A DNA stretch of 64,000 nucleotides. Origin: Occultella kanbiaonis. GTDB lineage: Bacteria; Actinomycetota; Actinomycetes; Actinomycetales; Beutenbergiaceae. Under the pieces are notes generated by a model. That model saw only the letters and a list, made by a program, of their open reading frames with translations. It was not told the DNA's origin and made no database searches. The position numbers and the translations under genes were made by a program. The DNA lies in assembly GCF_009708215.1 (NCBI RefSeq), contig NZ_CP046175.1, forward strand, positions 4,774,001-4,838,000, given 5' to 3'. This document shows positions 1 to 64,000 of this stretch, piece by piece (the first letter of the stretch is position 1; every line of letters starts with the position of its first letter).

Positions 1-245
1 GCGGAGAGCCGGTGGGCGTACTCCACGGCCGCGACCGGGTCGTGCACCGAGCACGGGCCCACCACCGCGAGCAGGCGGTCGTCGCGGCCGGCGAGGATGT
101 CCTGGGTGTGCGCGCGGGAGCGGGCCACGAGGTCCGCCGCCGCGTCCGGCAGCGGCTGCTCGGCGAGCACCTCGCTCGGGGTCGGCAGCGGCTCCATGCG
201 CAGCACGCGCAGATCGCTGGTGCGTTCGCTCTGGATGGGATTCAT
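1..245 (-). CDS. aroG: 3-deoxy-7-phosphoheptulonate (DAHP) synthase, class I, N-terminal part only
   Basis: DAHP synthase joins phosphoenolpyruvate and erythrose 4-phosphate, the first step of the shikimate pathway. Only the first 81 residues are in the window; the rest lies beyond base 1. The protein starts MNPIQSERTSDLRVLRM and contains VVGPCSVHDPVAAVEYA, the conserved class I (AroF/G/H-type) segment. The ATG at 245 was chosen because the conserved N-terminal segment follows it; the nearest purine-rich stretch upstream, GGAAGG, is rather far at about 12 bases. The 117 bases upstream hold hairpins, and before them a short leader ORF with Tyr-Trp-Phe codons, so expression is probably controlled by aromatic amino acid supply. 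Which of the three paralogue names applies cannot be decided. Confidence 0.85.
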   Translation of the reverse strand, partial: MNPIQSERTSDLRVLRMEPLPTPSEVLAEQPLPDAAADLVARSRAHTQDILAGRDDRLLAVVGPCSVHDPVAAVEYAHRLS

Positions 246-312
246 CTTCAACGGTGTCCTTCCGGTCCGGGCGGATCACCCCAGGTCCCGGAGCGCCCGC
301 CTCAATGGCGAA

Positions 313-394
313 GGGCGCGGACCCCAAATGGTCCACGCCCTGTGTCGGCTCCGGTTGCGCGTCAGTGACTGAGCGCGACGGCCGGGGCCGACAC
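313..394 (-). promoter_or_regulatory. Putative attenuator hairpins between leader peptide and DAHP synthase
   Basis: Two structures can be drawn on the minus strand. GTGTCGGC (394-387), which starts 3 bases after the Phe codon of the leader peptide, is fully complementary to GCCGACAC (349-342). Downstream, 340-330 and 323-313 form an 11-bp stem with one G-T pair and a 6-base loop. A ribosome halted on the Tyr-Trp-Phe codons would cover the first arm and free the second. No U-tract follows the second hairpin, so control might act on translation or by a factor-dependent stop. The pairings are visible; the mechanism is inferred. Confidence 0.55.
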
Positions 395-424
395 GCTAAA
401 CCAATACTGCTGTGCGCAACGCAT
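362..424 (-). CDS. Aromatic amino acid leader peptide (20 aa)
   Basis: A 20-codon ORF opens with ATG at 424 and ends with TGA at 362. It starts MRCAQQYWFSV; the Tyr, Trp and Phe codons are adjacent at 406-398. One codon for each of the three end products of the pathway that DAHP synthase opens is a strong sign of a ribosome-mediated attenuation leader. No Shine-Dalgarno sequence precedes it. Instead TATCCT lies six bases upstream of the ATG, which would give a leaderless transcript. A 20-codon ORF can occur by chance, but the residue choice, position and following hairpins argue against this. Confidence 0.65.
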   Translation of the reverse strand: MRCAQQYWFSVSAPAVALSH

Positions 425-430
425 GAGGTG

Positions 431-436
431 AGGATA
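431..436 (-). promoter_or_regulatory. -10 box of the leader peptide/DAHP synthase transcript
   Basis: On the minus strand TATCCT (436-431) fits the actinobacterial -10 pattern TANNNT and sits six bases before the leader ATG, so transcription would begin at or next to the start codon. No convincing -35 box was seen. Confidence 0.45.
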
Positions 437-449
437 CACACCCGGCGAG

Positions 450-484
450 GCTGCGCCGTCGGGCGTCTCACCCGACGGCGCAGC
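450..484 (-). terminator. Hairpin terminator of the ABC import operon
   Basis: A perfect 14-bp GC-rich stem (450-463 with 471-484) with a 7-base loop begins just after the FAD oxidoreductase stop codon. No T-run follows, as is common in high-GC actinobacteria. It separates this operon from the DAHP synthase promoter. Confidence 0.65.
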
Positions 485-489
485 GCGGG

Positions 490-2091
490 TCAGAAGGCCG
501 GACCGGTCCGCCGGATGTCGTCCGGCCAGGCCGTGGTCACCCCGAGCGTGCCCTGCAACAGATCCTGGTAGTCGCCCCGGCTGGTGGCGTCGGCATGCAC
601 CTTGCGGGGGGCCACGCCCCGGTCCAGGCAGAACGCCACGAGCGCACCGACCGCCTCCCCGATCGACCACTCGACCGGGTGCAGGCGGTAGCAGCCGTTC
701 GTGATGTGCGTGGTGCCGATGTTCTTGCAGGCCGGCAGCAGGTTGTCGACCCGGACCGGCAGGAGGGCACCGAGCGGGATCTGGAACGGGAAGCAGGCGA
801 TGTCCACATAGGTGCGCCCGGCGGTCGAGGGGTGCAGGTCGATCCGGTACTGGCCGATACCCACGGCGTCGTCGAACACCTCGGATCCCGCGCCCACCCC
901 GCGAGCCTTGACGCCCACGTGCTGCTCCAGGACCGTGAACTCGGCCTCGATCCGGCGCGACTCGCGGATGTAGGCGGCCTTGGCCAGTCCGTCCGCGGTG
1001 CCGGTCACGTCGGGGCGCAGCCGCAGGCCCGGGTAGCCGGTGCCACCGTCCTCGCGTGGCGCGTCGGTCTGCATCCAGTACAGGAAGGACAGCGACAGCT
1101 CCCGGCTGGCCGCGAGGGCCTGCTCCTTCTCGGCTTCGCCGACGCCGAGGAGCGGCGCATCCCAGTAGTCGATCTGCGGCCAGTTCACCGTGGAGATGTC
1201 ACGCAGGCCCGAGGCCGGGTCGAACTGCTCGGCGGCCAGGATCCGGCGGTAGCGCCACAGGTCGAACGGGACGCCGTCCGTCGGCTCGGACATGAAGATC
1301 GGCCGGTCCCGACGGGCCAGGAAGACGGGCTCCACGTCCACCCAGGACAGCTGCGGTCCGGGCCAGAAGTCGTCCACCTTCGTGGCCCAGTGGTGGTAGG
1401 ACGCGGGGCGGTCGATCGTGTGGTCCTCCCCGGGCCGGTGCTCGAGCGCGAAGCACCAGGAGACCGCCTGCTGATCGAGTGGATCCGCCTCCTCGGGCGC
1501 ATGGAGTTCGCCGGTGCGCTGACGAGACTCGGCGCCGATGACGTGTTCCACCCCGCCGAGCTCGAGCAGGTCCCCGAGTTCGGTGGCATCGACCACGAAG
1601 TCCGCGGTGACGGTCACCTCGTCGCCGGTGCGCTGATCGCGCAGCGTCACCGCGTCGATGAGGTCGCCGCCCGCGTGGACCGCCGTCGGGACGTGCTCCC
1701 GCAGCACCTCGATCGCTCCCGAGGCGCACCACGGAGCCAGCATCTCCTCGATGGCGGCCACCGCGACCCTGGGCTCGTGGCACAGCCGGGACACCTTGCC
1801 GAGCCCCGGGTTGAGCGCGGGGTCCTCGGCCGCGTCCGGTAGCAGCGGGTAGTTGCGCCGGTAGTAGTCACGGATCCGGCGCCGGAGCTCGGCGTAGCTC
1901 GGGGAGACGAGTTCGGACTCGATCCAGGCGTGCTCGTCGGGTGGCACGAGCTGGGCGGTCAGCTGCCCACCGAGCCAGTCGGTCTCCTCGGTGAGGACCA
2001 CCCGCCGGCCCAGCTTGGCCGCGGTGAGCGCCGCGGCGACCCCGCCGAGCCCGCCCCCGACCACGAGGACCTCGGTTCGTCGTTCCGTCAT
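490..2091 (-). CDS. FAD-dependent oxidoreductase (FAD_oxidored family)
   Basis: The protein has 533 residues. The N-terminal VLVVGGGLGGVAAALTAA is a dinucleotide-binding GxGxxG fold, followed by TDWLGGQLTAQ, a signature typical of the FAD_oxidored family (Pfam PF12831). The ATG at 2091 was chosen over an upstream in-frame start because GGAAGG precedes it and it overlaps the LacI gene stop by four bases (ATGA). It is the last gene of the seven-gene import operon. Members of this family often accompany carbohydrate uptake genes and are assumed to oxidise sugars or related alcohols; the substrate here is unknown. Confidence 0.8.
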   Translation of the reverse strand: MTERRTEVLVVGGGLGGVAAALTAAKLGRRVVLTEETDWLGGQLTAQLVPPDEHAWIESELVSPSYAELRRRIRDYYRRNYPLLPDAAEDPALNPGLGKVSRLCHEPRVAVAAIEEMLAPWCASGAIEVLREHVPTAVHAGGDLIDAVTLRDQRTGDEVTVTADFVVDATELGDLLELGGVEHVIGAESRQRTGELHAPEEADPLDQQAVSWCFALEHRPGEDHTIDRPASYHHWATKVDDFWPGPQLSWVDVEPVFLARRDRPIFMSEPTDGVPFDLWRYRRILAAEQFDPASGLRDISTVNWPQIDYWDAPLLGVGEAEKEQALAASRELSLSFLYWMQTDAPREDGGTGYPGLRLRPDVTGTADGLAKAAYIRESRRIEAEFTVLEQHVGVKARGVGAGSEVFDDAVGIGQYRIDLHPSTAGRTYVDIACFPFQIPLGALLPVRVDNLLPACKNIGTTHITNGCYRLHPVEWSIGEAVGALVAFCLDRGVAPRKVHADATSRGDYQDLLQGTLGVTTAWPDDIRRTGPAF

Positions 2092-3137
2092 TGATGTGCC
2101 TTCCGTTGTTTCGCATGGGTGATGGTGCTGCCGGGCGCCACGGAGCACGGCACCCAGGTCTGCTTCGGGCCGGTGTCGGGTTCCTCGACGAGCTCGATCA
2201 GCTGGTCCACGGCCCGGCGGCCGAGTTCGAGCCGAGGGATCACGAGGCAGTCCCAGGCCACCGCCGAGTCCGGTGCGCGGGTCTCGAGCACCGCGATGGA
2301 GACGTCCGCGGGCACGGTCAGGCCGCGGGCGGCGAGCGCGGCAGCCATCTGCTCGGCGAGCGACACGCTCTCCGCCACCACCGCCGTCGAGCCGCTGCGC
2401 AGCAGCTCCTCGACCGAGTCGTCATCGAAGCCCGATCGGCCCGCCGCGCCCGGCGAGTCGTCCCGCAGGCCCAGGTCCGCGAGCGCGGCCTGGTAGCCGG
2501 CCCGCCGGTCCTGGTAGGGCTCGTTGTCGTTCGGGTCCCGCAGGTAGGTGAACGTGCCGTGGCCGAGACCGGCCAGCTGGGCGACCACCTCGGCCGACGC
2601 GGTGCGATAGTCCGGGATGACGCACGAGATCTCGACCCCGGGCACGTCCCGCCGGCCGACGTGCACGAACGGGTAGCCGTCGCCGCTGAGGCGGGCCAGC
2701 TCGTGCGGATCGGACGCGACACCGAGCAGGATGCTGCCGTCCGCCATGCCGAGCCGGTTCATGCCCGAGTTGTAGACGGTGCCCGTCCCACTGCGGCCGG
2801 TGGCCGAGGTGAACAGGACCAGGTCGTTGCCGGTGGCCTCGGCCCGCTCCTCGATGCCGAGCAGGAAGTCCAGGTAGAACCCGTCCCTTGCCCACTGGAA
2901 CAGCGGCTCGAACGCGTGCACCCCCAGCAGCGAGTTGCGCCGCCCGCGCAGGCTCCGGGCCGCCGGGTTCGGGACGTAGCCGAGTTCCCGCACCGCGGCC
3001 CGGATCCGCTCCGCCGTGACCGGGGGGATCCGGGTGAGGTCCCCGCTCACCACCCGGGACACCGCCGACTGTGAGACACCCGCCAGCCGCGCCACGTCCG
3101 ACTGGCGCACCGGCCGGTCCCGGCGCGCCGTCGTCAT
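2088..3137 (-). CDS. LacI-family transcriptional regulator
   Basis: The protein has 349 residues. The N-terminal helix-turn-helix reads RQSDVARLAGVSQSAVSRVV, followed by the hinge region (GYVPNPAARSLRGRR) and a periplasmic-binding-protein-like sensor domain. ATG at 3137 is fixed by a 4-base ATGA overlap with the ATPase gene before it, and its own stop overlaps the oxidoreductase start in the same way. A LacI repressor inside a sugar-type uptake operon suggests that the operon responds to a sugar or glycoside and represses itself. Being downstream in its own operon rather than divergent is somewhat unusual. Confidence 0.88.
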   Translation of the reverse strand: MTTARRDRPVRQSDVARLAGVSQSAVSRVVSGDLTRIPPVTAERIRAAVRELGYVPNPAARSLRGRRNSLLGVHAFEPLFQWARDGFYLDFLLGIEERAEATGNDLVLFTSATGRSGTGTVYNSGMNRLGMADGSILLGVASDPHELARLSGDGYPFVHVGRRDVPGVEISCVIPDYRTASAEVVAQLAGLGHGTFTYLRDPNDNEPYQDRRAGYQAALADLGLRDDSPGAAGRSGFDDDSVEELLRSGSTAVVAESVSLAEQMAAALAARGLTVPADVSIAVLETRAPDSAVAWDCLVIPRLELGRRAVDQLIELVEEPDTGPKQTWVPCSVAPGSTITHAKQRKAHQ

Positions 3138-4222
3138 GGTGCCGGCTCCGTGGTGGTCCGCCGGGCCAGCGCCGCCGAGTAGTTCTCCGCCCCGATCTCC
3201 TCGGCGCGGCCCTCCTCGTGCAGCCAGCACCGGGACCAGTGCCCGTCACCGAGATCGGTGCGGGGTGGCTCCTGGAGCGCGCATCGGCTCATCGCGAACG
3301 GGCACCTGGGGTGGAACCGGCACCCGGTCGGTGGCTCGATCAGGCTCGGCGGTTCACCGAGCGCCTCGGCGTCGGCGAACTGCTCGTCCCTTGACGTGGT
3401 GCCGACCCGGTCCGGGTCCGGTGAGGACTCCACGAGCAGCTTCGTGTACGGGTGCGCCGGCGCGCCGATGACCCGCTCCTTGGGACCGCCCTCGATCATC
3501 TGGCCGGCGTACATCACCACCACGTCGTCGCAGACGTAGCGGGCGCTGGCGATGTCATGGGTGATGTAGAGCATGGCCAGCCCCTCGTCACGGCTGAGCC
3601 GCCCGAGCAGGTTGAGCATCTCGAGGCGGATCGAGACGTCAAGCATCGAGATCGGCTCGTCGCCGAGCAGCACCTTGGGGGCCACCGCCAGCGCCCGGGC
3701 GATCACGACCCGCTGGCGTTGGCCGCCGGAGAGCTCGTGCGGGAACTTGTCGAGGAAGTCCGCGCCGGGGGTGAGGCTGACCCGCTCCAGCAGCCCGATC
3801 GCCCGCCGGCGTCGCTCCGCCCGGCCGGTCCGGCGGTCGTGGATGCGCAGGGCGCGGTCCAGGTTGTGCCACACCCGGTGCACCGGGTTCAGGGACCCGA
3901 ACGGGTCCTGGAAGATCAGCTGGACCTTCTGGTGGTAGGCACGGCCGGCGGCAGCCTTGCCCACCGGGACGTCCTCGAGCCGGATCTCCCCTTCGGTCGG
4001 CTCGTAGAACCGCGCGAGCAGCCGGGCCAGTGTGGTCTTGCCGCTGCCGCTCTCCCCGACCACCGCGACGATCCGCCCCGCGTACAGGTCGATCGAGGCG
4101 TGTTCGACGGCACGCACCACGGAGGAGTCCCCCACCGCGTTGCGCACCACGAAGTGCTTGCTCACGTCGACGGCGGAGAGCACCGTGCCCTCGTCCGTGA
4201 CGGTGGCTGTCGGGCTGCTCAT
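3134..4222 (-). CDS. Oligopeptide/oligosaccharide ABC transporter, ATPase 2 (DppF/OppF type)
   Basis: The protein has 362 residues. Walker A is GESGSGKTT, the signature LSGGQRQRVVIARAL, and Walker B is VLLGDEPISMLD. The C-terminal oligopeptide-transporter extension carries cysteines in TGCRFHPRCPFAMSRC, typical of DppD/DppF ATPases and, in some, an iron-sulphur site. The ATG at 4222 has AGGAGGAG upstream and overlaps the preceding ATPase stop by four bases. It should pair with the other ATPase to energise the importer. In Walker B, GDEP replaces the more common LDEP. Confidence 0.88.
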   Translation of the reverse strand: MSSPTATVTDEGTVLSAVDVSKHFVVRNAVGDSSVVRAVEHASIDLYAGRIVAVVGESGSGKTTLARLLARFYEPTEGEIRLEDVPVGKAAAGRAYHQKVQLIFQDPFGSLNPVHRVWHNLDRALRIHDRRTGRAERRRRAIGLLERVSLTPGADFLDKFPHELSGGQRQRVVIARALAVAPKVLLGDEPISMLDVSIRLEMLNLLGRLSRDEGLAMLYITHDIASARYVCDDVVVMYAGQMIEGGPKERVIGAPAHPYTKLLVESSPDPDRVGTTSRDEQFADAEALGEPPSLIEPPTGCRFHPRCPFAMSRCALQEPPRTDLGDGHWSRCWLHEEGRAEEIGAENYSAALARRTTTEPAP

Positions 4223-5259
4223 GGGCGCTCCTCCTGGGTCAGCAGCAGGCACGCGGCCTCCTGTTCGGGCAAGGGTACGAGCACCGGCGTCGTGCTCACG
4301 CAGGCCTCCACCCGCACCGGGCACCGCGGATGGAACGGGCACCCGCTCGGCAGCCGGCGCAGGTCCGGCGGGCTCCCGGGGATGCCCTGGAGCGTGCGCA
4401 GCGGCGCGTGCAGCGGTGGGAACGAGTCCCTCAGCCCGCGCGTGTAGGGGTGCGCCGGCTCACGGTAGAGGGCCGCAGCGGTGCCCACCTCCACGATGCG
4501 CCCGGCGTACATGATGGCGATCCGGTCGGCCGCCTCCAGGAGCAGGGACAGGTCGTGCGTCACCATGATCACGGCGAAGCCCAGCTCCCGCCGCAGCCGG
4601 AGCACCTGGGCGAGGATCTGCCGTTGCATCACCACGTCGACGGCGGTCGTCGGCTCGTCCATCACCACCAGTTCCGGCTCGCACGCGAGGGCGAGCGCGA
4701 TGGTGGCGCGCTGGCGCATCCCCCCGGACATCTCGTGCGGGAAGCTCCGGGCCCGATCCGCCGAGATGCCGACCATCGCGAGCAGCTCGGTGGTGCGGTC
4801 CCGTGCGCCGTTGCGCCCCAGGTCGGGGTAGTGGGTGCGCAGCACGTCGACGAACTGGTCGCCGAGCCGCATCACCGGGTTCAGCGCGTCCATCGCGCTC
4901 TGCAGCACGATGGACATGGTCGACCACCGCATCCGGCGCAGTTCCCGCGCGGACAGGCCCACCAGGTCGGTCCCCGGCCGGCCGTCCGCGGGGTGGAACG
5001 TGATGCTGCCGGACGTCGTCGTGGCCGGAGGCCGCTGCAGCCGGGTCAAGGCCGTGATCAACGTGGACTTGCCCGAGCCGGACTCGCCGGCGATGCCGAG
5101 GATCTCACCACGCCGCAGCGACAGGGTGACGTCCTTGCAGGCCGCGACCGCGCCGTCGGGCCCGATGTACTCGACCGTGAGGTCACGCACGTCGAGCACC
5201 ACGTCGTTGGCCCTCCTGCCGGCGGCGGCCGGGGTCCGGGTCCGGGCGGGCGCGCTCAT
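4219..5259 (-). CDS. Oligopeptide/oligosaccharide ABC transporter, ATPase 1 (DppD/OppD type)
   Basis: The protein has 346 residues with Walker A GESGSGKST, signature MSGGMRQRATIALALA, Walker B LVVMDEPTTAVD, and the C-terminal cysteine motif CPFHPRCPVRVEAC of the oligopeptide subfamily. ATG at 5259 was chosen because it overlaps the permease stop by four bases. Part of the seven-gene operon 8914-490, in which nearly all junctions overlap, so translation is probably coupled. Confidence 0.88.
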   Translation of the reverse strand: MSAPARTRTPAAAGRRANDVVLDVRDLTVEYIGPDGAVAACKDVTLSLRRGEILGIAGESGSGKSTLITALTRLQRPPATTTSGSITFHPADGRPGTDLVGLSARELRRMRWSTMSIVLQSAMDALNPVMRLGDQFVDVLRTHYPDLGRNGARDRTTELLAMVGISADRARSFPHEMSGGMRQRATIALALACEPELVVMDEPTTAVDVVMQRQILAQVLRLRRELGFAVIMVTHDLSLLLEAADRIAIMYAGRIVEVGTAAALYREPAHPYTRGLRDSFPPLHAPLRTLQGIPGSPPDLRRLPSGCPFHPRCPVRVEACVSTTPVLVPLPEQEAACLLLTQEERP

Positions 5260-6167
5260 GCGGTCCTCGCATCGGCCGCGACGGCGCGCTCCACCCGGCG
5301 GGTACGCCGGACCACCCTGCGGGTGGCGGAGCGCAGCTTCGGGTTGGACAGCTCGTCGACACCGAAGTTCAGCATGGCCGCCGCCGTTCCGATCAGGGCG
5401 ATGCACAGCCCCGGCGGAACGAACCACCACCACAGTCCCCGCAGCACCGCGCTCTGCGACTGCGCGGCCTGGATCATCGAGCCCCAGCTGATCGCCCCGG
5501 AGTCGGAGATGCCGAGGAAGGCCAGGCCCGCCTCGGCCAGGATCGCGCCGATCATCGCCGAGAGGAACATCGAGGCGATCCAGCCACCCAGGTGCGGCAG
5601 CACCTCGGCCCCGATCAGCCGCGGGTTGGACTCACCGAGCATGCGCATCGCGAGCACGAAGTCACGGTTGCGCACGCTCAATGTCTGCGCGCGCAGCGTC
5701 CGGGCACCGCCGGCCCAGCCGAACACCCCGATGATGATCGCGATCATCCAGAGCCCGGTGCCGCGCAGGTACCCGGAGACGATGAAGATCAGCGGAAGCA
5801 CCGGCATCACCATGAAGAGGTTCGTGACGAAGTTCAGGATGTGGTCGGTGCGCCCGCCGAAGAAGCCGGCGGTGACACCGAACACGATCGCCAGCACGGT
5901 GCCGATGAGCGCCGCCAGGACCCCCACGAACATCGATCCGCGGGCTCCGGCGATCAGCTGGGCGAGGACGTCCTGCCCGAACTGGGTGGTCCCGAGCCAG
6001 TGCTCGGCGCTCGGCGGGGCCGCGATCGCGGAGATGTCGTTCGCGCGGGGATCGATCCCGAGGACGGTCCCGGTCAGCCAGGGACCGAACACGGCGAGGC
6101 CGACGAAGAACCCCACGACCACGAGCCCGAACCGGACCTTGGGATGGGACAGGAACGTTGTGTTCAT
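5256..6167 (-). CDS. ABC transporter permease (DppC/OppC type)
   Basis: The protein has 303 residues with about six membrane segments. The first (about residues 13-30) follows a short cytoplasmic N-terminus, and a soluble loop around residue 55 carries EHWLGTTQFGQDVLAQLI, typical of the DppC N-terminal domain. The EAA-like loop (about GAEVLPHLGGWIASM) contacts the ATPase. The gene starts seven bases after the DppB-type permease stop and overlaps the next ATPase by four bases. Confidence 0.87.
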   Translation of the reverse strand: MNTTFLSHPKVRFGLVVVGFFVGLAVFGPWLTGTVLGIDPRANDISAIAAPPSAEHWLGTTQFGQDVLAQLIAGARGSMFVGVLAALIGTVLAIVFGVTAGFFGGRTDHILNFVTNLFMVMPVLPLIFIVSGYLRGTGLWMIAIIIGVFGWAGGARTLRAQTLSVRNRDFVLAMRMLGESNPRLIGAEVLPHLGGWIASMFLSAMIGAILAEAGLAFLGISDSGAISWGSMIQAAQSQSAVLRGLWWWFVPPGLCIALIGTAAAMLNFGVDELSNPKLRSATRRVVRRTRRVERAVAADARTA

Positions 6168-6174
6168 GACGGCC

Positions 6175-7224
6175 TCAGCCCTGCTCGCGGACCCGGGGGT
6201 CCACGAACACGTAGACGGAGTCGGCGATGAGGTTCGCCACCAGGACGGTCAGTGCGATCAGCAGGAACACGCCCTGCATCACCGGGTAGTCACGCTTGGT
6301 CAGCGAGTCGTAGAGCAGGTAGCCGATGCCCGGGTAGCTGAACACGATCTCGGTCAGCAGGGCGCCGCCGATCACCCCGCCGAGGGCCAGTGCGAACCCC
6401 GTGAAACTGGGCAGCATGGCGTTGCGCGCGGCATAGCGCAGCACCACCCGGCTCGGGGCGAGACCCTTCGCCTGGGCGAGCAGCACGTAGTCCTCCCGGA
6501 CCGTGGTGACCGTCATGTTGCGCATCCCCAGCAGCCAGCCCCCGAACGCGGAGAACACGATCGTGGCCGCCGGGAGGATGCCGTAGCGCAGCGCGCTCAG
6601 CCAGAACGCGGGACCCTCGAGGTCCGGGTCGTAGCCACCGGAGGACGGCAACCAGCGCAGCTCGAACGCGAACACCCACAGCGCGATCAGGGCCACCCAG
6701 AAGTACGGCACCGACGAGATGAACGTCGAGGCCGGGGTGACGATGGCGTCGAAGCGACCACCCGCCTTCCACCCCGTCAGCACCCCGAGACCCGTGCCGA
6801 TCACGAACGCGAGCACCGTGGTGGTGCCGACGAGCATGAGGGTCCAGGGCAGCCCGGCCGCCACGAGGTCGGCAACCGGGGTGGGGAATCGGGAGATCGA
6901 GGTGCCCAGGTCGAACCGGGCCAGCTGACCGAGGTAGGCCACGTACTGCTCACCCAGGTTCGCGTCCGGATCGCCGAACAGCGTCTGGATGGAGACGAGG
7001 GTCTCGGGCGGGAGCTGGCGCCCACTGACCCGCTGCAGCTGGTCCACGATCGCGACCGACGGGTCGCCGGGCATCAGCCGCGGGAGCAGGAAGTTCAACG
7101 TGATCGCGGCCCAGGCAGCGGTCAGGTAGAACCCCAGCCGGCGGGCCAGGAAGGCCCACCGGCTCGGCACCCGGAGCCGGGTGGTGGGTGCGGCCGCTCC
7201 CACCAGCTGCGGTGCCACTGTCAC
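6175..7224 (-). CDS. ABC transporter permease (DppB/OppB type)
   Basis: The protein has 349 residues, the usual DppB length, with an N-terminal membrane helix (FYLTAAWAAITLNFLLPRL), the characteristic MPGDP motif just after it, and further helices to the C-terminal VYVFVDPRVR. It forms the translocation channel with the DppC-type partner. The gene lies 25 bases downstream of the binding-protein gene. Confidence 0.88.
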   Translation of the reverse strand: MTVAPQLVGAAAPTTRLRVPSRWAFLARRLGFYLTAAWAAITLNFLLPRLMPGDPSVAIVDQLQRVSGRQLPPETLVSIQTLFGDPDANLGEQYVAYLGQLARFDLGTSISRFPTPVADLVAAGLPWTLMLVGTTTVLAFVIGTGLGVLTGWKAGGRFDAIVTPASTFISSVPYFWVALIALWVFAFELRWLPSSGGYDPDLEGPAFWLSALRYGILPAATIVFSAFGGWLLGMRNMTVTTVREDYVLLAQAKGLAPSRVVLRYAARNAMLPSFTGFALALGGVIGGALLTEIVFSYPGIGYLLYDSLTKRDYPVMQGVFLLIALTVLVANLIADSVYVFVDPRVREQG

Positions 7225-7249
7225 GGCGCGTCCCCCGGCCGGCGTGCCG

Positions 7250-8914
7250 TCACGACTCCGCCCGGCTCAGGCCGAGCAGGGTCAGCGTGGTATCCGGGCC
7301 CTGCTGCGGGGACGGGATGTAGCTGAAGTCCTCGGGCGTCGGCCAGCCCGTCCACTCGCTCGCGTTGATGTCGATGAACCAGTAGCTCGTGTAGATCGGG
7401 CTGTACGGGACGCCCTCCACCACGATCTGCTGCATCTCGTGGCCCAGCTCGCGCAACTCCTCGGGATCCGCCGTGGATGCCATCCGGGCGATGACGTCGT
7501 CGGTGGCCGGATCGTTCCAGCGGCCGTAGTTGGTGGCCGCCTGTTCACCCTCGGGGGCCAGGTACTGCGAGCTCAGCCCGCTGTAGACCCCGTACACGCC
7601 GGCGCCGCCGGTGGCGTTGATCGTGATGTCGAACTGCCCGGTCTGCTGCTGCTCGAACAGGGCGGCGCCCGGCGCCCCGGCCGGCGTGACCTCGAGGCCG
7701 AGGTTGTCCCGCCAGCTGTTGATCATGATGTCCGCGTAGGCCTCCCAGCCGAAGTCGGTGTTGAAGGAGATCGTCGGGTTGTAGACCTGCCCCTCCCGCA
7801 CCAGGGCACCGCCCTCGACGGTGAAGCCGGACTCGGCCAGCTCGGCCAGCGCGCCGTCGACGTCGACCTCCTGCACCAGGCCCTGGTACTCCGGCAGCAA
7901 CCAGTCGGCGTAGACGCCGTCGACCAGCCCGGTGGGTCCGGCCTCGGTGCCCGGCCGGTTCAGCGTCGCCACGATGTCCGAGCGCGGGATCGTCATCGCG
8001 AGCGCGCGGCGCACGTGGACGTCGTCGAACGGGGCGCGGCCGGTGTTGAAGATCGCGGAGAACGCACCACCGGTGGCGTAGAGCTGATAGTGGTTCACCT
8101 CGGGGTCGAGGGCGACGAACTCGTCCTCCCCGTTCGCCCAGGACACGGTGCCCCATTGGACGTCGCCGCTGAGCAACTGCGCCTTCACGGTGTCCTGGGT
8201 GACCGGCACCACCTTCACGGTCTGCACCTCGAAGGTCCCGCCCCAGTAGTCGTCACGGGCCTCGAACGTGACCTGCTGCGGCGAGAAGGCCGCCACGGTG
8301 AAGCCGCCGGTGCCCACCGGTTCAGGGTTGGTCCAGGTGGTGAGGTCCTGCTCGCTCCAGATGTGCTCGGGCACGATCTGCAGGTTCGCGAACTGGTTCA
8401 GTGAGCTGTAGGAGGCGGCCGGGTAGGTGACCAGGACCTCGTGTTCCGAGACCGCCTCGACGGATTCATAGGTGGCGCCGGTGGCGTTCAGCTCGGCGTG
8501 CTCGAGTGGGATCGAGAGCGAGAAGGCGACGTCCTCGGCGGTCATCGGCTCGCCGTCGGAGAACGTGACGTCGTCCCGCAGCGCGAACGTCACCTCGGTC
8601 CCGTCCGGGGAGAACGTCCAGGACTCGGCCAGCCACGGCACGAGGTTCCCGCCGTCGCTGTAGTCGATGCGGACCAGGGGCTCGTAGACGAGCGCACTGT
8701 TCGGCGACTTGTCCGTCGCCGGGGAGTACACGTTGTAGTTGAGCGTGTAGGTGGTGCCGCCGTCCGTATTGCCGTAGACCAGTGCCGGGACGCTCTCGTC
8801 GGAGCCGCCCGTGCCGTCCGGGTCGGCCACCGTGTTCGGCGAGCAGGCCGCCACGAGTGCCGCCGTGATGCCGAGGGGCAGAGCCACCCTCATGATCCTG
8901 TGCTTGATGCGCAT
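7250..8914 (-). CDS. ABC transporter substrate-binding lipoprotein, family 5
   Basis: The protein has 554 residues. The N-terminus has basic residues, a hydrophobic stretch and the lipobox LVAAC, so it should be lipid-anchored outside the membrane. The rest matches extracellular solute-binding protein family 5 (DppA/OppA), for example DVTFSDGEPMTAEDVAFSL. A purine-rich GAGAG precedes ATG 8914. It is the first gene of the operon and sets its specificity. Family 5 proteins bind peptides, but many paired with LacI regulators bind oligosaccharides; the neighbours favour the second. Confidence 0.88.
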   Translation of the reverse strand: MRIKHRIMRVALPLGITAALVAACSPNTVADPDGTGGSDESVPALVYGNTDGGTTYTLNYNVYSPATDKSPNSALVYEPLVRIDYSDGGNLVPWLAESWTFSPDGTEVTFALRDDVTFSDGEPMTAEDVAFSLSIPLEHAELNATGATYESVEAVSEHEVLVTYPAASYSSLNQFANLQIVPEHIWSEQDLTTWTNPEPVGTGGFTVAAFSPQQVTFEARDDYWGGTFEVQTVKVVPVTQDTVKAQLLSGDVQWGTVSWANGEDEFVALDPEVNHYQLYATGGAFSAIFNTGRAPFDDVHVRRALAMTIPRSDIVATLNRPGTEAGPTGLVDGVYADWLLPEYQGLVQEVDVDGALAELAESGFTVEGGALVREGQVYNPTISFNTDFGWEAYADIMINSWRDNLGLEVTPAGAPGAALFEQQQTGQFDITINATGGAGVYGVYSGLSSQYLAPEGEQAATNYGRWNDPATDDVIARMASTADPEELRELGHEMQQIVVEGVPYSPIYTSYWFIDINASEWTGWPTPEDFSYIPSPQQGPDTTLTLLGLSRAES

Positions 8915-9221
8915 GAGAACTCTCTCGTCGTCGAGGTCGATCAGTCGATGCGCCGCGATGGATCAGGGGTTTGCTCATTCGTATGCCCACCGCAGCACGA
9001 AGCACCAACCTTCGGTGGTACTACGTATGCGCAGACCATAGTTCGGAACCGCAGAGGACGTCAAGGACGAGTTTGCGGCGAGAGCCCGGGGTCCCGCCGC
9101 CGGCGGCGTCGCTTCGTCCTTCACTCCGCTCGCACGTCTCACACCCGGGACCAGATACCCAGGCGGCGCGGAGCCCCCGCACCTAGCCTTGAGGTGGGGA
9201 CCTCAACGACAGGAGAACGCG
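8915..9221 (-). other. Intergenic region between the import operon and the SDR gene
   Basis: These 307 bases separate divergent genes and must hold both promoters. On the minus strand TTGGTG (9013-9008) and CATACG lie 17 bases apart and could be a weak -35/-10 pair. A TACGTA palindrome at 9033-9038 might belong to a LacI operator, but no long symmetrical site was found. AGGAGA at 9211-9216 is the ribosome binding site of the plus-strand gene. Confidence 0.3.
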
Positions 9222-9980
9222 ATGACTGACCTTCCATTCGGCGATCGGGTTGCGATCGTGACCGGCGGCGGTTCCGGGCTGGGCGAGGCGATCGCGAAGG
9301 AGCTCGCCGCCGGCGGTGCCGCCGTGGTGGTCAGCGACCTGAACCCCGACGGCGCGGCCCGGGTCGCCGAGGAGATCGTTGCGGACGGTGGCACGGCGTC
9401 CCCGTTCGCACACGACGTGGCGAGCGCGGACACCTCGCGCGCCCTCGTGGCGCACGCGGTGACCACCTACGGCGGCCTGCACCTGGCCGTGAACAACGCC
9501 GGGATCGGCGGCGCGCAAGCACCCGTCGGGGAGGTCGACCTGACCGACTGGAACCGGGTCATCGACATCAACCTGAACGGCGTCCTGTACGGGATGCGGT
9601 ACCAGATCCCGGAGTTGCTCAAGGATCCGGGGCGCAGCGCGATCGTGAACATGGCCTCGATCCATGGCGCCGTGGCGGCACCCGGCAATGCCGCCTACAC
9701 CGCGGCCAAGCACGCCATCGTGGGGCTCACCAAGAACGCGGCCGCGGAGTACGGTCCGGCGGGTCTGCGGGTCAACTGCGTCGGCCCGGCGTACATCGAC
9801 ACCCCGCTCCTGCTGGACCTGCCCGACGAGTTCCGCGCCGCCCTGATCGGCAAGCACCCGCTCGGCCGGCTCGGCCTGCCCGAGGAGGTCTCGGCGCTGG
9901 TGTGCTTCCTGCTCTCGGACCGGGCCAGTTTCATCACCGGGAGCTACCACCTGATCGACGGCGGCTACACGGCCGTGTAG
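9222..9980 (+). CDS. Short-chain dehydrogenase/reductase (SDR family)
   Basis: The protein has 252 residues, typical of classical SDRs. The cofactor motif TGGGSGLG is at residues 14-21, NNAG in the middle (AVNNAGIGG), the catalytic Ser at 146 (VNMASIHG) and the Tyr-Lys pair at 159 and 163 (YTAAK). ATG at 9222 is set by AGGAGA five bases upstream. The acidic residue after the second strand (VVSDLNPDG) points to NAD(H). The substrate cannot be deduced. It stands alone on the plus strand, and its stop is 16 bases from the convergent prpC stop. Confidence 0.85.
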   Translation: MTDLPFGDRVAIVTGGGSGLGEAIAKELAAGGAAVVVSDLNPDGAARVAEEIVADGGTASPFAHDVASADTSRALVAHAVTTYGGLHLAVNNAGIGGAQAPVGEVDLTDWNRVIDINLNGVLYGMRYQIPELLKDPGRSAIVNMASIHGAVAAPGNAAYTAAKHAIVGLTKNAAAEYGPAGLRVNCVGPAYIDTPLLLDLPDEFRAALIGKHPLGRLGLPEEVSALVCFLLSDRASFITGSYHLIDGGYTAV

Positions 9981-9996
9981 GCCGCCTGCCGGGCGC

Positions 9997-11118
9997 TCAG
10001 GCTCGCGTGGGCACGTCCCGCTGGTCCGGTCCGACGTACTCGCTCAGCGGCCGGATCAGCGCGTTCGAGGCGGCCTGCTCCATGATGTGCGCGGTCCACC
10101 CGGTCACCCGGGACGCCACGAACAGCGGCGTGAACGTCGGGGTGTCGAAGCCCATCAGGTGATAGGCGGGTCCGGCCGGGTAGTCAAGGTTCGGCTTGAT
10201 GTTCTTGCGCTCACCCATGGCCTTCTCGAGCGTCGTGTACAGGTCGCCGAGGTCGGGCCGGTCGTAGTGGGCCACCAGGTCGTCCAGGACGGACTTCATC
10301 GTCGGCACCCGGGAGTCGCCGTTCTTGTAGACCCGGTGCCCGAAGCCCATGATCTTCTTCTTGTGCGCGAGCGCATCCTCGAGCCAGGCCTCGGCGGCGT
10401 CGGCGGACCCGATCTCGTCGAACGTGGCCATCACGGCCTCGTTCGCGCCGCCGTGCAGCGGCCCCTTGAGCGCACCGATCGCCCCGACGACGGCCGAGTG
10501 CAGGTCCGCCAGCGTGGAGGTGATCACCCGGGCGGTGAAGGTGGAGGCGTTGAAGGAGTGCTCCGCGTAGAGCACCATCGACACCTCGAACGCGCGCACC
10601 ACCTCCGGCTCGGGGACCTCCCCGAACGTCATGTACAGGAAGTTCTCGGCGTAGCCGAGGTCCTCGCGCGGCGGCACGAGCTCCTGGCCGCGGCGGCGGC
10701 GCTGGTCGAATGCGACGACGGCGGGGAGCTGGGCGAACAGGCGCAGGGACTTCGCGAGGCTCGCCTCGGGCGAGGGGTCCTCGGCGGCCGGGTCGTGCGC
10801 GCCGATCACGGAGACGGCGGTGCGGCACACGTCCATCGGGTGGCAAGTGGTGGGCAGGGACGTGATGACGTCCACGACGCCGTCGGGCAGGGCCCGCTGG
10901 GCGCGCTCGGCATCGTTCTGCGCCGCCAGCTCGGCCTCGGTGGGCAGCTCGCCGTGCCAGAGCAGGTAGGCGACCTCCTCGAACGAGCAGTGCGCGGCGA
11001 GGTCTTGCACGGGGTAGCCGCGGTAGAGCAGCGAGTTGGTCTCGGGGTTGACCTTGGAGATGGACGTGACGTCGACGACGACCCCGGCCAGCCCCTTCTT
11101 GATGTCGGTCTCGGTCAT
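9997..11118 (-). CDS. prpC: 2-methylcitrate synthase (bifunctional with citrate synthase)
   Basis: The protein has 373 residues of the citrate synthase fold. It condenses propionyl-CoA with oxaloacetate to 2-methylcitrate. The start KKGLAGVVVDVTSISKVNP and LLYRGYPVQDLA are typical of PrpC, as are the active-site regions PLHGGANEAV and GFGHRVYKNGDSR. It is the last gene of the gntR-prpD-prpB-prpC operon, 47 bases after prpB. Together with PrpD and PrpB it turns propionate into pyruvate and succinate. Confidence 0.93.
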   Translation of the reverse strand: MTETDIKKGLAGVVVDVTSISKVNPETNSLLYRGYPVQDLAAHCSFEEVAYLLWHGELPTEAELAAQNDAERAQRALPDGVVDVITSLPTTCHPMDVCRTAVSVIGAHDPAAEDPSPEASLAKSLRLFAQLPAVVAFDQRRRRGQELVPPREDLGYAENFLYMTFGEVPEPEVVRAFEVSMVLYAEHSFNASTFTARVITSTLADLHSAVVGAIGALKGPLHGGANEAVMATFDEIGSADAAEAWLEDALAHKKKIMGFGHRVYKNGDSRVPTMKSVLDDLVAHYDRPDLGDLYTTLEKAMGERKNIKPNLDYPAGPAYHLMGFDTPTFTPLFVASRVTGWTAHIMEQAASNALIRPLSEYVGPDQRDVPTRA

Positions 11119-11165
11119 GGTGTGTCCTCCATCGTCGGTGGATCGGTGCTGCTGGGGTGCCCGGC

Positions 11166-12059
11166 TCAGGGCCGGTACGTGAAGATCTCGGAGTCGAACT
11201 CGTTGTAGCCGGCGTAGTCGAGGAGCTCGTAGAGCCGGGCGCGGGTCTGCATCCGGGGCACCGCGCCGGCCTGGGTGCCGGCCGCCACGATCTCGTCCAG
11301 GCCCCGCTCGGCCTCCCCCATCGCCAGCCGCAGCAGGGTGACCGGGTAGATCACGATGCGCACCCCGGCGGAGGCGAGCTGGGCGGTGCTGAACAGCTCG
11401 GACTTCCCGAACTCGGTCATGTTCGCGAGCACGGGCACATCCACCGCGGACGCCACGGCCTCGAACTCGCCGAGGTCGGCCATCGCCTCCGGGAAGATCG
11501 CGTCCGCGCCGGCGTCCACCAGCGCCTTGGCGCGGTCGATCGCGGCGTCGAGTCCTTCGATGGCGCGCGCGTCGGTGCGGGCCATGATGAGGAAGTCCGG
11601 GTCCCGGCGGGCGTCGGCGGCCGCGCGGATCCGCTTGACCGCGTCACCGAGCCCCACCACGGACTTGCCGTCCAGGTGCCCGCACCGCTTCGGGTTGACC
11701 TGGTCCTCGATGTGGGCGCCGGCGAGCCCGGCGTCCTCGAGGACCTGGATGGTGCGCGCAACGTTCATCGGTTCGCCGAAGCCGGTGTCCGCGTCCACGA
11801 TCGCGGGCAGGTTCGTCATCCGGGCGATCTGCCCGGAGCGGGCCGCGACCTCGGTCAGCGTGGTCAGACCGATGTCCGGCAGGCCGAGGTCGGCCGAGAG
11901 CACGGCCCCGGAGATGTAGACCCCCTCGAATCCCTTCTCCTCGATCAGCCGTGCCGAGAGCGGGTTGAACGCCCCTGGCAGGCGCAGCAGGTCCGGGCCG
12001 GCAAGGGCCTCGCGCAGCCGGCGCCGCTTGTCGGACGCACTGGTGGGTGCGTGCAGCAT
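11166..12059 (-). CDS. prpB: 2-methylisocitrate lyase
   Basis: The protein has 297 residues of the isocitrate lyase/PEP mutase superfamily. It cleaves 2-methylisocitrate to pyruvate and succinate. Visible family segments are LRLPGAFNPLSARLIEEKGF, VDADTGFGEP (Mg2+ ligands) and HIEDQVNPKRCGHLDGK, the KKCGH-type catalytic cysteine loop. ATG at 12059 shares one base with the prpD stop codon (TGATG), which fixes the start and implies coupled translation. Confidence 0.93.
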   Translation of the reverse strand: MLHAPTSASDKRRRLREALAGPDLLRLPGAFNPLSARLIEEKGFEGVYISGAVLSADLGLPDIGLTTLTEVAARSGQIARMTNLPAIVDADTGFGEPMNVARTIQVLEDAGLAGAHIEDQVNPKRCGHLDGKSVVGLGDAVKRIRAAADARRDPDFLIMARTDARAIEGLDAAIDRAKALVDAGADAIFPEAMADLGEFEAVASAVDVPVLANMTEFGKSELFSTAQLASAGVRIVIYPVTLLRLAMGEAERGLDEIVAAGTQAGAVPRMQTRARLYELLDYAGYNEFDSEIFTYRP

Positions 12060-13573
12060 CAGAACAGGCCCTTCGGCGAGCGCACCGTGCCGAGCAGCCC
12101 CGACCGGGCCACCACGGTGAGCTGGGACAGCTGGCCCGGCTCGAGCTCCGGCAGCCGGGCCGCGACCGCGAGGAACCGGTCGATCTCGGCCGGCTCGAGG
12201 ACGCCGTCGGCCAGGGTCCGGAACTTCTCCACGTACTGCGCACGCTCGAACGGACGGGCGCCGAGCGGGTGGGCGTCGGCCACGGCGATCTCCTCGACGA
12301 TCCGCTGCCCGTCGACTGTGGTGATCTCCATCCGGCCCCCGAACGCCTTCTCGGCCGGGTCGGTGGAGTGGTAGCGGCGGGTCCACTCGGGGTCCTCGGC
12401 CGTGGTGATCTTGCGCCACAGGTCCACCGTGTCCGGGCGGTTGGCCCGCTCCGGGGCGTAGGAGCGCTCGTGGTGCCAGGCGCCGTCCTGGAGCGCCACC
12501 GCGACGATGTACGGGATCGAGTGGTCGAGCGTCTCGCGGGTGGCCGACGGCGAGTACTTCTGCGGGTCGTTCGCGCCCGAGCCGATCACGTAGTGGGTGT
12601 GGTGGCTGGTGTGGATCACGATCGAGGCGATCCGGCCGGGGTCGGCCAGCTCGGGGCGGGTCCGGTGCAGCCGCCGGGCCAGGTCGATGAGCGCCTGCGA
12701 CTGGTACTCCGCCGAGTGCTCCTTCGTGTAGGTGTCGAGGATCCCGGTGCGCGGCTCCCCCGGGCGGGGCAGCGGCACGTCGTAGGTCGCGTCCGGGCCG
12801 TCGAGGAGCCAGGCGATGACGCCGTCCTCGCCCTCGTAGATCGGCTCGGGGGACGTCTGACCGCGCATCGCCCGGTCCACGGCCTCGATCGCGAGCTTGC
12901 CGGCCAGGGCGGGCGCGTAGGCCTTCCAGGTCGAGATCTGGCCCTTGCGGGACTGCCGGGTCGCGGTCGTGGTGTGCAGGGCCTGCCCGATGGCCTGGAA
13001 GATCGTCTCGGTGTCCAGCCCGAGCAGGGTGCCGATCCCGGCGGCGGCGCTCGGCCCGAGGTGGGCCACGTGGTCGATCTTGTGCTTGTGCAGGCTGATC
13101 GCCCGGACCAGGTCCACCTGGATCTCGTACCCGGTGGTGATGCCGCGGACCAGGTCCGCGCCGGAGGCGCCGGCATGCTGGGCGACGGCCAGGATGGGCG
13201 GGATGTTGTCACCCGGGTGGGAGTACTCGGCGGCCAGGAACGTGTCGTGGTAGTCGAGCTCGCGCACCGCGACCCCGTTCGCCCACGCTGCCCACTCGGG
13301 GCTGACCCGCAGGTCCGGGCTGCGCCCGAACACCGTCGATCCGGGCGTGTACGGATGCGCGAGGGCCTGCGAGCGCGCCGCCACCACCGGGGCCCGCAGC
13401 AGCGAGGCGGTCGCGACCGCGGCGTTGTCGATCACCCGGTTGATGATCATCTCGGTGACCTCCCCGGTCACCGGCACCGGGTCTGCGGCGAGTTCCGCCA
13501 GCTTCCAGGCGAGCTGCTCGGAGCGGGGCAGGTCCTCGTCGCTGCGGTGGGTGCGTACCTGGTGGGTGATCAT
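12059..13573 (-). CDS. prpD: 2-methylcitrate dehydratase
   Basis: The protein has 504 residues, matching MmgE/PrpD-family 2-methylcitrate dehydratases. It removes water from 2-methylcitrate without an iron-sulphur cluster. Recognisable segments are [41 protein letters not shown] and [14 protein letters not shown] at 13573 is preferred over a GTG at 13591 because GGAG lies six bases before it. The gene begins 15 bases after gntR. Confidence 0.93.
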
Positions 13574-13587
13574 GGGCGTCTCCGATT

Positions 13588-14301
13588 TCACGCGGTGGGT
13601 GCGTCGACCGATGGCGCGGACGGCGCCGTCGGTGCTGGTGCGGTCAGTGCCGGTCGCGGCGGGGCGGTCTCGTAGGTGTGCAGGATGTGGCCGAGGCTCG
13701 CGCGCAGGTGCACGAGGGTGGCGCTCGATGCGAGTTCGGCGTCCCCGTCAAGGATGGCCCGGGCCACGCCTCGGTGCTCGCCGACGGACTCCAGCAGCCG
13801 GGCCGGGTGGTCCCGGGCCACCCGCCGCAGCCGCCGCAGGTGCAGCCGAACCCCGTCGAGCGACTGGGTCAGGAACCGGCTCGCCGCGGCCGCGTCGATG
13901 GCGTCGTCGAGGCGCTGCACCAGGTCGTAGTAGGCGGCCCGGTCCTCCGGTCCGCCGAGGTCGAGGTCGACGGCGGCGCCCAGGTCCGCGACGAGCGTCC
14001 GGAACGGTCCTGGGTCGCGTCGCTCGGCCGCGAGCCGGGCAAGCCGGGTCTCGACGGCGATGCGCAGGTCGAACAGGTCGCTCACGTCCGCGGGCGCCAG
14101 GTCGGTCACGACGGCGCCGCGGGCGCCGGCGCCACGCACCAGACCGTCGGCGGCGAGCCGGGCGAGTGCCTCGCGGACGGGGGTGCGGGAGACACCCAGC
14201 CGCAACGCCTGCTCCACCTCGCCGAGCGGTGTCCCGGGCGGCAGCCGCCAGTCGAGGATGTCCTCACGGAGCGCGACGTAAGCACGTGAACCAGCCCGCA
14301 T
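13588..14301 (-). CDS. GntR-family regulator of the 2-methylcitrate operon (FCD-type sensor)
   Basis: The protein has 237 residues. The N-terminal winged helix-turn-helix includes [20 protein letters not shown], the GntR signature. The C-terminal helical FCD sensor domain carries the metal or ligand histidine pattern ([16 protein letters not shown]). AAGGAGGG lies seven bases before ATG 14301. First gene of the prp operon; two GTATAC palindromes in the upstream region are of the kind this subfamily binds, so it probably represses its own operon until a pathway intermediate or propionyl compound is present. Confidence 0.87.
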
Positions 14302-14333
14302 CGCGTCGCCCTCCTTGGTCAGATCTTGACCAC

Positions 14334-14396
14334 AGCGTATACACGAGAGCCTCATCTGACCAGCGGATGGCGAAAAACGGAATCCAATGTATACAA
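14334..14396. promoter_or_regulatory. Two GntR operator palindromes and prp operon promoter
   Basis: GCGTATACAC (14335-14344) and ATGTATACAA (14387-14396) share the GTATAC core typical of FadR/VanR-type GntR operators. Their centres are 52 bp apart, close to five helix turns. On the minus strand TACGCT (14339-14334) fits a -10 box and overlaps the first site; TGGTCA lies 17 bases upstream as a weak -35. Binding at both sites could loop or cover the promoter. Confidence 0.6.
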
Positions 14397-14502
14397 CACC
14401 GGATTCAATTCGGGCGGTCGCGGAGCCAACCCGACGATCCGCCGCACCGGTCGCGCGGGTTTGGCCACCTCGAGCACGGCAACCCCGCCGGCGCCGTGGT
14501 CG

Positions 14503-14508
14503 TAGGCT
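14503..14508 (+). promoter_or_regulatory. -10 box of the S9 peptidase gene
   Basis: TAGGCT fits TANNNT and ends six bases before the ATG at 14515. No ribosome binding site precedes that ATG, so a leaderless mRNA is likely. Confidence 0.45.
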
Positions 14509-14514
14509 GCGAGC

Positions 14515-16392
14515 ATGCCGATCGATCGTGCCATTGGCCGCGCCCACCGGGCCGCCGACCGCGCCAGCCGAGTCCCTGGGGACACCGCCGAGGCATGGCC
14601 CCCGCCACCGTGGGAGGAGCGCTTCCGCGCCCGCCGGGTGGGCCTGCCCGAATGGGCCCGGGGCAACCCGGACCGGGCGGTGGTCATCGCCACCGCGGGC
14701 GGGGCGCAGCAGGTGCACTCCTGGACCGTCTCCACCGGCGCCCTGGTGCGGGCGACGGATCGCCCGCACGGCACCACCGACGCGACGATCGACCCCACGG
14801 GGGCGTGGATCTGGTGGTTCGACGACACCGACGGTGACGAGTTCGGCACCTGGCGCCGGCAGCCGTTCGCCTCGACGGTGACGCGCCGGCCCGAGCACCC
14901 CATCAGCCTGCCGCCCGCCTACGCGGCCGGACTCCTGCTCCACGACGACGGCACGGCCGTCATCGGCCGCAGCGACGACGCCTACGGAACCCAGGTCCAC
15001 GCCGTCCGCGCCGGGGTACCCGACGCCGTGCCGGTGCCGCTGTACCACCACGCCCAGGACGCGGAGGCCGCGGCCCTGAGCCGCGACGGCAACCTGGTCG
15101 CCGTCGAGCACAGCGAGCGCGGCGACAACCGCCACCCGGCGATCCGCGTGCTCTCCGTGGACAACGGCGCCCGGGTCGCCGACCTCGACGACGGGCCGGG
15201 CCTCGGGCTCTGGGCGATCGCGTTCGCGCCGCTGCCCGGGGACCCGCGGCTCCTGGTGCGGCACGAGCGCTCCGGCGCCACCCGGCTGCTGATCTGGGAC
15301 GTGCGCACCGGCCTGATCCGGCCGATCGACCCGGGCCTGCCGGGCGACGTCGCCGATGCGGACTTCTTCCCCGACGGGCGCTCCCTGCTGATCGCCCAGG
15401 ACCACGAGGCGCGCACCCTGCTGTTCCGCTACGACCTCCAGGACGGCTCCGTACGCCAGGTGGGTTCCGCCGTCGGCACGGTCTCCGGGGCCACGCCCCG
15501 GCCGGACGGCGACGTCTGGATCGCGCGCTCGTCGGCCGCCGAGCCGCGCGAGGTGATCTCGGCTGCCACCGGAGCCGCCCTGATCACGTTGAACGGGCCG
15601 CGGCCGCCGGCGTCCGTGCCGGTCGAGGACGTCTGGGCGGACGGCCCAGGCGGACGCATCCACGGCCTGCTGCGCCGCCCGTCGACCGGCACCGCCCCCT
15701 ACCCGGTGGTCGTGGACGTGCACGGTGGCCCCACCTGGCACGACTCGGACTCCTTCGACCCGTACGCGGCGGCGTGGACCGATCACGGTTTCGCGGTCCT
15801 GAAGGTGAACTACCGCGGCTCCACCGGGTACGGCTCGGCGTGGCGGGACGCGCTCGAGGCGAAGGTCGGCTTCACCGAGCTCGCGGACATCGCCGCCGTG
15901 CACGACGCCCTGGTCGCGGACGGCACGCTCGACGCGAACCGGTCGGTGCTGGTCGGTGCCTCGTGGGGCGGGTACCTGACGCTGCTCGGGCTCGGCACCC
16001 AGCCGGAGCGGTGGACCCTCGGCGTGGCCGGGGTGCCGGTCGCCGACTACATCGCCGCCTACGAGGACGAGATGGACAGCCTGAAGGCGTTCGACCGGTC
16101 CCTGTTCGGCGGCTCACCGGAGCAGGTGCCGGACGCCTACCGGGTCTCCTCGCCGCTGACCTACGTCGACGCGGTCCGGGCCCCCGTGCTCATCCTCGCG
16201 GGGCAGAACGACCCGCGGTGCCCGTACCGGCAGGTCGAGAACTACGTGACCGCGCTGCGCGGCCGCGGCGCCACCGTGGAGACCTACACCTACGACGCCG
16301 GCCACGGGTCCCACGTGGACCACGAGCGGGTGCGGCAGATGCGCGCCGAGCTCGAGTTCGTGCTCCGGCACCTGCCGGGCGCGCGGGCCTGA
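14515..16392 (+). CDS. S9 family peptidase (prolyl oligopeptidase/acylaminoacyl peptidase type)
   Basis: The protein has 625 residues. The N-terminal two thirds resemble the beta-propeller that gates the active site; the C-terminal third is an alpha/beta hydrolase. The catalytic triad is readable as Ser483 (GASWGGYL), Asp566 (AGQNDPRCPY) and His597 (DAGHGSHVDHE). HGGPTWHDSD forms the oxyanion region. No signal peptide is seen, so it should act in the cytoplasm on short peptides. It diverges from the prp operon, but no functional link is evident. Confidence 0.88.
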   Translation: MPIDRAIGRAHRAADRASRVPGDTAEAWPPPPWEERFRARRVGLPEWARGNPDRAVVIATAGGAQQVHSWTVSTGALVRATDRPHGTTDATIDPTGAWIWWFDDTDGDEFGTWRRQPFASTVTRRPEHPISLPPAYAAGLLLHDDGTAVIGRSDDAYGTQVHAVRAGVPDAVPVPLYHHAQDAEAAALSRDGNLVAVEHSERGDNRHPAIRVLSVDNGARVADLDDGPGLGLWAIAFAPLPGDPRLLVRHERSGATRLLIWDVRTGLIRPIDPGLPGDVADADFFPDGRSLLIAQDHEARTLLFRYDLQDGSVRQVGSAVGTVSGATPRPDGDVWIARSSAAEPREVISAATGAALITLNGPRPPASVPVEDVWADGPGGRIHGLLRRPSTGTAPYPVVVDVHGGPTWHDSDSFDPYAAAWTDHGFAVLKVNYRGSTGYGSAWRDALEAKVGFTELADIAAVHDALVADGTLDANRSVLVGASWGGYLTLLGLGTQPERWTLGVAGVPVADYIAAYEDEMDSLKAFDRSLFGGSPEQVPDAYRVSSPLTYVDAVRAPVLILAGQNDPRCPYRQVENYVTALRGRGATVETYTYDAGHGSHVDHERVRQMRAELEFVLRHLPGARA

Positions 16393-16400
16393 CAACGGCT

Positions 16401-16434
16401 GGTGGTGGGCGGCCTCTCGCGGCCGCCGACCACC
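16401..16434. terminator. Bidirectional hairpin between convergent genes
   Basis: A 14-bp stem with one mismatch (16401-16414 with 16421-16434) and a 6-base loop fills the gap between the S9 peptidase and asd stop codons. It can serve both strands. Confidence 0.65.
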
Positions 16435-16440
16435 GAAGCC

Positions 16441-18749
<2,309 letters not shown>

Positions 18750-18785
18750 GGAGGCTCCGATGGGGGTGGGAAATTGGAACGCCTG

Positions 18786-18791
18786 ATTCTA
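18786..18791 (-). promoter_or_regulatory. -10 box of lysC-asd
   Basis: On the minus strand TAGAAT (18791-18786) fits TANNNT and would start transcription near 18779, giving a leader of about 30 bases. This is too short for a lysine riboswitch, and none is seen. Confidence 0.4.
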
Positions 18792-18837
18792 GATCGGACC
18801 AGTGGGTGGACACGCTTGCGTCCGCATCCCGAAACCG

Positions 18838-19671
18838 TCAGTTGCCGCTGACGACGTCCCAGGTGAGCTTGATGATGAGGGCGGCGACCACCACGAGGAA
18901 CGCGATCCGGATGAACCCGCTGCCCTTGGCCACGGCCATCCGGGCGCCGAGGTAGGCGCCGAGGATGTTCGCCGCGCCGACCACGATCCCGATCCCCCAG
19001 AGCACCGCGCCGTACGGCACGAAGAACACCAGCGCGCCGAGGTTGGTGGCGAAGTTCACGATCTTCGCGAGCGCGCTCGCCGGCAGGAAGGCGTAGCCGA
19101 GCACGCTGACCAGGCTGATGACCAGGAAGCTGCCGGTACCGGGGCCGAGGAGCCCGTCGTAGGCACCGATCGCGAGGCCGAGCGCGACGGCCGCGCCGTA
19201 GTGCCGGTTCCCGCTCCAGCGCAGGTCCGTCACGGCCCCGAGCTTGGGCTTGGCCGCGGTGTAGATGGCGACGAGGATCAGCACCACGATGATGATCGGG
19301 CGCAGGGCCTGTTCGGGGATGTTCGAGGCCAGCGCCGCGCCGCCGACCGCCGCGACGAAGGCGGCGATCGCCATCGGCGCCGCCGTTCGCATGTCCGGAT
19401 GGACCCGCCGGTAGTAGGTGATGGAACTGGTGGACGTGCCCATGATCGAGCCGACCTTGTTCGTGGCCAGAGCCTGCACGGCGGTGATGTCCGGGACGAA
19501 CAGCAGCAGGGCCGGGAGCTGGATCAGGCCGCCGCCGCCGACCACGGCGTCGACCCAGCCGGCCGCGAACCCGGCCAGCACGAGCAGCGCGATCACGCCG
19601 AGCGTCAGTTCGAGGCCACCGGTCCCCGGGAGGGTGATCGTGGCATCGGCGAGCATCGGGGCGTCGGGCAC
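18838..19671 (-). CDS. TSUP family permease (TauE/SafE)
   Basis: The protein has 277 residues with about eight hydrophobic segments. The early AGFAAGWVDAVVGGGGLIQLP is the glycine-rich first repeat typical of TSUP transporters, echoed in the second half by GLLGPGTGSFLVI. Members move sulphite, sulphonates or other small organic anions out of or into the cell; the substrate here is unknown. GTG at 19671 is used, but ATG at 19656 is possible since neither has a clear ribosome binding site. Confidence 0.82.
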   Translation of the reverse strand: MPDAPMLADATITLPGTGGLELTLGVIALLVLAGFAAGWVDAVVGGGGLIQLPALLLFVPDITAVQALATNKVGSIMGTSTSSITYYRRVHPDMRTAAPMAIAAFVAAVGGAALASNIPEQALRPIIIVVLILVAIYTAAKPKLGAVTDLRWSGNRHYGAAVALGLAIGAYDGLLGPGTGSFLVISLVSVLGYAFLPASALAKIVNFATNLGALVFFVPYGAVLWGIGIVVGAANILGAYLGARMAVAKGSGFIRIAFLVVVAALIIKLTWDVVSGN

Positions 19672-19797
19672 GGAGCAGGTCTACCACCTCCGCTCGCCCG
19701 CCGCCGAGCCGGTCCGAACCGCGGGGCACACGATCCGGACACAGGACCCACGCAGGGCACGCCGCCGATCCGGCGTGTCCACGGGATCGGCGGCCCC

Positions 19798-19803
19798 TAG
19801 CGT
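19798..19803 (+). promoter_or_regulatory. -10 box of the ABC exporter operon
   Basis: TAGCGT fits TANNNT. Two ATGs follow, at 19804 and 19810; the second is six bases downstream, the distance expected for a leaderless transcript, and was therefore taken as the start. Confidence 0.4.
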
Positions 19804-19809
19804 ATGGGC

Positions 19810-20856
19810 ATGTCGACACCGCAGCCGGCGGGCGGCCAGCCGCCGCCCCCTCCACGCCCCACCGCGACCCCGGCGGACACGGGTCCGCCGCCCCTGGGGT
19901 CCGGCTCGCCAGCAGCACCGGCCGCTGCGGCGGCAGGGCCGGCGATCCTGGCCCGCGACCTGCACCGCTCCTTCGGCACGGTACGGGCCGTGGCCGGCGT
20001 GGACCTGGCGGTACGGCCCGGATCGGTCACCGCGCTGATCGGCCCGAACGGCTCCGGCAAGACGACGCTGCTGCTGATCCTCGCCGGGCTGCTCACCCCC
20101 GACCACGGTTCGGTGCTCGTGGCCGGGGCCGATCCCGCATCGTCGGCGACCGCCCGGGCCCGGATCGGCTGGATGCCCGACGCGTTCGGCACCTGGGACT
20201 CCCTGACCGCGTTCGAGGTGCTCACCACGATGGCCGGCGCGTACCGGCTGGGGCGGGAGCAGGGTCGCGACCGCGCCTGGGACCTGCTCAGGACGGTGCA
20301 CCTTGACGACCTGGCCACCGCGCCCGCGCACACGCTCTCGCGCGGGCAGAAGCAGCGGCTGGGCATGGCGCGCGCGCTGATCAACTCCCCCGACGTGCTG
20401 CTCCTCGACGAGCCCGCGTCCGGGCTCGATCCGCGCTCCCGGATCGAGATGCGCTCCCTGCTTCGTGGCCTGGCTGCCGCGGGCACCACCGTGCTGATCT
20501 CCTCCCACGTCCTCGCCGAGCTGGACGAGATGGTCGACGACGCGGTGTTCCTCTCCCGTGGTCGCACGGTCAGCGCCGAGCAGCTCCACGCCGGTGCCGG
20601 GACCCGCCGGTGGCGGCTGCGCTCCCTCGACGGCCCGGCGCTGCAGCAGTGGGCGTTCGAGGCACGGATCACTCTCGTCCCGGACACCGACGCGCCCGAC
20701 GGCGGGGGCTCGGTCCTCGTGGATCTCACCGACGACGCGGCTGCTGCGGCGCTGCTCGCCGCAGCGGTCGGAGCCGGGGTTCCGGTGGTCTCGCTCGCCC
20801 CCGTCAGTGGTCTGCTCGAGCAGGCCTACCTCTCCCTGGATACGGACCGACGATGA
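19810..20856 (+). CDS. ABC transporter ATPase (ABC-2 exporter type)
   Basis: The protein has 348 residues. A proline- and glycine-rich N-terminus of about 45 residues precedes the ATPase domain with Walker A GPNGSGKTT, signature LSRGQKQRLGMARAL and Walker B VLLLDEPASGLD. The C-terminal 80 residues form an accessory domain common in multidrug- or lipid-type exporters. It overlaps the permease gene by four bases (ATGA). The cargo is unknown. Confidence 0.86.
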   Translation: MSTPQPAGGQPPPPPRPTATPADTGPPPLGSGSPAAPAAAAAGPAILARDLHRSFGTVRAVAGVDLAVRPGSVTALIGPNGSGKTTLLLILAGLLTPDHGSVLVAGADPASSATARARIGWMPDAFGTWDSLTAFEVLTTMAGAYRLGREQGRDRAWDLLRTVHLDDLATAPAHTLSRGQKQRLGMARALINSPDVLLLDEPASGLDPRSRIEMRSLLRGLAAAGTTVLISSHVLAELDEMVDDAVFLSRGRTVSAEQLHAGAGTRRWRLRSLDGPALQQWAFEARITLVPDTDAPDGGGSVLVDLTDDAAAAALLAAAVGAGVPVVSLAPVSGLLEQAYLSLDTDRR

Positions 20857-21947
20857 CGACGACCTTCACCGTTCCCCTGGAACCGAGCGGCCCCGGCGGC
20901 GGATCGCCGGCTCCCGACACCGCGGCGCACGCGATCTCCTGGCATGGGGTCCGTACGATCGCGGTGCTGGAACTGCGGCAACGGATCAGGTCCACGCGGT
21001 GGCGGGTCGCCCTGGCGGTCTGGTTCGCCCTGGTCGGCCTGGTCAGCGTCCTCATCGGTGGGGCGTTCGCGTCCCTCGGCGGCGACCCCAAGTGGGCCTT
21101 CGGCCTGGTCCTGATGTTCGTGCTCGGCCTCGGCCTGGTGGTGGCGCCGACGCTCGCGTCCACGGCGATCAACGGTGACCGCAGCGCCGGCACCCTCGCG
21201 ATCCTGCAGGTGACGCTCCTCTCGCCGGCGGACATCGCCGTCGGGAAGCTCCTGGCCGGGTGGGCCGCGGCACTGGCGTTCCTCGTGGTCTCGCTGCCGT
21301 TCCTGATCTGGAGCGCCCTGCTCGGCGGCACCACGGTGGGCGGGTTCTTCCTGTCCCTGGCCGTGCTCGCCCTGATGCTCGGCGTGGTCTGCGCGATCGG
21401 GCTCGGGTTCTCCGCGCTCACCGCACGCACCGCCGGCTCCAGCGTGCTCACGTACATCGCCGTCGCCTCGCTCACGGTGCTGACGCCGATCCTGTTCGTG
21501 CTGACGCTCCCGGCGGTGACCACCACGGAGCAGGTCGAGGTCTACGGCCTCGCCCAGGGTCCCCCGGCCGACGGGGAGAACAGCGGGTGCGAGACCTTCA
21601 CCGCCGAGCGCGAGGTCAGCCACACCGAGCGGACCTGGTGGCTGCTCGCGATCAACCCGTTCGTGATCCTCGCGGACACCGGCGCCCAGCCGGGCCTCGA
21701 CCCGGAGGACTCGGGCCCGTTCGAGGCGATCCGCGCGGCGACGAACGAGATGCGCAACGGCCCGCCGGACGTCGTGCAGGAATGCTGGTGGGAGAGTCAA
21801 GCGCCCCCAGAGGTCGATCACGGCACGCCGGTCTGGCCGTGGGGGCTGGGCGCGAACCTGCTGCTCGGGGCAGCCGGGCTCGCGGTCGCGATCCGCCGGC
21901 TCAAGGTGCCCTACCGCACCCTGCCGGGGGGCACGCGGGTGGCATAG
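20853..21947 (+). CDS. ABC-2 type transporter permease
   Basis: The protein has 364 residues with about six membrane segments. A large outer loop near residues 235-330 contains two cysteines (NSGCETF and VQECWW) that could form a disulphide, which is atypical for simple ABC-2 permeases. The start at 20853 overlaps the ATPase stop. It should form a two-gene exporter with the ATPase before it. Confidence 0.83.
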   Translation: MTTTFTVPLEPSGPGGGSPAPDTAAHAISWHGVRTIAVLELRQRIRSTRWRVALAVWFALVGLVSVLIGGAFASLGGDPKWAFGLVLMFVLGLGLVVAPTLASTAINGDRSAGTLAILQVTLLSPADIAVGKLLAGWAAALAFLVVSLPFLIWSALLGGTTVGGFFLSLAVLALMLGVVCAIGLGFSALTARTAGSSVLTYIAVASLTVLTPILFVLTLPAVTTTEQVEVYGLAQGPPADGENSGCETFTAEREVSHTERTWWLLAINPFVILADTGAQPGLDPEDSGPFEAIRAATNEMRNGPPDVVQECWWESQAPPEVDHGTPVWPWGLGANLLLGAAGLAVAIRRLKVPYRTLPGGTRVA

Positions 21948-22037
21948 CCTTCGCGACGCGCGCATTCACCCGTGCGCGCCCGCGATCGGCGCGCCGTCGC
22001 GATCGGCGTGCGTCCGCGCACCCGCTCTCCTGTGCTC

Positions 22038-22057
22038 GGCGCTTCCGCGGAAGCGCC
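22038..22057. terminator. Hairpin between convergent genes
   Basis: A perfect 9-bp stem with a 2-base centre, in the 116-base gap between the ABC permease and the DUF5063 gene. No T-run. Confidence 0.55.
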
Positions 22058-22063
22058 GGGGCT

Positions 22064-22642
22064 TCAGCCCCCGGTGTGCAGGGCGTCGAACTCGGCCTCT
22101 CCGGCCACGTCGTCGTCCACGTCCAGGCGCAGGTGCGAGATCAGGCTGAGCAGGATCCGCATCGCGCTGGCCGCGCGCTCACCCCAGGCCGACAGGTAGG
22201 AGAACTGCCACCACCACAGCGCCTCCGACGGGTTCCCGGCCCGGTGGTGCGCCAGCCCGACGCTCAGGGCCTGCGCGATGTCGGACAGGTCATTGCTCAG
22301 CGCGCCGGCGCTGACCTCCGGGCTGACCAGCGGGTCCGCCACCTCGGTGTACTCGTCGATGCCCTCCAGCACGTTCGCCAGAGACACCCGGAGCGGCTCG
22401 AGGTCACCCTCGGGTCCGTCGTCGGGCTCGAACCGCTCGGCCGGGACGATGTCCACGATCGCGCCGAGGCGGGCACCGGCGGCGCTGAGATCGGAGACTG
22501 CGAGCAGCAGCAGCGGGATGGAGGAGTCCGGGCTCACCCCGGCGGCGACCTCGCGGACGGTGTCTAGGAATCGCTCGGCGACCCCGGCGGTCGCGGTGGC
22601 AAGCACCAGCAGGTCGGCATCCAGACCGTGGTTCTCAGACAT
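22064..22642 (-). CDS. DUF5063 domain protein
   Basis: The protein has 192 residues and is largely helical. It matches the DUF5063 family by the central [20 protein letters not shown] and its place directly after recR, where this family is usually found in actinobacteria. ATG at 22642 lies eight bases inside recR, so the two are probably co-translated. Function unknown. Confidence 0.75.
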
Positions 22643-23240
22643 CGATGCTCCTCCGTCCCTCGAACGCCCGGCCGAGCGTGATCTCGTCGGCGTACTCCAA
22701 GTCTCCACCAACGGGCAGACCGGAGGCCAGGCGGGAGATGGTCAGCCCCATCGGCCGCAGCATCCGGGCCAGGTAGGTGGCCGTGGCCTCGCCCTCGACG
22801 TTCGGGTCGGTGGCGATGATGATCTCCTGGATGGCGCCGTCGGCGAGCCGGGTCATCAGCTCCCGGATCCGGAGGTCGTCCGGTCCCACCCCGTCGATCG
22901 GATTGATGGCGCCGCCGAGCACGTGGTAGCGGCCGCGGAACTCCCGGGTGCGCTCGATCGCGACCACGTCCTTGGCCTCCTCGACCACGCACAGCATGGC
23001 CGGATCCCGGCGTGGGTCCCGGCAGATCCGGCACTGGGCGTCCTCGGAGACGTTGCCGCAGATCTCACAGAACCGGACCTTGGTCTTGACCTCGGTGAGC
23101 ACGTGGGCGAGGCGCCGCACGTCCGCCGGGTCGGCCGCGAGGATGTGGAACGCGATCCGCTGCGCGCTCTTGGGGCCCACGCCGGGCAGCCGGCCGAGTT
23201 CCTCGATGAGGTCGGCGATGATTCCCTCGTATGCGGCCAT
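22635..23240 (-). CDS. recR: Recombination mediator RecR
   Basis: The protein has 201 residues. The helix-hairpin-helix ([19 protein letters not shown]), the four-cysteine zinc finger ([16 protein letters not shown]) and the Toprim domain ([12 protein letters not shown]) appear in the standard order. RecR helps load RecA at gaps. Its ATG shares one base with the dnaX stop (TGATG), the widespread dnaX-recR arrangement. Confidence 0.95.
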
Positions 23241-26200
23241 CAGGGCTGTCCGTCCGTGGTCTCGGTGATCTCATCGATCACGGTGCCGCCGAGCAGGCGC
23301 GCCACGAGCGGCGCGCCGATGAGGCCGGAGGACTCGATGTCCGGGTCCGACATGTCGGGTTCGTCGATCGATGCCGCAGGGCCCGACGGCGGCCGGTCGC
23401 CGCCCCGCGGGCCGGCGCCATTGGTCTGGGCGGCGCGGGCGGCCGCGAACGCGGCGTCCCGGGCGGAGCCGGGCGCGCCGGCACCGGTGGGTGCGGCGGG
23501 GCCCGGTGCCGAGCTGCGCGGCGTGGAGGCGCGCCCACCCCGGTAGGGCTCGGGCGGCGGACCGTCGTCGAAGTCCGGTGGCTCGGCCGGGGGGATGTCG
23601 TCGTCCGGCGCCGTCCGTGCCGCGCCGCCGGCCGACGGCGGCCGGTCGCCGGGGCCACGCTCGCGCCGGGTGCCGCCGGACGGCGGATCCTCATCGGTGC
23701 CACGACCGTCGTTCGGACCACCTGTGCTGTCGGTGCCTCCGGTGGCGCTCCTGCCTCCGGTGGCGCTCGGGCCTCCAGCGCTGGTCGCGCCACCCGCGCT
23801 CGAACCCGCGTCGTCCCCGGGGATGTCCCAGGGCGGGGGCGGGAAGTCGTCGTCCGCGGCGGAACCGCCGGTAGCAGCCTCGGCCGGGGCGGAACCGCCG
23901 GTGGCGGCGTCGGCCGCGGGGGCGGTGGTGCCTGCCCGGGCGGGCGGCTCGGGGTCGTCGGACTCGCCGTCTCCGGAGCCGGACGGCCCGGCTGGTGCGC
24001 GGCCGCCCGAGGCCTGGGTCGCCGAGCCGGCGGACGGCTGCGACCGTGCCGACGGCTCGGCCGCCCGGTTGCTCGCGTCCTGAGCAGCGGACCCGTGCGA
24101 GGCCGACGGCGAGGCGGGGCCTGCGGAGACCGGCCCCGGCGAGGCGCCTGGGGAGCCGGCCGCCGGACTCGCCCCCGCGTCCGGGTTCGCAGACGCAGCG
24201 GGGTTCGCCGATGCACCCGGGTTCGCAGGTGCAGCAGGGTTCGCCGGGGCACCCGGGTTCGCCGGGGCTGGATTCGCCGGTGGGGGTGGGCTTGCAGGCG
24301 CAGCCGGTCGACCCCAGTCGGCCTCGGCGCGACTCACCGCGTCGTTGCCGGGGGTCTGACCACCGGTGGGCGCACCAGCGTCGGCCGGGTCATGGCCTGC
24401 ATCGCCGGACTGGGCGCCGGACTGACCGGCGGGAGCGCTGCCGTCGGCGACGACGGCGTCGATGCGCACGGACAGGCCGAGCGTCTCGGACAGCGCACGC
24501 TGAAGGTGTTCACCGTGGCTGCCGTTGCGGAACGCCGAGGCGAGCCCCGGGGTGGAGAACCCGAGCGCGAGGTGCGTCGCGGTCAGGTCGACGACCTGGG
24601 CGTCCTGGGAGATGAGAGCCCAGGTGGTGCGCTTGATCCTGGTCAGGGTCTCCAGGACCTCGGGCCAGCGCCGGCGGACCTGCTCGGCCGTCATCCCGGC
24701 GGATGTGGCGGGCGCGGCCTCGGCAGCGGGCGCCGCGGCCGGGGGCGTGGCGGTTGGAGGCGGTGTGGCGGCGGCCTGTGGCGCGGCCGGAGCCGCCGAG
24801 ACAACCGGCCGGTCCGGTGCTTCCGACTCAGGAGCAGAGCCGGATCCAGCTCGCTCGGTCGAGTGACTGTCGGATGCTGCCGGCTCGGAGTCGAGGGCGT
24901 CGGACGTTGGCTCGTGGGGCGCGGCGTCCGTTGCTCCGGTGGACAAACCGTGGTCCGCCTGCTCGCCCGGCGCATGCGCCGCGGGTACGCCCGACCGGTC
25001 GCCGCCGGCGGCGTGATCGGCTGCACCACCCACGGGAGAAGGCTGTGTCGGTGCGGGCTGCGCTGACGGGTCCGAGGTCGGGACCGGCTCCTGTGGCCGC
25101 GCAGGGTCGGCCGCAGCGGATGCCTCGGCCGCAGCGGGCGCCTCGGCGGGTGCGGATGACTGCGGCTGCGGGAGCGCCGGCCCACGCGGAGCCAGCGGGG
25201 CTCCGCCGCTGAGCGCACCCTCCAGACGGTCCAGCCGGGCGTTGAAGCCGTCGACGCCGTCGTCCGCGGCGGGCAGGAGCAGGCGGGCGCAGAGCAGCTC
25301 CAGCTGCAGGCGCGGCGACGTCGCTCCGATCATCTCCGTCAACGCGAGGTTCACCAGGTCCGCGGCCCGGGACAGCGCGCCCAGGCCGAGGTGCTGGGCC
25401 TGCACCCGCATCCGCTCCAACTGGTCCTCGGGGACGGCCCGCAGCACCGTGCCCGCCTGTTCGCCGGCGGCGAGCACCACGATCAGGTCGCGCATCCGCT
25501 CGAGCAGGTCCTCGACGAACCGTCGCGGCGCGTGCCCGGAGTCGATCACCCGCTCGACGACCCGGAACAGGCTGGCCCCGTCCCGCGCGGAGAGAGCGTC
25601 GATCGCGTCGTCGAGAAGCGCGCCGTGGGTGAACCCGAGCAGGGCGACGGCCCGCTCGTAGGTGATCTCGCCGTCGTCCGCGCCGGCGATCAACTGGTCC
25701 AGGACGGACAGGGAGTCCCGCACGGACCCACCGCCGGCGCGGACCACGAGCGGCAGGACGCCGGAGGCCACGGTGATGTTCTCGGCGGTGGCCAGCCGCT
25801 CCAGGTAGGCGGTGAGCTGCTCGGGCGGGACGAGCCGGAACGGGTAGTGGTGGGTCCGGGACCGGATCGTGCCGATGACCTTGTCCGGCTCGGTGGTCGC
25901 GAAGATAAACTTCACGTGTGCCGGCGGCTCCTCGACGAGCTTCAGCAGGGCGTTGAAGCCCTGCGTCGTGACCATGTGCGCCTCGTCGAGGATGAAGATC
26001 TTGTACCGGTCCCGGGCCGGGGCGAACGCGGCGCGCTCGCGCAGCTCACGGGCATCGTCGACACCGTTGTGGCTCGCGGCGTCGATCTCGACGACGTCGA
26101 GGCTGCCGGGGCCACCCCGGGCCAGCTCCACGCAGCTGTCGCAGGTCCCGCACGGGGTATCGGTGGGTCCCTGGGCACAGTTGAGGCAGCGCGCCAGGAT

Positions 26201-26365
26201 CCGGGCGGACGTCGTCTTGCCGCAGCCGCGAGGCCCGGAGAACAGGTACGCGTGCGTCACCCGGTTGGCCCGCAGGGCAGCCATCAAGGGCTCAGTGACG
26301 TGCTCCTGACCGATCACGTCGGCGAACGTCTCTGGCCGGTAGCGGCGATACAGCGCGGTGCTCAC
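23240..26365 (-). CDS. dnaX: DNA polymerase III subunits gamma and tau
   Basis: The protein has 1,041 residues, long for DnaX. The AAA+ clamp-loader core at about residues 1-370 has Walker [10 protein letters not shown], zinc cysteines ([19 protein letters not shown]) and the DEAH-like ILDEAHMV. The remaining C-terminal part is mainly low-complexity Ala/Pro/Gly/Ser, including tandem ANP repeats between 24,150 and 24,290. GTG at 26365 was chosen because TATTGT lies six bases upstream and because the family begins [10 protein letters not shown]. Confidence 0.93.
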
Positions 26366-26371
26366 CCGATC

Positions 26372-26377
26372 ACAATA
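26372..26377 (-). promoter_or_regulatory. -10 box of dnaX-recR
   Basis: On the minus strand TATTGT (26377-26372) ends six bases before the GTG start, giving a leaderless transcript. Confidence 0.45.
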
Positions 26378-26448
26378 GGCGGCGGCACCGACACCGCACA
26401 CTCGCCTGTGTCCGGCCGGCCCGATCCCGGCGCGTACCGACACAACCC

Positions 26449-26464
26449 GGCCTCACCGGAGGCC
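26449..26464. terminator. Small hairpin downstream of the SRP RNA
   Basis: A 6-bp GC-rich stem with a 4-base loop, 17 bases beyond the SRP RNA 3' end. It may end that transcript, but it is short and has no T-run. Confidence 0.3.
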
Positions 26465-26480
26465 CTCGGAGGACGTGAAG

Positions 26481-26568
26481 GACCCCCCGCGTACCCATCA
26501 GAGCCCACCTGCCCTTGCTGCCTTCCGGCCCTGGGGGGGTTCAGCGGGATGACGCCACACGGGGGGTC
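26481..26568 (-). ncRNA. ffs: Signal recognition particle RNA, small bacterial type
   Basis: On the minus strand the conserved SRP core GGCCGGAAGGCAGCAAGGGC lies in the middle, with the GGAA tetraloop and the internal loop bound by Ffh. The ends GACCCCCCGTG and CGCGGGGGGTC pair to close the rod. The length of about 88 bases matches the small SRP RNA of most bacteria; the exact ends are uncertain by a few bases. Adjacent to dnaX, a frequent position. Confidence 0.92.
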
Positions 26569-26576
26569 TGCCGTCC

Positions 26577-26606
26577 AGTCTAACTGGACCTGCGCACAGG
26601 TTCGAA
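26577..26606 (-). promoter_or_regulatory. Promoter of the SRP RNA
   Basis: Minus strand TTCGAA (26606-26601), an 18-base spacer, then TAGACT (26582-26577). Transcription would begin near 26570, next to the folded 5' end. The same TTCGRA-N18-TANNNT layout precedes the tRNA-Ser gene. Confidence 0.5.
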
Positions 26607-26674
26607 CCGCCCAAGGCGGCGACACCGGCGACGGCGACCATCCGCCGTCAGGCATCGGCCTTCGGCCGACCGGC

Positions 26675-28012
26675 TCAGCCGGACTCGGTCCGGTGCACCC
26701 GCACCGAGACGATCCGGTGGCCGTCGATCTCGACCACCTCAAGGACGTGGTCGCCGGCCGGCACGACGTCGCCGACCTTCGCAACCCGGCCGAGCCGGTC
26801 CAGGAAGTACCCGCCGACGGTCTCGTAGTCACCCTCATCAGCGAGCTCGAAGCCGACGCGCTCGGCGAAGTCCTCCAGGTTGAGCCCGGCGTCGATGAGC
26901 CCGTCGTCCTCGGTGGGCGCGGGCGCGCCGGCCAGTTCGAGATCGTGCTCGTCGTGGATCTCGCCGACGAGTTCCTCGACGAGGTCCTCCAGCGTGACGA
27001 TGCCGTCGGTGCCGCCGTACTCGTCGATCACGACCGCGATGTGGATGCGGGCGCGGCGCATGATGGACATCGACGGCAGCAGGGCATTAGTGGACGGCAG
27101 CACCACCACCTCGCGGGCCAGGTCCCGGACCTTCTGGACGGTCGGCGCCGGGCGCACGGTCGCGGGGATCTCCTCGTCGTCGCCGGCGAGGGTGGCGACG
27201 TCCGCGAGGAACAGGTCCCGCACGTGCACGAAACCGAGGATGTCGTCGAAGTCGTCGCCGATGACGGGATAGCGCGAGTACGGCTGGTCCGCGATGAACC
27301 GGGTCGCCTCGCGGATGCCGAGGTCACCGTCGAGGAAGGCGACCTCGTGGCGGGGCCGCATCACCTCGCTGACCGAACGCTCGCCCGCGTCGAACACGTC
27401 CCGCAGGATCTGGCGCTCGTCCTCGGGCAGACCCTCGTGGGCGATGACCAGACCGCGCAGTTCCTCGTCGGTCATCTCCTCGTTCTTGGCGTTCGGGTCA
27501 CCACCGAAGAGCCGCACGACGGCATTGGTGGAGACCGACAACAGCCAGATCACGGGTCGCATCAGGGTCGAGAACCGGTCCAGCAGCGGGCCGACGCCGA
27601 GGGCGACCCCGGTGGAACGCTGCAGCGCGAACCGCTTCGGCACCAGTTCGCCGAGGACCAGGGACAGGTAGGCGATCACGAGCGTCATGACGATCAGGGA
27701 CACGGTGCTCGCCACGGACTCGGGCATGCCCCAGCCGACGAGGGTCGGAACGAAGTCCGGTGCGATCGTGGACGCACCGTACGCGGCGGAGAAGAACCCG
27801 GCGACCGTGACCCCGATCTGGACGGAGGCGAGGAACCGGTTCGGGTCGCGGGCCACGGCGGCCACCCGGGCACCGCGGTCGCCCTTATCGGCGAGCTGGT
27901 CGATCTGGCTCTCCCGGAGCGAGACCAGCGCGATCTCGGTGGCTGCGAAGAGCCCGCCGATCAGGATGAACAACAGCACGAGGCCGAAACTGACGAGCGT
28001 GCCGCCGTCCAT
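26675..28012 (-). CDS. Hemolysin-type membrane protein (CNNM, two CBS, CorC/HlyC domains)
   Basis: The protein has 445 residues. Four hydrophobic segments in the first 190 residues form the CNNM domain (start LVSFGLVLLFILIGGLFAAT). A CBS pair follows (MRPRHEVAFLDGDLGIREA and IVTLEDLVEELVGEI), then a CorC/HlyC C-terminal domain. Family members are linked to magnesium or cobalt transport. No strong ribosome binding site precedes ATG 28012. Confidence 0.85.
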   Translation of the reverse strand: MDGGTLVSFGLVLLFILIGGLFAATEIALVSLRESQIDQLADKGDRGARVAAVARDPNRFLASVQIGVTVAGFFSAAYGASTIAPDFVPTLVGWGMPESVASTVSLIVMTLVIAYLSLVLGELVPKRFALQRSTGVALGVGPLLDRFSTLMRPVIWLLSVSTNAVVRLFGGDPNAKNEEMTDEELRGLVIAHEGLPEDERQILRDVFDAGERSVSEVMRPRHEVAFLDGDLGIREATRFIADQPYSRYPVIGDDFDDILGFVHVRDLFLADVATLAGDDEEIPATVRPAPTVQKVRDLAREVVVLPSTNALLPSMSIMRRARIHIAVVIDEYGGTDGIVTLEDLVEELVGEIHDEHDLELAGAPAPTEDDGLIDAGLNLEDFAERVGFELADEGDYETVGGYFLDRLGRVAKVGDVVPAGDHVLEVVEIDGHRIVSVRVHRTESG

Positions 28013-28192
28013 CAGGCGTCCGTTCGGCTGGCGTGTGGGGCGGCGCTGTCTGCGCGGCGGCCGGGAGCTGCCGGGACTCGTCGTGGTCGGGATCGTCTAT
28101 GCGGAGGGTCGTCCATGTCACCATGCAACCGTCAGCGGCCCCACCGGCGCAACCTCCATAGGTCCGGCTGTGCTGCGGCTCACTCCGATCGG

Positions 28193-28222
28193 TTCGGAGC
28201 GGTGCCCCAACTCGGGTATCCT
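28193..28222 (+). promoter_or_regulatory. Promoter of tRNA-Ser
   Basis: TTCGGA (28193-28198), an 18-base spacer and TATCCT (28217-28222). The start point would lie near 28229, ten bases before the tRNA. Confidence 0.5.
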
Positions 28223-28238
28223 CTTTGAGGCCTGACCA

Positions 28239-28326
28239 GGAGGATTCGCCTAGTGGCCTATGGCGCACGCTTGGAAAGCGTGTTGGGTGCAAGCCCTCGG
28301 GGGTTCGAATCCCCCATCCTCCGCCA
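28239..28326 (+). tRNA. tRNA-Ser(GGA), CCA encoded
   Basis: The acceptor arms GGAGGAT and ATCCTCC pair fully, followed by discriminator G and an encoded CCA. The anticodon loop CTTGGAAAG gives GGA, reading serine UCC/UCU. The T arm is GGGGGTTCGAATCCCCC, and a long variable arm fits a class II serine tRNA. An integrase gene starts 169 bases downstream, so the tRNA 3' end is a likely integration site. Confidence 0.94.
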
Positions 28327-28335
28327 GCAGTTCCC

Positions 28336-28373
28336 AGGATCCCGCCAGAAACACCAGTTTCCGGCGGGATCCT
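28336..28373 (+). terminator. Strong hairpin directly after the tRNA
   Basis: An 11-bp perfect stem (28336-28346 with 28363-28373) continues, after one mismatch, with a further 5-bp stem and an ACCA loop. It can be the tRNA terminator. Because it lies between the tRNA and the integrase it might instead, or also, be a binding site of the recombination machinery. Confidence 0.6.
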
Positions 28374-28494
28374 GCGGTTTCTGGCCCGAGTCGCGATGTG
28401 CAGGGATAGGCACGAATGGGCCTCTTGTGGCAAAATTTCTGTCACACAGCTGTCACAGACTGCCCGTGTGACAGCGTCCGCGGAAGGTCCAACG

Positions 28495-29700
28495 ATGGTC
28501 GCCGGAGCCCTGCCTCGCGGTATCACACGGTACCGAGACCGCTACCGAGTGCGCTTGAACGTCGACGGCACCACCCATGCCCTCGGCGTCTTCGACACGC
28601 TCGGCGATGCCCGCGCGGCACTCGACATAGCCAAGGGTGAGCGCGCCCGGGGCACGTTCGTGCCGCCCGCCCAGATTCGGGCCGAGCGGCGCGCCGCGCA
28701 GGTGAGGGCCGAGACCGATGCCCTCACGCTCGCTGAGTGGGCCGAGCAGTGGCTGGACGGTCTTGCCGCCAACCCGGAGCGCTCCCCCTCGACCGTGTTG
28801 TCCTACCGGTCGGTGCTGCGCACGCACGTGCTGCCCGAACTCGGGGCGACGCGGCTGGTCGACCTCACACCCGGGCAGGTCGCCGCCCACCTCGCGACAC
28901 TCCGGGCCAAGCCGTCGAAGCGGCACCCCGGCGCGCGAGCGAACGGCGTCGCGCCGAACGCGGCGAGGGTGCTGCGCTCGTGCCTGAACGGGGCCATCAA
29001 GCGCCCCGACATCGCCCTGGCCTCCTTCGCCTTCCCCGAGGCACCCTCGCAAACCCCCGTCCGGCCGGCAGAGCCCGACGGCGACATCGCGACACCCGGG
29101 CAGGTGGCAGCAATGGCCGCGGCGATGCCGGAGCACCTGGGCGCGGCGGTCCTGCTGGCGGCCTGGTGCGCCCTGCGGCTCGGAGAGGTGCTCGGTCTGG
29201 AACGCCGCGACCTGGAGCACCTCGACGATCCCGAGCGCGCGATCCTGCACGTGCGGCGGCAGTGGAACACCAAGGCCGTGCGACTGACCGAACCCAAACG
29301 AGGCAGCACCCGCAGCGTCGCGATCCCGGCGACCCTACTGCCGGTGCTGCGCGAGCACCTCGACACCCACGCCGCGCCCGGACCCGACGGGCCGGTGTTC
29401 ACGCCGCCGAGCCGACGTGGGCGGCGGGTCTCGCAGACCTCGTTCGACACCCACTGGCGAGTCGCGCGGAAGGTGGCAGGGCGTGACTCGTTCCGGTTTC
29501 ACAGCCTGCGACACACCGGCCTGACTGAGTACGCACGCCAGGGCGCCACGCTCGCGGACCTGCTGGAGCGCGGCGGGCACACGGATGTCTCGGTGGCGCT
29601 GAAGTACCAGCACGCTTCAGCGCAGCGGGACCGGGAGTTGACTGCTCGGCTGGATGAGGTTGTAATGATTGGGGCGGCCGCCGGTGGCCGGGCGGACTAG
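28495..29700 (+). CDS. Tyrosine-type site-specific integrase
   Basis: The protein has 401 residues. An N-terminal AP2-like arm-binding segment (ITRYRDRYRVRLNVDG) is followed by a SAM-like core-binding domain and the catalytic domain. Visible catalytic residues are Arg228 (CALRLGEVLGL), the His-x-x-Arg box (FHSLRHTGLTEYA) and a C-terminal GGHTDVSVALKYQHAS with the Tyr nucleophile. ATG 28495 has GGAAGG seven bases upstream. Next to tRNA-Ser, it very probably integrates an element into that gene. Confidence 0.9.
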   Translation: MVAGALPRGITRYRDRYRVRLNVDGTTHALGVFDTLGDARAALDIAKGERARGTFVPPAQIRAERRAAQVRAETDALTLAEWAEQWLDGLAANPERSPSTVLSYRSVLRTHVLPELGATRLVDLTPGQVAAHLATLRAKPSKRHPGARANGVAPNAARVLRSCLNGAIKRPDIALASFAFPEAPSQTPVRPAEPDGDIATPGQVAAMAAAMPEHLGAAVLLAAWCALRLGEVLGLERRDLEHLDDPERAILHVRRQWNTKAVRLTEPKRGSTRSVAIPATLLPVLREHLDTHAAPGPDGPVFTPPSRRGRRVSQTSFDTHWRVARKVAGRDSFRFHSLRHTGLTEYARQGATLADLLERGGHTDVSVALKYQHASAQRDRELTARLDEVVMIGAAAGGRAD

Positions 29701-29907
29701 TTGCCCGGGTGCCAGAACCCCTTGCCCATTTGCGGCGTCGGCGTCCGGCTACCCCTTGCCCGTCGAAGTCTGCGCTGCCTCGAGGCTGAGCGAGTACAGC
29801 GACTCCGACGGGGCTCTTCGGCTCCTGTACGAGCCCTCGACGGGGCGCTTCCCACCACACCCACCCGCAGGCCCGGCCCGCGGGGTTGACGCGGCCGCGG
29901 TGGCGGC

Positions 29908-31324
29908 GTGTCCACCTACGTGCAAGCCCTCGCTGAGTCGCGCGGGACCTCCGTGCAGGTGTGCGGGCTGTGGCCCGGCGCGGCCGGGTCCGGGGCGCCC
30001 GTCGTTGGCGTGCCCCTCGGGCATCACCTGCACACCGGCGCCACGGTCGGGTGCGACCCGATCAGCTGGTTCGAGCGGGGCAACCTCATCAACAACCCCT
30101 CCGCGTTAGTCATGGGCTTGCCTGCCTACGGCAAGTCCACCCTGGTCCGCCGGATTGGTGCTCGGCCTCACCGGCTACGGGGTCATGCCGCTGGTCCTGG
30201 GCGACCTCAAACCCGACTACGTCGACCTCGTCCAAGCGCTCGGTGGGCAGGTAGTCCGCAACGGGCCAGGCAGGGCCAAGATCAACATCCTCGACCCCGG
30301 AGAAGCCAACGCCGCGGCAGCACGGCTGACCGGGCAGGCCCAGATCGAGGTCCTCGCTGACCCGCACCAGCGCCGCCTGGAGATGGTCGTGGCCCTCTCC
30401 AACATCTGGCGCAAACGGCCACCTGAGTCGATCTCCGTGCAGATCCTCGACCGCGCTCTCCACGTACTCGACGACACCGCCGACCGGAACCCGGTCCTCG
30501 GTGACCTGCTCAAAGTCATCCAAGACGGACCCGAATCGGATCGCGCGGTCGCCGTCGACCGCGGCGACAAGAACCGCTACCAGGAGATAACCCGCGACAT
30601 CGAGGTGGACCTGGTCGGGTTCACCTCCGGTGCCGCGTTCGGGGACATGTTCTCCGGGCACACCACCACCCCGCTGCACCTGGACCGTCCCGCTGTAATC
30701 GACGTGTCCTCACTCGGTGAGGCACAGGCAGACGTCAAGGCCGCAGCACTGCTGTCGTGCTGGTCCTACGGCTTCGGCGCGGTGAACATCGCCAACGCCC
30801 TCGCCGATTCCGGCCTGGAGCCGCAGCGGCGCTACTTCATCGTGATGGACGAGCTTTGGCAGGCACTGCGCGCCGGCGAAGGCATGGTCGACCGGGTCGA
30901 CGCACTCACCCGGCTCAACCGCCAGAAGGGCGTCGGCCAGGTGATGATCTCCCACACCATGTCCGACCTCGCAGCTCTGCCCGAGCTCGCAGCTCTGCCC
31001 GAGCTCGACCAGAAGAAGGCGCGCGGCTTCGTCGAACGCTCCGGCATGGTGATCCTCGGGGCGTTGCCCGAGGACGAGATGCCCAGACTCTCCGGCGCGA
31101 TCAAACTCGCCCGCGCCGAACAGGACCTACTCACCTCCTGGACAACCCCAACATCATGGGGCAGTTCGGCCGACATGGAAGCCTCACCACCGCCTGGACG
31201 AGGGAAGTTCCTTATCAAAGTGGGTGGTCGCCCCGGGATCCCGTTGAACGTCGCACTGACCTCAGTCGAGCAGGGCCTGCACAACACCAACAAGCGGTGG
31301 AACCTGGGAAGGCGGCCCGCATGA
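29908..31324 (+). pseudogene. Conjugal transfer VirB4-like ATPase, frameshifted
   Basis: The reading frame carries a Walker A motif (VMGLPAYGKSTLV) in frame 1 up to about 30,154 and then continues in frame 2 as VLGLTGYGVMPLVLGDLKPDY, which is the normal continuation of this actinobacterial transfer ATPase. One surplus T in CGGATTGGTG explains the shift. Later segments IDVSSLGEAQADVKAAAL and YFIVMDELWQAL (Walker B) are intact. The N-terminus may also be shortened, since an in-frame stop lies just upstream. It is either inactive or affected by a sequencing error. Its stop overlaps the next gene by ATGA. Confidence 0.75.
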
Positions 31325-33101
31325 GCACCCCAACGAATCGCCGCCGCGATCCCGGCGGCCTCAGCGCCGAAACGACCCTGCTCTGGGTAGTGATCATCCT
31401 CGTCCTGGTCGCGACGGCCGTCGTCTACGGCGGGGTGCACCTAGGACACCGGATCGCCGGCACCGCGACCGGCTTGCCGGCGAAACCCCTTCGCCGTCGC
31501 CTTTGGCCTCCTCAACGGCGCGGTGACCTGGCCAGAGCAGGGCACCGCCGTGGCGATAGCGCTCGGCGCGGTCCTAGTCGCCGTGGCGATCCTGGTCCTG
31601 ATCCTCGTCGCCCGCTCAAGGCGCCGGCGCGCGCGGCGACGAGAAAGCCACCTACATGGGCCGCGGCCGCGACGTCGAGGCCCTGAGTCTCAAAAGTACG
31701 CGGTCGACCGCCAAGCGACTCGGGGATGTCTCCTCGCCCGGTCTGCCGATCGGCATCACCGTCTCGACAAGCCAGCCGCTCCTCAGCTCGTGGGAAGACA
31801 TGCGCTTCACCATCGCAGGACCTCGGACAGGAAAGACCACCTCGATCGTGGTGCCCGAGATCCTCGCCGCCCCCGGAGCGGTATTCGCGACATCCAACAA
31901 ACGCGACGTCGTCGATGCCACCCGCGACGTCCGCGCCGACAGCGGCCCAATCTGGGTCTTCGACCCACAGGGCATCGTCAACGAAGAACCCACCTGGTGG
32001 TGGGACCCCCTCAGCTACGTCACCGATGAGGTGAAGGCAGCCAAACTCGCCGAGCACTTCGCCGCCGGCTCCCGCGACCCCGGGGCACGCGCCGACGCCT
32101 ACTTCGACTCCGCCGGCCTGGACCTCCTGGCCGGACTCCTCCTCGCCGCGGCACTCGACGAACGGCCCATCACCGACGTCTACGCGTGGCTCACCAGTCC
32201 AACCGACGAAGAGGCCGTCGACATCCTCCGCCGGCACGACTTCACCCTCACCGCCCACCAAGTGGCCGGGATCATCGCAGCACCGGAGAAACAGCGCGGC
32301 GGCGTCTACGGCACAGCCCAACAGATGGCCTCCTGCCTGACCAACCGCGCCGTAGCGGCCTGGGTCACCCGCCAAGGCGTGCGCCCGCACTTCGACCCAG
32401 CAGCATTCGTCCGCGATGGCGGAACGCTGTACTCACTCTCCAAGGAAGGCCGCGGCACCGCCGGACCGCTCCTCACCGCCCTCACCATGGCGGTCGTCGA
32501 AGCCGCAGAAGAACTCGCCGCACGCTCACCAGGCGGCCGACTCACGACACCCCTCGTCGGTGTACTCGACGAGGCCGCGAACGTCTGCCGGTGGCGCGAA
32601 CTGCCCAACCTGTACTCCCACTACGGATCCCGCGGGATCGTGCTCGACACCGTCCTGCAGTCCTGGTCGCAAGGCGTCGATGTCTGGGGCGAGTCGGGCA
32701 TGAAGAAACTCTGGTCCGCGGCGAACGTGAAGGTCTACGGCGGCAACGTCTCCGAGGTCGCCTTCCTCGAGGACATCTCCCGCCTCATCGGTGACTACGA
32801 CCGTCAAGGTTCGACCCTGTCCACCGGCCGCGGCGGCCGCGGTGTGAACTACCAACTCCACCGCGAACGTATCCTCGACATCGCGGAGCTTGCCGCGCTG
32901 CCCAAGGGCCGCGCGGTCGTACTGGGCGCCGGCTCACGCCCGACCCTCATCCAAACCCAACCCTGGATGACCGGCCCGCACGCCGACGACGTGCGAGCCT
33001 CCATCACGGCGCACGACCCACAAGCAGAGCAAACGATCGCCACAGCGGACCAGGAACTGATCTCCGTCGCCGCGGCTCCGATCGTCGAGGACGCCTCGTG
33101 A
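31321..33101 (+). pseudogene. VirD4/TraG-like type IV coupling protein, two frameshifts
   Basis: The gene starts MSTPTNRRRDPGGL and has two N-terminal membrane segments, the first in frame 1, the second in frame 2 (VAIALGAVLVAVAILVLILV). The soluble ATPase follows in frame 3 with Walker A GPRTGKTT and a TraM-recognition region (LVGVLDEAANVC). Single-base insertions near 31,487 and 31,630 explain both changes. The long C-terminal part (31,656-33,101) is uninterrupted. The coupling protein would feed DNA to the conjugation channel. It overlaps the next gene by four bases. Confidence 0.75.
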
Positions 33102-33554
33102 GCGACTGGGCCGAAGACGACGAACCGACCAGCCAGGCGGCGATCGACGATCGCTACTACCGATTCTGCGCCCACGCTCTACTACGGCTCCGTGGACCAG
33201 TTCGTGCGCGAACACCTGCGCAATGTCTACCGCCGCCGGATCCCCGGCAACGGCAACGGCCGTGTGTGGGCCGCGCGTTGGTGGGAGTACGACGAGGCGG
33301 TGATCCGCCTCGAGGCCCTTTGGCGTGCGTGGGAACATCTACGACTCGACGCGGCAACCGGAATGAGCGTCTGGTGGCGCGACCACGCAGACCACCACAT
33401 GGCCGTGCTTCTCGATCCCGACGGACCGTTCATGGGGGTCAGAGGCGACGAGAACAGATCCGACATCGGCGCGCCGTTGCCCTACGAAGCACCCCCCGAG
33501 GGCATGTTCCCGGACGCGCGCGTACTTGGCACCACCGGAGCGAGCCAGATCTGA
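33098..33554 (+). pseudogene. DUF4913 protein, frameshifted
   Basis: The conserved part, from YYGSVDQFVREHL through EALWRAWEHLRLDAATGMSV to WWRDHADHHMAVLLDPDGPF, matches DUF4913, a small protein family found next to VirD4-type genes in actinobacterial conjugative elements. The start GTG at 33098 is in another frame; a single-base insertion near 33,175 separates them. Function unknown. Confidence 0.72.
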
Positions 33555-33878
33555 CATGAAGTCGGCAATCTCTCGCGCTGCAGTGTGGGAACTGGATCGA
33601 CCCGGCCTTTGCCGAGGTCCCGCAGGCGCAGTGGATGAACGTCAACTCGCCGAAGTCGCCCCTCGGGACGTCCCCCGGGTGGTTGGGGCACTGAGGCCGA
33701 GACGGGTGACGAAACCGCCCCTCTGGAGGGCGTACCTGGTCCTGTGGCATGGCGACAAGGAGTCGGCGTGCGGCGGGGTGACGCGTCCCCGACGAGACCG
33801 CGCGATTCTCAAAGAGCCCTTGACCCCGGCTCCATGAGCCCCTACGGTCCTTACAAACACCAAACAAAGGGGTCGGGG
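33555..33878 (+). other. Gene remnant and upstream region of the secreted protein
   Basis: No full gene is seen. One frame (about 33,551-33,692) reads CGNWIDPAFAEVPQAQWMN and ends at a stop, which looks like the C-terminal tail of a lost transfer gene. The last 60 bases, AT-richer than the surroundings, should hold the promoter of the next gene. Confidence 0.3.
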
Positions 33879-34280
33879 ATGTCACGTTTCAAGCGCTCGC
33901 TCGCCAAGATGGGGATCGCGTCGGTCATCGCAGCATCGGTGCTGGGAGGACACGCAGCAGCAAGCGCGTACTCCATCGGCTCGGGCAACTTCAGCTATGA
34001 CGGCGGCTCACCTTGGCAGACAATTCTCACGCCGAGGAGCGTGAGCCTGACCGGAACGTCGACCTACACGACCTATCAGAGTGTAGTCCAATTCAGTTTC
34101 GCGAGCGACTACCGCCGGTACCGCACACTCCAGCCTACTCAGTCATTGATCCGTGTGGATCGGATGAACACCGGCGGATCGGTGTCCGTAAGTCAACCTC
34201 TCAACTTCGGAACCACCACCGTCTTCGGAAACTACATCGCCAATTATGACGCTACTGTGCGCCTGAGCGCCCACAACTAA
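33879..34280 (+). CDS. Small secreted protein of unknown function
   Basis: The protein has 133 residues. It has a clear Sec signal peptide: basic MSRFKRSLAKMG, a hydrophobic core and cleavage probably after AAASA near residue 30. The mature part of about 100 residues is rich in Ser, Thr and Tyr, has no cysteine and looks beta-strand-forming. An AAAGGGG stretch lies upstream of ATG 33879. Fifty bases downstream are an ABC ATPase and two membrane proteins. The layout recalls lactococcin-972-type bacteriocin loci, but the sequence was not recognised as any known bacteriocin. Confidence 0.65.
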   Translation: MSRFKRSLAKMGIASVIAASVLGGHAAASAYSIGSGNFSYDGGSPWQTILTPRSVSLTGTSTYTTYQSVVQFSFASDYRRYRTLQPTQSLIRVDRMNTGGSVSVSQPLNFGTTTVFGNYIANYDATVRLSAHN

Positions 34281-34331
34281 CAATTGCCGGTATGCCGACG
34301 GAGATAGCGAACGAGCGGATGGATAGTCCTT

Positions 34332-35075
34332 TTGGCAGTTGTGAGCGAGCGAAGCGATAGTTCCGAGGCGCTTCCGCTAGCAGCGCTACGTCTAGAGAAC
34401 GTCTCATTTCGATATAGCGGGACCCGGGCAGCGGTAATTGACTTGCGCTCCGCAAGTTTTGAGCCCGCGACGATCAACTACCTAGTCGGCGAAAACGGCA
34501 GTGGAAAGTCCACTCTCCTGAAGTTGCTTTCCGGAGTGCTCCGACCCGATTCGGGGCGCGCCATCATGGACGGTGGCGACATATTCCGAGATCGGGACCT
34601 AATGAACTCGCGCGTCGGGTACCTCCGCCAGGACTACGTCACCAAAGGGCAGACCCGCACCCAGGACTTCCTCGCCTACGGCGCCTGGATGCACGGGGTG
34701 GCTGCCTCGGAAACCCAGCGACGCGCCGCTGAACTCCTCGCGGAGATTGGCCTAGTTGACCAACGGGACACTCGTGTAAAGAAGTTGTCGGGAGGAATGC
34801 AGCGACGCCTCGGCCTATCCGTAGAGCTCACACACCGTCCTCGATTGGTTCTCCTTGATGAGCCAACCTCCGGTCTGGATGTCTCCGCCCGCGAGAGGTT
34901 TCATCGCGTCGTTGATACCCAGGTTAAGGACGGGGCGACAATGATCATCGCGTCACACGAGTTCAGCGAGATGACGAAGTCGGCCTGCACGATATATCAC
35001 CTAGCCGGTGGCACCCTAAAGACAATGGCCAAGTCACCTGCCGGCGCATCCGTCGATCCTGAAGACTTTCTGTGA
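34332..35075 (+). CDS. ABC transporter ATPase
   Basis: The protein has 247 residues, a single ATPase domain with Walker A GENGSGKST, signature LSGGMQRRLGLSVEL and Walker B LVLLDEPTSGLD. The start may be TTG at 34332 or GTG at 34341; no clear ribosome binding site decides. It overlaps the following membrane protein gene by GTGA. GC content and codon choice are visibly lower than in the chromosomal part, a sign of transfer. It may export the small protein or give immunity to it. Confidence 0.82.
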   Translation: MAVVSERSDSSEALPLAALRLENVSFRYSGTRAAVIDLRSASFEPATINYLVGENGSGKSTLLKLLSGVLRPDSGRAIMDGGDIFRDRDLMNSRVGYLRQDYVTKGQTRTQDFLAYGAWMHGVAASETQRRAAELLAEIGLVDQRDTRVKKLSGGMQRRLGLSVELTHRPRLVLLDEPTSGLDVSARERFHRVVDTQVKDGATMIIASHEFSEMTKSACTIYHLAGGTLKTMAKSPAGASVDPEDFL

Positions 35076-36319
35076 CATCGCCTAGCGAAGTAGTACGTGC
35101 AACGACGATTCATGTGGAAACGTCGGCCGCCGCGGTTCCCGCCTCATTAATCGCGGTCGCTGGCACAGCGATCGCGTTCGCTTCGGGCCCTCTGGACACA
35201 ACTTGGGTCGGCCGTCCGAACAACACGGGCTTGTACCTTACCGTCTTCGGCTTCGCCATTGCTGGTTGCCTCGCCCTCATCGCAGGCTATTTGAGTGGTC
35301 GGTCTCTAGCAACGGACAGCACAGCCATCTATAGACGCTCGTCCCGGAGCGTTCTTACGTTGGTCTCCTACCGTGTACTCGGAGATTTCATCTGGCTCAC
35401 GGCCGGGCTGTCTATCGCCGCCGCGGCCGCACTACTCCGGACTTTGCTCATAGGCGGCGGCATCGCGATGGGCATATGGCCGCTCGTACTACTGGCTTCG
35501 TCGTCAGTCCTCGCTTCCTACACCTTCGGTCTCGTACTCGGAGCGCTACTCCTGCACGCTGCCGGTGCGGCGATACTCGCTCCGTTACCGTACGCAGCTA
35601 CCCTCTTCTCGAGCAGCGTCCTAGGCCTCTCGTCGATGCCACAACTCCAGCAGATTGTCGCGCCATACATCGATCAATCTTGGGACCCCGTCCTAGTGCC
35701 GAACGTTGTGCCAATCTTGGCACTCGTCGGTTATGTTCTAGGGGTCGCGGCAACCTGTATGGCGGCAGCTTGCATTATAGTGTCACGGCGCTTGAGACGG
35801 CCGAACCTGCCCTTATGGATGGCCACGGCCGCCACGTTGGCTACCGTGGCTTTCGGGCTTGCCGTTATCATCCCGTGGACGCCGAACGGATTCGCTCGTA
35901 TGAATCCTGGAGGAGTCGCATGCGCTTCCGCGAGTGGACACGTTTGTGTTTGGGAATCCCAGGAGGCACGGCTTAGCGATTGGGTGACCGCGGAGGAGTC
36001 CGTGTATCTCGTGGCCCAGCGCCTGGAACCGGACTCTCAAAGGTTGCGCATTATGCAGGTCGGTATCGATTTAGAGGGACCTGAAGACCGTAGTTTAGAA
36101 CTTTTCAACCCTGTTCCGACGGTAACCGAACTACGCTTGGCGATAGCGGAGGTTTACGTTGCTGCGATGCTCGCTCAATGCGTCGACGCACCGGGTTATG
36201 GAGCCGCATTCTCAGAAATGATGGGCTTGTTCGTTGACGAACTAGGCGGTCGTGCGGACTCTCCAGGAGTCGCAGGGGGACTGTCCGTGGATTCCATACG
36301 CGCCGAGCATTGTGGATAG
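35072..36319 (+). CDS. ABC transporter membrane protein with extracytoplasmic C-terminal domain
   Basis: The protein has 415 residues. About six hydrophobic segments occupy residues 20-280. After the last one (about LATVAFGLAVIIPW) comes a soluble domain of about 130 residues with a C-x7-C pair in GGVACASASGHVCVW, which could form a disulphide outside the cell. GTG at 35072 overlaps the ATPase stop. It should be the permease of that ATPase. The family was not identified with certainty. Confidence 0.7.
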   Translation: MTSPSEVVRATTIHVETSAAAVPASLIAVAGTAIAFASGPLDTTWVGRPNNTGLYLTVFGFAIAGCLALIAGYLSGRSLATDSTAIYRRSSRSVLTLVSYRVLGDFIWLTAGLSIAAAAALLRTLLIGGGIAMGIWPLVLLASSSVLASYTFGLVLGALLLHAAGAAILAPLPYAATLFSSSVLGLSSMPQLQQIVAPYIDQSWDPVLVPNVVPILALVGYVLGVAATCMAAACIIVSRRLRRPNLPLWMATAATLATVAFGLAVIIPWTPNGFARMNPGGVACASASGHVCVWESQEARLSDWVTAEESVYLVAQRLEPDSQRLRIMQVGIDLEGPEDRSLELFNPVPTVTELRLAIAEVYVAAMLAQCVDAPGYGAAFSEMMGLFVDELGGRADSPGVAGGLSVDSIRAEHCG

Positions 36320-36329
36320 AATCCGCCCT

Positions 36330-36926
36330 ATGGCAGTCTGGATTCGGAGGCGCTCGCTCGATATGGCAGTCCTCGCGCTAGCCATACTTGCAGCGATCCT
36401 ACACGAAGCGGGGCATTGGTCGACTGGCACGCCTCAGATGAGAGGGCCCAGTCTTGATCTCTCAGTTGCTGACGTCTATGCTATTTCAAGCGGCCTGCTT
36501 CTTGCAGTGCTAATTAAGCCTCGAGATCTGGATCTCGAGATGCGGTCGGGCCGGCGCCTTGCCCTATACCGATCTCTTTCTGCACTCGTTCTCGCCGGGG
36601 TCGCGGCAATGTGCGTTTTCGTAGTATCGTCAGGGCCCAACGTCCAGGCGTGGCCGTCCCTTCGCAATGCCCTGCTCATTTCGGTCGGATTGAGCATTAC
36701 TGTCCGCTTGGCGTCTTACTACGTGGCACTATCGCTCCTCGCAGCCTATTTGGGCACCGTAATGTTCGTAGGTGTATCGTTCGAGGGGGCTGTTGAACCA
36801 TGGGCATTGTTGGCATTTGGGGAACCGACCCGTTTTGATCCGTGGCTTGCCGCGGGTGGGTGCATTGCCTATACTGCACTTTTCGCATTTCCGAGTTTAG
36901 GTATTCGCAGATTGCGGCAGTTATGA
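36330..36926 (+). CDS. Hypothetical membrane protein of the ABC locus
   Basis: The protein has 198 residues with about five hydrophobic segments, the first containing the sequence AILAAILHEAGHWS. The HEAGH there resembles a zinc-peptidase HExxH motif, but it lies at a membrane edge and may be chance. An in-frame GTG at 36312 overlaps the permease stop and is an alternative start. Probably a second membrane subunit or an immunity protein. Confidence 0.6.
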   Translation: MAVWIRRRSLDMAVLALAILAAILHEAGHWSTGTPQMRGPSLDLSVADVYAISSGLLLAVLIKPRDLDLEMRSGRRLALYRSLSALVLAGVAAMCVFVVSSGPNVQAWPSLRNALLISVGLSITVRLASYYVALSLLAAYLGTVMFVGVSFEGAVEPWALLAFGEPTRFDPWLAAGGCIAYTALFAFPSLGIRRLRQL

Positions 36927-37113
36927 GTTCGCAACTTCTCCAGACATGATCATCGCCACCCCCGTTTCTCAATGTCGCTCCGAAGCCACCGGTACCGGCA
37001 TGAGCGTCTAGTCACGCGACCACGCCGAACACCATTTGGAGGTGCGAGACCTTACTAGCGCTAGCGGTACAGACTGCCTGACCAACGAGAGAAGTTGATG
37101 TCAAAGCGGTCAG

Positions 37114-38238
37114 ATGGATGGCGGAGGGCGCAGCGAAACTGCAAGGCAAAAGACGGACACACGCGAGCACCACGTGCCGCGGATGTACCTGAAACGGTTC
37201 GGCAGGATGACCTCCCATGGAGCCGAGTTGGTGGCAGCGACCCCCGATTTGTCGCGACAGTTCAGAACTGGCGTGAACGATATCGCGGTAGAGCGCGGAT
37301 TCTACTGGGGTACAGACGTTGCTGGCGTGCCCCACCATGATCTGGAGGAGTTCTTCACGGGCATCGAGGCGAACGCCACATCTTCCTTCCCGAGGCTCCT
37401 CGACGCGGGAAGAGGGCCGAATGACGACGCACTGCCCGGCAATGGCCACCCCGACGCGAGACGAAACTTGTGCTCTCGTGGTGGATCGCCGCCCAGCTCT
37501 TACGAACTGTCCGACCACGACGACGTCTGCTTGAAGATCAAGAAGATCACCAGAGCGTCGAGGAAATGCCAACTCGATTCGACCACGCGAACCTTCACAT
37601 TCGATACATCGCCAACCTGATTGCTCCCCTGACGGGAGCGATATTCCACCGCCCGTGGGGGGGGTTGGCTTCAGCGACCTGTGTCTGCTCACAGGCGATG
37701 CGCCCGTCCTGCTCCTCAATGGCCAGGACGAACAGGATCAGATGGCTGCCGCGATGTACTGGGACCTCTACCTCCCGCTCGACCCTCATCGCTGTCTCTA
37801 CCTGCCTGGCCTGGCGACACAGGCATCTAACCGGCGATCGCGTCGCGTCAAGACCACCACTTCAAACTCCATGGCGGGCATGGGATCGGACTCAATTCGA
37901 TGATGATCGACTAAGCCGTTAGACACGTATTTCACCATCCCGATCACAGCCCTCTCGCCCACGCCGAGCCGCAGAAGCAACTGAGCAACGGCCAGTTACC
38001 GCAGTTCCTCATGCATTACGAGGTCCTGGCGCCGACGTACAGCGTGCAGCGCCGGTGGCTCACAGCGCACGCCGAACCAGGTGCGGGCGGCGGCCCGAAG
38101 GAGCCTAAGTCCGAGCCGGACGTCCTGGCAGTCGCTCAGCGCATGGCTGACGAGCTCACTGAGCGCACGAAGGTCTTCACAGACTTCGCTCTCCAAGAGG
38201 GCAGCCCAGCGGACGGCCCGTCGTCCAGCGAGCACTGA
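37114..38238 (+). pseudogene. DUF4238 protein, decayed
   Basis: The start region DTREHHVPRMYLKRFG is the hallmark of DUF4238 proteins. The coding sequence then jumps frames: frame 1 to about 37,450, frame 3 through IRYIANLIAPLTGAIFHRPWG, and frame 2 after a run of eight G at 37,657-37,664. A later stretch (HFKLHGGHGIGLNSMMID) meets an in-frame TAA near 37,913 before the C-terminal part ends at 38238. The nonsense codon in addition to the frameshifts shows real decay. DUF4238 function is not established. Confidence 0.65.
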
Positions 38239-38293
38239 GCCAGGGGCCCGGTAGATCGGGCACGACAAGGCATCTCCTCGGCGCAACCGTAGG

Positions 38294-38320
38294 CTGTGGA
38301 TAACCCTGTGTAATCCACAG
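38294..38320. repeat. Inverted repeat resembling two DnaA boxes
   Basis: CTGTGGAT and ATCCACAG face each other 11 bases apart. The left arm extends to TGTGGATAA, an exact complement of the DnaA box TTATCCACA; the right arm reads TAATCCACA, one base off. It could also be a simple hairpin ending the decayed DUF4238 gene. Confidence 0.4.
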
Positions 38321-38392
38321 AGTGGAGTTGCCCTCGTTCGGTCAGCCAATAAGGCTCCGACCTGCGAGGATGCCCGCGGAGGCGCCTCTGAC

Positions 38393-38432
38393 GCGACACG
38401 CCGACACACCGACACGCCGACACGCCGACACG
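38393..38432 (+). repeat. 8-bp tandem repeat, five units
   Basis: The unit CCGACACG occurs three times exactly (38409-38432), preceded by CCGACACA and GCGACACG. A unit length not divisible by three is prone to slippage. It lies in non-coding DNA. Confidence 0.8.
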
Positions 38433-38903
38433 GATCTAGGGCTATCGCGGATCGGTACACCCCGTCCCATTGAGCGTGGGCCCAACGATCGGGCCCGGAG
38501 AACACGTCAGCCTCGGGCATCCCATCCGCCATCGGGGTTAGGAACCACATTCCGGTTCACAGTCATCGTTCGACTCCCTGCTCTCGCGAGTGCCGAGGCC
38601 CGATACCTCGACGTATACCCACCACCATGGCAGCCGTTGGCCCGTGGCGCTCTACCACTCCTCCCCGTATGGCAGCCACGCGGCTCGGATGCAGGGCCCT
38701 CCTATTTGCTGCCAGATCCGAGTAAGGAGCGGACGGAAACGCAGCCATAGAGGCGTAGTTGGATGAACTTTCGGAAAACTGCCCACCCGAGCCGAACTTA
38801 CCGCTACCCTCCCCGTACGGACGTGCCGCAGGGGGCTCTGCTGGAGTGAACCTCCATCAGGTGACCAGTCCCACCAGCCCTATCGATTGCGCGGAGGCAC
38901 GAA

Positions 38904-41900
38904 TTGCGGCGATGGTTCTCGGCGGCTTTGGCCGTCTTGGTCACAGTGGTGACGATGGGTGGGCAGGTCGTGGGCAGCGCTCCAGCCGCAGCCACGCCGC
39001 TGAGCGACGCCTTCACAGCGTCCCGAGACTGGGATGGTGACGGGCATCCCGATATCATCACAGTCGACCCATCTGGCGTGCTGCGTCTGTACCGCACTAC
39101 CCCGGCGGGGATCGTCTCGTGGCGGGTACTCGGTGGAGACTGGAGCGAAGCCGATCAGGTCAGTCTCGTCGGGGATTTCGATGGAGACGGGAACAACGAT
39201 CTCCTTGCCCGCATGCGAGGAAGCAATGAACTGTGGCTGTTCCCCGGTGACGGTTCAGGCGGATTCCTCCTGCCTTCGCGGATCGGAGTGGGATGGGGCT
39301 CGTTCAGGCAGATCTTCTCTCCAGGTGACTGGAATGGTGACGGGCACGTCGACCTCATAGCCCAAGGCACCACCGACAACGCTCTGCGCCTATACCCGGG
39401 CAACGGTACCGGCGGCTTCGGGGCACCGACATCGCTCGCGGGCACCTGGACCGCGTACTCCTCGATGGTCCCGACCGGAGACTTCGACAGCGACGGCAAG
39501 GTCGACTTCATCAGTCGGACGACAGCCGGCGCCCTGCTGCTAGTCCGTGGCAACGGAACCGGCGGAGTCGCCTCGACTGCGACTGTCGGGGGCGGCTTTT
39601 CCGCGTACAACGCGACCTTCGGGATCGGCGACTACAACGGCGACGGGAACACCGACCTAATCGGACGCCTGACCACGACCGGCGAACTCAAGTTGTTTCC
39701 GGGCAACGGCATCGGATCTTGGCTCTCGCCCTACCCGACCATCGGCGTCGGTTGGGGCGCACTGCGCTTCAACGACGCTGTTATCTCGACCCCAGCGCCT
39801 GCGGTGGCCCGCGTACCGAGCGTCCTAACTTCGCCCTCGCTGTCTGCCACGACCGAGTTGGCAGCTGCAAACGATGCGGCTCTCCAGTATCACGCGCCTG
39901 GAGCCCCGGTCGTCATCGCGGACTCCGTCAACGCTGATCTCGGCGCGGTCCTCGCGAACGCGCAGAGCGCAACACTCGTGGTCCGCGCGCCGTCCGATGG
40001 TGAGGTCCCCACGCTGACGGACCTCGCCGCCTCAGGTGCCGACGCAGTGTCATTAGTGGGTGCCGCGGCGAGCTTTCCTTCCGCGTATCGGAATGCACTG
40101 ACTGGACTTGGCTACACGGTGGACGTTGACCTCACGAACCTGACTCGCTTCGATACGTCGGTCACGATCGCGCAGGACTACTACGTCAACAGCCCGCAGG
40201 TTGTCGTGGTCTCGGACACGGCAGCCGCCGAGCGCGCCCAGATGGCTACGACGTTTGCTTTGCTCAACAACGCACCACTGATCGCCTACGAATTTGCGTC
40301 TGCTGATTCGGTACTCGAGGCTGTCGGCAACTTCTTCGCCACTCAAGTATTCGTCAGTTTCGGGGCAACCGAAAGCGTTGTTGCGTCGGTGGCAACTCCC
40401 CCAGCCGGTGAACGTGAACTGACGATGAACCCAGATCAGGCCGTGCCCGACCCATGGCTCTCCATGGCTGCGGATCAGATCCGCGCCGGAGCGCACTCCC
40501 GTCTCGTGACTATGGCGCCTGCCGATCAACGCATCGCAACGGCACAAGCCGCGCTCCTGGCTACGCAGCGAGGACAGATCTTCCAACCAGTTACCGCGAC
40601 GGGAAGCGACAGCCCCGGAACACGTTTCGCTTCCATGCAGCGCGGCGACGGCACAGCGCTCTACCTCGTCGGCGCAATCACCGAGGCTAACCGCAGACTG
40701 ACGGTCACAAACCTCGACGACGTTGCTAGCCGAGTCGCGGCACCCAGTCTGCGGGTCACATCCATCACCCAGTCGGGAACGAACTTTACGCTCGCCCTGC
40801 AGCGCCCGACGGGCACGACCAAAGTCGAGGCCTACGACGCACTCGGCACCTTGGCTGGGAGTACGACCACCACGACCCTTTCGATCACCGGCCCGCTGTC
40901 CAACTTCCTGCTTGTCGCCTCCAATAGCGGGGGCGCTCAACTCGCAACCGCCGAATTCAGAACCAACATCGACGCAACCATCGGTGCTACTGAAGGTGTT
41001 CCCGTCTTCGGAGTAACGTCCACGGGCACGACCAGCATCACTGCGATCTCGAGCCGGGCCACGCCCAAGATGGTCTACAGGACCTGGCTCGACCCGCTTA
41101 CCGGGGAAGAAGGCGAGCCTGAAGCTCTCGCACTCTCCTGCAGTAGCACCCTGTCGTTCGCGATCCCCGATACTTCATTGCAGTGGCGCTACGACATGCA
41201 GGAGTTCACCGATGGCGGCCAGATCACGTGTGGCGTGCCAGCCGCGCCTACGCCCGCGAGTTTCATCGGTGGAGTGGCTTTCCCGGCGCCGCTGCCTGCA
41301 ATGGCGAGGTCCGCCGCGGAGCCTGACCTTGGAGCTGGCTGGACGTACTTCGAAAGTCAGCTGCTCGAGGGCATCACGTCAGACACAGCACGCACCACCG
41401 CGGCGGTGTGGCCGGACCTCTACATTCGCCACCAGGCTGTGCTGGAGCCCGAGTACGTCTACTCGCCCCTCCCGATCCCAGGGCTGATATGGCGGTTCGG
41501 CGGCGACCATCGGTCTCCCTACTCACCAGGGACAAGTCGCACCCAGGCAACAGCGCGCATCCGCTTCGACGTAGGGACAGTACAACTATCGCGTGTGATC
41601 GGCGAGTCCCATAGATGGACCTGCGCACCACTGATCGCCCATTACCCGTGTTGGGACGCGGCAACCGACACGGCGCCGATCAGCGACATCACAATGCCGG
41701 CCTCGGGTGTGGGGACCAACACTGCGTTCGTCCGGATGGTCACCCACTCGGCGAACCCACTCTTTCCAGGGTCGCCGGCGATCGACGCCGACGTCCGGGC
41801 GTACGTTCGGCCTGGCAACAGTTACTTCCTAATTCGTCATGACCGAATGCCTACTCACGTCCTGATGTGGGGCTTCGCCGAGAGCGATTACCACTTCTCC

Positions 41901-41978
41901 TACGTCGCGCGGGCAGTCGGCTTGCGCTGCCTCACAGGCCTCGGGGCCTGCACCGCGAACGTCAGGGTTCAGTTCTAG
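38904..41978 (+). CDS. Large secreted FG-GAP/VCBS repeat protein with cell-wall-binding-like region
   Basis: The protein has 1,024 residues. TTG at 38904 has GGAGG six bases upstream. A signal peptide of about 30 residues ends near SAPAAA. Five FG-GAP-like repeats follow, each with a DxDxDG-type calcium loop (DWDGDGHPDI, DFDGDGNNDL, DWNGDGHVDL, DFDSDGKVDF, DYNGDGNTDL). The middle, from about VVIADSVNADLGAVLA, resembles cell-wall-binding type 2 repeats. The C-terminal 300 residues were not recognised. Probably a surface protein involved in adhesion; no enzyme domain is visible. Confidence 0.78.
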   Translation: MRRWFSAALAVLVTVVTMGGQVVGSAPAAATPLSDAFTASRDWDGDGHPDIITVDPSGVLRLYRTTPAGIVSWRVLGGDWSEADQVSLVGDFDGDGNNDLLARMRGSNELWLFPGDGSGGFLLPSRIGVGWGSFRQIFSPGDWNGDGHVDLIAQGTTDNALRLYPGNGTGGFGAPTSLAGTWTAYSSMVPTGDFDSDGKVDFISRTTAGALLLVRGNGTGGVASTATVGGGFSAYNATFGIGDYNGDGNTDLIGRLTTTGELKLFPGNGIGSWLSPYPTIGVGWGALRFNDAVISTPAPAVARVPSVLTSPSLSATTELAAANDAALQYHAPGAPVVIADSVNADLGAVLANAQSATLVVRAPSDGEVPTLTDLAASGADAVSLVGAAASFPSAYRNALTGLGYTVDVDLTNLTRFDTSVTIAQDYYVNSPQVVVVSDTAAAERAQMATTFALLNNAPLIAYEFASADSVLEAVGNFFATQVFVSFGATESVVASVATPPAGERELTMNPDQAVPDPWLSMAADQIRAGAHSRLVTMAPADQRIATAQAALLATQRGQIFQPVTATGSDSPGTRFASMQRGDGTALYLVGAITEANRRLTVTNLDDVASRVAAPSLRVTSITQSGTNFTLALQRPTGTTKVEAYDALGTLAGSTTTTTLSITGPLSNFLLVASNSGGAQLATAEFRTNIDATIGATEGVPVFGVTSTGTTSITAISSRATPKMVYRTWLDPLTGEEGEPEALALSCSSTLSFAIPDTSLQWRYDMQEFTDGGQITCGVPAAPTPASFIGGVAFPAPLPAMARSAAEPDLGAGWTYFESQLLEGITSDTARTTAAVWPDLYIRHQAVLEPEYVYSPLPIPGLIWRFGGDHRSPYSPGTSRTQATARIRFDVGTVQLSRVIGESHRWTCAPLIAHYPCWDAATDTAPISDITMPASGVGTNTAFVRMVTHSANPLFPGSPAIDADVRAYVRPGNSYFLIRHDRMPTHVLMWGFAESDYHFSYVARAVGLRCLTGLGACTANVRVQF

Positions 41979-42409
41979 GAGTCAGCGAACCCAGGGATCC
42001 AGTTTCCTGGGTTCTCAAAAACACGCTCAACAGCGGGCGGTGTCCCCCAGATCTGGACCCCTTGATGGGATGTCAAAACGGCGAGAGTCCCTTCCACTCC
42101 TAGGTTCACCAAGGTGTAGGCGGGCTCTTCATCCCCGACGGCTCCCGAACTCAAAGCGGTGTTAACACCAACCTCAGCGACCTCCAGCTGCGTGCCGTCA
42201 GGAAACTCCACCTGGCTTCCGACGAGATTGCACGCGCTGTACTCAGGCAAATGCAGTTCCTCGACCCCCACCGTGAGCGGTTGGGAGGAGCACGGCACCA
42301 TGTCCTCCCAACCAGGCTCAATCCTCAGGTTCGGGTCGGAACAGGCTGTCGCTGAAGCAGCAACCAGCACGCACGTGACACCGCTATACAGAAATGCGCG
42401 CAGGCGCAT
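41975..42409 (-). CDS. Small lipoprotein of unknown function
   Basis: The protein has 144 residues. The N-terminus MRLRAFLYSGVTCVLVAAS ends in the lipobox ATAC, so Cys23 should be lipidated. The mature part has two more cysteines (MVPCSSQ and YSACNLV) that may form a disulphide. The stop overlaps the convergent FG-GAP gene by four bases. No family was recognised. Confidence 0.7.
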   Translation of the reverse strand: MRLRAFLYSGVTCVLVAASATACSDPNLRIEPGWEDMVPCSSQPLTVGVEELHLPEYSACNLVGSQVEFPDGTQLEVAEVGVNTALSSGAVGDEEPAYTLVNLGVEGTLAVLTSHQGVQIWGTPPAVERVFENPGNWIPGFADS

Positions 42410-42755
42410 GCTAGCCCCTTCAGTTGCCGGTGCCGCGACTCTACTGGCATCACCGACATACTTGGCGAAGGTACGACTCGCCTATGAGGCAGGCCGTGCC
42501 GCTCGATCCCCGCGAGCCGGGGTGTCAGGGCAGCACCTCGATCGAGCACGCCCGCAAGGTATGGCCCAAGTCTCACATCCTTGGTTCTGAGACACCTGCC
42601 GGTGAGACACAGGACAGCTGTGGCTTGCGTCGTTATATGGCGGGGTTCTATCGGAGTTGTGTGGCGGCCGGGTCAGCTGACGCCGATGGCGAGGGTGCTC
42701 GCGGTGCTACCGGGCCCGGCCCAGGTGCTTCACATACGCAACCGGTCAACCCGCG
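42410..42755. other. Non-coding stretch, possible insertion-sequence remnant
   Basis: No gene was found in 346 bases. TGAGACAC is repeated at 42,588 and 42,604 on either side of a short spacer, reminiscent of insertion-sequence ends. It marks the change from the cargo block to the metal/redox block. Confidence 0.3.
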
Positions 42756-43670
42756 TCAGGCGTTGTGAGGCTGGATGACGATCTTGCCGGTGGCGTGGCC
42801 GCTCTCGACCGCAGCAATGGCTTCGCCCGCGTCCTCCAGCGGGTAGAGGGCCGAGACGTTGGGGTCGACGAGGTTGTATTCGATGACGCCGGTGATCTTC
42901 TCCAGTGCCTCGGTGGTGCGCTTCAGGGGACTGCCGCCGAGCTCGGTGACGGTGTCGGGGTCGGCGGCGGAGATGATCCTGGCCGGGTCGGTGACGAGTC
43001 CGGCGACCTGACGCAGGGCATCGCCACCGACGAGGTCCAGGATCAGGTCTACCCCCTCGGGGGCGATCTGGCGCACCTGGTCGGCGACATTTGCACCGGA
43101 GGGGATGAACGTTGCTCCGGTGGCTTGAACGATCTCGCGCTTGGCCTGCGAGGCGATGCCGATGACGGTGAACTGGTGGACCTTGCCGATCTGGGCGGCC
43201 ATGAGTCCGACACCGCCGCCGGCCCCGAGGATGAGGAGCTGCTGGCCGGGCTCGAGCTCGATCTGGTGGGTGGCGTCGTAGGCGGTGGCCCCGGCGACGG
43301 GGATGGTGGCCGCGTCGGCGAAGGCGATCTCGTCCGGCTTGGCCACGGCATCGGTAGCGCGCACGAGGGTGTCCTCGGCGAAGGCGCCGTAGTCCGGGAC
43401 CACAGGGCCGAGGATCTCGTCGCCCACGGCGAAGCTTTCGACTCCCTCACCGAGGGCGGTGACGACACCGGAGACCTCCTGACCCATGGGGGCCGGCAAC
43501 GGCTGGTCCCGACGGTAGCGGCCGGTGCGGATCTTGTAGTCGACGGGGTTGACACCGGCGGCGCGGACCCGCACAGCGAGCTCACCGGGGCCGGGCTGCG
43601 GCGCTGGACGGTCGATGAGTGCCTGGGTCTCGGGGCCGCCGAAGTCGGTAAATACGTACACCTTGGACAT
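42756..43670 (-). CDS. NADP-dependent quinone oxidoreductase-type alcohol dehydrogenase (MDR family)
   Basis: The protein has 304 residues. The N-terminal GroES-like domain includes VRAAGVNPVDYKIRTGRY, and the cofactor motif is GAGGGVGLMAAQ. The cysteine and histidine zinc ligands of classic alcohol dehydrogenases are absent, as in zeta-crystallin-type quinone reductases. ATG 43670 follows the purine-rich GAGAAGAA. It may protect against reactive carbonyls or quinones, which would fit the redox genes beside it. Confidence 0.83.
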   Translation of the reverse strand: MSKVYVFTDFGGPETQALIDRPAPQPGPGELAVRVRAAGVNPVDYKIRTGRYRRDQPLPAPMGQEVSGVVTALGEGVESFAVGDEILGPVVPDYGAFAEDTLVRATDAVAKPDEIAFADAATIPVAGATAYDATHQIELEPGQQLLILGAGGGVGLMAAQIGKVHQFTVIGIASQAKREIVQATGATFIPSGANVADQVRQIAPEGVDLILDLVGGDALRQVAGLVTDPARIISAADPDTVTELGGSPLKRTTEALEKITGVIEYNLVDPNVSALYPLEDAGEAIAAVESGHATGKIVIQPHNA

Positions 43671-43757
43671 GGGGTTCTTCTCCTTCTGCTGTGTGTTCGA
43701 AGCCGGTGAGACAGGTGCGGCCAACAGCCGCTGAGTTCGCTGCGCGGGGATGGCCGG

Positions 43758-44189
43758 TCAGGCGGCGGTGGGAGGTTCGTCCTGGCCAGCGGCCTCGGCC
43801 GCGTCGGCTTCTTCCTTGGTGGGGTAGGCGCCGTCGGCCGCGTGCTCGGGCGGGGAGTAGATGGTGTAGAGCACGAGCGGCTCGTCACCGGTGTTGCGGA
43901 AGTTGTGCCGGGCGCCGGCGGGGACGGCGCACTGGTCACCGGCCTCGATCGGGTGGGTATGGCCGTTGAGGTCGGCCTGACCGGCCCCGCTGACGAAGGT
44001 CAGGATCTGGTCGGTGTGCTCGTGGACCTCCTCACCGATCTCGCCACCGGCGGGGATCGTCATGATGACGATCTGGGCGTGCTGGCCGGTCCACAGCACC
44101 CGGCGGAAGTCGGGATTGTCCTGGGCGACCCGCGCGATGGTGAAGTGCTCGACGTTGCCCTCGATGGTGAAGTGTTCTTCGTTACTCAT
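43758..44189 (-). CDS. Cupin domain protein
   Basis: The protein has 143 residues. The first cupin motif is GEEVHEHTDQILTFVSGAG, and the second is AGARHNFRNTGDEPL, with the histidines and acidic residue that would bind a metal. AGGAGG precedes ATG 44189. The C-terminal 25 residues are acidic and disordered. Substrate unknown. Confidence 0.83.
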   Translation of the reverse strand: MSNEEHFTIEGNVEHFTIARVAQDNPDFRRVLWTGQHAQIVIMTIPAGGEIGEEVHEHTDQILTFVSGAGQADLNGHTHPIEAGDQCAVPAGARHNFRNTGDEPLVLYTIYSPPEHAADGAYPTKEEADAAEAAGQDEPPTAA

Positions 44190-44285
44190 GATTCCTCCTG
44201 TTGTGGTTGTGCCGGGCTTACCCGGCGGTGATACATCCGCGCCTGGCCGGGACGGTGGATGAGGCGTCCCGGCCGGGGTAGAGGG

Positions 44286-46223
44286 TCAGGACCGGACCGC
44301 AGCTGGGATCGGTGCGGCGGTAACTGGCGCGGAAGGTGTCGCCGTGGTGCTGGTGGTGTCCTGGTGGCGGCGCAGCAAGCGCATGGCGTTGACGATCACG
44401 ACCAGGACCGAGGCTTCGTGGACGAGCATCCCGATGGACATGGTCACTCCGCCGAGCAGCACTCCGGCCAACAGCACGGCCACGGTGATCAGGGCGATGG
44501 TGATGTTCTGGCGCATGTTGTTCACGGTGCGCCGGGCCAGGCCGATCGCTTCGGGGAGCTTGAGCAGGTTGTCGCCCATGAGGGCGATGTCGGCGGTCTC
44601 TACGGCCACGGCCGAGCCGGCCGCACCCATGGCTACGCCGATATCGGCGGTGGCCAGGGCCGGGGCGTCGTTGACGCCGTCACCGACCATGGCCACGACG
44701 TGACCCTGACGCTGCAGGTCGGCCACCGCGTCGAGCTTGTCCTCGGGCAGCAGACCCGCCCGGATCTCATCGACCCCGATCGCCCGGCCGACGGCGTCGG
44801 CCACGAGCGGGGCATCGCCGGTGAGCATGACCACCTTCTTCACCCCGGCCTCGTGCAGGCGGGCGACCATCTCCGCGGCGTCGGCGCGCACCTCATCGGC
44901 GACGGCGACCACACCGGCCACCGTCTCGTCGAGCGCCACGATCATCGCGGTGCGCCCGGCGGCCGCGAGCTCATCAGCCACCTGCCCGGCGCCGACGGTG
45001 TCGGCGATGCCGTACTGCTCGAGCAGGGCCAGGTTGCCGATCAGGACCCGGTGTCCGCCGGTGGTGGCGGTGATGCCCTTGCCGGGCACGGGCTCGGTGA
45101 CCTCGGGCAGGCCCGGGGTGGCCACCCCCTCTGCGGCTGCGGCGTCCAGGATGGGACGGGCGAGGGGGTGTTCGGAGCCGGCCTCGGCCCGGGCGGCCCA
45201 GGTCAGCACCTGACTGCGGTCCATGGTCGGGTCCAGGACGACGACGTCGGTCAGGTGGGGGCGGCCTTTGGTCAGGGTGCCGGTCTTGTCGACTGCGACG
45301 GCGGTGATCTTGCCGGAGGTTTCCAGGTACTCCCCGCCCTTGATCAGGATGCCGTCCTTGGCGGCCCGGCCGATGCCGGCGACGATGGAGACGGGGATGG
45401 AGATGACCAGCGCGCCGGGGCAGCCGATAACCAGCAGGGTCAGCCCGAGGACGACGTCACCGGTGAGCAGGCCCACCACGAGGGCCAGGACCATGATGGC
45501 CGGGGTGTACCAGGCGGAGAACCGGTCCATGAACTGGGCGGTCTTGGCCTTGGCGTCCTGGGCGTCCTCCACGCGGTGGATGATGCGGGCCAGGGTGGTG
45601 TCGGCGCCGATTCCGGTGGCCAGCACCTGGAGAAACCCGCCCTTGGCGACGGTGCCGGCGAAGACGTGGTCGCCCTTGGACTTCTCCACGGGGATGGACT
45701 CTCCGGTGATGGAGGCCTCGTCCAGGGCGCCGGTGCCGGCGACGACCTCGCCGTCGACGGGGACCTTGGCGCCGTTCTTGACCAGGACGATCTCGCCCAT
45801 GGCCACCGAGGCGGCAGGGACTTCGACCTGCTCACCGTCACGCATGACCACGGCGACGTCGGGGGCGACGGCGACCAGCTCGGCTAGCGCCGAGCGGGTC
45901 TTGTTGAGTGTGGCTGACTCAAGGGCGTGGCCGATGGCGAAGAGGAAGGTCACCGCGGCGGCCTCCCAGTACTCCCCGATGATGACCGCACCGATCGCGG
46001 CGACGGAGACCAGCAGGTCGATGCCGATGACCCGGGCCATCAGCGCGCGGGCGGCCTTGGTCACGATCGGGGTACCTGCGACCACGGCGGCGGCCACCAT
46101 GAAGGAGTTGCTCCAGGCATCGGACCCCAGGACGCGGGCCACAAAGAAGGAGATGAGGATCAACGTGCCCGAGAGGACCGGGATCGTCCACCTGCCGTAC
46201 CACCACTGCTGCAGCTTGTTCAT
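44286..46223 (-). CDS. Heavy-metal P1B-type ATPase with a CPG motif
   Basis: The protein has 645 residues. It carries the TGES actuator motif (ASITGESIPVEK), the phosphorylated Asp312 (VDKTGTLTKG), the P1B histidine (GSEHPLARP) and GDGVNDAP. The membrane metal site reads Cys268-Pro269-Gly270 (VIGCPGALVIS) where zinc, cadmium and copper pumps usually have CPC. There is no N-terminal metal-binding domain; three free HMA-fold proteins are encoded just upstream. It should export a divalent or soft metal. A Crp/Fnr-like site sits 41.5 bases before its likely start point. Confidence 0.9.
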   Translation of the reverse strand: MNKLQQWWYGRWTIPVLSGTLILISFFVARVLGSDAWSNSFMVAAAVVAGTPIVTKAARALMARVIGIDLLVSVAAIGAVIIGEYWEAAAVTFLFAIGHALESATLNKTRSALAELVAVAPDVAVVMRDGEQVEVPAASVAMGEIVLVKNGAKVPVDGEVVAGTGALDEASITGESIPVEKSKGDHVFAGTVAKGGFLQVLATGIGADTTLARIIHRVEDAQDAKAKTAQFMDRFSAWYTPAIMVLALVVGLLTGDVVLGLTLLVIGCPGALVISIPVSIVAGIGRAAKDGILIKGGEYLETSGKITAVAVDKTGTLTKGRPHLTDVVVLDPTMDRSQVLTWAARAEAGSEHPLARPILDAAAAEGVATPGLPEVTEPVPGKGITATTGGHRVLIGNLALLEQYGIADTVGAGQVADELAAAGRTAMIVALDETVAGVVAVADEVRADAAEMVARLHEAGVKKVVMLTGDAPLVADAVGRAIGVDEIRAGLLPEDKLDAVADLQRQGHVVAMVGDGVNDAPALATADIGVAMGAAGSAVAVETADIALMGDNLLKLPEAIGLARRTVNNMRQNITIALITVAVLLAGVLLGGVTMSIGMLVHEASVLVVIVNAMRLLRRHQDTTSTTATPSAPVTAAPIPAAVRS

Positions 46224-46269
46224 CGCTGTTCGACCTTCCTATAACTGTCCAACCCCAGTTCGAGGTGCT

Positions 46270-46318
46270 GACAACGACGTTACGAAGATCGGCACCGGGC
46301 AACCATGACCGGCGTCAA
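46270..46318 (-). promoter_or_regulatory. Crp/Fnr-type class II promoter of the P1B ATPase gene
   Basis: On the minus strand TTGAC-GCCG-GTCAT (46318-46305) resembles the Fnr site TTGAT-N4-ATCAA. The -10 box TAACGT is at 46282-46277, and the start point would lie near 46270, placing the site centre at about -41.5. The same arrangement recurs at 47716-47764. Confidence 0.6.
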
Positions 46319-46380
46319 TCAACCGCAGACCCGTCCGTGTACCGCCGCCGGGGCTGCTCCAGCGTGCTGGCACAATGAAG

Positions 46381-46413
46381 AGCGTCACCGCCGAGTTGAT
46401 CGGCGGTGACGCT
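46381..46413 (-). terminator. Hairpin terminator after the DoxX gene
   Basis: A perfect 12-bp stem (46381-46392 with 46402-46413) with a 9-base loop. On the minus strand it is followed by CTTCATTGT. It separates the DoxX gene from the ATPase promoter. Confidence 0.7.
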
Positions 46414-46538
46414 CAGCTGGTCTGGCTCAGAATGCGGGCGGACGAGCCACGTAGCCTTGGCCCGCGGGCGCCCATGACCACACCCCAGTCCGCGGGGCCC
46501 GTGGGGCCGGGTGTCACGCGCATGGCGGGACGGCTCCG

Positions 46539-46958
46539 TCAGGTTCGCCTGGTTGCCAGTTCCTCCACCATCAGGCCCAGACCGCTACCGAGCATGAAGA
46601 CGTCCCGAGCGATCCCCATGCCAGCCGGCGCTGGACGGATTCCGTCATCACGGGTGAACCCTGGCGTCTTGAGGTACACGGCCATCAATGCGGCCGAGAA
46701 TCCACTCAGGCCGGCCGCGGCCACCCGGGTGGGTACCACCGGGGCTAGCAGCGCCGTGCCCAGAGCGATCTCGAAGGTCGACAACGCCTTCCCGAAGCGG
46801 ACCGGGTCCATCTTCTTCAAGAACGGGAACGCGTTGGCGGCCTGGTCCCGCAACCCCGTTGCCCCTTCGAGGTCCAATGACCGCTTCGTGATTCCGGTGT
46901 TCAATATGAAGGCCCCGCTCGCCAGGCGCGGCGGGACATGGTGAAGCTTGACGCTCAT
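46539..46958 (-). CDS. DoxX-family membrane protein
   Basis: The protein has 139 residues with four hydrophobic stretches, among them FEIALGTALLAPVVPTRVAA and GLSGFSAALMAVYL. Related to DoxX/SURF4-like proteins, which elsewhere take part in thiosulphate or quinone redox reactions and in redox homeostasis. No catalytic residue can be read. It sits alone between terminator and HMA genes. Confidence 0.72.
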   Translation of the reverse strand: MSVKLHHVPPRLASGAFILNTGITKRSLDLEGATGLRDQAANAFPFLKKMDPVRFGKALSTFEIALGTALLAPVVPTRVAAAGLSGFSAALMAVYLKTPGFTRDDGIRPAPAGMGIARDVFMLGSGLGLMVEELATRRT

Positions 46959-47159
46959 AGCAATCTCTCCTGAGTTCTTGGGACGTGGGTCTACCAGCGG
47001 TTCACACGTGAAAATGCAGCGGGCAGGCTTCCCCTGATCATTGACGGGCCCGGCGGCCCGGTCCGGCCCTGATGGGTGGCGGGATGACGCCCGGGCAGTG
47101 CGCTCGCGCTTGGTCTGGGCACCGCCTCGACGTCCCCGGTCGCCCTAGTGGAGGCGGTC

Positions 47160-47402
47160 CTACCTGTCCTCCGAGATAACGCTTGCGGTAACGCCGGCAC
47201 CGCCGACGGTCACCAGGATGTCCTCGACGTCCAAGCGTCGGGGGTCGTAGTCGACGTCAACCCGGTGCGAGTGCAGATCGATGTGCACGGCCGGCACACC
47301 CGGAAGACGCTTCAGGTGCCGGTTGATGTCGGTGGCGCACGAGGGGCAGAACAACTCACCCAGGCGCAGCTGCAGGTGCGCCGCCTGTGCCATGACGCTC
47401 AC
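47160..47402 (-). CDS. HMA-domain metal-binding protein 1
   Basis: The protein has 80 residues, one HMA fold with Cys19-Pro-Ser-Cys22 (LFCPSCATDI). GTG at 47402 is chosen because GGAG lies seven bases upstream; ATG at 47393 is possible. Such small proteins carry metal ions to P1B ATPases. It lies 26 bases after the second HMA gene, likely in one operon with it. Confidence 0.8.
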   Translation of the reverse strand: MSVMAQAAHLQLRLGELFCPSCATDINRHLKRLPGVPAVHIDLHSHRVDVDYDPRRLDVEDILVTVGGAGVTASVISEDR

Positions 47403-47428
47403 TGTCCTTCTCCTTGGCGCGGCGGGCG

Positions 47429-47668
47429 TCAGAACGCGGCAGGCTTGGCGACGTACCCGGCCTTGCCCACAGCGGCGATCAGGTCCTCGACGCTGGCCTT
47501 GGCCGGGTCGTGGTCGACCTCGATGCGCGCGGAGGCGAACTGGACCTTCACGGCGCTGACGCCGTCCAGGCGTCCGACACGCTTCTCGATCTTCGCCACG
47601 CAGGAGGGGCAGGAGAAGCCTTCGGCGCGCAGGGTCGTGTGGGTGGTGGTGGGAGCGGTGGTGCTCAT
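47429..47668 (-). CDS. HMA-domain metal-binding protein 2
   Basis: The protein has 79 residues. The metal motif is Cys20-Pro-Ser-Cys23 (GFSCPSCVAKIEKRVG), followed by the typical HMA beta-alpha-beta pattern to VGKAGYVAKPAAF. ATG 47668 was chosen over an upstream start because the family begins near here and a purine-rich stretch precedes it. First gene after the second Crp/Fnr-type promoter. Confidence 0.83.
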   Translation of the reverse strand: MSTTAPTTTHTTLRAEGFSCPSCVAKIEKRVGRLDGVSAVKVQFASARIEVDHDPAKASVEDLIAAVGKAGYVAKPAAF

Positions 47669-47715
47669 GGCGTGTCCCTTCCTTCTCTGACGAGGTCTCA
47701 CCCTTCTTGGGTGCT

Positions 47716-47764
47716 GACTACGACGTTACGAGCGGGCCAGGAACCGAACCATGACGTGCATCAA
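47716..47764 (-). promoter_or_regulatory. Crp/Fnr-type class II promoter of the HMA gene pair
   Basis: On the minus strand TTGAT-GCAC-GTCAT (47764-47751) and a -10 box TAACGT (47728-47723). The distance from site centre to -10 is 29.5 bases, identical to that before the ATPase gene. Both also share the 20-base context GTGCTGACWACGACGTTACG read on the plus strand. Confidence 0.62.
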
Positions 47765-47798
47765 TCAACCGCAGCAGACGTGAGAGAGTCCTCGCCCC

Positions 47799-48620
47799 TC
47801 AGGCACTGGCGGCCACGGTGGCGAGCAGACGGTCGCCGTCCAGGATGGCGGTCCATCTGCGGCCGGAGTCGATGATGCCGTCCTTGCGGAGCTGGCTCAT
47901 TACCCGGGAGACGGACTCCGGTGTCGAGCCGGTCATGCCGGCCAGGTCAGTGCGAGACAGCGGCAACTGGATCAATGTGCCACCAGAGGCACTGTCCTGC
48001 CCGAACTTCTCGGCCAGGCGCAACAGCGTGGTCGCTACCCGCTGGGCGACGGTGGCGGTGGATTGCGCGGTGACGTCCGCACGCGCTTGCGCTAGCAGCG
48101 CGGTGACGTCGTCCACCACCCGTAGGGCGACCTCGGGGTGTTGCGTCATGACATCGCGGAAGGCGCGTGTGTCGATGCGTAACGCGCAGGTGGTGGTCAG
48201 GGCGCGAACGGTTTCGGGGTAGGTGGGCTGGCCCAGGGTGTGCATGCCTCCGAAGAGATCGCCAGGGGCCAGGAGATCGACGACGACGTCCTGGCCGTTC
48301 GGGGTCGGGCGGGAGACCTTGGCGCGCCCAGCTGCCATGACATAGAGATGTTCGGCCACGTCGCCGGCTGTGTAGAGCGGGTCGTCCTCAGCCCAGGACA
48401 GCGAGACCATGCGGTGGTCGATACCGACAAGATCCTCGTGGGACAGACCGGCGAAGAGCGGCACCTGGCCGAGAACCTTCATGCGTACCGGCAATGGACA
48501 GTGATGGGGCTGGGCGCAGGTAGTCCGCAGCGGGACTCGCCGTCGGCCAGCCGCGCCGGTAACGAAATTGACCGGCGAGGATGCACCGTGCGATGCGGCG
48601 GAGCCGGGTTCGCTGCTCAC
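47799..48620 (-). CDS. Crp/Fnr-family transcriptional regulator
   Basis: The protein has 273 residues. The cyclic-nucleotide-binding-like beta-roll spans about residues 50-170 and the winged helix-turn-helix about 190-260, with the recognition region LSRTDLAGMTGSTPESVSRV. GTG 48620 has AGGAGG upstream. An extra N-terminal 45 residues contain Cys35 and Cys41 with two histidines (CAQPHHC), a possible Fe-S or metal site, although fewer than the four cysteines of E. coli Fnr. It probably controls the two similar promoters nearby. Confidence 0.87.
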   Translation of the reverse strand: MSSEPGSAASHGASSPVNFVTGAAGRRRVPLRTTCAQPHHCPLPVRMKVLGQVPLFAGLSHEDLVGIDHRMVSLSWAEDDPLYTAGDVAEHLYVMAAGRAKVSRPTPNGQDVVVDLLAPGDLFGGMHTLGQPTYPETVRALTTTCALRIDTRAFRDVMTQHPEVALRVVDDVTALLAQARADVTAQSTATVAQRVATTLLRLAEKFGQDSASGGTLIQLPLSRTDLAGMTGSTPESVSRVMSQLRKDGIIDSGRRWTAILDGDRLLATVAASA

Positions 48621-48652
48621 GATTGCCTCCTGAAAGTGATGCTAGATGCGCC

Positions 48653-48679
48653 GAGACGAATAAGCACGTGCTTCGTCTC
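48653..48679. terminator. Hairpin between the HMA-like gene and the Crp/Fnr gene
   Basis: GAGACGAA and TTCGTCTC pair across a loop that itself contains the palindrome GCACGTGC. It is placed to end the transcript from the molybdopterin gene, or it may be an operator upstream of the regulator. Confidence 0.5.
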
Positions 48680-48699
48680 ATTATTGGTAGCCGTAATGG

Positions 48700-48921
48700 T
48701 CAGGCGAGCGTGTATTCGCCCGCCTCCTGCACGGCTGCCTCGATGGCCGAGCGGTCCAGCTCGACGTCGTCCTTGTGCTTAAGGATGATGCGCGAGTCGC
48801 CGTCGGGAATGATCTCGGTGGCGACGGCCCCGATACCTGCCACGAGATAGAGCCTGTCCTTGATGGCCCGCGCATCCTCGGCTGTGGTCATGCCGGCGAC
48901 GGTGTAGATAGTGCTGATCAT
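48700..48921 (-). CDS. HMA-like protein lacking the metal-binding cysteines
   Basis: The protein has 73 residues. It has the HMA pattern (TIYTVAGMTTAEDARAIKDR, then two further strands), but the place of the CxxC is taken by Thr-Ala-Glu-Asp and there is no cysteine at all. It follows the molybdopterin gene by 12 bases, so the two are likely co-transcribed. It may have lost metal binding and kept a protein-contact role. Confidence 0.7.
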   Translation of the reverse strand: MISTIYTVAGMTTAEDARAIKDRLYLVAGIGAVATEIIPDGDSRIILKHKDDVELDRSAIEAAVQEAGEYTLA

Positions 48922-48933
48922 GCCCTGCTCCTG

Positions 48934-50463
48934 TCAGATCCGGCCGTTGAACGCCTGCATCGCGGCGTCCTCACGGGTGCCGCCACGACCGTCACCGTAC
49001 GCGGCGTAGTCGGTGATCCACTCGATGGACTTGATCCACTTGACCATCTTGTACCCATGGTTCGACTCCACCCGCAGCCGCAGCGGCGCGCCCAGATGCA
49101 CCTCCAACGGGTGGTCGTTGCGCTCGTACGCCAGGATCGTGTCGTCCTCGGCGACCGTGTCGAGGTCCAGCACCGCGTAGAACGGTTCCCGCGGCCGGTG
49201 GTCCCACATCTCCTGGGCCAGGCCGTGGGAGGTGATCATCACGTAGTTGGCACCCTCCGGGGGAGGTCCGAGGACCTCGAGGAGGTCACGGAGCCGGACG
49301 CCGGCCCATTTGGAGGTGGCCGACCAGCCCTGCATGCAGGTGTGGACCGCGATGTACTCGGTCTTCGGGAGCTGACGCAAGTCCCCCAGGCTCAGCTGCA
49401 GCGTCTTACCGCTCAGCTCACCACCGAGCTCGAGGCGCCAGTCACGGAAGCCGCTGTCCCGGTGGGCGAGCCACTCCGTGGACTCGTCCTTGGTCGGCGG
49501 GAGCCCGTTGGTCCAGTGGAACTCCGAGATGTCCTTCTCGGTGTAAGTACTCTGGCGTCCCATGCGGGGCTTCATCCAGTTCAGGGTGACCTTGCGGATC
49601 GGCTCAGTCAGCGCCACGAGCACGCGCTGGGAGCGCGGGCGGTCGGCCAGCGTGAGGTAGCTCAGAGCGATCCACAAGCCGATCACGACGACGATCGTGG
49701 CGATCGCGATGGTGAAGGCCTGCGCGTATCGGGCGGTGTCGGTGACACCGAAGACCATGTGCGGCAGGTTGTACTCGGGGTGGACCAAGAACACCAGACC
49801 GATGTGCATCACGATGAAAATGCTCATCAGGACCATGCCGATGAAGTGCAGCGAACGAGCGCCCTGGTGCCCACCCCACAGCTTCACGTACCAGGGGAAG
49901 CGCGAACGCACGGCCGGGGACATCGCGATACCCGTCAGGATCAGCAACGGCGCCAAGATGAAGACGACGCCGGTGTAGGTGAGCATCTGCAGCGCGTCGT
50001 AGGGCTGGAAATGCTCGATCGACGGCACGCCGAAACCGAGGTAGATCCGCATGGACTCCCACGCCTCAGGGAACACATCCCACGAGGTCGGCACGATCCG
50101 CCGCCACAGACCGGTGCCGAACAGCAGGACGACGTAAAGCAGGCCGTTGATCAACCACAGCGTCACTCCCAATCCGTGCCAGTGCCGCCCCAGCCCGATG
50201 TTCTTCTTCCCCGGCAAGGTCAGCAGCGGGCTGGCGGACCGCTCGTCCATGAGGGAGGTGTAGACGCCCTCCTCCTTCGGCAGCTCCCGGCGGGTGAACT
50301 TGATCCACTCAGTGCCCGGCTTGGAGTCATTGCGCCACCACAGGCGGGGCAGCGAGGCGAGAATTTCCCACCCGCTGCGCAGCACAATCCCCATTAGGAC
50401 AAAGTTGAGCAGGTGTGTAGCCCGCAGCCAGAGCGGGAAATCCGGGTCCAAGAATGCCTCCAT
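48934..50463 (-). CDS. Cytochrome b561-type membrane protein fused to a molybdopterin oxidoreductase
   Basis: The protein has 509 residues. The N-terminal half has four to five membrane helices with histidines suited to haem b (WLRATHLLNFVLMG, GRHWHGLGVTLWLING, FIVMHIGLVFL). The C-terminal half (about 310-490) is a sulphite-oxidase-fold molybdopterin domain with the ligand cysteine in AVHTCMQGWSATSKWAGVRL and HGYKMVKWIKSIEW. It resembles YedY/MsrP-type enzymes joined to their haem partner, and may reduce oxidised sulphur compounds or another acceptor using quinol. Confidence 0.85.
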   Translation of the reverse strand: MEAFLDPDFPLWLRATHLLNFVLMGIVLRSGWEILASLPRLWWRNDSKPGTEWIKFTRRELPKEEGVYTSLMDERSASPLLTLPGKKNIGLGRHWHGLGVTLWLINGLLYVVLLFGTGLWRRIVPTSWDVFPEAWESMRIYLGFGVPSIEHFQPYDALQMLTYTGVVFILAPLLILTGIAMSPAVRSRFPWYVKLWGGHQGARSLHFIGMVLMSIFIVMHIGLVFLVHPEYNLPHMVFGVTDTARYAQAFTIAIATIVVVIGLWIALSYLTLADRPRSQRVLVALTEPIRKVTLNWMKPRMGRQSTYTEKDISEFHWTNGLPPTKDESTEWLAHRDSGFRDWRLELGGELSGKTLQLSLGDLRQLPKTEYIAVHTCMQGWSATSKWAGVRLRDLLEVLGPPPEGANYVMITSHGLAQEMWDHRPREPFYAVLDLDTVAEDDTILAYERNDHPLEVHLGAPLRLRVESNHGYKMVKWIKSIEWITDYAAYGDGRGGTREDAAMQAFNGRI

Positions 50464-51256
50464 AGATCGTCGCCGGCTGTAGCCGCGCCTGTCCTCGCCA
50501 TACTAAGCCGCCCACCTATCCCGGGCATCTACGGGCTGCTCGATGCCGGTCCGCTGCCATCGGTCGGATCCCGTGCTGGCCTTCCACGGCAGGCTGCGGT
50601 GGGAGCTTTGGTGCGGGAGCCCAGACGTAGATGCTCGGAGAGCCGCCCTGTGCCCCGCGCTCGCATCGGAATCGGACAGAGGGAGTGGAACTCAACCCAG
50701 CGGCACACCCTGTGCGGCCATGGGAAAGGTTCGGGGTCGATGGGCTGGCCGTCGATGTGGACGGCGTACTGCAGGTGGTAGCAGCAGGCGAAGTTCCCGG
50801 CGTCGCCAACCAGGGCGATGACTAGCCGCAGGCGGCCCCCGAAGTCGGTGCCGTAGTGAAACATGCCGCCCAATAACTTGCGGGGCCCGAAACGTGAGGT
50901 GATCGGTGCATCCAGCGGCGCGGGCCGTCACCGAAGCGCTGGTGCCCCAACACCCCAACGCTCGGGCAGCCGTCGCTGCCTGCATGGCCAGAGTCCTCAG
51001 CGAGGTCGACGGCAGGCCCCTGACGTTCCACGGGCCATCAGCGATCCGCACTTCTCTTGGCAGCCACGACGCACCACTCGCAGTCTGCTGTACGTAATCG
51101 AACGATTCTGCTACAGCGACGACGAGGGTGTGTCACCCCGTTCGGGGTGGTTGACGCTTCGCGGTTCCCGGCTCACGCCGTTTGTAGCGGAACTCAGTGC
51201 CGGAATCTATGGTTCGATACTTCCCGGGCTGGATGAGTATCGCTACAGTCAGTGCC
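50464..51256. other. Non-coding region between redox block and transposon
   Basis: About 790 bases without a convincing gene. A minus-strand frame (50,529-50,873) contains FHYGTDFGGRLRLVIALVGD, which looks like part of a real but truncated protein; it was not identified. The right end holds a resolvase-type inverted repeat. The left end of the transposon must lie in here but was not defined. Confidence 0.35.
51184..51246. promoter_or_regulatory. Probable resolution (res) site of the first resolvase
   Basis: CGATACT (51215-51221) faces AGTATCG (51236-51242), and GTAGCG (51184-51189) faces CGCTAC (51241-51246). Paired sites directly before a serine resolvase gene are the usual res arrangement. 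Confidence 0.5.
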
Positions 51257-51856
51257 ATGGGGCACCTCCTTGGCTATGCGCGCGTGTCGACCACCGATCA
51301 GGACGCCTCGCTGCAGATCGATGCGCTGAACGCGGCTGGCTGCTATCGGGTCTTCGTTGACACCATCTCCGGCTCGCTCGATCATCGTCCCGAGCTGGAG
51401 AAGCTGATGGACCAGCTCCGCCCGGGTGACACCCTGGTGGTGTGGCGGCTGGATCGGTTGGGTCGTTCGATCCGGCATCTCATTGACCAGTTGCAGATCC
51501 TGTCCGACCACGGCGTGGGGTTCCGCTCCCTGCAGGAGACGATCGACACGACCTCCTCGGGCGGACGGCTGGTGTTCCATGTCTTCGCCGCGCTGGCTGA
51601 GTTCGAGCGCGACCTGATCCGTGAGCGCACCAACGCCGGACTGGCAGCCGCACGGGCACGGGGCCGGACCGGTGGGCGGCCCTCGTCGCTGTCACCCGCC
51701 CAGGTCAAGGCGGCCCGGCGCATGTATGAGCAGAACGAGATGACCGTGGCGCAGATCGGTGACGTGCTGGGAGTCAGTCGCACCACCATCTACCGAGCGC
51801 TGAACCGCCAGAGCGCCTCAGCGGTCGCACCACGGCGGCCGAGAAGCGCCGTGTAA
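51257..51856 (+). CDS. Serine recombinase (resolvase/invertase), first copy
   Basis: The protein has 199 residues. The catalytic Ser11 is in GYARVSTTDQ; further active-site residues are in VVWRLDRLGRS and FAALAEFERDLIRERT. A C-terminal helix-turn-helix (EMTVAQIGDVLGVSRTTIYRAL) binds DNA. ATG 51257 was chosen because the family begins immediately before GYARVS. It is followed four bases later by the transposase gene. It would resolve cointegrates at the res site before it. Confidence 0.9.
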   Translation: MGHLLGYARVSTTDQDASLQIDALNAAGCYRVFVDTISGSLDHRPELEKLMDQLRPGDTLVVWRLDRLGRSIRHLIDQLQILSDHGVGFRSLQETIDTTSSGGRLVFHVFAALAEFERDLIRERTNAGLAAARARGRTGGRPSSLSPAQVKAARRMYEQNEMTVAQIGDVLGVSRTTIYRALNRQSASAVAPRRPRSAV

Positions 51857-51860
51857 GTCC

Positions 51861-53260
51861 ATGGACGCGGCCGGGCGCTGGCAGATCCTCAGGCTCCACG
51901 TCGAGGACCAGGTCCCGCTCGCTGCCCTCGCCCGCGACTCCGGCATTGGACTGCGCACCCTGGAGCGCTGGCACTCCCGCTACCGCACCAGCGGGTACGC
52001 CGGCCTGGACACACGGCGACGCTCTGATGCAGGCAGGCACCGCCTGCCCGGCGAGCTCGTGGCGTTGATCGAGGGCCTGGCGCTGAGCAAGCCTCGGCCG
52101 GCGACCGTCACGATCCAGCGCAAGGTGAGCAGCGTCTGCGACCAGCAGGACTGGCCGGTGCCGTCCTATGGAGTGGTGCGGACATCGTCGACGCGCTGGA
52201 CCCGGGCATGGTCACCCTCGCCCTGGAGGGACCGGCGTCCTACCGGGACAAGTACGAGCTTGCGCTGCGCCGGCAGGCCGAGCGGCCCAACGCGATGTGG
52301 CAGGCCGACCACACCATGCTCGACATCCTCGTGGTGGGCACCGACGGCAAATCAGCCCGACCCTGGCTGACCACGATCATCGATGACTGCTCCCGCGCGA
52401 TCTGCGGCTATGCCGTCTTCCTTGGCGCGCCCTCGGCGATGAACACCGCGCTGGCGCTGCGTCAGGCGATCTGGCACAAGACCGACCCGAGCTGGCCGAT
52501 GTGCGGTCTCCCGGACGTGCTGTACGTCGACCACGGGAGTGACTTCATCAGCCGCCAGCTCGCCCGCACCGCCGTAGACCTGCACATCAGGCTGATCCAT
52601 TCCACTGTCGGACGTCCTCAGGGACGCGGCAAGATCGAGCGGTTCTTCGGCACCGTCAACACAGAACTGCTCGTCGAGTTGCCCGGATACATCGCCGACG
52701 GCCGCCCCGCCCCCACGCCAAATCTCTCCCTGACCGAGCTCGACACCGCCCTGGAGCGCTTCGTCGCCATCTACAACGATCGCACGCACAGCGAGATCGG
52801 AACCTCGCCCCGCAGCGCGTGGATCGCCAAGGGCTGGCTGCCCCGCATGCCCGAGAGCCTGGAGAAGCTCGACGGGCTGCTGCTCACGGTCGCCCAGTCC
52901 AGGGTGGTGCGGCGCGATGGCATCCGCTTCCAGGGGCTGCGCTACGTCTCCCCGACCCTGGCCGGCTACGTCGGGCGCTCGGTGGTGATCCGTTATGACC
53001 CGCGCGACATCACCGAGATCCGCGTCTTCGATCACGACGAGTTCCTCTGCAAGGCCGTCAACCAGGATCACCACGACCAGAAGGTCAGCCTCAAAGAGAT
53101 CCAGGCAGCCCGGAACGCTCGCCGCCGGGCCCTGCGCCAGGGCATCAACGAACGAATCGCTGTCGTGGCCGCACACACCACCGAGGAGCCACCGGAGACC
53201 GAGACGCCGGCACCGGCGCCGCGGCGGAAGTTGAAAGTCTACAAGGAGGACCTGAGGTGA
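51861..53260 (+). pseudogene. TniA/Tn552-type DDE transposase, frameshifted
   Basis: The first part (to about 52,170) is a helix-turn-helix segment with LEDQVPLAAL-like and LRTLERWHSRYRTSGYAGLD sequences. The catalytic domain follows in another frame: AMWQADHTMLDILVV, YVDHGSDFIS and PQGRGKIERFFGTV give the DDE triad. A single missing base near 52,170 (GTGCGGACATCG) separates the parts. The C-terminus overlaps the ATPase gene by GTGA. As given the gene cannot make a full transposase. Confidence 0.8.
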
Positions 53261-54078
53261 GCCAGCGCTTCATCGTAACCAAAGAGCACCGCCGCTTCAT
53301 CGAGTTCGCCGACGCCGTACGGCGCGGGCACACCATCGGCCTGTGCTTCGGCCCCGCCGGCGTGGGCAAGACTCTCTCCGCGCGCCGCTACGCCCACTGG
53401 GAGAAAGCACACGACCTGCTGACCTACTGGGGCCCGCGCACCGACAGCGACGCCAAGATCTACGCCGCGCTGGCCAGGAGCCGCACTGTGCTCTACACCC
53501 CCAGCGTGCTCACCACACCACGGGCACTGAAGGAGGAACTCGACGAGGCGATCTCCCGTACCAACATCTGCATCGAGCAGCACCTCGCACCGGCCGGCGA
53601 GGTCACGCCGACGACGTGGGGCTGGCGGCACGGCAGGAACTACGTGCAGCTGGTCATCGTCGACGAGTCCGAACGGCTCCGCCCCGCAGCACTGGAGCTG
53701 CTGCGCGATCGCTACGACCGCGACGACATCGCCCTGGTTCTGATCGGCATGCCCGGCCTGGAGAAGCAGTTCACCCACTACCCCCAGTTCTATAGCCGGG
53801 TCGGCTTCGCCCACCAATACCGTCCCCTGGGCAAGGACGAACTGCTCTTCGTCCTGCAGCGCCACTGGCGAACCCTCGGCAAGACCCTCGACACCGAGGA
53901 CTTCACCGATGCGCAAGCCATCGCCACCATCGCGCGCATTACCCGCGGCAACTTCCGGCTGCTCGAGCGCCTCTTCCCCCAGATCGAGCGCGTCCTGAAG
54001 ATCAACGAACTCGACACCATCACCAACGATGTCATCGAAGCAGCCGCCAGCACCCTCGTCGTCGGCATCACCAACTGA
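53257..54078 (+). CDS. TniB-type AAA ATPase (transposition helper)
   Basis: The protein has 273 residues with Walker A GPAGVGKTLSA and Walker B QLVIVDESERLRP. It matches the TniB/IstB/MuB-like group that selects target DNA and activates the DDE transposase. It overlaps the transposase gene by four bases. The gene is intact although its partner is shifted. Confidence 0.85.
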   Translation: MSQRFIVTKEHRRFIEFADAVRRGHTIGLCFGPAGVGKTLSARRYAHWEKAHDLLTYWGPRTDSDAKIYAALARSRTVLYTPSVLTTPRALKEELDEAISRTNICIEQHLAPAGEVTPTTWGWRHGRNYVQLVIVDESERLRPAALELLRDRYDRDDIALVLIGMPGLEKQFTHYPQFYSRVGFAHQYRPLGKDELLFVLQRHWRTLGKTLDTEDFTDAQAIATIARITRGNFRLLERLFPQIERVLKINELDTITNDVIEAAASTLVVGITN

Positions 54079-54158
54079 AACCGCCACGAAGCATCGACAG
54101 AACACCGCCATTTGCCAGCGAAAGTCACACGGACAGCACTCCATGGAGCCGGATCTAC

Positions 54159-54213
54159 GGCTCACAAGTCGGCGCGAATCTCCGCGCGTCTACCAGGGTT
54201 AGTGAGCCGACTT
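54159..54213. repeat. Inverted repeats before the second resolvase gene
   Basis: GGCTCAC (54159-54165) faces GTGAGCC (54202-54208), and AAGTCGGC (54166-54173) faces GCCGACTT (54206-54213). They lie 17 bases before the second resolvase gene and may be its res site or the transposon end. Confidence 0.5.
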
Positions 54214-54229
54214 CTGCGACGCTGATTGG

Positions 54230-54832
54230 ATGACCGTCGTCGGATACGCCCGAGTGAGCACCGATCACCAACAGCTGGCCGCCCAGGAAGACCTGCTCCG
54301 CACCCAAGGATGCGAACGGATATTCACCGACACCATGTCCGGGGCGCGCGAAGACCGGCCCGGCCTGACCCAACTCGTGGACTACGTCCGTCCTGGGGAC
54401 ACCGTCGTCGTGGTCGCCCTCGACCGGCTCGGCCGGTCCCTTACAGGAGTGATCCGCACCATCGAGACACTGACCGAAGCCGGCGTGCTGCTGCGCTCGG
54501 TGCGTGAGGGCATCGACTACTCCACCCCGACCGGGCGCATGCTCGCCGGCATCTTCGCCGCCCTCGCCGAATACGAACGCGAACTCATGCACGAACGCGC
54601 CGCCGCCGCCCGCGCGGCCGCCCGGGCCCGTGGCCGACACACCGGCCGCCCACCACGCCTCACCGAAGACCAGGTACGCCAAGTCCGCGCACTGCGCGAC
54701 GGCGGCGAATCCATCACCGACCTCACCCGCAGCTTCGGCGTCTCCCGCGCGACCATCTACCGGGCCCTCAACCGCGCCGACCTCAACATCGTCGAGCTAG
54801 AGACCGCCGCGGCGCTAGGGGTAGGACGATGA
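54230..54832 (+). CDS. Serine recombinase (resolvase/invertase), second copy
   Basis: The protein has 200 residues with Ser10 in GYARVSTDHQ, the helix LDRLGRSLTG, and FAALAEYERELMHERAAAA, ending in a helix-turn-helix (ESITDLTRSFGVSRATIYRA). It is clearly diverged from the first copy, so not a recent duplicate. Its stop overlaps the next ORF start (ATGA), an arrangement seen where a recombinase precedes a DUF1016-type nuclease gene. Confidence 0.9.
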   Translation: MTVVGYARVSTDHQQLAAQEDLLRTQGCERIFTDTMSGAREDRPGLTQLVDYVRPGDTVVVVALDRLGRSLTGVIRTIETLTEAGVLLRSVREGIDYSTPTGRMLAGIFAALAEYERELMHERAAAARAAARARGRHTGRPPRLTEDQVRQVRALRDGGESITDLTRSFGVSRATIYRALNRADLNIVELETAAALGVGR

Positions 54833-54993
54833 CGGGTGAGAACCTGCCGATGCCAGCCAACTACCCCGAGCTGCTCGAGGAACTCAAACGCACCGTGGTT
54901 TGCGGGATGACTGGCGCGTCCCGCATGACGCACCATCACCGGGCACTTTCTCGGGCCAGTCTTGAGGACACTCGACCTGGGTGCGCCCGATGA
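54829..54993 (+). pseudogene. DUF1016 (YhcG-like) nuclease, truncated after about 23 codons
   Basis: The first residues, with PANYPELLEELKRTV, look like the start of DUF1016-domain PDDEXK nucleases. After codon 23 (about 54,897) the similarity stops and the frame runs into unrelated sequence ending at 54993. The usual length is over 300 residues, so the gene was cut by a deletion or insertion. Confidence 0.5.
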
Positions 54994-55133
54994 ACCTGCT
55001 CTATTCCCGCGACAGGTTCGTCCTATGGACAGCCCGGATCTGCCGGAGATCCGCGTGGTGCACACATCCGCGCACCTTGCTCGGCAACGCGACATCGGGC
55101 ACGCGTCGCGCCATGCCCTTCCGTACACGGCAC

Positions 55134-55139
55134 TAGAGT
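55134..55139 (+). promoter_or_regulatory. -10 box of the first TIR gene
   Basis: TAGAGT fits TANNNT and ends seven bases before GTG 55147. No ribosome binding site is present; a leaderless mRNA is likely. Confidence 0.4.
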
Positions 55140-55146
55140 CGCGTGC

Positions 55147-56001
55147 GTGACGGAGCACAGCGACGTGAAGGTGTTCATCAGTTGGTCGGGGGACATGGCC
55201 AAGTCCGTGGCCTTGGCTCTGCGCGAGTGGCTGCCGCTGCTCTTCGACCGCGTGGCCCCCTGGGCATCCGACACCGACATCGCTGCCGGTCAGCGCGGCC
55301 TGGCCCAGATCGAGGCTGAGTTGGCTGACACCAGCTTCGGACTCGTCGTAGTCACCGCGGAGAATCAACACGCACCCTGGCTGAACTTCGAGGCGGGAGC
55401 ACTGAGCAAGACTGTCGCCCGGGACGCCGAGCACCGCGTGGTTCCCCTGCTCGTGGACCTGGCCAGCCCCGCCGATCTCACCGGCCCGCTTGCCCAGTTC
55501 CAGGCGAAGACGGCGCGGCAGGACGGCGTCCGCGACGTGGTCCGGTCCTTGGCTGCGGTAGCCGGAGTCGACCAAGCCGTGGCTGGTAGGCGGTTCGATG
55601 CTTACTGGTCGCAGTTAGAGGCGAAGATCGACGCGGCCAAAGCGGCGGCGCCGGGCGGCGCCGCCGTGCCCGAGCGCCGCCGGGAGGCCGATGTCCTGGA
55701 CGAAATCCTGCTGCACGTCCGGTCCCTCCGGTCCGACCGCGTAAACCCGCCGCGCAGCGACCTGATACCTACCACGGCCGAGCGGCATGAGCAACGGTTT
55801 CATAAGTTCGTGACGGACCTCGCGGCCGCTCACGGGATGAGGGTCTTCGATATCAGCGGACCTCCCCTCGGTGACCTCGAGGTCACCTTTGCGCCCACGG
55901 GGGACTACAGCGACGCGGCGGGCGAAGCCGTCAAACAGGCGCTCCACGAATACGCGACTACCAACCAACAGAAGATCAGTGTCGTAGTCATCCCCTTCTG
56001 A
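55147..56001 (+). CDS. TIR-domain protein 1
   Basis: The protein has 284 residues. The N-terminal TIR-like domain (residues 7-150) starts KVFISWSGDMAKSVALALRE and contains WLNFEAGALSK, where Glu82 is the expected NAD-cleaving residue. A helical linker and a C-terminal domain of about 90 residues follow. Bacterial TIR proteins often degrade NAD+ in phage defence or act as signalling enzymes. No known partner gene, such as a Thoeris sensor or Argonaute, lies beside it. GTG 55147 was chosen by the -10 box and the domain start. Confidence 0.78.
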   Translation: MTEHSDVKVFISWSGDMAKSVALALREWLPLLFDRVAPWASDTDIAAGQRGLAQIEAELADTSFGLVVVTAENQHAPWLNFEAGALSKTVARDAEHRVVPLLVDLASPADLTGPLAQFQAKTARQDGVRDVVRSLAAVAGVDQAVAGRRFDAYWSQLEAKIDAAKAAAPGGAAVPERRREADVLDEILLHVRSLRSDRVNPPRSDLIPTTAERHEQRFHKFVTDLAAAHGMRVFDISGPPLGDLEVTFAPTGDYSDAAGEAVKQALHEYATTNQQKISVVVIPF

Positions 56002-56133
56002 GGCGACCGCCTGATCGTCGTCGACTCCCATCACCGCATCCTCATCGATCGCCTGCCAGATCCAGGCTTTGGCCTTGCCGTCGTAGCGGCCCTGTTCCAG
56101 CAGACCTGCGGTGCCGGCACCCGGCTCTGCTCG

Positions 56134-56169
56134 CACGAGTACGGTTGGCATCACGAGTACGGTTGGCAT
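56134..56169 (+). repeat. 18-bp tandem duplication
   Basis: CACGAGTACGGTTGGCAT occurs twice in direct succession (56134-56151 and 56152-56169). It overlaps the 3' end of the small minus-strand ORF after the second TIR gene and supplies its stop codon. Confidence 0.9.
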
Positions 56170-56408
56170 CTGCGTGTCCACTCGGTCTCGGCCAATCGTC
56201 GAGACGCACGCAACGTCTCAACTCGCTGCCCCTCAGCGAGGTCGCGCGCATTTTTCGCGTCCTCCCTCGCTACCACGAGCGCATTCTCCGCCAGCCCGGC
56301 CTGGGTGTGAGCAGACTTCGCCTGGGCCTTCGTCCAGTGGGCGGCCCTGCCGGCATATAAGCCAGCCCGGACCGCGCCAGCGCAAGACACCCCTGAGTCA
56401 GTCGTCAT
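56151..56408 (-). CDS. Short coiled-coil protein downstream of TIR 2, possibly truncated
   Basis: The ORF of 85 residues starts at ATG 56408, 11 bases inside the end of the TIR gene, and is rich in Ala, Arg, Glu and Lys with a helical coiled-coil pattern (AENALVVAREDAKNARDLAE). It resembles the middle part of longer helical membrane-associated proteins, so it may be a remnant. It ends within the 18-bp duplication. Confidence 0.4.
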   Translation of the reverse strand: MTTDSGVSCAGAVRAGLYAGRAAHWTKAQAKSAHTQAGLAENALVVAREDAKNARDLAEGQRVETLRASRRLAETEWTRRCQPYS

Positions 56409-57480
56409 CCTCGAACGCGGCACGGAGTTTCTCGTGGAACTCAGCAGAGATGGCGGGGTCCATCTCTAGCGTCACGGGCATCACGATGCGTACCTGCTCG
56501 CCGGCCTCGACCCGCTTCTCGACGGTGTCCAGCTCGGCGACGAAGTCTCGGACGAACCGTCGGCACTCCTCAACGGGCTGTTCAGCCCACCTAGATAGGG
56601 CTCGTAAGGCCCCGGCCCCGCCGCCGAGCTGGGCAGAGGTGCCCCGGAGGTCCGCCGCCCAGTCCATGAAATCCTCGTAGACGGAGATGAACTTCTCCGC
56701 CATGTGCACAATGCGGTCGACGTCCCCGGGCTCACCCGGCTTACCGAAGGCCCGCTCCTGGACGCCCGCGTCGAGCACCATGTTGAAGTTCTCCGTGATC
56801 GCGCTAATCGCGCTAATCGCTGCCTGAGTGAAGTCGATTAGCTCGTCGCGGGAGAGGCGCCGACCATTACGCCGTGCGTAGCCCATGACGAAGTCCTGAT
56901 ACTTGGGCTCCAGTTTGTCCATGTTCGCCCTCAGAAGCCCGCCGTACAGCAGGTACTCCCAGTACCCGGTCCGCTCGGTCATGAGCGCCTCGATGGCTTC
57001 TTGCGATCGGGGCACCCTGCCGTCCAGGAGCGCGCTCGAGGGCCTCGCTGGGGCCGTTCCGCTGATCTTCGTGCGGATCGCGTTGATCAGCCCCTCGATG
57101 CCGATACGGCGAGAATCAAGGTAGATGACAGTCGGGAGAAGTCCGTCGAGCTGCGTGTCGTCCAGTCGGACGGGCAGGATGTAGGCGCTCCGCTGCGTTG
57201 CCGCGCGGGCGAGTGCCGAGCGGCGCTCGACGTTGGTCCACATCTTCATGGCGTAATGCTGCGAGACGAATAGGACCACATACCTCGCGCGGTTCATGTA
57301 GACCTTCGTGAAGTACTCGACGCCGTCCTCGCCCCAAGCCTCGGCCTCGTAGTCCTGGTCGTAAAAGACCTTCATGTCGCCCTTGACGGCGTCGACTACC
57401 TCGGACACGTACTCCCGGTTCTCTCCGGCAAAACTTACCGCGATGTCGAACTCGTACTCGTGCTGCTCCGAATCGGTCAT
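56398..57480 (-). CDS. TIR-domain protein 2
   Basis: The protein has 360 residues. The TIR domain (residues 9-140) reads EFDIAVSFAGENREYVSEV and MWTNVERRSALARA, with Glu85 as candidate active-site residue. The C-terminal 220 residues are mostly helical and carry no domain I recognise. ATG 57480 was taken because the domain begins right after it; an in-frame start eight codons upstream is less likely. It is unrelated in sequence to TIR protein 1 beyond the fold and lies on the opposite strand. A defence function is plausible but unproven. Confidence 0.78.
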   Translation of the reverse strand: MTDSEQHEYEFDIAVSFAGENREYVSEVVDAVKGDMKVFYDQDYEAEAWGEDGVEYFTKVYMNRARYVVLFVSQHYAMKMWTNVERRSALARAATQRSAYILPVRLDDTQLDGLLPTVIYLDSRRIGIEGLINAIRTKISGTAPARPSSALLDGRVPRSQEAIEALMTERTGYWEYLLYGGLLRANMDKLEPKYQDFVMGYARRNGRRLSRDELIDFTQAAISAISAITENFNMVLDAGVQERAFGKPGEPGDVDRIVHMAEKFISVYEDFMDWAADLRGTSAQLGGGAGALRALSRWAEQPVEECRRFVRDFVAELDTVEKRVEAGEQVRIVMPVTLEMDPAISAEFHEKLRAAFEDDD

Positions 57481-57717
57481 GGTCAAGAGTGTGGCTGACG
57501 GCACCGGCAGTCTCCGACGCCCACGCCGTGAGGTACTGTCCCCTAGCCTCCGAGAAGGAGTTGTTTCGTGTCGTACAGGGCATCGTGGCGCACGATGTGC
57601 GGCCGGGCGTCCCTCGCCGAACCAAAGCCGCTGTGTTTCGCTCTCACCTAGCCAGCCGCTGGCTCTAGGGGGAGCGGGGTGTGTCTTCGTGCAGAATCAG
57701 TGCGCCGACACCGACTC

Positions 57718-58212
57718 TTAGGAGCCGTCGGCGGCGCCAGTGGTGTACTGCTGCCGCAAGGCGGCGCGCTGAGCGGCCAGGAAGGCGTCTCGATCACCCC
57801 GGAACTGTTCGGCGTAGGACGCGAGCCAAGCGGCGCGCTCAGCCTGTAGTCGCGGGAGGTGCTGCTCACGCCAGACAGCGAACCTATTGGCCTCGCGCGC
57901 GGCGGCCTGGCCCTCGGTGCTGTGGTCCCACGCCGTGAGTGCATCGATCTCGCCAAGGTCTTCGATGTCGGTTGGGGGCCGAGAGCCGGCACGTTTCGGA
58001 TCATCCACGCGGCAGCGGTGCGGACCTAGGTCGGTCACGACGCCCTCGGTCGTCGCTGCGTCGAACAGCGCGATACTCAGCGCTGAGGCGAGATGGTCAA
58101 GCACGCCGGGCGTCTCTCCTATGAGCCGATGATCGAGGTAATCAAGCGCGTCTTCCAGCTGCTCCACTGTCGCTGATGGAACAGTCACTGTGATCGTGTC
58201 CACCGTGCTCAT
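57718..58212 (-). CDS. Hypothetical protein of the mobile element
   Basis: The protein has 164 residues and is rich in Ala, Glu and Arg, with a helical C-terminal half (LQAERAAWLASYAEQFRGD). It overlaps the glutaredoxin gene by four bases (ATGA). No family was recognised. Its place in the partition-like cluster suggests an element-maintenance gene. Confidence 0.6.
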   Translation of the reverse strand: MSTVDTITVTVPSATVEQLEDALDYLDHRLIGETPGVLDHLASALSIALFDAATTEGVVTDLGPHRCRVDDPKRAGSRPPTDIEDLGEIDALTAWDHSTEGQAAAREANRFAVWREQHLPRLQAERAAWLASYAEQFRGDRDAFLAAQRAALRQQYTTGAADGS

Positions 58213-58505
58213 GACTGCTGATCCTTCCGGGTGGTTGTGACACTCGTCCCGCTCGCCGAGGCGCTGCTGTTGGCTTGGGCTATGCGGCTGATCTGATCTG
58301 GGCGGAATCCGCTCCAGTGGTCCTGGTCGTCGATGACAACCACGGGGGCTTGGCTGTAGCCGAGCTCGTCGGTGACGAACTCACGCGCAGCGTCATCTTC
58401 GGCGACGTCGACGATCCGGTAGGTGATGCCGGCCTTGTCGAGCGCGCGGTAGGTCATCTTGCATTGCATGCACTCGGGGGTGCTGTAGACGATCGCGGTG
58501 AACAC
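58209..58505 (-). CDS. Glutaredoxin-like protein
   Basis: The protein has 98 residues. The redox motif Cys12-Met-Gln-Cys15 (STPECMQCKMTYRALD) and the cis-proline region (SQAPVVVIDD) match NrdH/glutaredoxin proteins. The C-terminal 20 residues are Ser/Thr-rich. It is often found in actinobacterial conjugative elements. Confidence 0.85.
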   Translation of the reverse strand: MFTAIVYSTPECMQCKMTYRALDKAGITYRIVDVAEDDAAREFVTDELGYSQAPVVVIDDQDHWSGFRPDQISRIAQANSSASASGTSVTTTRKDQQS

Positions 58506-58532
58506 TGGCGCCCCCTCCCCCGGTTGGTTCGC

Positions 58533-58904
58533 TTAGTTGGCTTGCGGGCCCGGGGAGAGGGTCCCGGCTGCCAGAGCGTCGAAGGGTCGGCCGTCGTTGT
58601 ATTTGGCCTCGACGCGGGCGGTTTCGGCCTCGAGGGCTCGGACGATGAAGTCGCTGAAAGACCGGTATCCCTCAGGGCCCTGGGTATAGCGGTAAGCGCC
58701 CCGCGCCCTGGCGACGATCTCGGGGTCGACGTAGAACGTGGCGGTGTTCGCCCTCTTCTTCTTGCCTACCTCGGGCGCCGGCTCACTCTTCGTCGTGGGT
58801 GTGGCCGCTGGCGGGGTTGCGGGTGCCGGAGAGGCCTCGATCGGGGACGGGGCCGCGGGGTGGGCGGTGCCCAGGCTCGAGGTGCGCCGTGCTGGCCTGT
58901 TCAT
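58533..58904 (-). CDS. Putative ribbon-helix-helix partition protein
   Basis: The protein has 123 residues. A Pro/Ala-rich N-terminus precedes a likely DNA-binding domain (KKRANTATFYVDPEIVARAR and GYRSFSDFIVRALEAE) of ribbon-helix-helix type. It overlaps the ParA-like gene by ATGA, the usual order of ParA and its centromere-binding partner. Confidence 0.65.
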   Translation of the reverse strand: MNRPARRTSSLGTAHPAAPSPIEASPAPATPPAATPTTKSEPAPEVGKKKRANTATFYVDPEIVARARGAYRYTQGPEGYRSFSDFIVRALEAETARVEAKYNDGRPFDALAAGTLSPGPQAN

Positions 58905-59473
58905 GGCTTGACTCCTTCGATCGTTGCGAGGTGTTGGTCGTAGATGACGACGAGTTCTTCGGCTCGCCGTGAGGGCCACTGGTCCAGGCCGGTGGCGGCC
59001 TCGAGCGCATCGGCGATCGCGGCGCGCTTGGGTACCGCGGGCTCGATCATCGGCAGGGCGCTGGCGATCTGTTCGAACCACTCGCGCCCACCGATGGTGC
59101 GGTCCTCGTGCTTGTTGATGACGACGCCGGCGATCCGCAGTGTTGGTGCGTAATGTTCGCGCACTGTCTCCACGGTGCGGGTGAGTTTCGCGATGCCTTC
59201 GGCGGATAGCAGTTTGGCTTCGCTGACGACGACGACCACCTCTGAGGCGGCGAGTGCGTTGATCGTGAGTTGGTCCAGGCTCGGCGGGCAGTCGATGAGG
59301 ACCAGGTCGTACCGCTCCCCCACCGTCTCGATCGCGCTGCGTAGGCGCCCCTCGCGTCCGGCGCCGGCGGTGACCAGTTCATCGCGGACGAGCTCGAGAG
59401 TGGACCCGACGGTCGGGACCCCGCCGAGCCTGCTCGGCATCAAGTTCCAACCGACGCTGCCGAGCACGCTCAC
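58901..59473 (-). pseudogene. ParA-family ATPase, N-terminus with Walker A missing
   Basis: The ORF has 190 residues and starts with GTG. It contains the ParA Walker B region YDLVLIDCPPSLDQLTINAL and the C-terminal half, but the P-loop KGGxGKT that should lie about 100 residues earlier is absent, and none is encoded in the 230 bases upstream. Usual length is 250-300 residues. The 5' part was evidently deleted. A function as ATPase is unlikely. Confidence 0.7.
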
Positions 59474-59712
59474 GTGCTGCCACCTCCGACCTGTTCGCCG
59501 ACATCAGTCGAGTTCCTCCCCTTGCCTGTGAACGGCCGCAGCGAACTGCCCCGACCACTCGTCGGGCTCGCGCCGCCGGTCTCGCCACCGATAGTCGACC
59601 TTGCGCCGCCAGGCCCTCGCCCGCGGACCCTCATCACGGATCCAGAGCAAGGACCCCGAGGCGCACACACCTCTTGCACTAGAGTGGCTATATTCGTCCG
59701 TACGTAATCTGC

Positions 59713-60204
59713 ATGGAGCGCCTCATGGCATCGAAGCGGCGTCGAAACCGCCCCAGCCGGCGTGCGCAAACACGTCCCCTGAAGTCCGAGGAACGAGGGG
59801 TAGCACCAGAGACGAAGAGTGCGGCGGCAGGCACAGTTTGCCCTCGGTGCGGCGACTCGCTGCTACCGAGCCCGAGCGGTCGTGGCAGACCACGCGTGTG
59901 GTGCTCGCAGCGATGCCGCCGCGCTGCCTACGAGGAGCGTCGCGCGGCTGCCAGCGGTGCGATCGCGACCGAGATCGTCGTACAGCAGGTTGAACCACAG
60001 TGGGCAGCCACACTCGAGCGCGTCCTTGAGTCTCCGGCCGCGTGCCGGAAAGTTGTCCGCGATCTCCGACGACGGCTGAACGCGGGCGAGTTGACCAAGC
60101 CCCCATGGGACACCGTGGCAGCCGAGGTCTGGGCGCTCAGCGCCGCGGTGCCTCAGGTATCAAAGAACGCGGCGCCTTCTCGATCGTATGGCGGACCGCG
60201 TTGA
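59713..60204 (+). CDS. Hypothetical zinc-finger-like protein
   Basis: The protein has 163 residues. A basic N-terminus is followed by a possible zinc finger, CPRCG and CSQRC (about residues 43-73), with the segment CRRAAYEERRAA. The start may be ATG 59713 or 59725. Proteins with this finger pattern occur in actinobacterial mobile elements; the role is unknown. Confidence 0.6.
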   Translation: MERLMASKRRRNRPSRRAQTRPLKSEERGVAPETKSAAAGTVCPRCGDSLLPSPSGRGRPRVWCSQRCRRAAYEERRAAASGAIATEIVVQQVEPQWAATLERVLESPAACRKVVRDLRRRLNAGELTKPPWDTVAAEVWALSAAVPQVSKNAAPSRSYGGPR

Positions 60205-60262
60205 CCGTGGAACGTTGCTCTAAATGTCTGGCGAATTATCTCCAGCCGAACCCACGGAGCCC

Positions 60263-60964
60263 TTAGTCGACAAGGGGCCCGACAACCTCCACCACCTCGG
60301 CTAGTCCCACGACCTGTGCGCCCTCCATCATCTTCAACTGAAGTCCCGGAGTCGGTTCCGGCCAGCCCTCGGGACAGGTCGGATGAAGTCGAATCAATGC
60401 CTCGGCGCCCAGCTCCAGCATTCCCGATCCCTCAATCAGCAACGGGGCGTCATGGGAGTCGGGATGGACTTCGGGCTCGAACCACCAGTGCGCACGGTAG
60501 CCCGTGAAGATCGGGCGCGTGCGTCCGCCCTCATGCGTCGCGAGCAACCGAAGACGTGCACGTATGTAGCCATGCTCCTGCTCATACCTGAGCCAGCGAC
60601 GACGCTCGCCTTCGCGCACGGCGAACCCGGACGCCTCGGAACGGCCGAGCCGTTCGACAGCCTCGGCCTCATCGGTTCGACCCAACTCAATGCCCGTGAC
60701 TGGAAGCTCATATCCGATCCGCTTCAGCCGCTCGCCGACGACCAACCCATCATGCTCGATTCCGGCATCGTCCCAAGTGGCGCCGCCCCGAAGCCAGGAA
60801 TCGCGGAAGCGTCGCACGCTAGTCGGCGAGAAGTCCCCGTAGCCCCACTCGACGCCGCAGCACGGGCAGAAGTCGTAGTTGGGACAGCGACCATCGCTCC
60901 CCCACGGAGGCTCAACATTCTCGTAGCCGCACACACGGCAGTAGAGATCGTCACGGCTACGCAT
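60263..60964 (-). CDS. CPCC cysteine-rich domain fused to an EF-Tu-like C-terminal domain
   Basis: The protein has 233 residues. Residues 9-90 form a cysteine-rich domain (YCRVCGYENVEPPWG, CPNYDFCPCCGVEWGYGD). Residues 130-230 resemble the third domain of elongation factor Tu (IRARLRLLATHEGGRTRPIF, LIEGSGMLELGAEALIRLH). Both parts are known as separate small proteins; their union here is notable. ATG 60964 has GGGGAGGAG upstream. Function unknown. Confidence 0.65.
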   Translation of the reverse strand: MRSRDDLYCRVCGYENVEPPWGSDGRCPNYDFCPCCGVEWGYGDFSPTSVRRFRDSWLRGGATWDDAGIEHDGLVVGERLKRIGYELPVTGIELGRTDEAEAVERLGRSEASGFAVREGERRRWLRYEQEHGYIRARLRLLATHEGGRTRPIFTGYRAHWWFEPEVHPDSHDAPLLIEGSGMLELGAEALIRLHPTCPEGWPEPTPGLQLKMMEGAQVVGLAEVVEVVGPLVD

Positions 60965-61225
60965 CCGAACACTCCTCCCCGCTGCTGGACTCACGAGACC
61001 GCTCCGTCGAGTTCGGTGTCTGTTCAGCCATCCAAGCGCACCAGCGATGCGCATGGGGCGTTGCAGCGCGCACACGTCCCCACGGACGCCTGGGCACCCG
61101 CATCGTCGAGAGGAATCAGTCCGGTCTCCCTGCCTGTCTGCCGACGAGGTGAGTTGGTCAGACTTCGACGCCGCGACAGCCGCCGGATCGCGACCGGATT
61201 CGTCCGTGCGATCCAGGATCCCGCA

Positions 61226-61636
61226 TTAGCCCAGAGCCTCGTCAACTTGGGCCTCGTTCAACGGCAGGGGAATCGTGAAGGTCTGTTCACCGTTGATGTC
61301 GCGAATCTTGACCTCGATCTGTTCGGCCTCTCCGTCGGGGTCCTCGACCCGAATGGCGTAGTCGATGGCGAGGCGGACGGCGTCGTCATCCTCGGTATGT
61401 AGTTCGATCACGAGTTGGACAGTCCTCACTGCCCCTGGCGCAAGCCACGCTGGCCGGGTTCCCACAGTCACGGATTCAACCGACGAAGGCCAGGCCGGCT
61501 CGGCGTCCGACTGCGGAAGCATCGACCGGATGGCCCACACCCCGAGCATCGCGGTGACGCCCAGGACCAGCCCGGCGACCACCGCGAAGGACAGGATCCG
61601 CAGCCCCCGTGAGAGGGCACCCCGTGCCAGCATCAT
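61226..61636 (-). CDS. Hypothetical single-pass membrane protein
   Basis: The protein has 136 residues. One membrane helix near the N-terminus (LSFAVVAGLVLGVTAMLGVW) is followed by a soluble domain of about 95 residues, probably outside. ATG at 61636 or the next codon is the start; TACTGT just upstream fits a -10 box, suggesting a leaderless mRNA. No family recognised. Confidence 0.6.
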   Translation of the reverse strand: MMLARGALSRGLRILSFAVVAGLVLGVTAMLGVWAIRSMLPQSDAEPAWPSSVESVTVGTRPAWLAPGAVRTVQLVIELHTEDDDAVRLAIDYAIRVEDPDGEAEQIEVKIRDINGEQTFTIPLPLNEAQVDEALG

Positions 61637-61757
61637 CCGCACAGTAGCAACCACGCACGGCGGTGCCGGTCTGATCGCCCCAAAGGATTTCGCGAATCTC
61701 CCAGAGTATTGGTCCGAGCATTCACAGCCCAACGACCCGAGCACCAAGGGGACCTCA

Positions 61758-62100
61758 ATGCGGAGACTAGTTCTAGTCGCGCTCACCTTGAGCCGAGATG
61801 GTGACCGTGACGAGCGACGACACACCGCTGATGGAATCGAGCACCTTCACCTTCCCTGACAGAGCCACCTACAACCGGACTGTGTGACGTGGACCGACCA
61901 CGAGGGCGCCACCGACTATTCGAGCGACTGTAGGTCCTACCCGAACGAGGACGCCTACGCCCACGCAGAGACCAGCGCCAGCACCGGCCTCGTCCGCTCG
62001 CTGGGTGACGGTACCTGGCAAGGGTCCGACCTTGACGCCCCGACCGGTGAGCTCACGAATGTCCATGCCGCGGAGCCCTCGCTCGACAACTCGACGCCGG
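61758..62100 (+). pseudogene. Remnant of a secreted protein
   Basis: A signal-peptide-like start (MRRLVLVALTL) is cut after 11 codons. In other frames follow MVTVTSDDTPLMESSTFTF and TDYSSDCRSYPNEDAYAH, which together look like one broken small exported protein. The surrounding 640 bases (61,637-62,280) hold no other gene. Uncertain. Confidence 0.35.
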
Positions 62101-62280
62101 GACCGCCTCCTCGAGCCTGGACGTGCTCGCACGCGCGCAATAACTCCTGTCCTGAACCACCAATGCACGCCGCGTTACCTGATCGGCACGCCCGGCGTGT
62201 AAGAGGGTGTGACCAAGACATCGGAAGCGACCTCCCCTGCGCCAGGCGCGCCGGGGCGCTCGCTCGTGGCGGGACGGGGC

Positions 62281-62808
62281 ATGGTGCAGACCGGAGACCG
62301 CGCTGGCGACTCGGAGTTCGAGGACTTCGTGCGGACCTCATCGCGAGACTTGGCGCGCTTCGCGTGGGTCTTGACTCTGGACCGTGACGAGGCGAGCGAT
62401 CTGCTGCAGGAAGCGCTCGCCCGCACCTACGCACGTTGGCCGACGCTCAGCAGATCCCAGGGCGATCCGTACCCGTACGTGCGCCGCATCCTGGTGAACC
62501 TCCGGACCGACCGCTGGCGCAAACGACAACGCCAACACGAAGCAGAGGCCCTGTGGTCCTCGCGGTCCTCCCGGGACCACCACACGGCGCCGGACCCGGG
62601 CAGCTCGCCCGACGACGGCGCGTTCCTGGCTGCGGCCCTGTCCGGCCTGACCACACGCCAGCGCCGGGTCGTCGCCCTGCGCTACCTCGAGGACCTGTCC
62701 GTTGAAGAGACCGCCACGACCCTCGGCATGAGCCAAGCCGCAGTGAAGATGGCGGCCTCCCGCGCCGCCACGCACCTTCGGACCACCATGGGAGGAACCG
62801 ACCGATGA
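62281..62808 (+). CDS. SigE-family RNA polymerase ECF sigma factor
   Basis: The protein has 175 residues. Region 2 (FEDFVRTSSRDLARFAWVLT, DLLQEALARTYARW) and region 4 (LTTRQRRVVALRYLEDLSVE and MSQAAVKMAASRAATHL) are complete. ATG 62281 gives the normal length; a GTG at 62209 would add 24 residues. Its stop overlaps the next gene by ATGA, so the two act as a pair. Confidence 0.85.
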   Translation: MVQTGDRAGDSEFEDFVRTSSRDLARFAWVLTLDRDEASDLLQEALARTYARWPTLSRSQGDPYPYVRRILVNLRTDRWRKRQRQHEAEALWSSRSSRDHHTAPDPGSSPDDGAFLAAALSGLTTRQRRVVALRYLEDLSVEETATTLGMSQAAVKMAASRAATHLRTTMGGTDR

Positions 62809-63593
62809 GTACACCGCACCCCACCGACGACCGACCGTTCTCGCCCGAAATCTGGGACGCGATTCCCGATGACATCGGCGTCGACCTCGACGCGGTCCAG
62901 GCTCGCGGGCGGCAACGTCGCCGGCGACGACGTGCCATGACCGCCAGTGTCACGGTTGCCAGCTTCGCGTTGATCGGTGCCGTCACATGGACGGTCGCCA
63001 CTTCCCCGCTCAGCACCCCGGTGGAACCCGCCACCGGCATCGTCGACACCGGTAACCCCACGCCCAGCGACACCGGATCGCCAGCGACGTCGGACCCCAC
63101 GAGTGATCCCACAACCGTCGAACCGCCAACCCAGTCCACCGATGACGACCCCGCCGCGCCCAATGCCGACGATGACGCCGCACTGGCGCCGCGCCTGCAG
63201 GTCACCGACATCGAGCAAATCGCGGCTGCGACCGGGTTGACGATCGACCGGTCATTCGTCGAGCGCAACATGCTCGACGCGTTGCTCGTGGACCCCAGCG
63301 GCGCACAGATCACCATCACAGTCACGACCGCCGACTCGGTAGCCGACGCGCTCAGCCACGCCATAGCCGACAGGCCCTACGACGAGAGCACCATCGCGGG
63401 CAGCACCGTCTACCACCGGCCCGCACCCGTACCCGGCGAGAGCGACCATTGGCTCACCGCCAGCTCCGACGGGACCCAGATGATCTCAGTGTCGGCCTTG
63501 CCCCCGGGCACCGCCGCAGACGGCAGAGAACTTCCCGCCGGCATCGTGGACCTGGTGGAAGCCGACATCCTGCCAGCGATCCTGGCCGCGTGA
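62805..63593 (+). CDS. Membrane protein, probable anti-sigma partner
   Basis: The protein has 262 residues. A cytoplasmic N-terminus of about 40 residues (EIWDAIPDDIGVDLDAVQ, then an Arg-rich stretch) leads to one membrane helix (ASFALIGAVTWTVATS). A Thr/Pro/Asp-rich linker and an outer domain of about 140 residues follow. No zinc anti-sigma motif is seen. Translational coupling with the sigma gene suggests that it controls it. Confidence 0.65.
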   Translation: MSTPHPTDDRPFSPEIWDAIPDDIGVDLDAVQARGRQRRRRRRAMTASVTVASFALIGAVTWTVATSPLSTPVEPATGIVDTGNPTPSDTGSPATSDPTSDPTTVEPPTQSTDDDPAAPNADDDAALAPRLQVTDIEQIAAATGLTIDRSFVERNMLDALLVDPSGAQITITVTTADSVADALSHAIADRPYDESTIAGSTVYHRPAPVPGESDHWLTASSDGTQMISVSALPPGTAADGRELPAGIVDLVEADILPAILAA

Positions 63594-63701
63594 GGCACCT
63601 ACGCGTCACTGCCATCGGGCCTCGCTACCTACCGACCCGTGAATCTGTAGGTTCCTGTCCAGGTTGGCCTGTGGGGTGGCGCGGGTTCGGCGCCGCTGTT
63701 C

Positions 63702-64000
63702 TCAGGAAGGTATCCGGAAGTCCACCACGACCCGATATGGGTCATCAACGGTAAAGGCGCGGTACCCCGCCTGCTCGAACAGCCCCACGTACAGCCCGCC
63801 TGAGCCTCCCGACTGCTCGTGAAACTGAGCCTCGGCGATCGGGTTGCCAGTCGGGCCGGAGACGCCATGAACGCCGCCCGTCCCGGGCTGCCACGTGGCC
63901 CCGATAATGCTGAGCACCAGGATCTGCGATCCGTCGAGGGGAATGGCCTCGCCGCCCTCCGTCGTGACCTTGTCGACCCACGCGGCCCACAGACCAACGT
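63702..64000 (-). CDS. AMIN-like domain protein, C-terminal part
   Basis: The frame is open from the window edge to the stop at 63702. The last 99 residues include GSGGLYVGLFEQAGYRAFTV and end DPYRVVVDFRIPS, the pattern of AMIN-like domains, which are usually exported and bind the cell envelope. The start lies outside the window. Confidence 0.6.
   Translation of the reverse strand, partial: VGLWAAWVDKVTTEGGEAIPLDGSQILVLSIIGATWQPGTGGVHGVSGPTGNPIAEAQFHEQSGGSGGLYVGLFEQAGYRAFTVDDPYRVVVDFRIPS

Follow-up and report, generated by a model that had tools for sequence, protein, structure and literature searches.

A probable leaderless attenuator with Tyr, Trp, and Phe codons before class-I DAHP synthase genes of actinobacteria

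The minus strand at the start of the window, as we call the whole 64,000-nucleotide stretch of the Occultella kanbiaonis genome that was analysed (NZ_CP046175.1, positions 4,774,001 to 4,838,000), carries the 5' part of a class-I DAHP synthase (DAHPS) gene (PF00793, positions 1..251, running past the window edge). All features described below lie on this strand and are numbered by window position. The start of the gene is ambiguous, because TTG at 251-249 is better spaced than ATG at 245-243 from the likely Shine-Dalgarno (SD) sequence, GGAAGGA at 257..263, which was recognized in the sequence and picked by duplex score. Upstream, at 362..424 (read 424-362), lies a leader ORF of 20 codons plus a stop, whose translation is MRCAQQYWFSVSAPAVALSH and whose aromatic cluster is conserved; by sequence, codons 7-9, TAT TGG TTT (398..406), specify Tyr-Trp-Phe and are the putative regulatory codons. 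A prior sequence-only reading had described just such an ORF with adjacent Tyr, Trp, and Phe codons, and we find it there. The same reading placed it 116 bases before the DAHPS gene, a figure that holds from the ORF stop to ATG 245-243 and is otherwise subject to the ambiguity of the gene start. A -10 box, TATCCT (431..436), sits 6 nt ahead of the leader ATG. The gene farther upstream, which ends at 490 and which we take from its sequence to be oxidoreductase-like, is followed by an inverted repeat, GCTGCGCCGTCGGG..CCCGACGGCGCAGC (484-450), located between that gene and the leader promoter and probably serving as the gene's terminator.

Several complementary stretches occupy the leader and the region behind it. 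The P1 5' arm, GTGTCGGCCCCGG (382..394), lies within the ORF just 3' of the aromatic codons, and the middle strand, CCGGAGCCGACAC (342..354), lies 3' of the stop. P1 comprises the eight perfect pairs noticed earlier from the sequence, GTGTCGGC (394-387) with GCCGACAC (349-342), extended by one C.A mismatch and then four more pairs (CCGG 385-382 with CCGG 354-351). Next comes a hairpin, H2 (312..341), with arms AGGGCGTGGACC..GGTCCGCGCCCT, followed by TTCGCCATT; it had been read as an 11-bp hairpin, a count we correct to 12 possible pairs, one of them G.U. Behind H2, the third segment GCTCCGG (288..294) offers CCGGAGC of the middle strand an alternative partner, in a pairing designated Palt. The third segment also belongs to the 5' arm of a moderately supported hairpin, P3 (266..305), whose 3' end stops 2 nt before the SD. 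The predicted fold of 424-240 has an energy of -91.9 kcal/mol (z -3.1), and none of 200 shuffled versions folds as well. Searches of the window with Rfam 15 (positions 1-3000) found no family match up to E 1, and consensus promoter and terminator scans of positions 1-2500 found nothing, including no T-rich terminator. NCBIfam had no match for six leaders and Pfam none for four of five; an InaF motif in the window's own leader was sub-threshold in Pfam (E 0.1) and was discounted.

The sequence-only reading had proposed looking among relatives for conserved YWF codons and for compensatory stem changes; the comparison found conservation of the aromatic codons and compensatory changes alike. We collected 189 regions upstream of class-I DAHPS genes, comprising 80 named loci and 109 from the window's family, order, and class; some 40 of these loci are not actinobacterial, and there are a few near-duplicates. 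A short ORF in which at least three of five codons encode Phe, Tyr, or Trp was present in 134 of 189 regions in the sense direction, versus 21 of 189 antisense and a mean of 14.9 of 189 in dinucleotide shuffles, where the 134 include some chance hits (as in the family designated f4) and miss some atypical leaders below the threshold (L115, L121, L126, and L139). From the 189 we grouped by hand a curated set of 97 loci, all with a detected aromatic cluster (83 of the H2 type and 14 of a Rhodococcus/Pseudonocardia type, with L098 excluded), which reduce to 90 distinct leaders once identical leader regions are removed. Among these 90 actinobacterial leaders, selected as they are for the cluster, 77 contain Tyr, Trp, and Phe together, 11 Tyr and Phe, and two Tyr and Trp; a Trp codon is thus found in 79, and all 11 Tyr-plus-Phe leaders belong to a single family, f35. 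The peptide retains QYWF or RYWF in the window's genus, WYWF or WYWRF in genus g8, and FYW in genus g2. Mycobacteria have AYWRF or GYWRF, Dietzia and Gordonia AYWRF, Arthrobacter WYAYF, Streptomyces sp. 150FB WYWRY, and Rhodococcus and Amycolatopsis YFWF. In a further set from family f21, 20 loci hand-picked from 218 genomes with a match and judged at a looser threshold of two in five, all 20 have a leaderless aromatic leader.

Within the 189 regions, an aromatic leader was not found at Nocardiopsis-type loci, at family f32 class-I genes, or at part of the non-actinobacterial loci. Family f4, probably Bifidobacteriaceae, carries two class-I DAHPS genes in each of the nine genomes that gave a match, and shows no such leader in its class-I upstream regions; the loci without one, from named Bifidobacteriaceae and family f4 together, are L018-L020, L028, L106-L108, L112, L116-L118, L148-L152, and L155-L160.

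The leaderless transcript suggested by the sequence-only reading receives strong comparative backing, although as a prediction from promoter spacing. All 90 distinct leaders have the motif TANNNT with its end 6-8 nt ahead of an in-frame start, while the same procedure applied elsewhere in the same sequences succeeds in 62 of 28,260 sense and 194 of 36,450 antisense trials (0.2-0.5%). A simpler control on single antisense starts gave 19 of 1655, but is unmatched because one leader may offer several starts. With its -10 box ending 6 nt before the ATG, the window's leader mRNA is predicted to be leaderless and to start at A424. Passages of PMC8079986 report leaderless leader peptides in Streptomyces lividans.

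P1 and H2 were evaluated in alignment A2, whose 30 sequences were hand-chosen for diversity. Across both helices 93.5% of cells are paired, versus 81.1% after shuffling of partners and 36.6-50.0% after sliding, and 93 cells have two-sided changes versus 27.9 in shuffles. By its count of further pair types, the same alignment does not stand out (29 versus 26.8, a value reached by 58 of 500 shuffles). Two-sided changes occur at five P1 pairs and at eight of ten H2 pairs, and 98.6% of H2 cells are paired. In a cross-family duplex test, with family labels assigned by hand from search tables and record titles and H2 set by hand for L083, L084, L032, L174, and L181, the sequence's own P1 arms beat the median mismatched combination in all 49 representatives, and in 22 of them they outdo 95% of mismatches. 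RNAalifold recovers P1 and H2 unprompted, plus a short third helix behind H2, and leaves the codon columns unpaired in the consensus fold. P1 starts close behind the aromatic codons in the 30 aligned sequences. By this comparison of sequences, P1 and H2 are supported by covariation.

Palt was tested by RNAduplex energy first and by longest perfect helix afterwards. By energy, seven of 49 representatives pass at 0.05, with a mean of -1.6 kcal/mol, and the comparison with shuffles gives 15 of 49. The longest perfect helix averages 6.44 nt for matched strands, 5.43 nt across families, and 4.76 nt for shuffled strands, with 16 of 54 significant against shuffles. Two mis-segmented loci, L096 and L098, are counted in both tests and in that of the P1 arms. 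Clear cases are TCAGAGCC/GGCTCTGA in Arthrobacter, TCGACACCCGG in Dietzia, ACGAGCCGGC in Micromonospora thermarum, and TCGAGCCGGC in family f47, while none of five Mycobacterium-type leaders shows the pairing. The window's own CCGGAGC/GCTCCGG has a shuffle fraction of 0.04, and in 12 sequences from genera g1 and g8 the GCTCCG of the third segment is invariant, with the last G kept in 11 of 12. We regard the Palt pairing as moderately supported. For P3, the cross-family test gave a mean of -2.1 kcal/mol.

The effect of a stalled ribosome was modeled in 38 hand-chosen diverse sequences by holding nucleotides single-stranded to 12 past the last aromatic codon, and by counting as Palt any pair that the middle strand makes with the 70 nt following H2. 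On average the expected number of P1 pairs drops from 9.1 to 3.4, a loss partly forced by the mask itself, and that of Palt pairs rises from 3.2 to 8.5. Palt is predicted to rise on stalling in 32 of the 38; in the window's leader, P1 goes from 14.6 to 3.4 and Palt from 0.1 to 7.0. In 11 of the 38, the middle strand is predicted to pair more with the region behind H2 than in P1 even before the mask is applied. H2 keeps the same number of expected pairs across states (10.9, 11.0, and 10.9), and classical control of an H2 terminator is therefore not explained by the model. As folded in this way, the sensor and the strand swap are coherent for the window, and H2 behaves as a fixture. Two hallmarks of an attenuator are recognizable here, namely a short ORF, presumably translated, with codons for the products of the pathway, and mutually exclusive pairings of which a stalled ribosome would block one (P1 being strongly and Palt moderately supported).

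The sequence-only reading had called DAHPS the first enzyme of the shared pathway; the gene is indeed a class-I DAHPS, but it is not the sole first enzyme because the genome also has a class-II DAHPS, at G000:C1:3021796. In the window's family 24 genomes were searched; each has a class-II DAHPS, and 17 have the class-I gene as well. A leader was seen before none of the 23 class-II genes read in that family, a control that omits L214 and L215, both fragments of a single class-II gene. A covariance model, R1, matches all 17 class-I upstream regions of the family sample with E no greater than 1.7e-12, seven of them belonging to its training set. In the order sample it matches in 25 of 34 genomes with a class-I gene, at least eight of which contributed to training, and the nine misses all fall in the two-copy family f4. 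At gathering score, Rfam matches in 13 relatives amounted to two tRNAs only.

R1 also finds copies at other genes. In the genome of the window a second copy stands out clearly (E 5.8e-9; locus L226, G000:C1:1104278-1104441, minus strand), before a second tyrosyl-tRNA synthetase gene (TIGR00234), here tyrS2; another TyrRS-like gene lies at C1:2231893. Within the family sample the second synthetase is restricted to the window's own genus, where tyrS2 with a leaderless leader MLxRRVYPN.., containing a single Tyr codon, occurs in four of four members; R1 itself detects the copy in three of these four. In one genus member both P1 arms of the tyrS2 copy have changed together, from CTCTGG/CCAGAG to CTCCGG/CCGGAG. 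Eight genomes of family f32 (L237-L244) have R1 copies before a gene encoding a DAHPS/chorismate-mutase fusion. The two of eight products that were scanned each join a chorismate mutase to a partial DAHPS domain, and the other six were judged by their similar N-termini. By eye, the leaders of all eight fusion loci contain Phe or Phe plus Tyr codons but lack Trp, which fits the Phe/Tyr branch. The next long ORF after the fusion looks, at several loci, like dnaE.

Taken with the comparisons above, the locus is best read as a leaderless, ribosome-gated attenuator of DAHPS, of the aroR kind and keyed to the aromatic codons, a reading to which we give a probability of roughly 0.85. Transcription would begin at the leader ATG, and for that reason a ribosome is proposed to load at once. 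While charged Tyr, Trp, and Phe tRNAs are plentiful, the ribosome would traverse the leader and free the P1 5' arm, which would pair with the middle strand, and the DAHPS gene would be held low. On shortage of any of the three, the ribosome would stall at TAT-TGG-TTT and mask the P1 5' arm; the middle strand would then pair with the third segment across H2 as Palt, and DAHPS expression would go up. Sequence comparison supports the leader, its codons, the leaderless-spaced -10 box, P1, and H2, and it supports Palt in part. Stalling, the response to each amino acid, and the direction of control we infer from this architecture; a separate response to each of Tyr, Trp, and Phe is likely, judging by the codons.

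How the swap would act on the gene admits several explanations, none of which we hold above even odds. That H2 is a regulated transcription terminator, made effective by P1 or by the absence of a stalled ribosome, seems to us a serious proposal falling slightly short of an even chance. H2 resembles native terminator hairpins of relatives: all ten weak R1 hits read in relatives have a GACC..GGTC core, nine of ten carry a CTTCGTC/CTTCGCC tail, and four of ten lie directly behind a tRNA gene, where terminators belong. Yet these look-alikes were found through the model, so the resemblance has been selected for; the stem of most of them includes the tail (GACGAAGG..CCTTCGTC), which is not so in H2, and the hairpin behind the window's only tRNA lacks the tail. 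The ten hits, from the order and family samples, are terminator-like hairpins and were rejected as new elements; hits in G233, G226, and G263, an antisense hit in G252, and hits with E above 0.01 were left out of this reading. Real U-tracts do follow H2 in several lineages (L015, L032, and L143), and it is transcription that is reported to change at the Corynebacterium glutamicum aroF operon (in passages of PMC11802643), but the predicted stability of H2 is the same with and without a stalled ribosome, and no antiterminator breaking H2 was found. Control of translation instead, with P1 letting the third segment form P3 and hinder initiation and Palt breaking P3, we consider unlikely, though with more than a token claim. 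P3 includes the third segment, ends 2 nt before the SD, and beats the median mismatch in 37 of 46 representatives; it exceeds 95% of mismatches in six of them and shuffles in 16. The stalled state is predicted to open the ribosome site in the Arthrobacter type (family mean -3.4 kcal/mol; seven of nine by more than 0.5), and to make opening harder, by +1.1 kcal/mol, in the window's own genus.

General forms of SD control were tried and rejected. The opening energy of the ribosome site changes on stalling by a mean of -0.18 kcal/mol, with 24 of 72 loci easier and 25 harder (p 0.72); the SD is unpaired at 0.42 in the stalled versus 0.39 in the free state, up in 17 and down in 14 of 82; and sequestration of the SD by the strand behind H2 (5.31 versus 4.88 nt, two of 42 significant) was dropped. 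L096 and L098 were excluded from the tests of SD accessibility, SD sequestration, P3, and opening energy, and L007 and L132, with wrong starts, from those of sequestration and opening energy. A different objection would treat the leader as a constitutive leaderless ORF that merely loads ribosomes, as an antenna or for reinitiation, with its aromatic codons incidental. In its favor, leaderless short ORFs occur commonly among actinobacteria. Reinitiation at leader genes has, moreover, been proposed before (in passages of PMC4833913). The aromatic codons are nevertheless kept while the rest of the N-terminal part varies, codon content shifts with the target gene (tyrS2 and the chorismate-mutase fusions), and the start of P1 near the codons in the 30 aligned sequences also speaks against incidental codons; we regard this account as very improbable.

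Our literature search, which covered few subscription papers, listed no paper on a Tyr-Trp-Phe leader before DAHPS; Neshat 2014 and Lopatovskaya 2010 may describe part of what is reported here, and Neshat et al. (2014) are said to have treated the aroR attenuator of aroF in C. glutamicum. According to portions of a review, PMC11802643, aroR before aroF has a Phe-Tyr-Phe leader, and transcription rises on Phe limitation while Tyr is without effect; aroR is also treated in parts of PMC4046766. The likeness, to aroR as known from such partial description, consists of a short aromatic leader before a class-I DAHPS gene and a proposed stalling of the ribosome. The window's leader has Tyr-Trp-Phe codons where aroR has Phe-Tyr-Phe, and so represents a variant of the aroR kind rather than aroR itself. 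Three RFYF loci of the small-genome genus g160 in family f21, two of them WRFYF, match R1 (64.7, 31.3, and 22.5 bits), and the Phe-Tyr-Phe type therefore probably belongs to the same RNA family. Compared with the known aroR attenuator, the present element has a wider distribution and is apparently three-way.

Attenuators of the trpL/pheL type, including that of actinobacterial trp as portrayed in parts of PMC1262725, likewise place regulatory codons in a short ORF and employ mutually exclusive pairings. Unlike them, the leader here combines three different amino acids in one cassette, and its switch encloses a stable terminator-like hairpin that separates the middle strand from its second partner. 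The LEU element before actinobacterial leuA, in the same portions of PMC1262725, also joins an actinobacterial leader peptide to a conserved RNA with an unclear output step. Its codon run is said there to pair with the SD box, whereas here the codon columns are unpaired in the consensus fold, and a test of the SD region against the segment that follows H2 gave no support for pairing.

The occurrence of related arrangements in many actinobacteria suggests, as far as sequences can indicate, that one switch reads all three products. A three-codon leader at the first enzyme of the shared pathway would let translation sum three shortages, and the cassette before DAHPS would, if the reading is true, be an OR gate for three end products. 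A broader proposition, which we rate at about even odds, is that of a portable family of actinobacterial RNA switches, in which a leaderless leader ORF with an exchangeable codon cassette would control a strand swap between P1 and a distal segment, with a fixed terminator-like hairpin between them, and in which the cassette would follow the gene: Tyr-Trp-Phe for DAHPS, Phe/Tyr for DAHPS/chorismate-mutase fusions, and Tyr for tyrS2. If true, it would supply natural codon-swap experiments and a new family of the Rfam type. The element is spread across the class and matches no Rfam family, and its relatives with other codons stand before other aromatic genes, so the idea that codons set the input and RNA sets the output can be tested on natural variants. 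These results bear on a gap stated in parts of a 2005 survey (PMC1262725), the RNA regulation of phenylalanine and tyrosine operons in Actinobacteria, before which those parts report no conserved RNA structure in 20 genomes. The switch may be of use in engineering producers of aromatic amino acids.

Two further kinds of leader were observed. Leaders of the Rhodococcus/Pseudonocardia/Amycolatopsis type, YFWFSRPAPGG, have another layout (L022, L026, L029, L034, L045, L058, and more), in which, by eye, a CGAGCCGG..CCGGCTCG hairpin shares bases with the pairing behind the codons and would therefore be mutually exclusive with it. In several proteobacteria, DAHPS genes also follow short ORFs rich in Phe, Tyr, and Trp, such as FYFWYY in Xanthomonas and FWYF in Bradyrhizobium (L046, L050, L054, L055, L059, L060, L062, L066, L067, L069, L070, L073, L074, and L075). 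A hairpin with a real T-run stands behind the short ORF at L046, L054, L059, and L074, and the proteobacterial arrangement looks like classical attenuation. When R1 was run on L046, L054, and L073, L073 alone matched, weakly (E 0.046).
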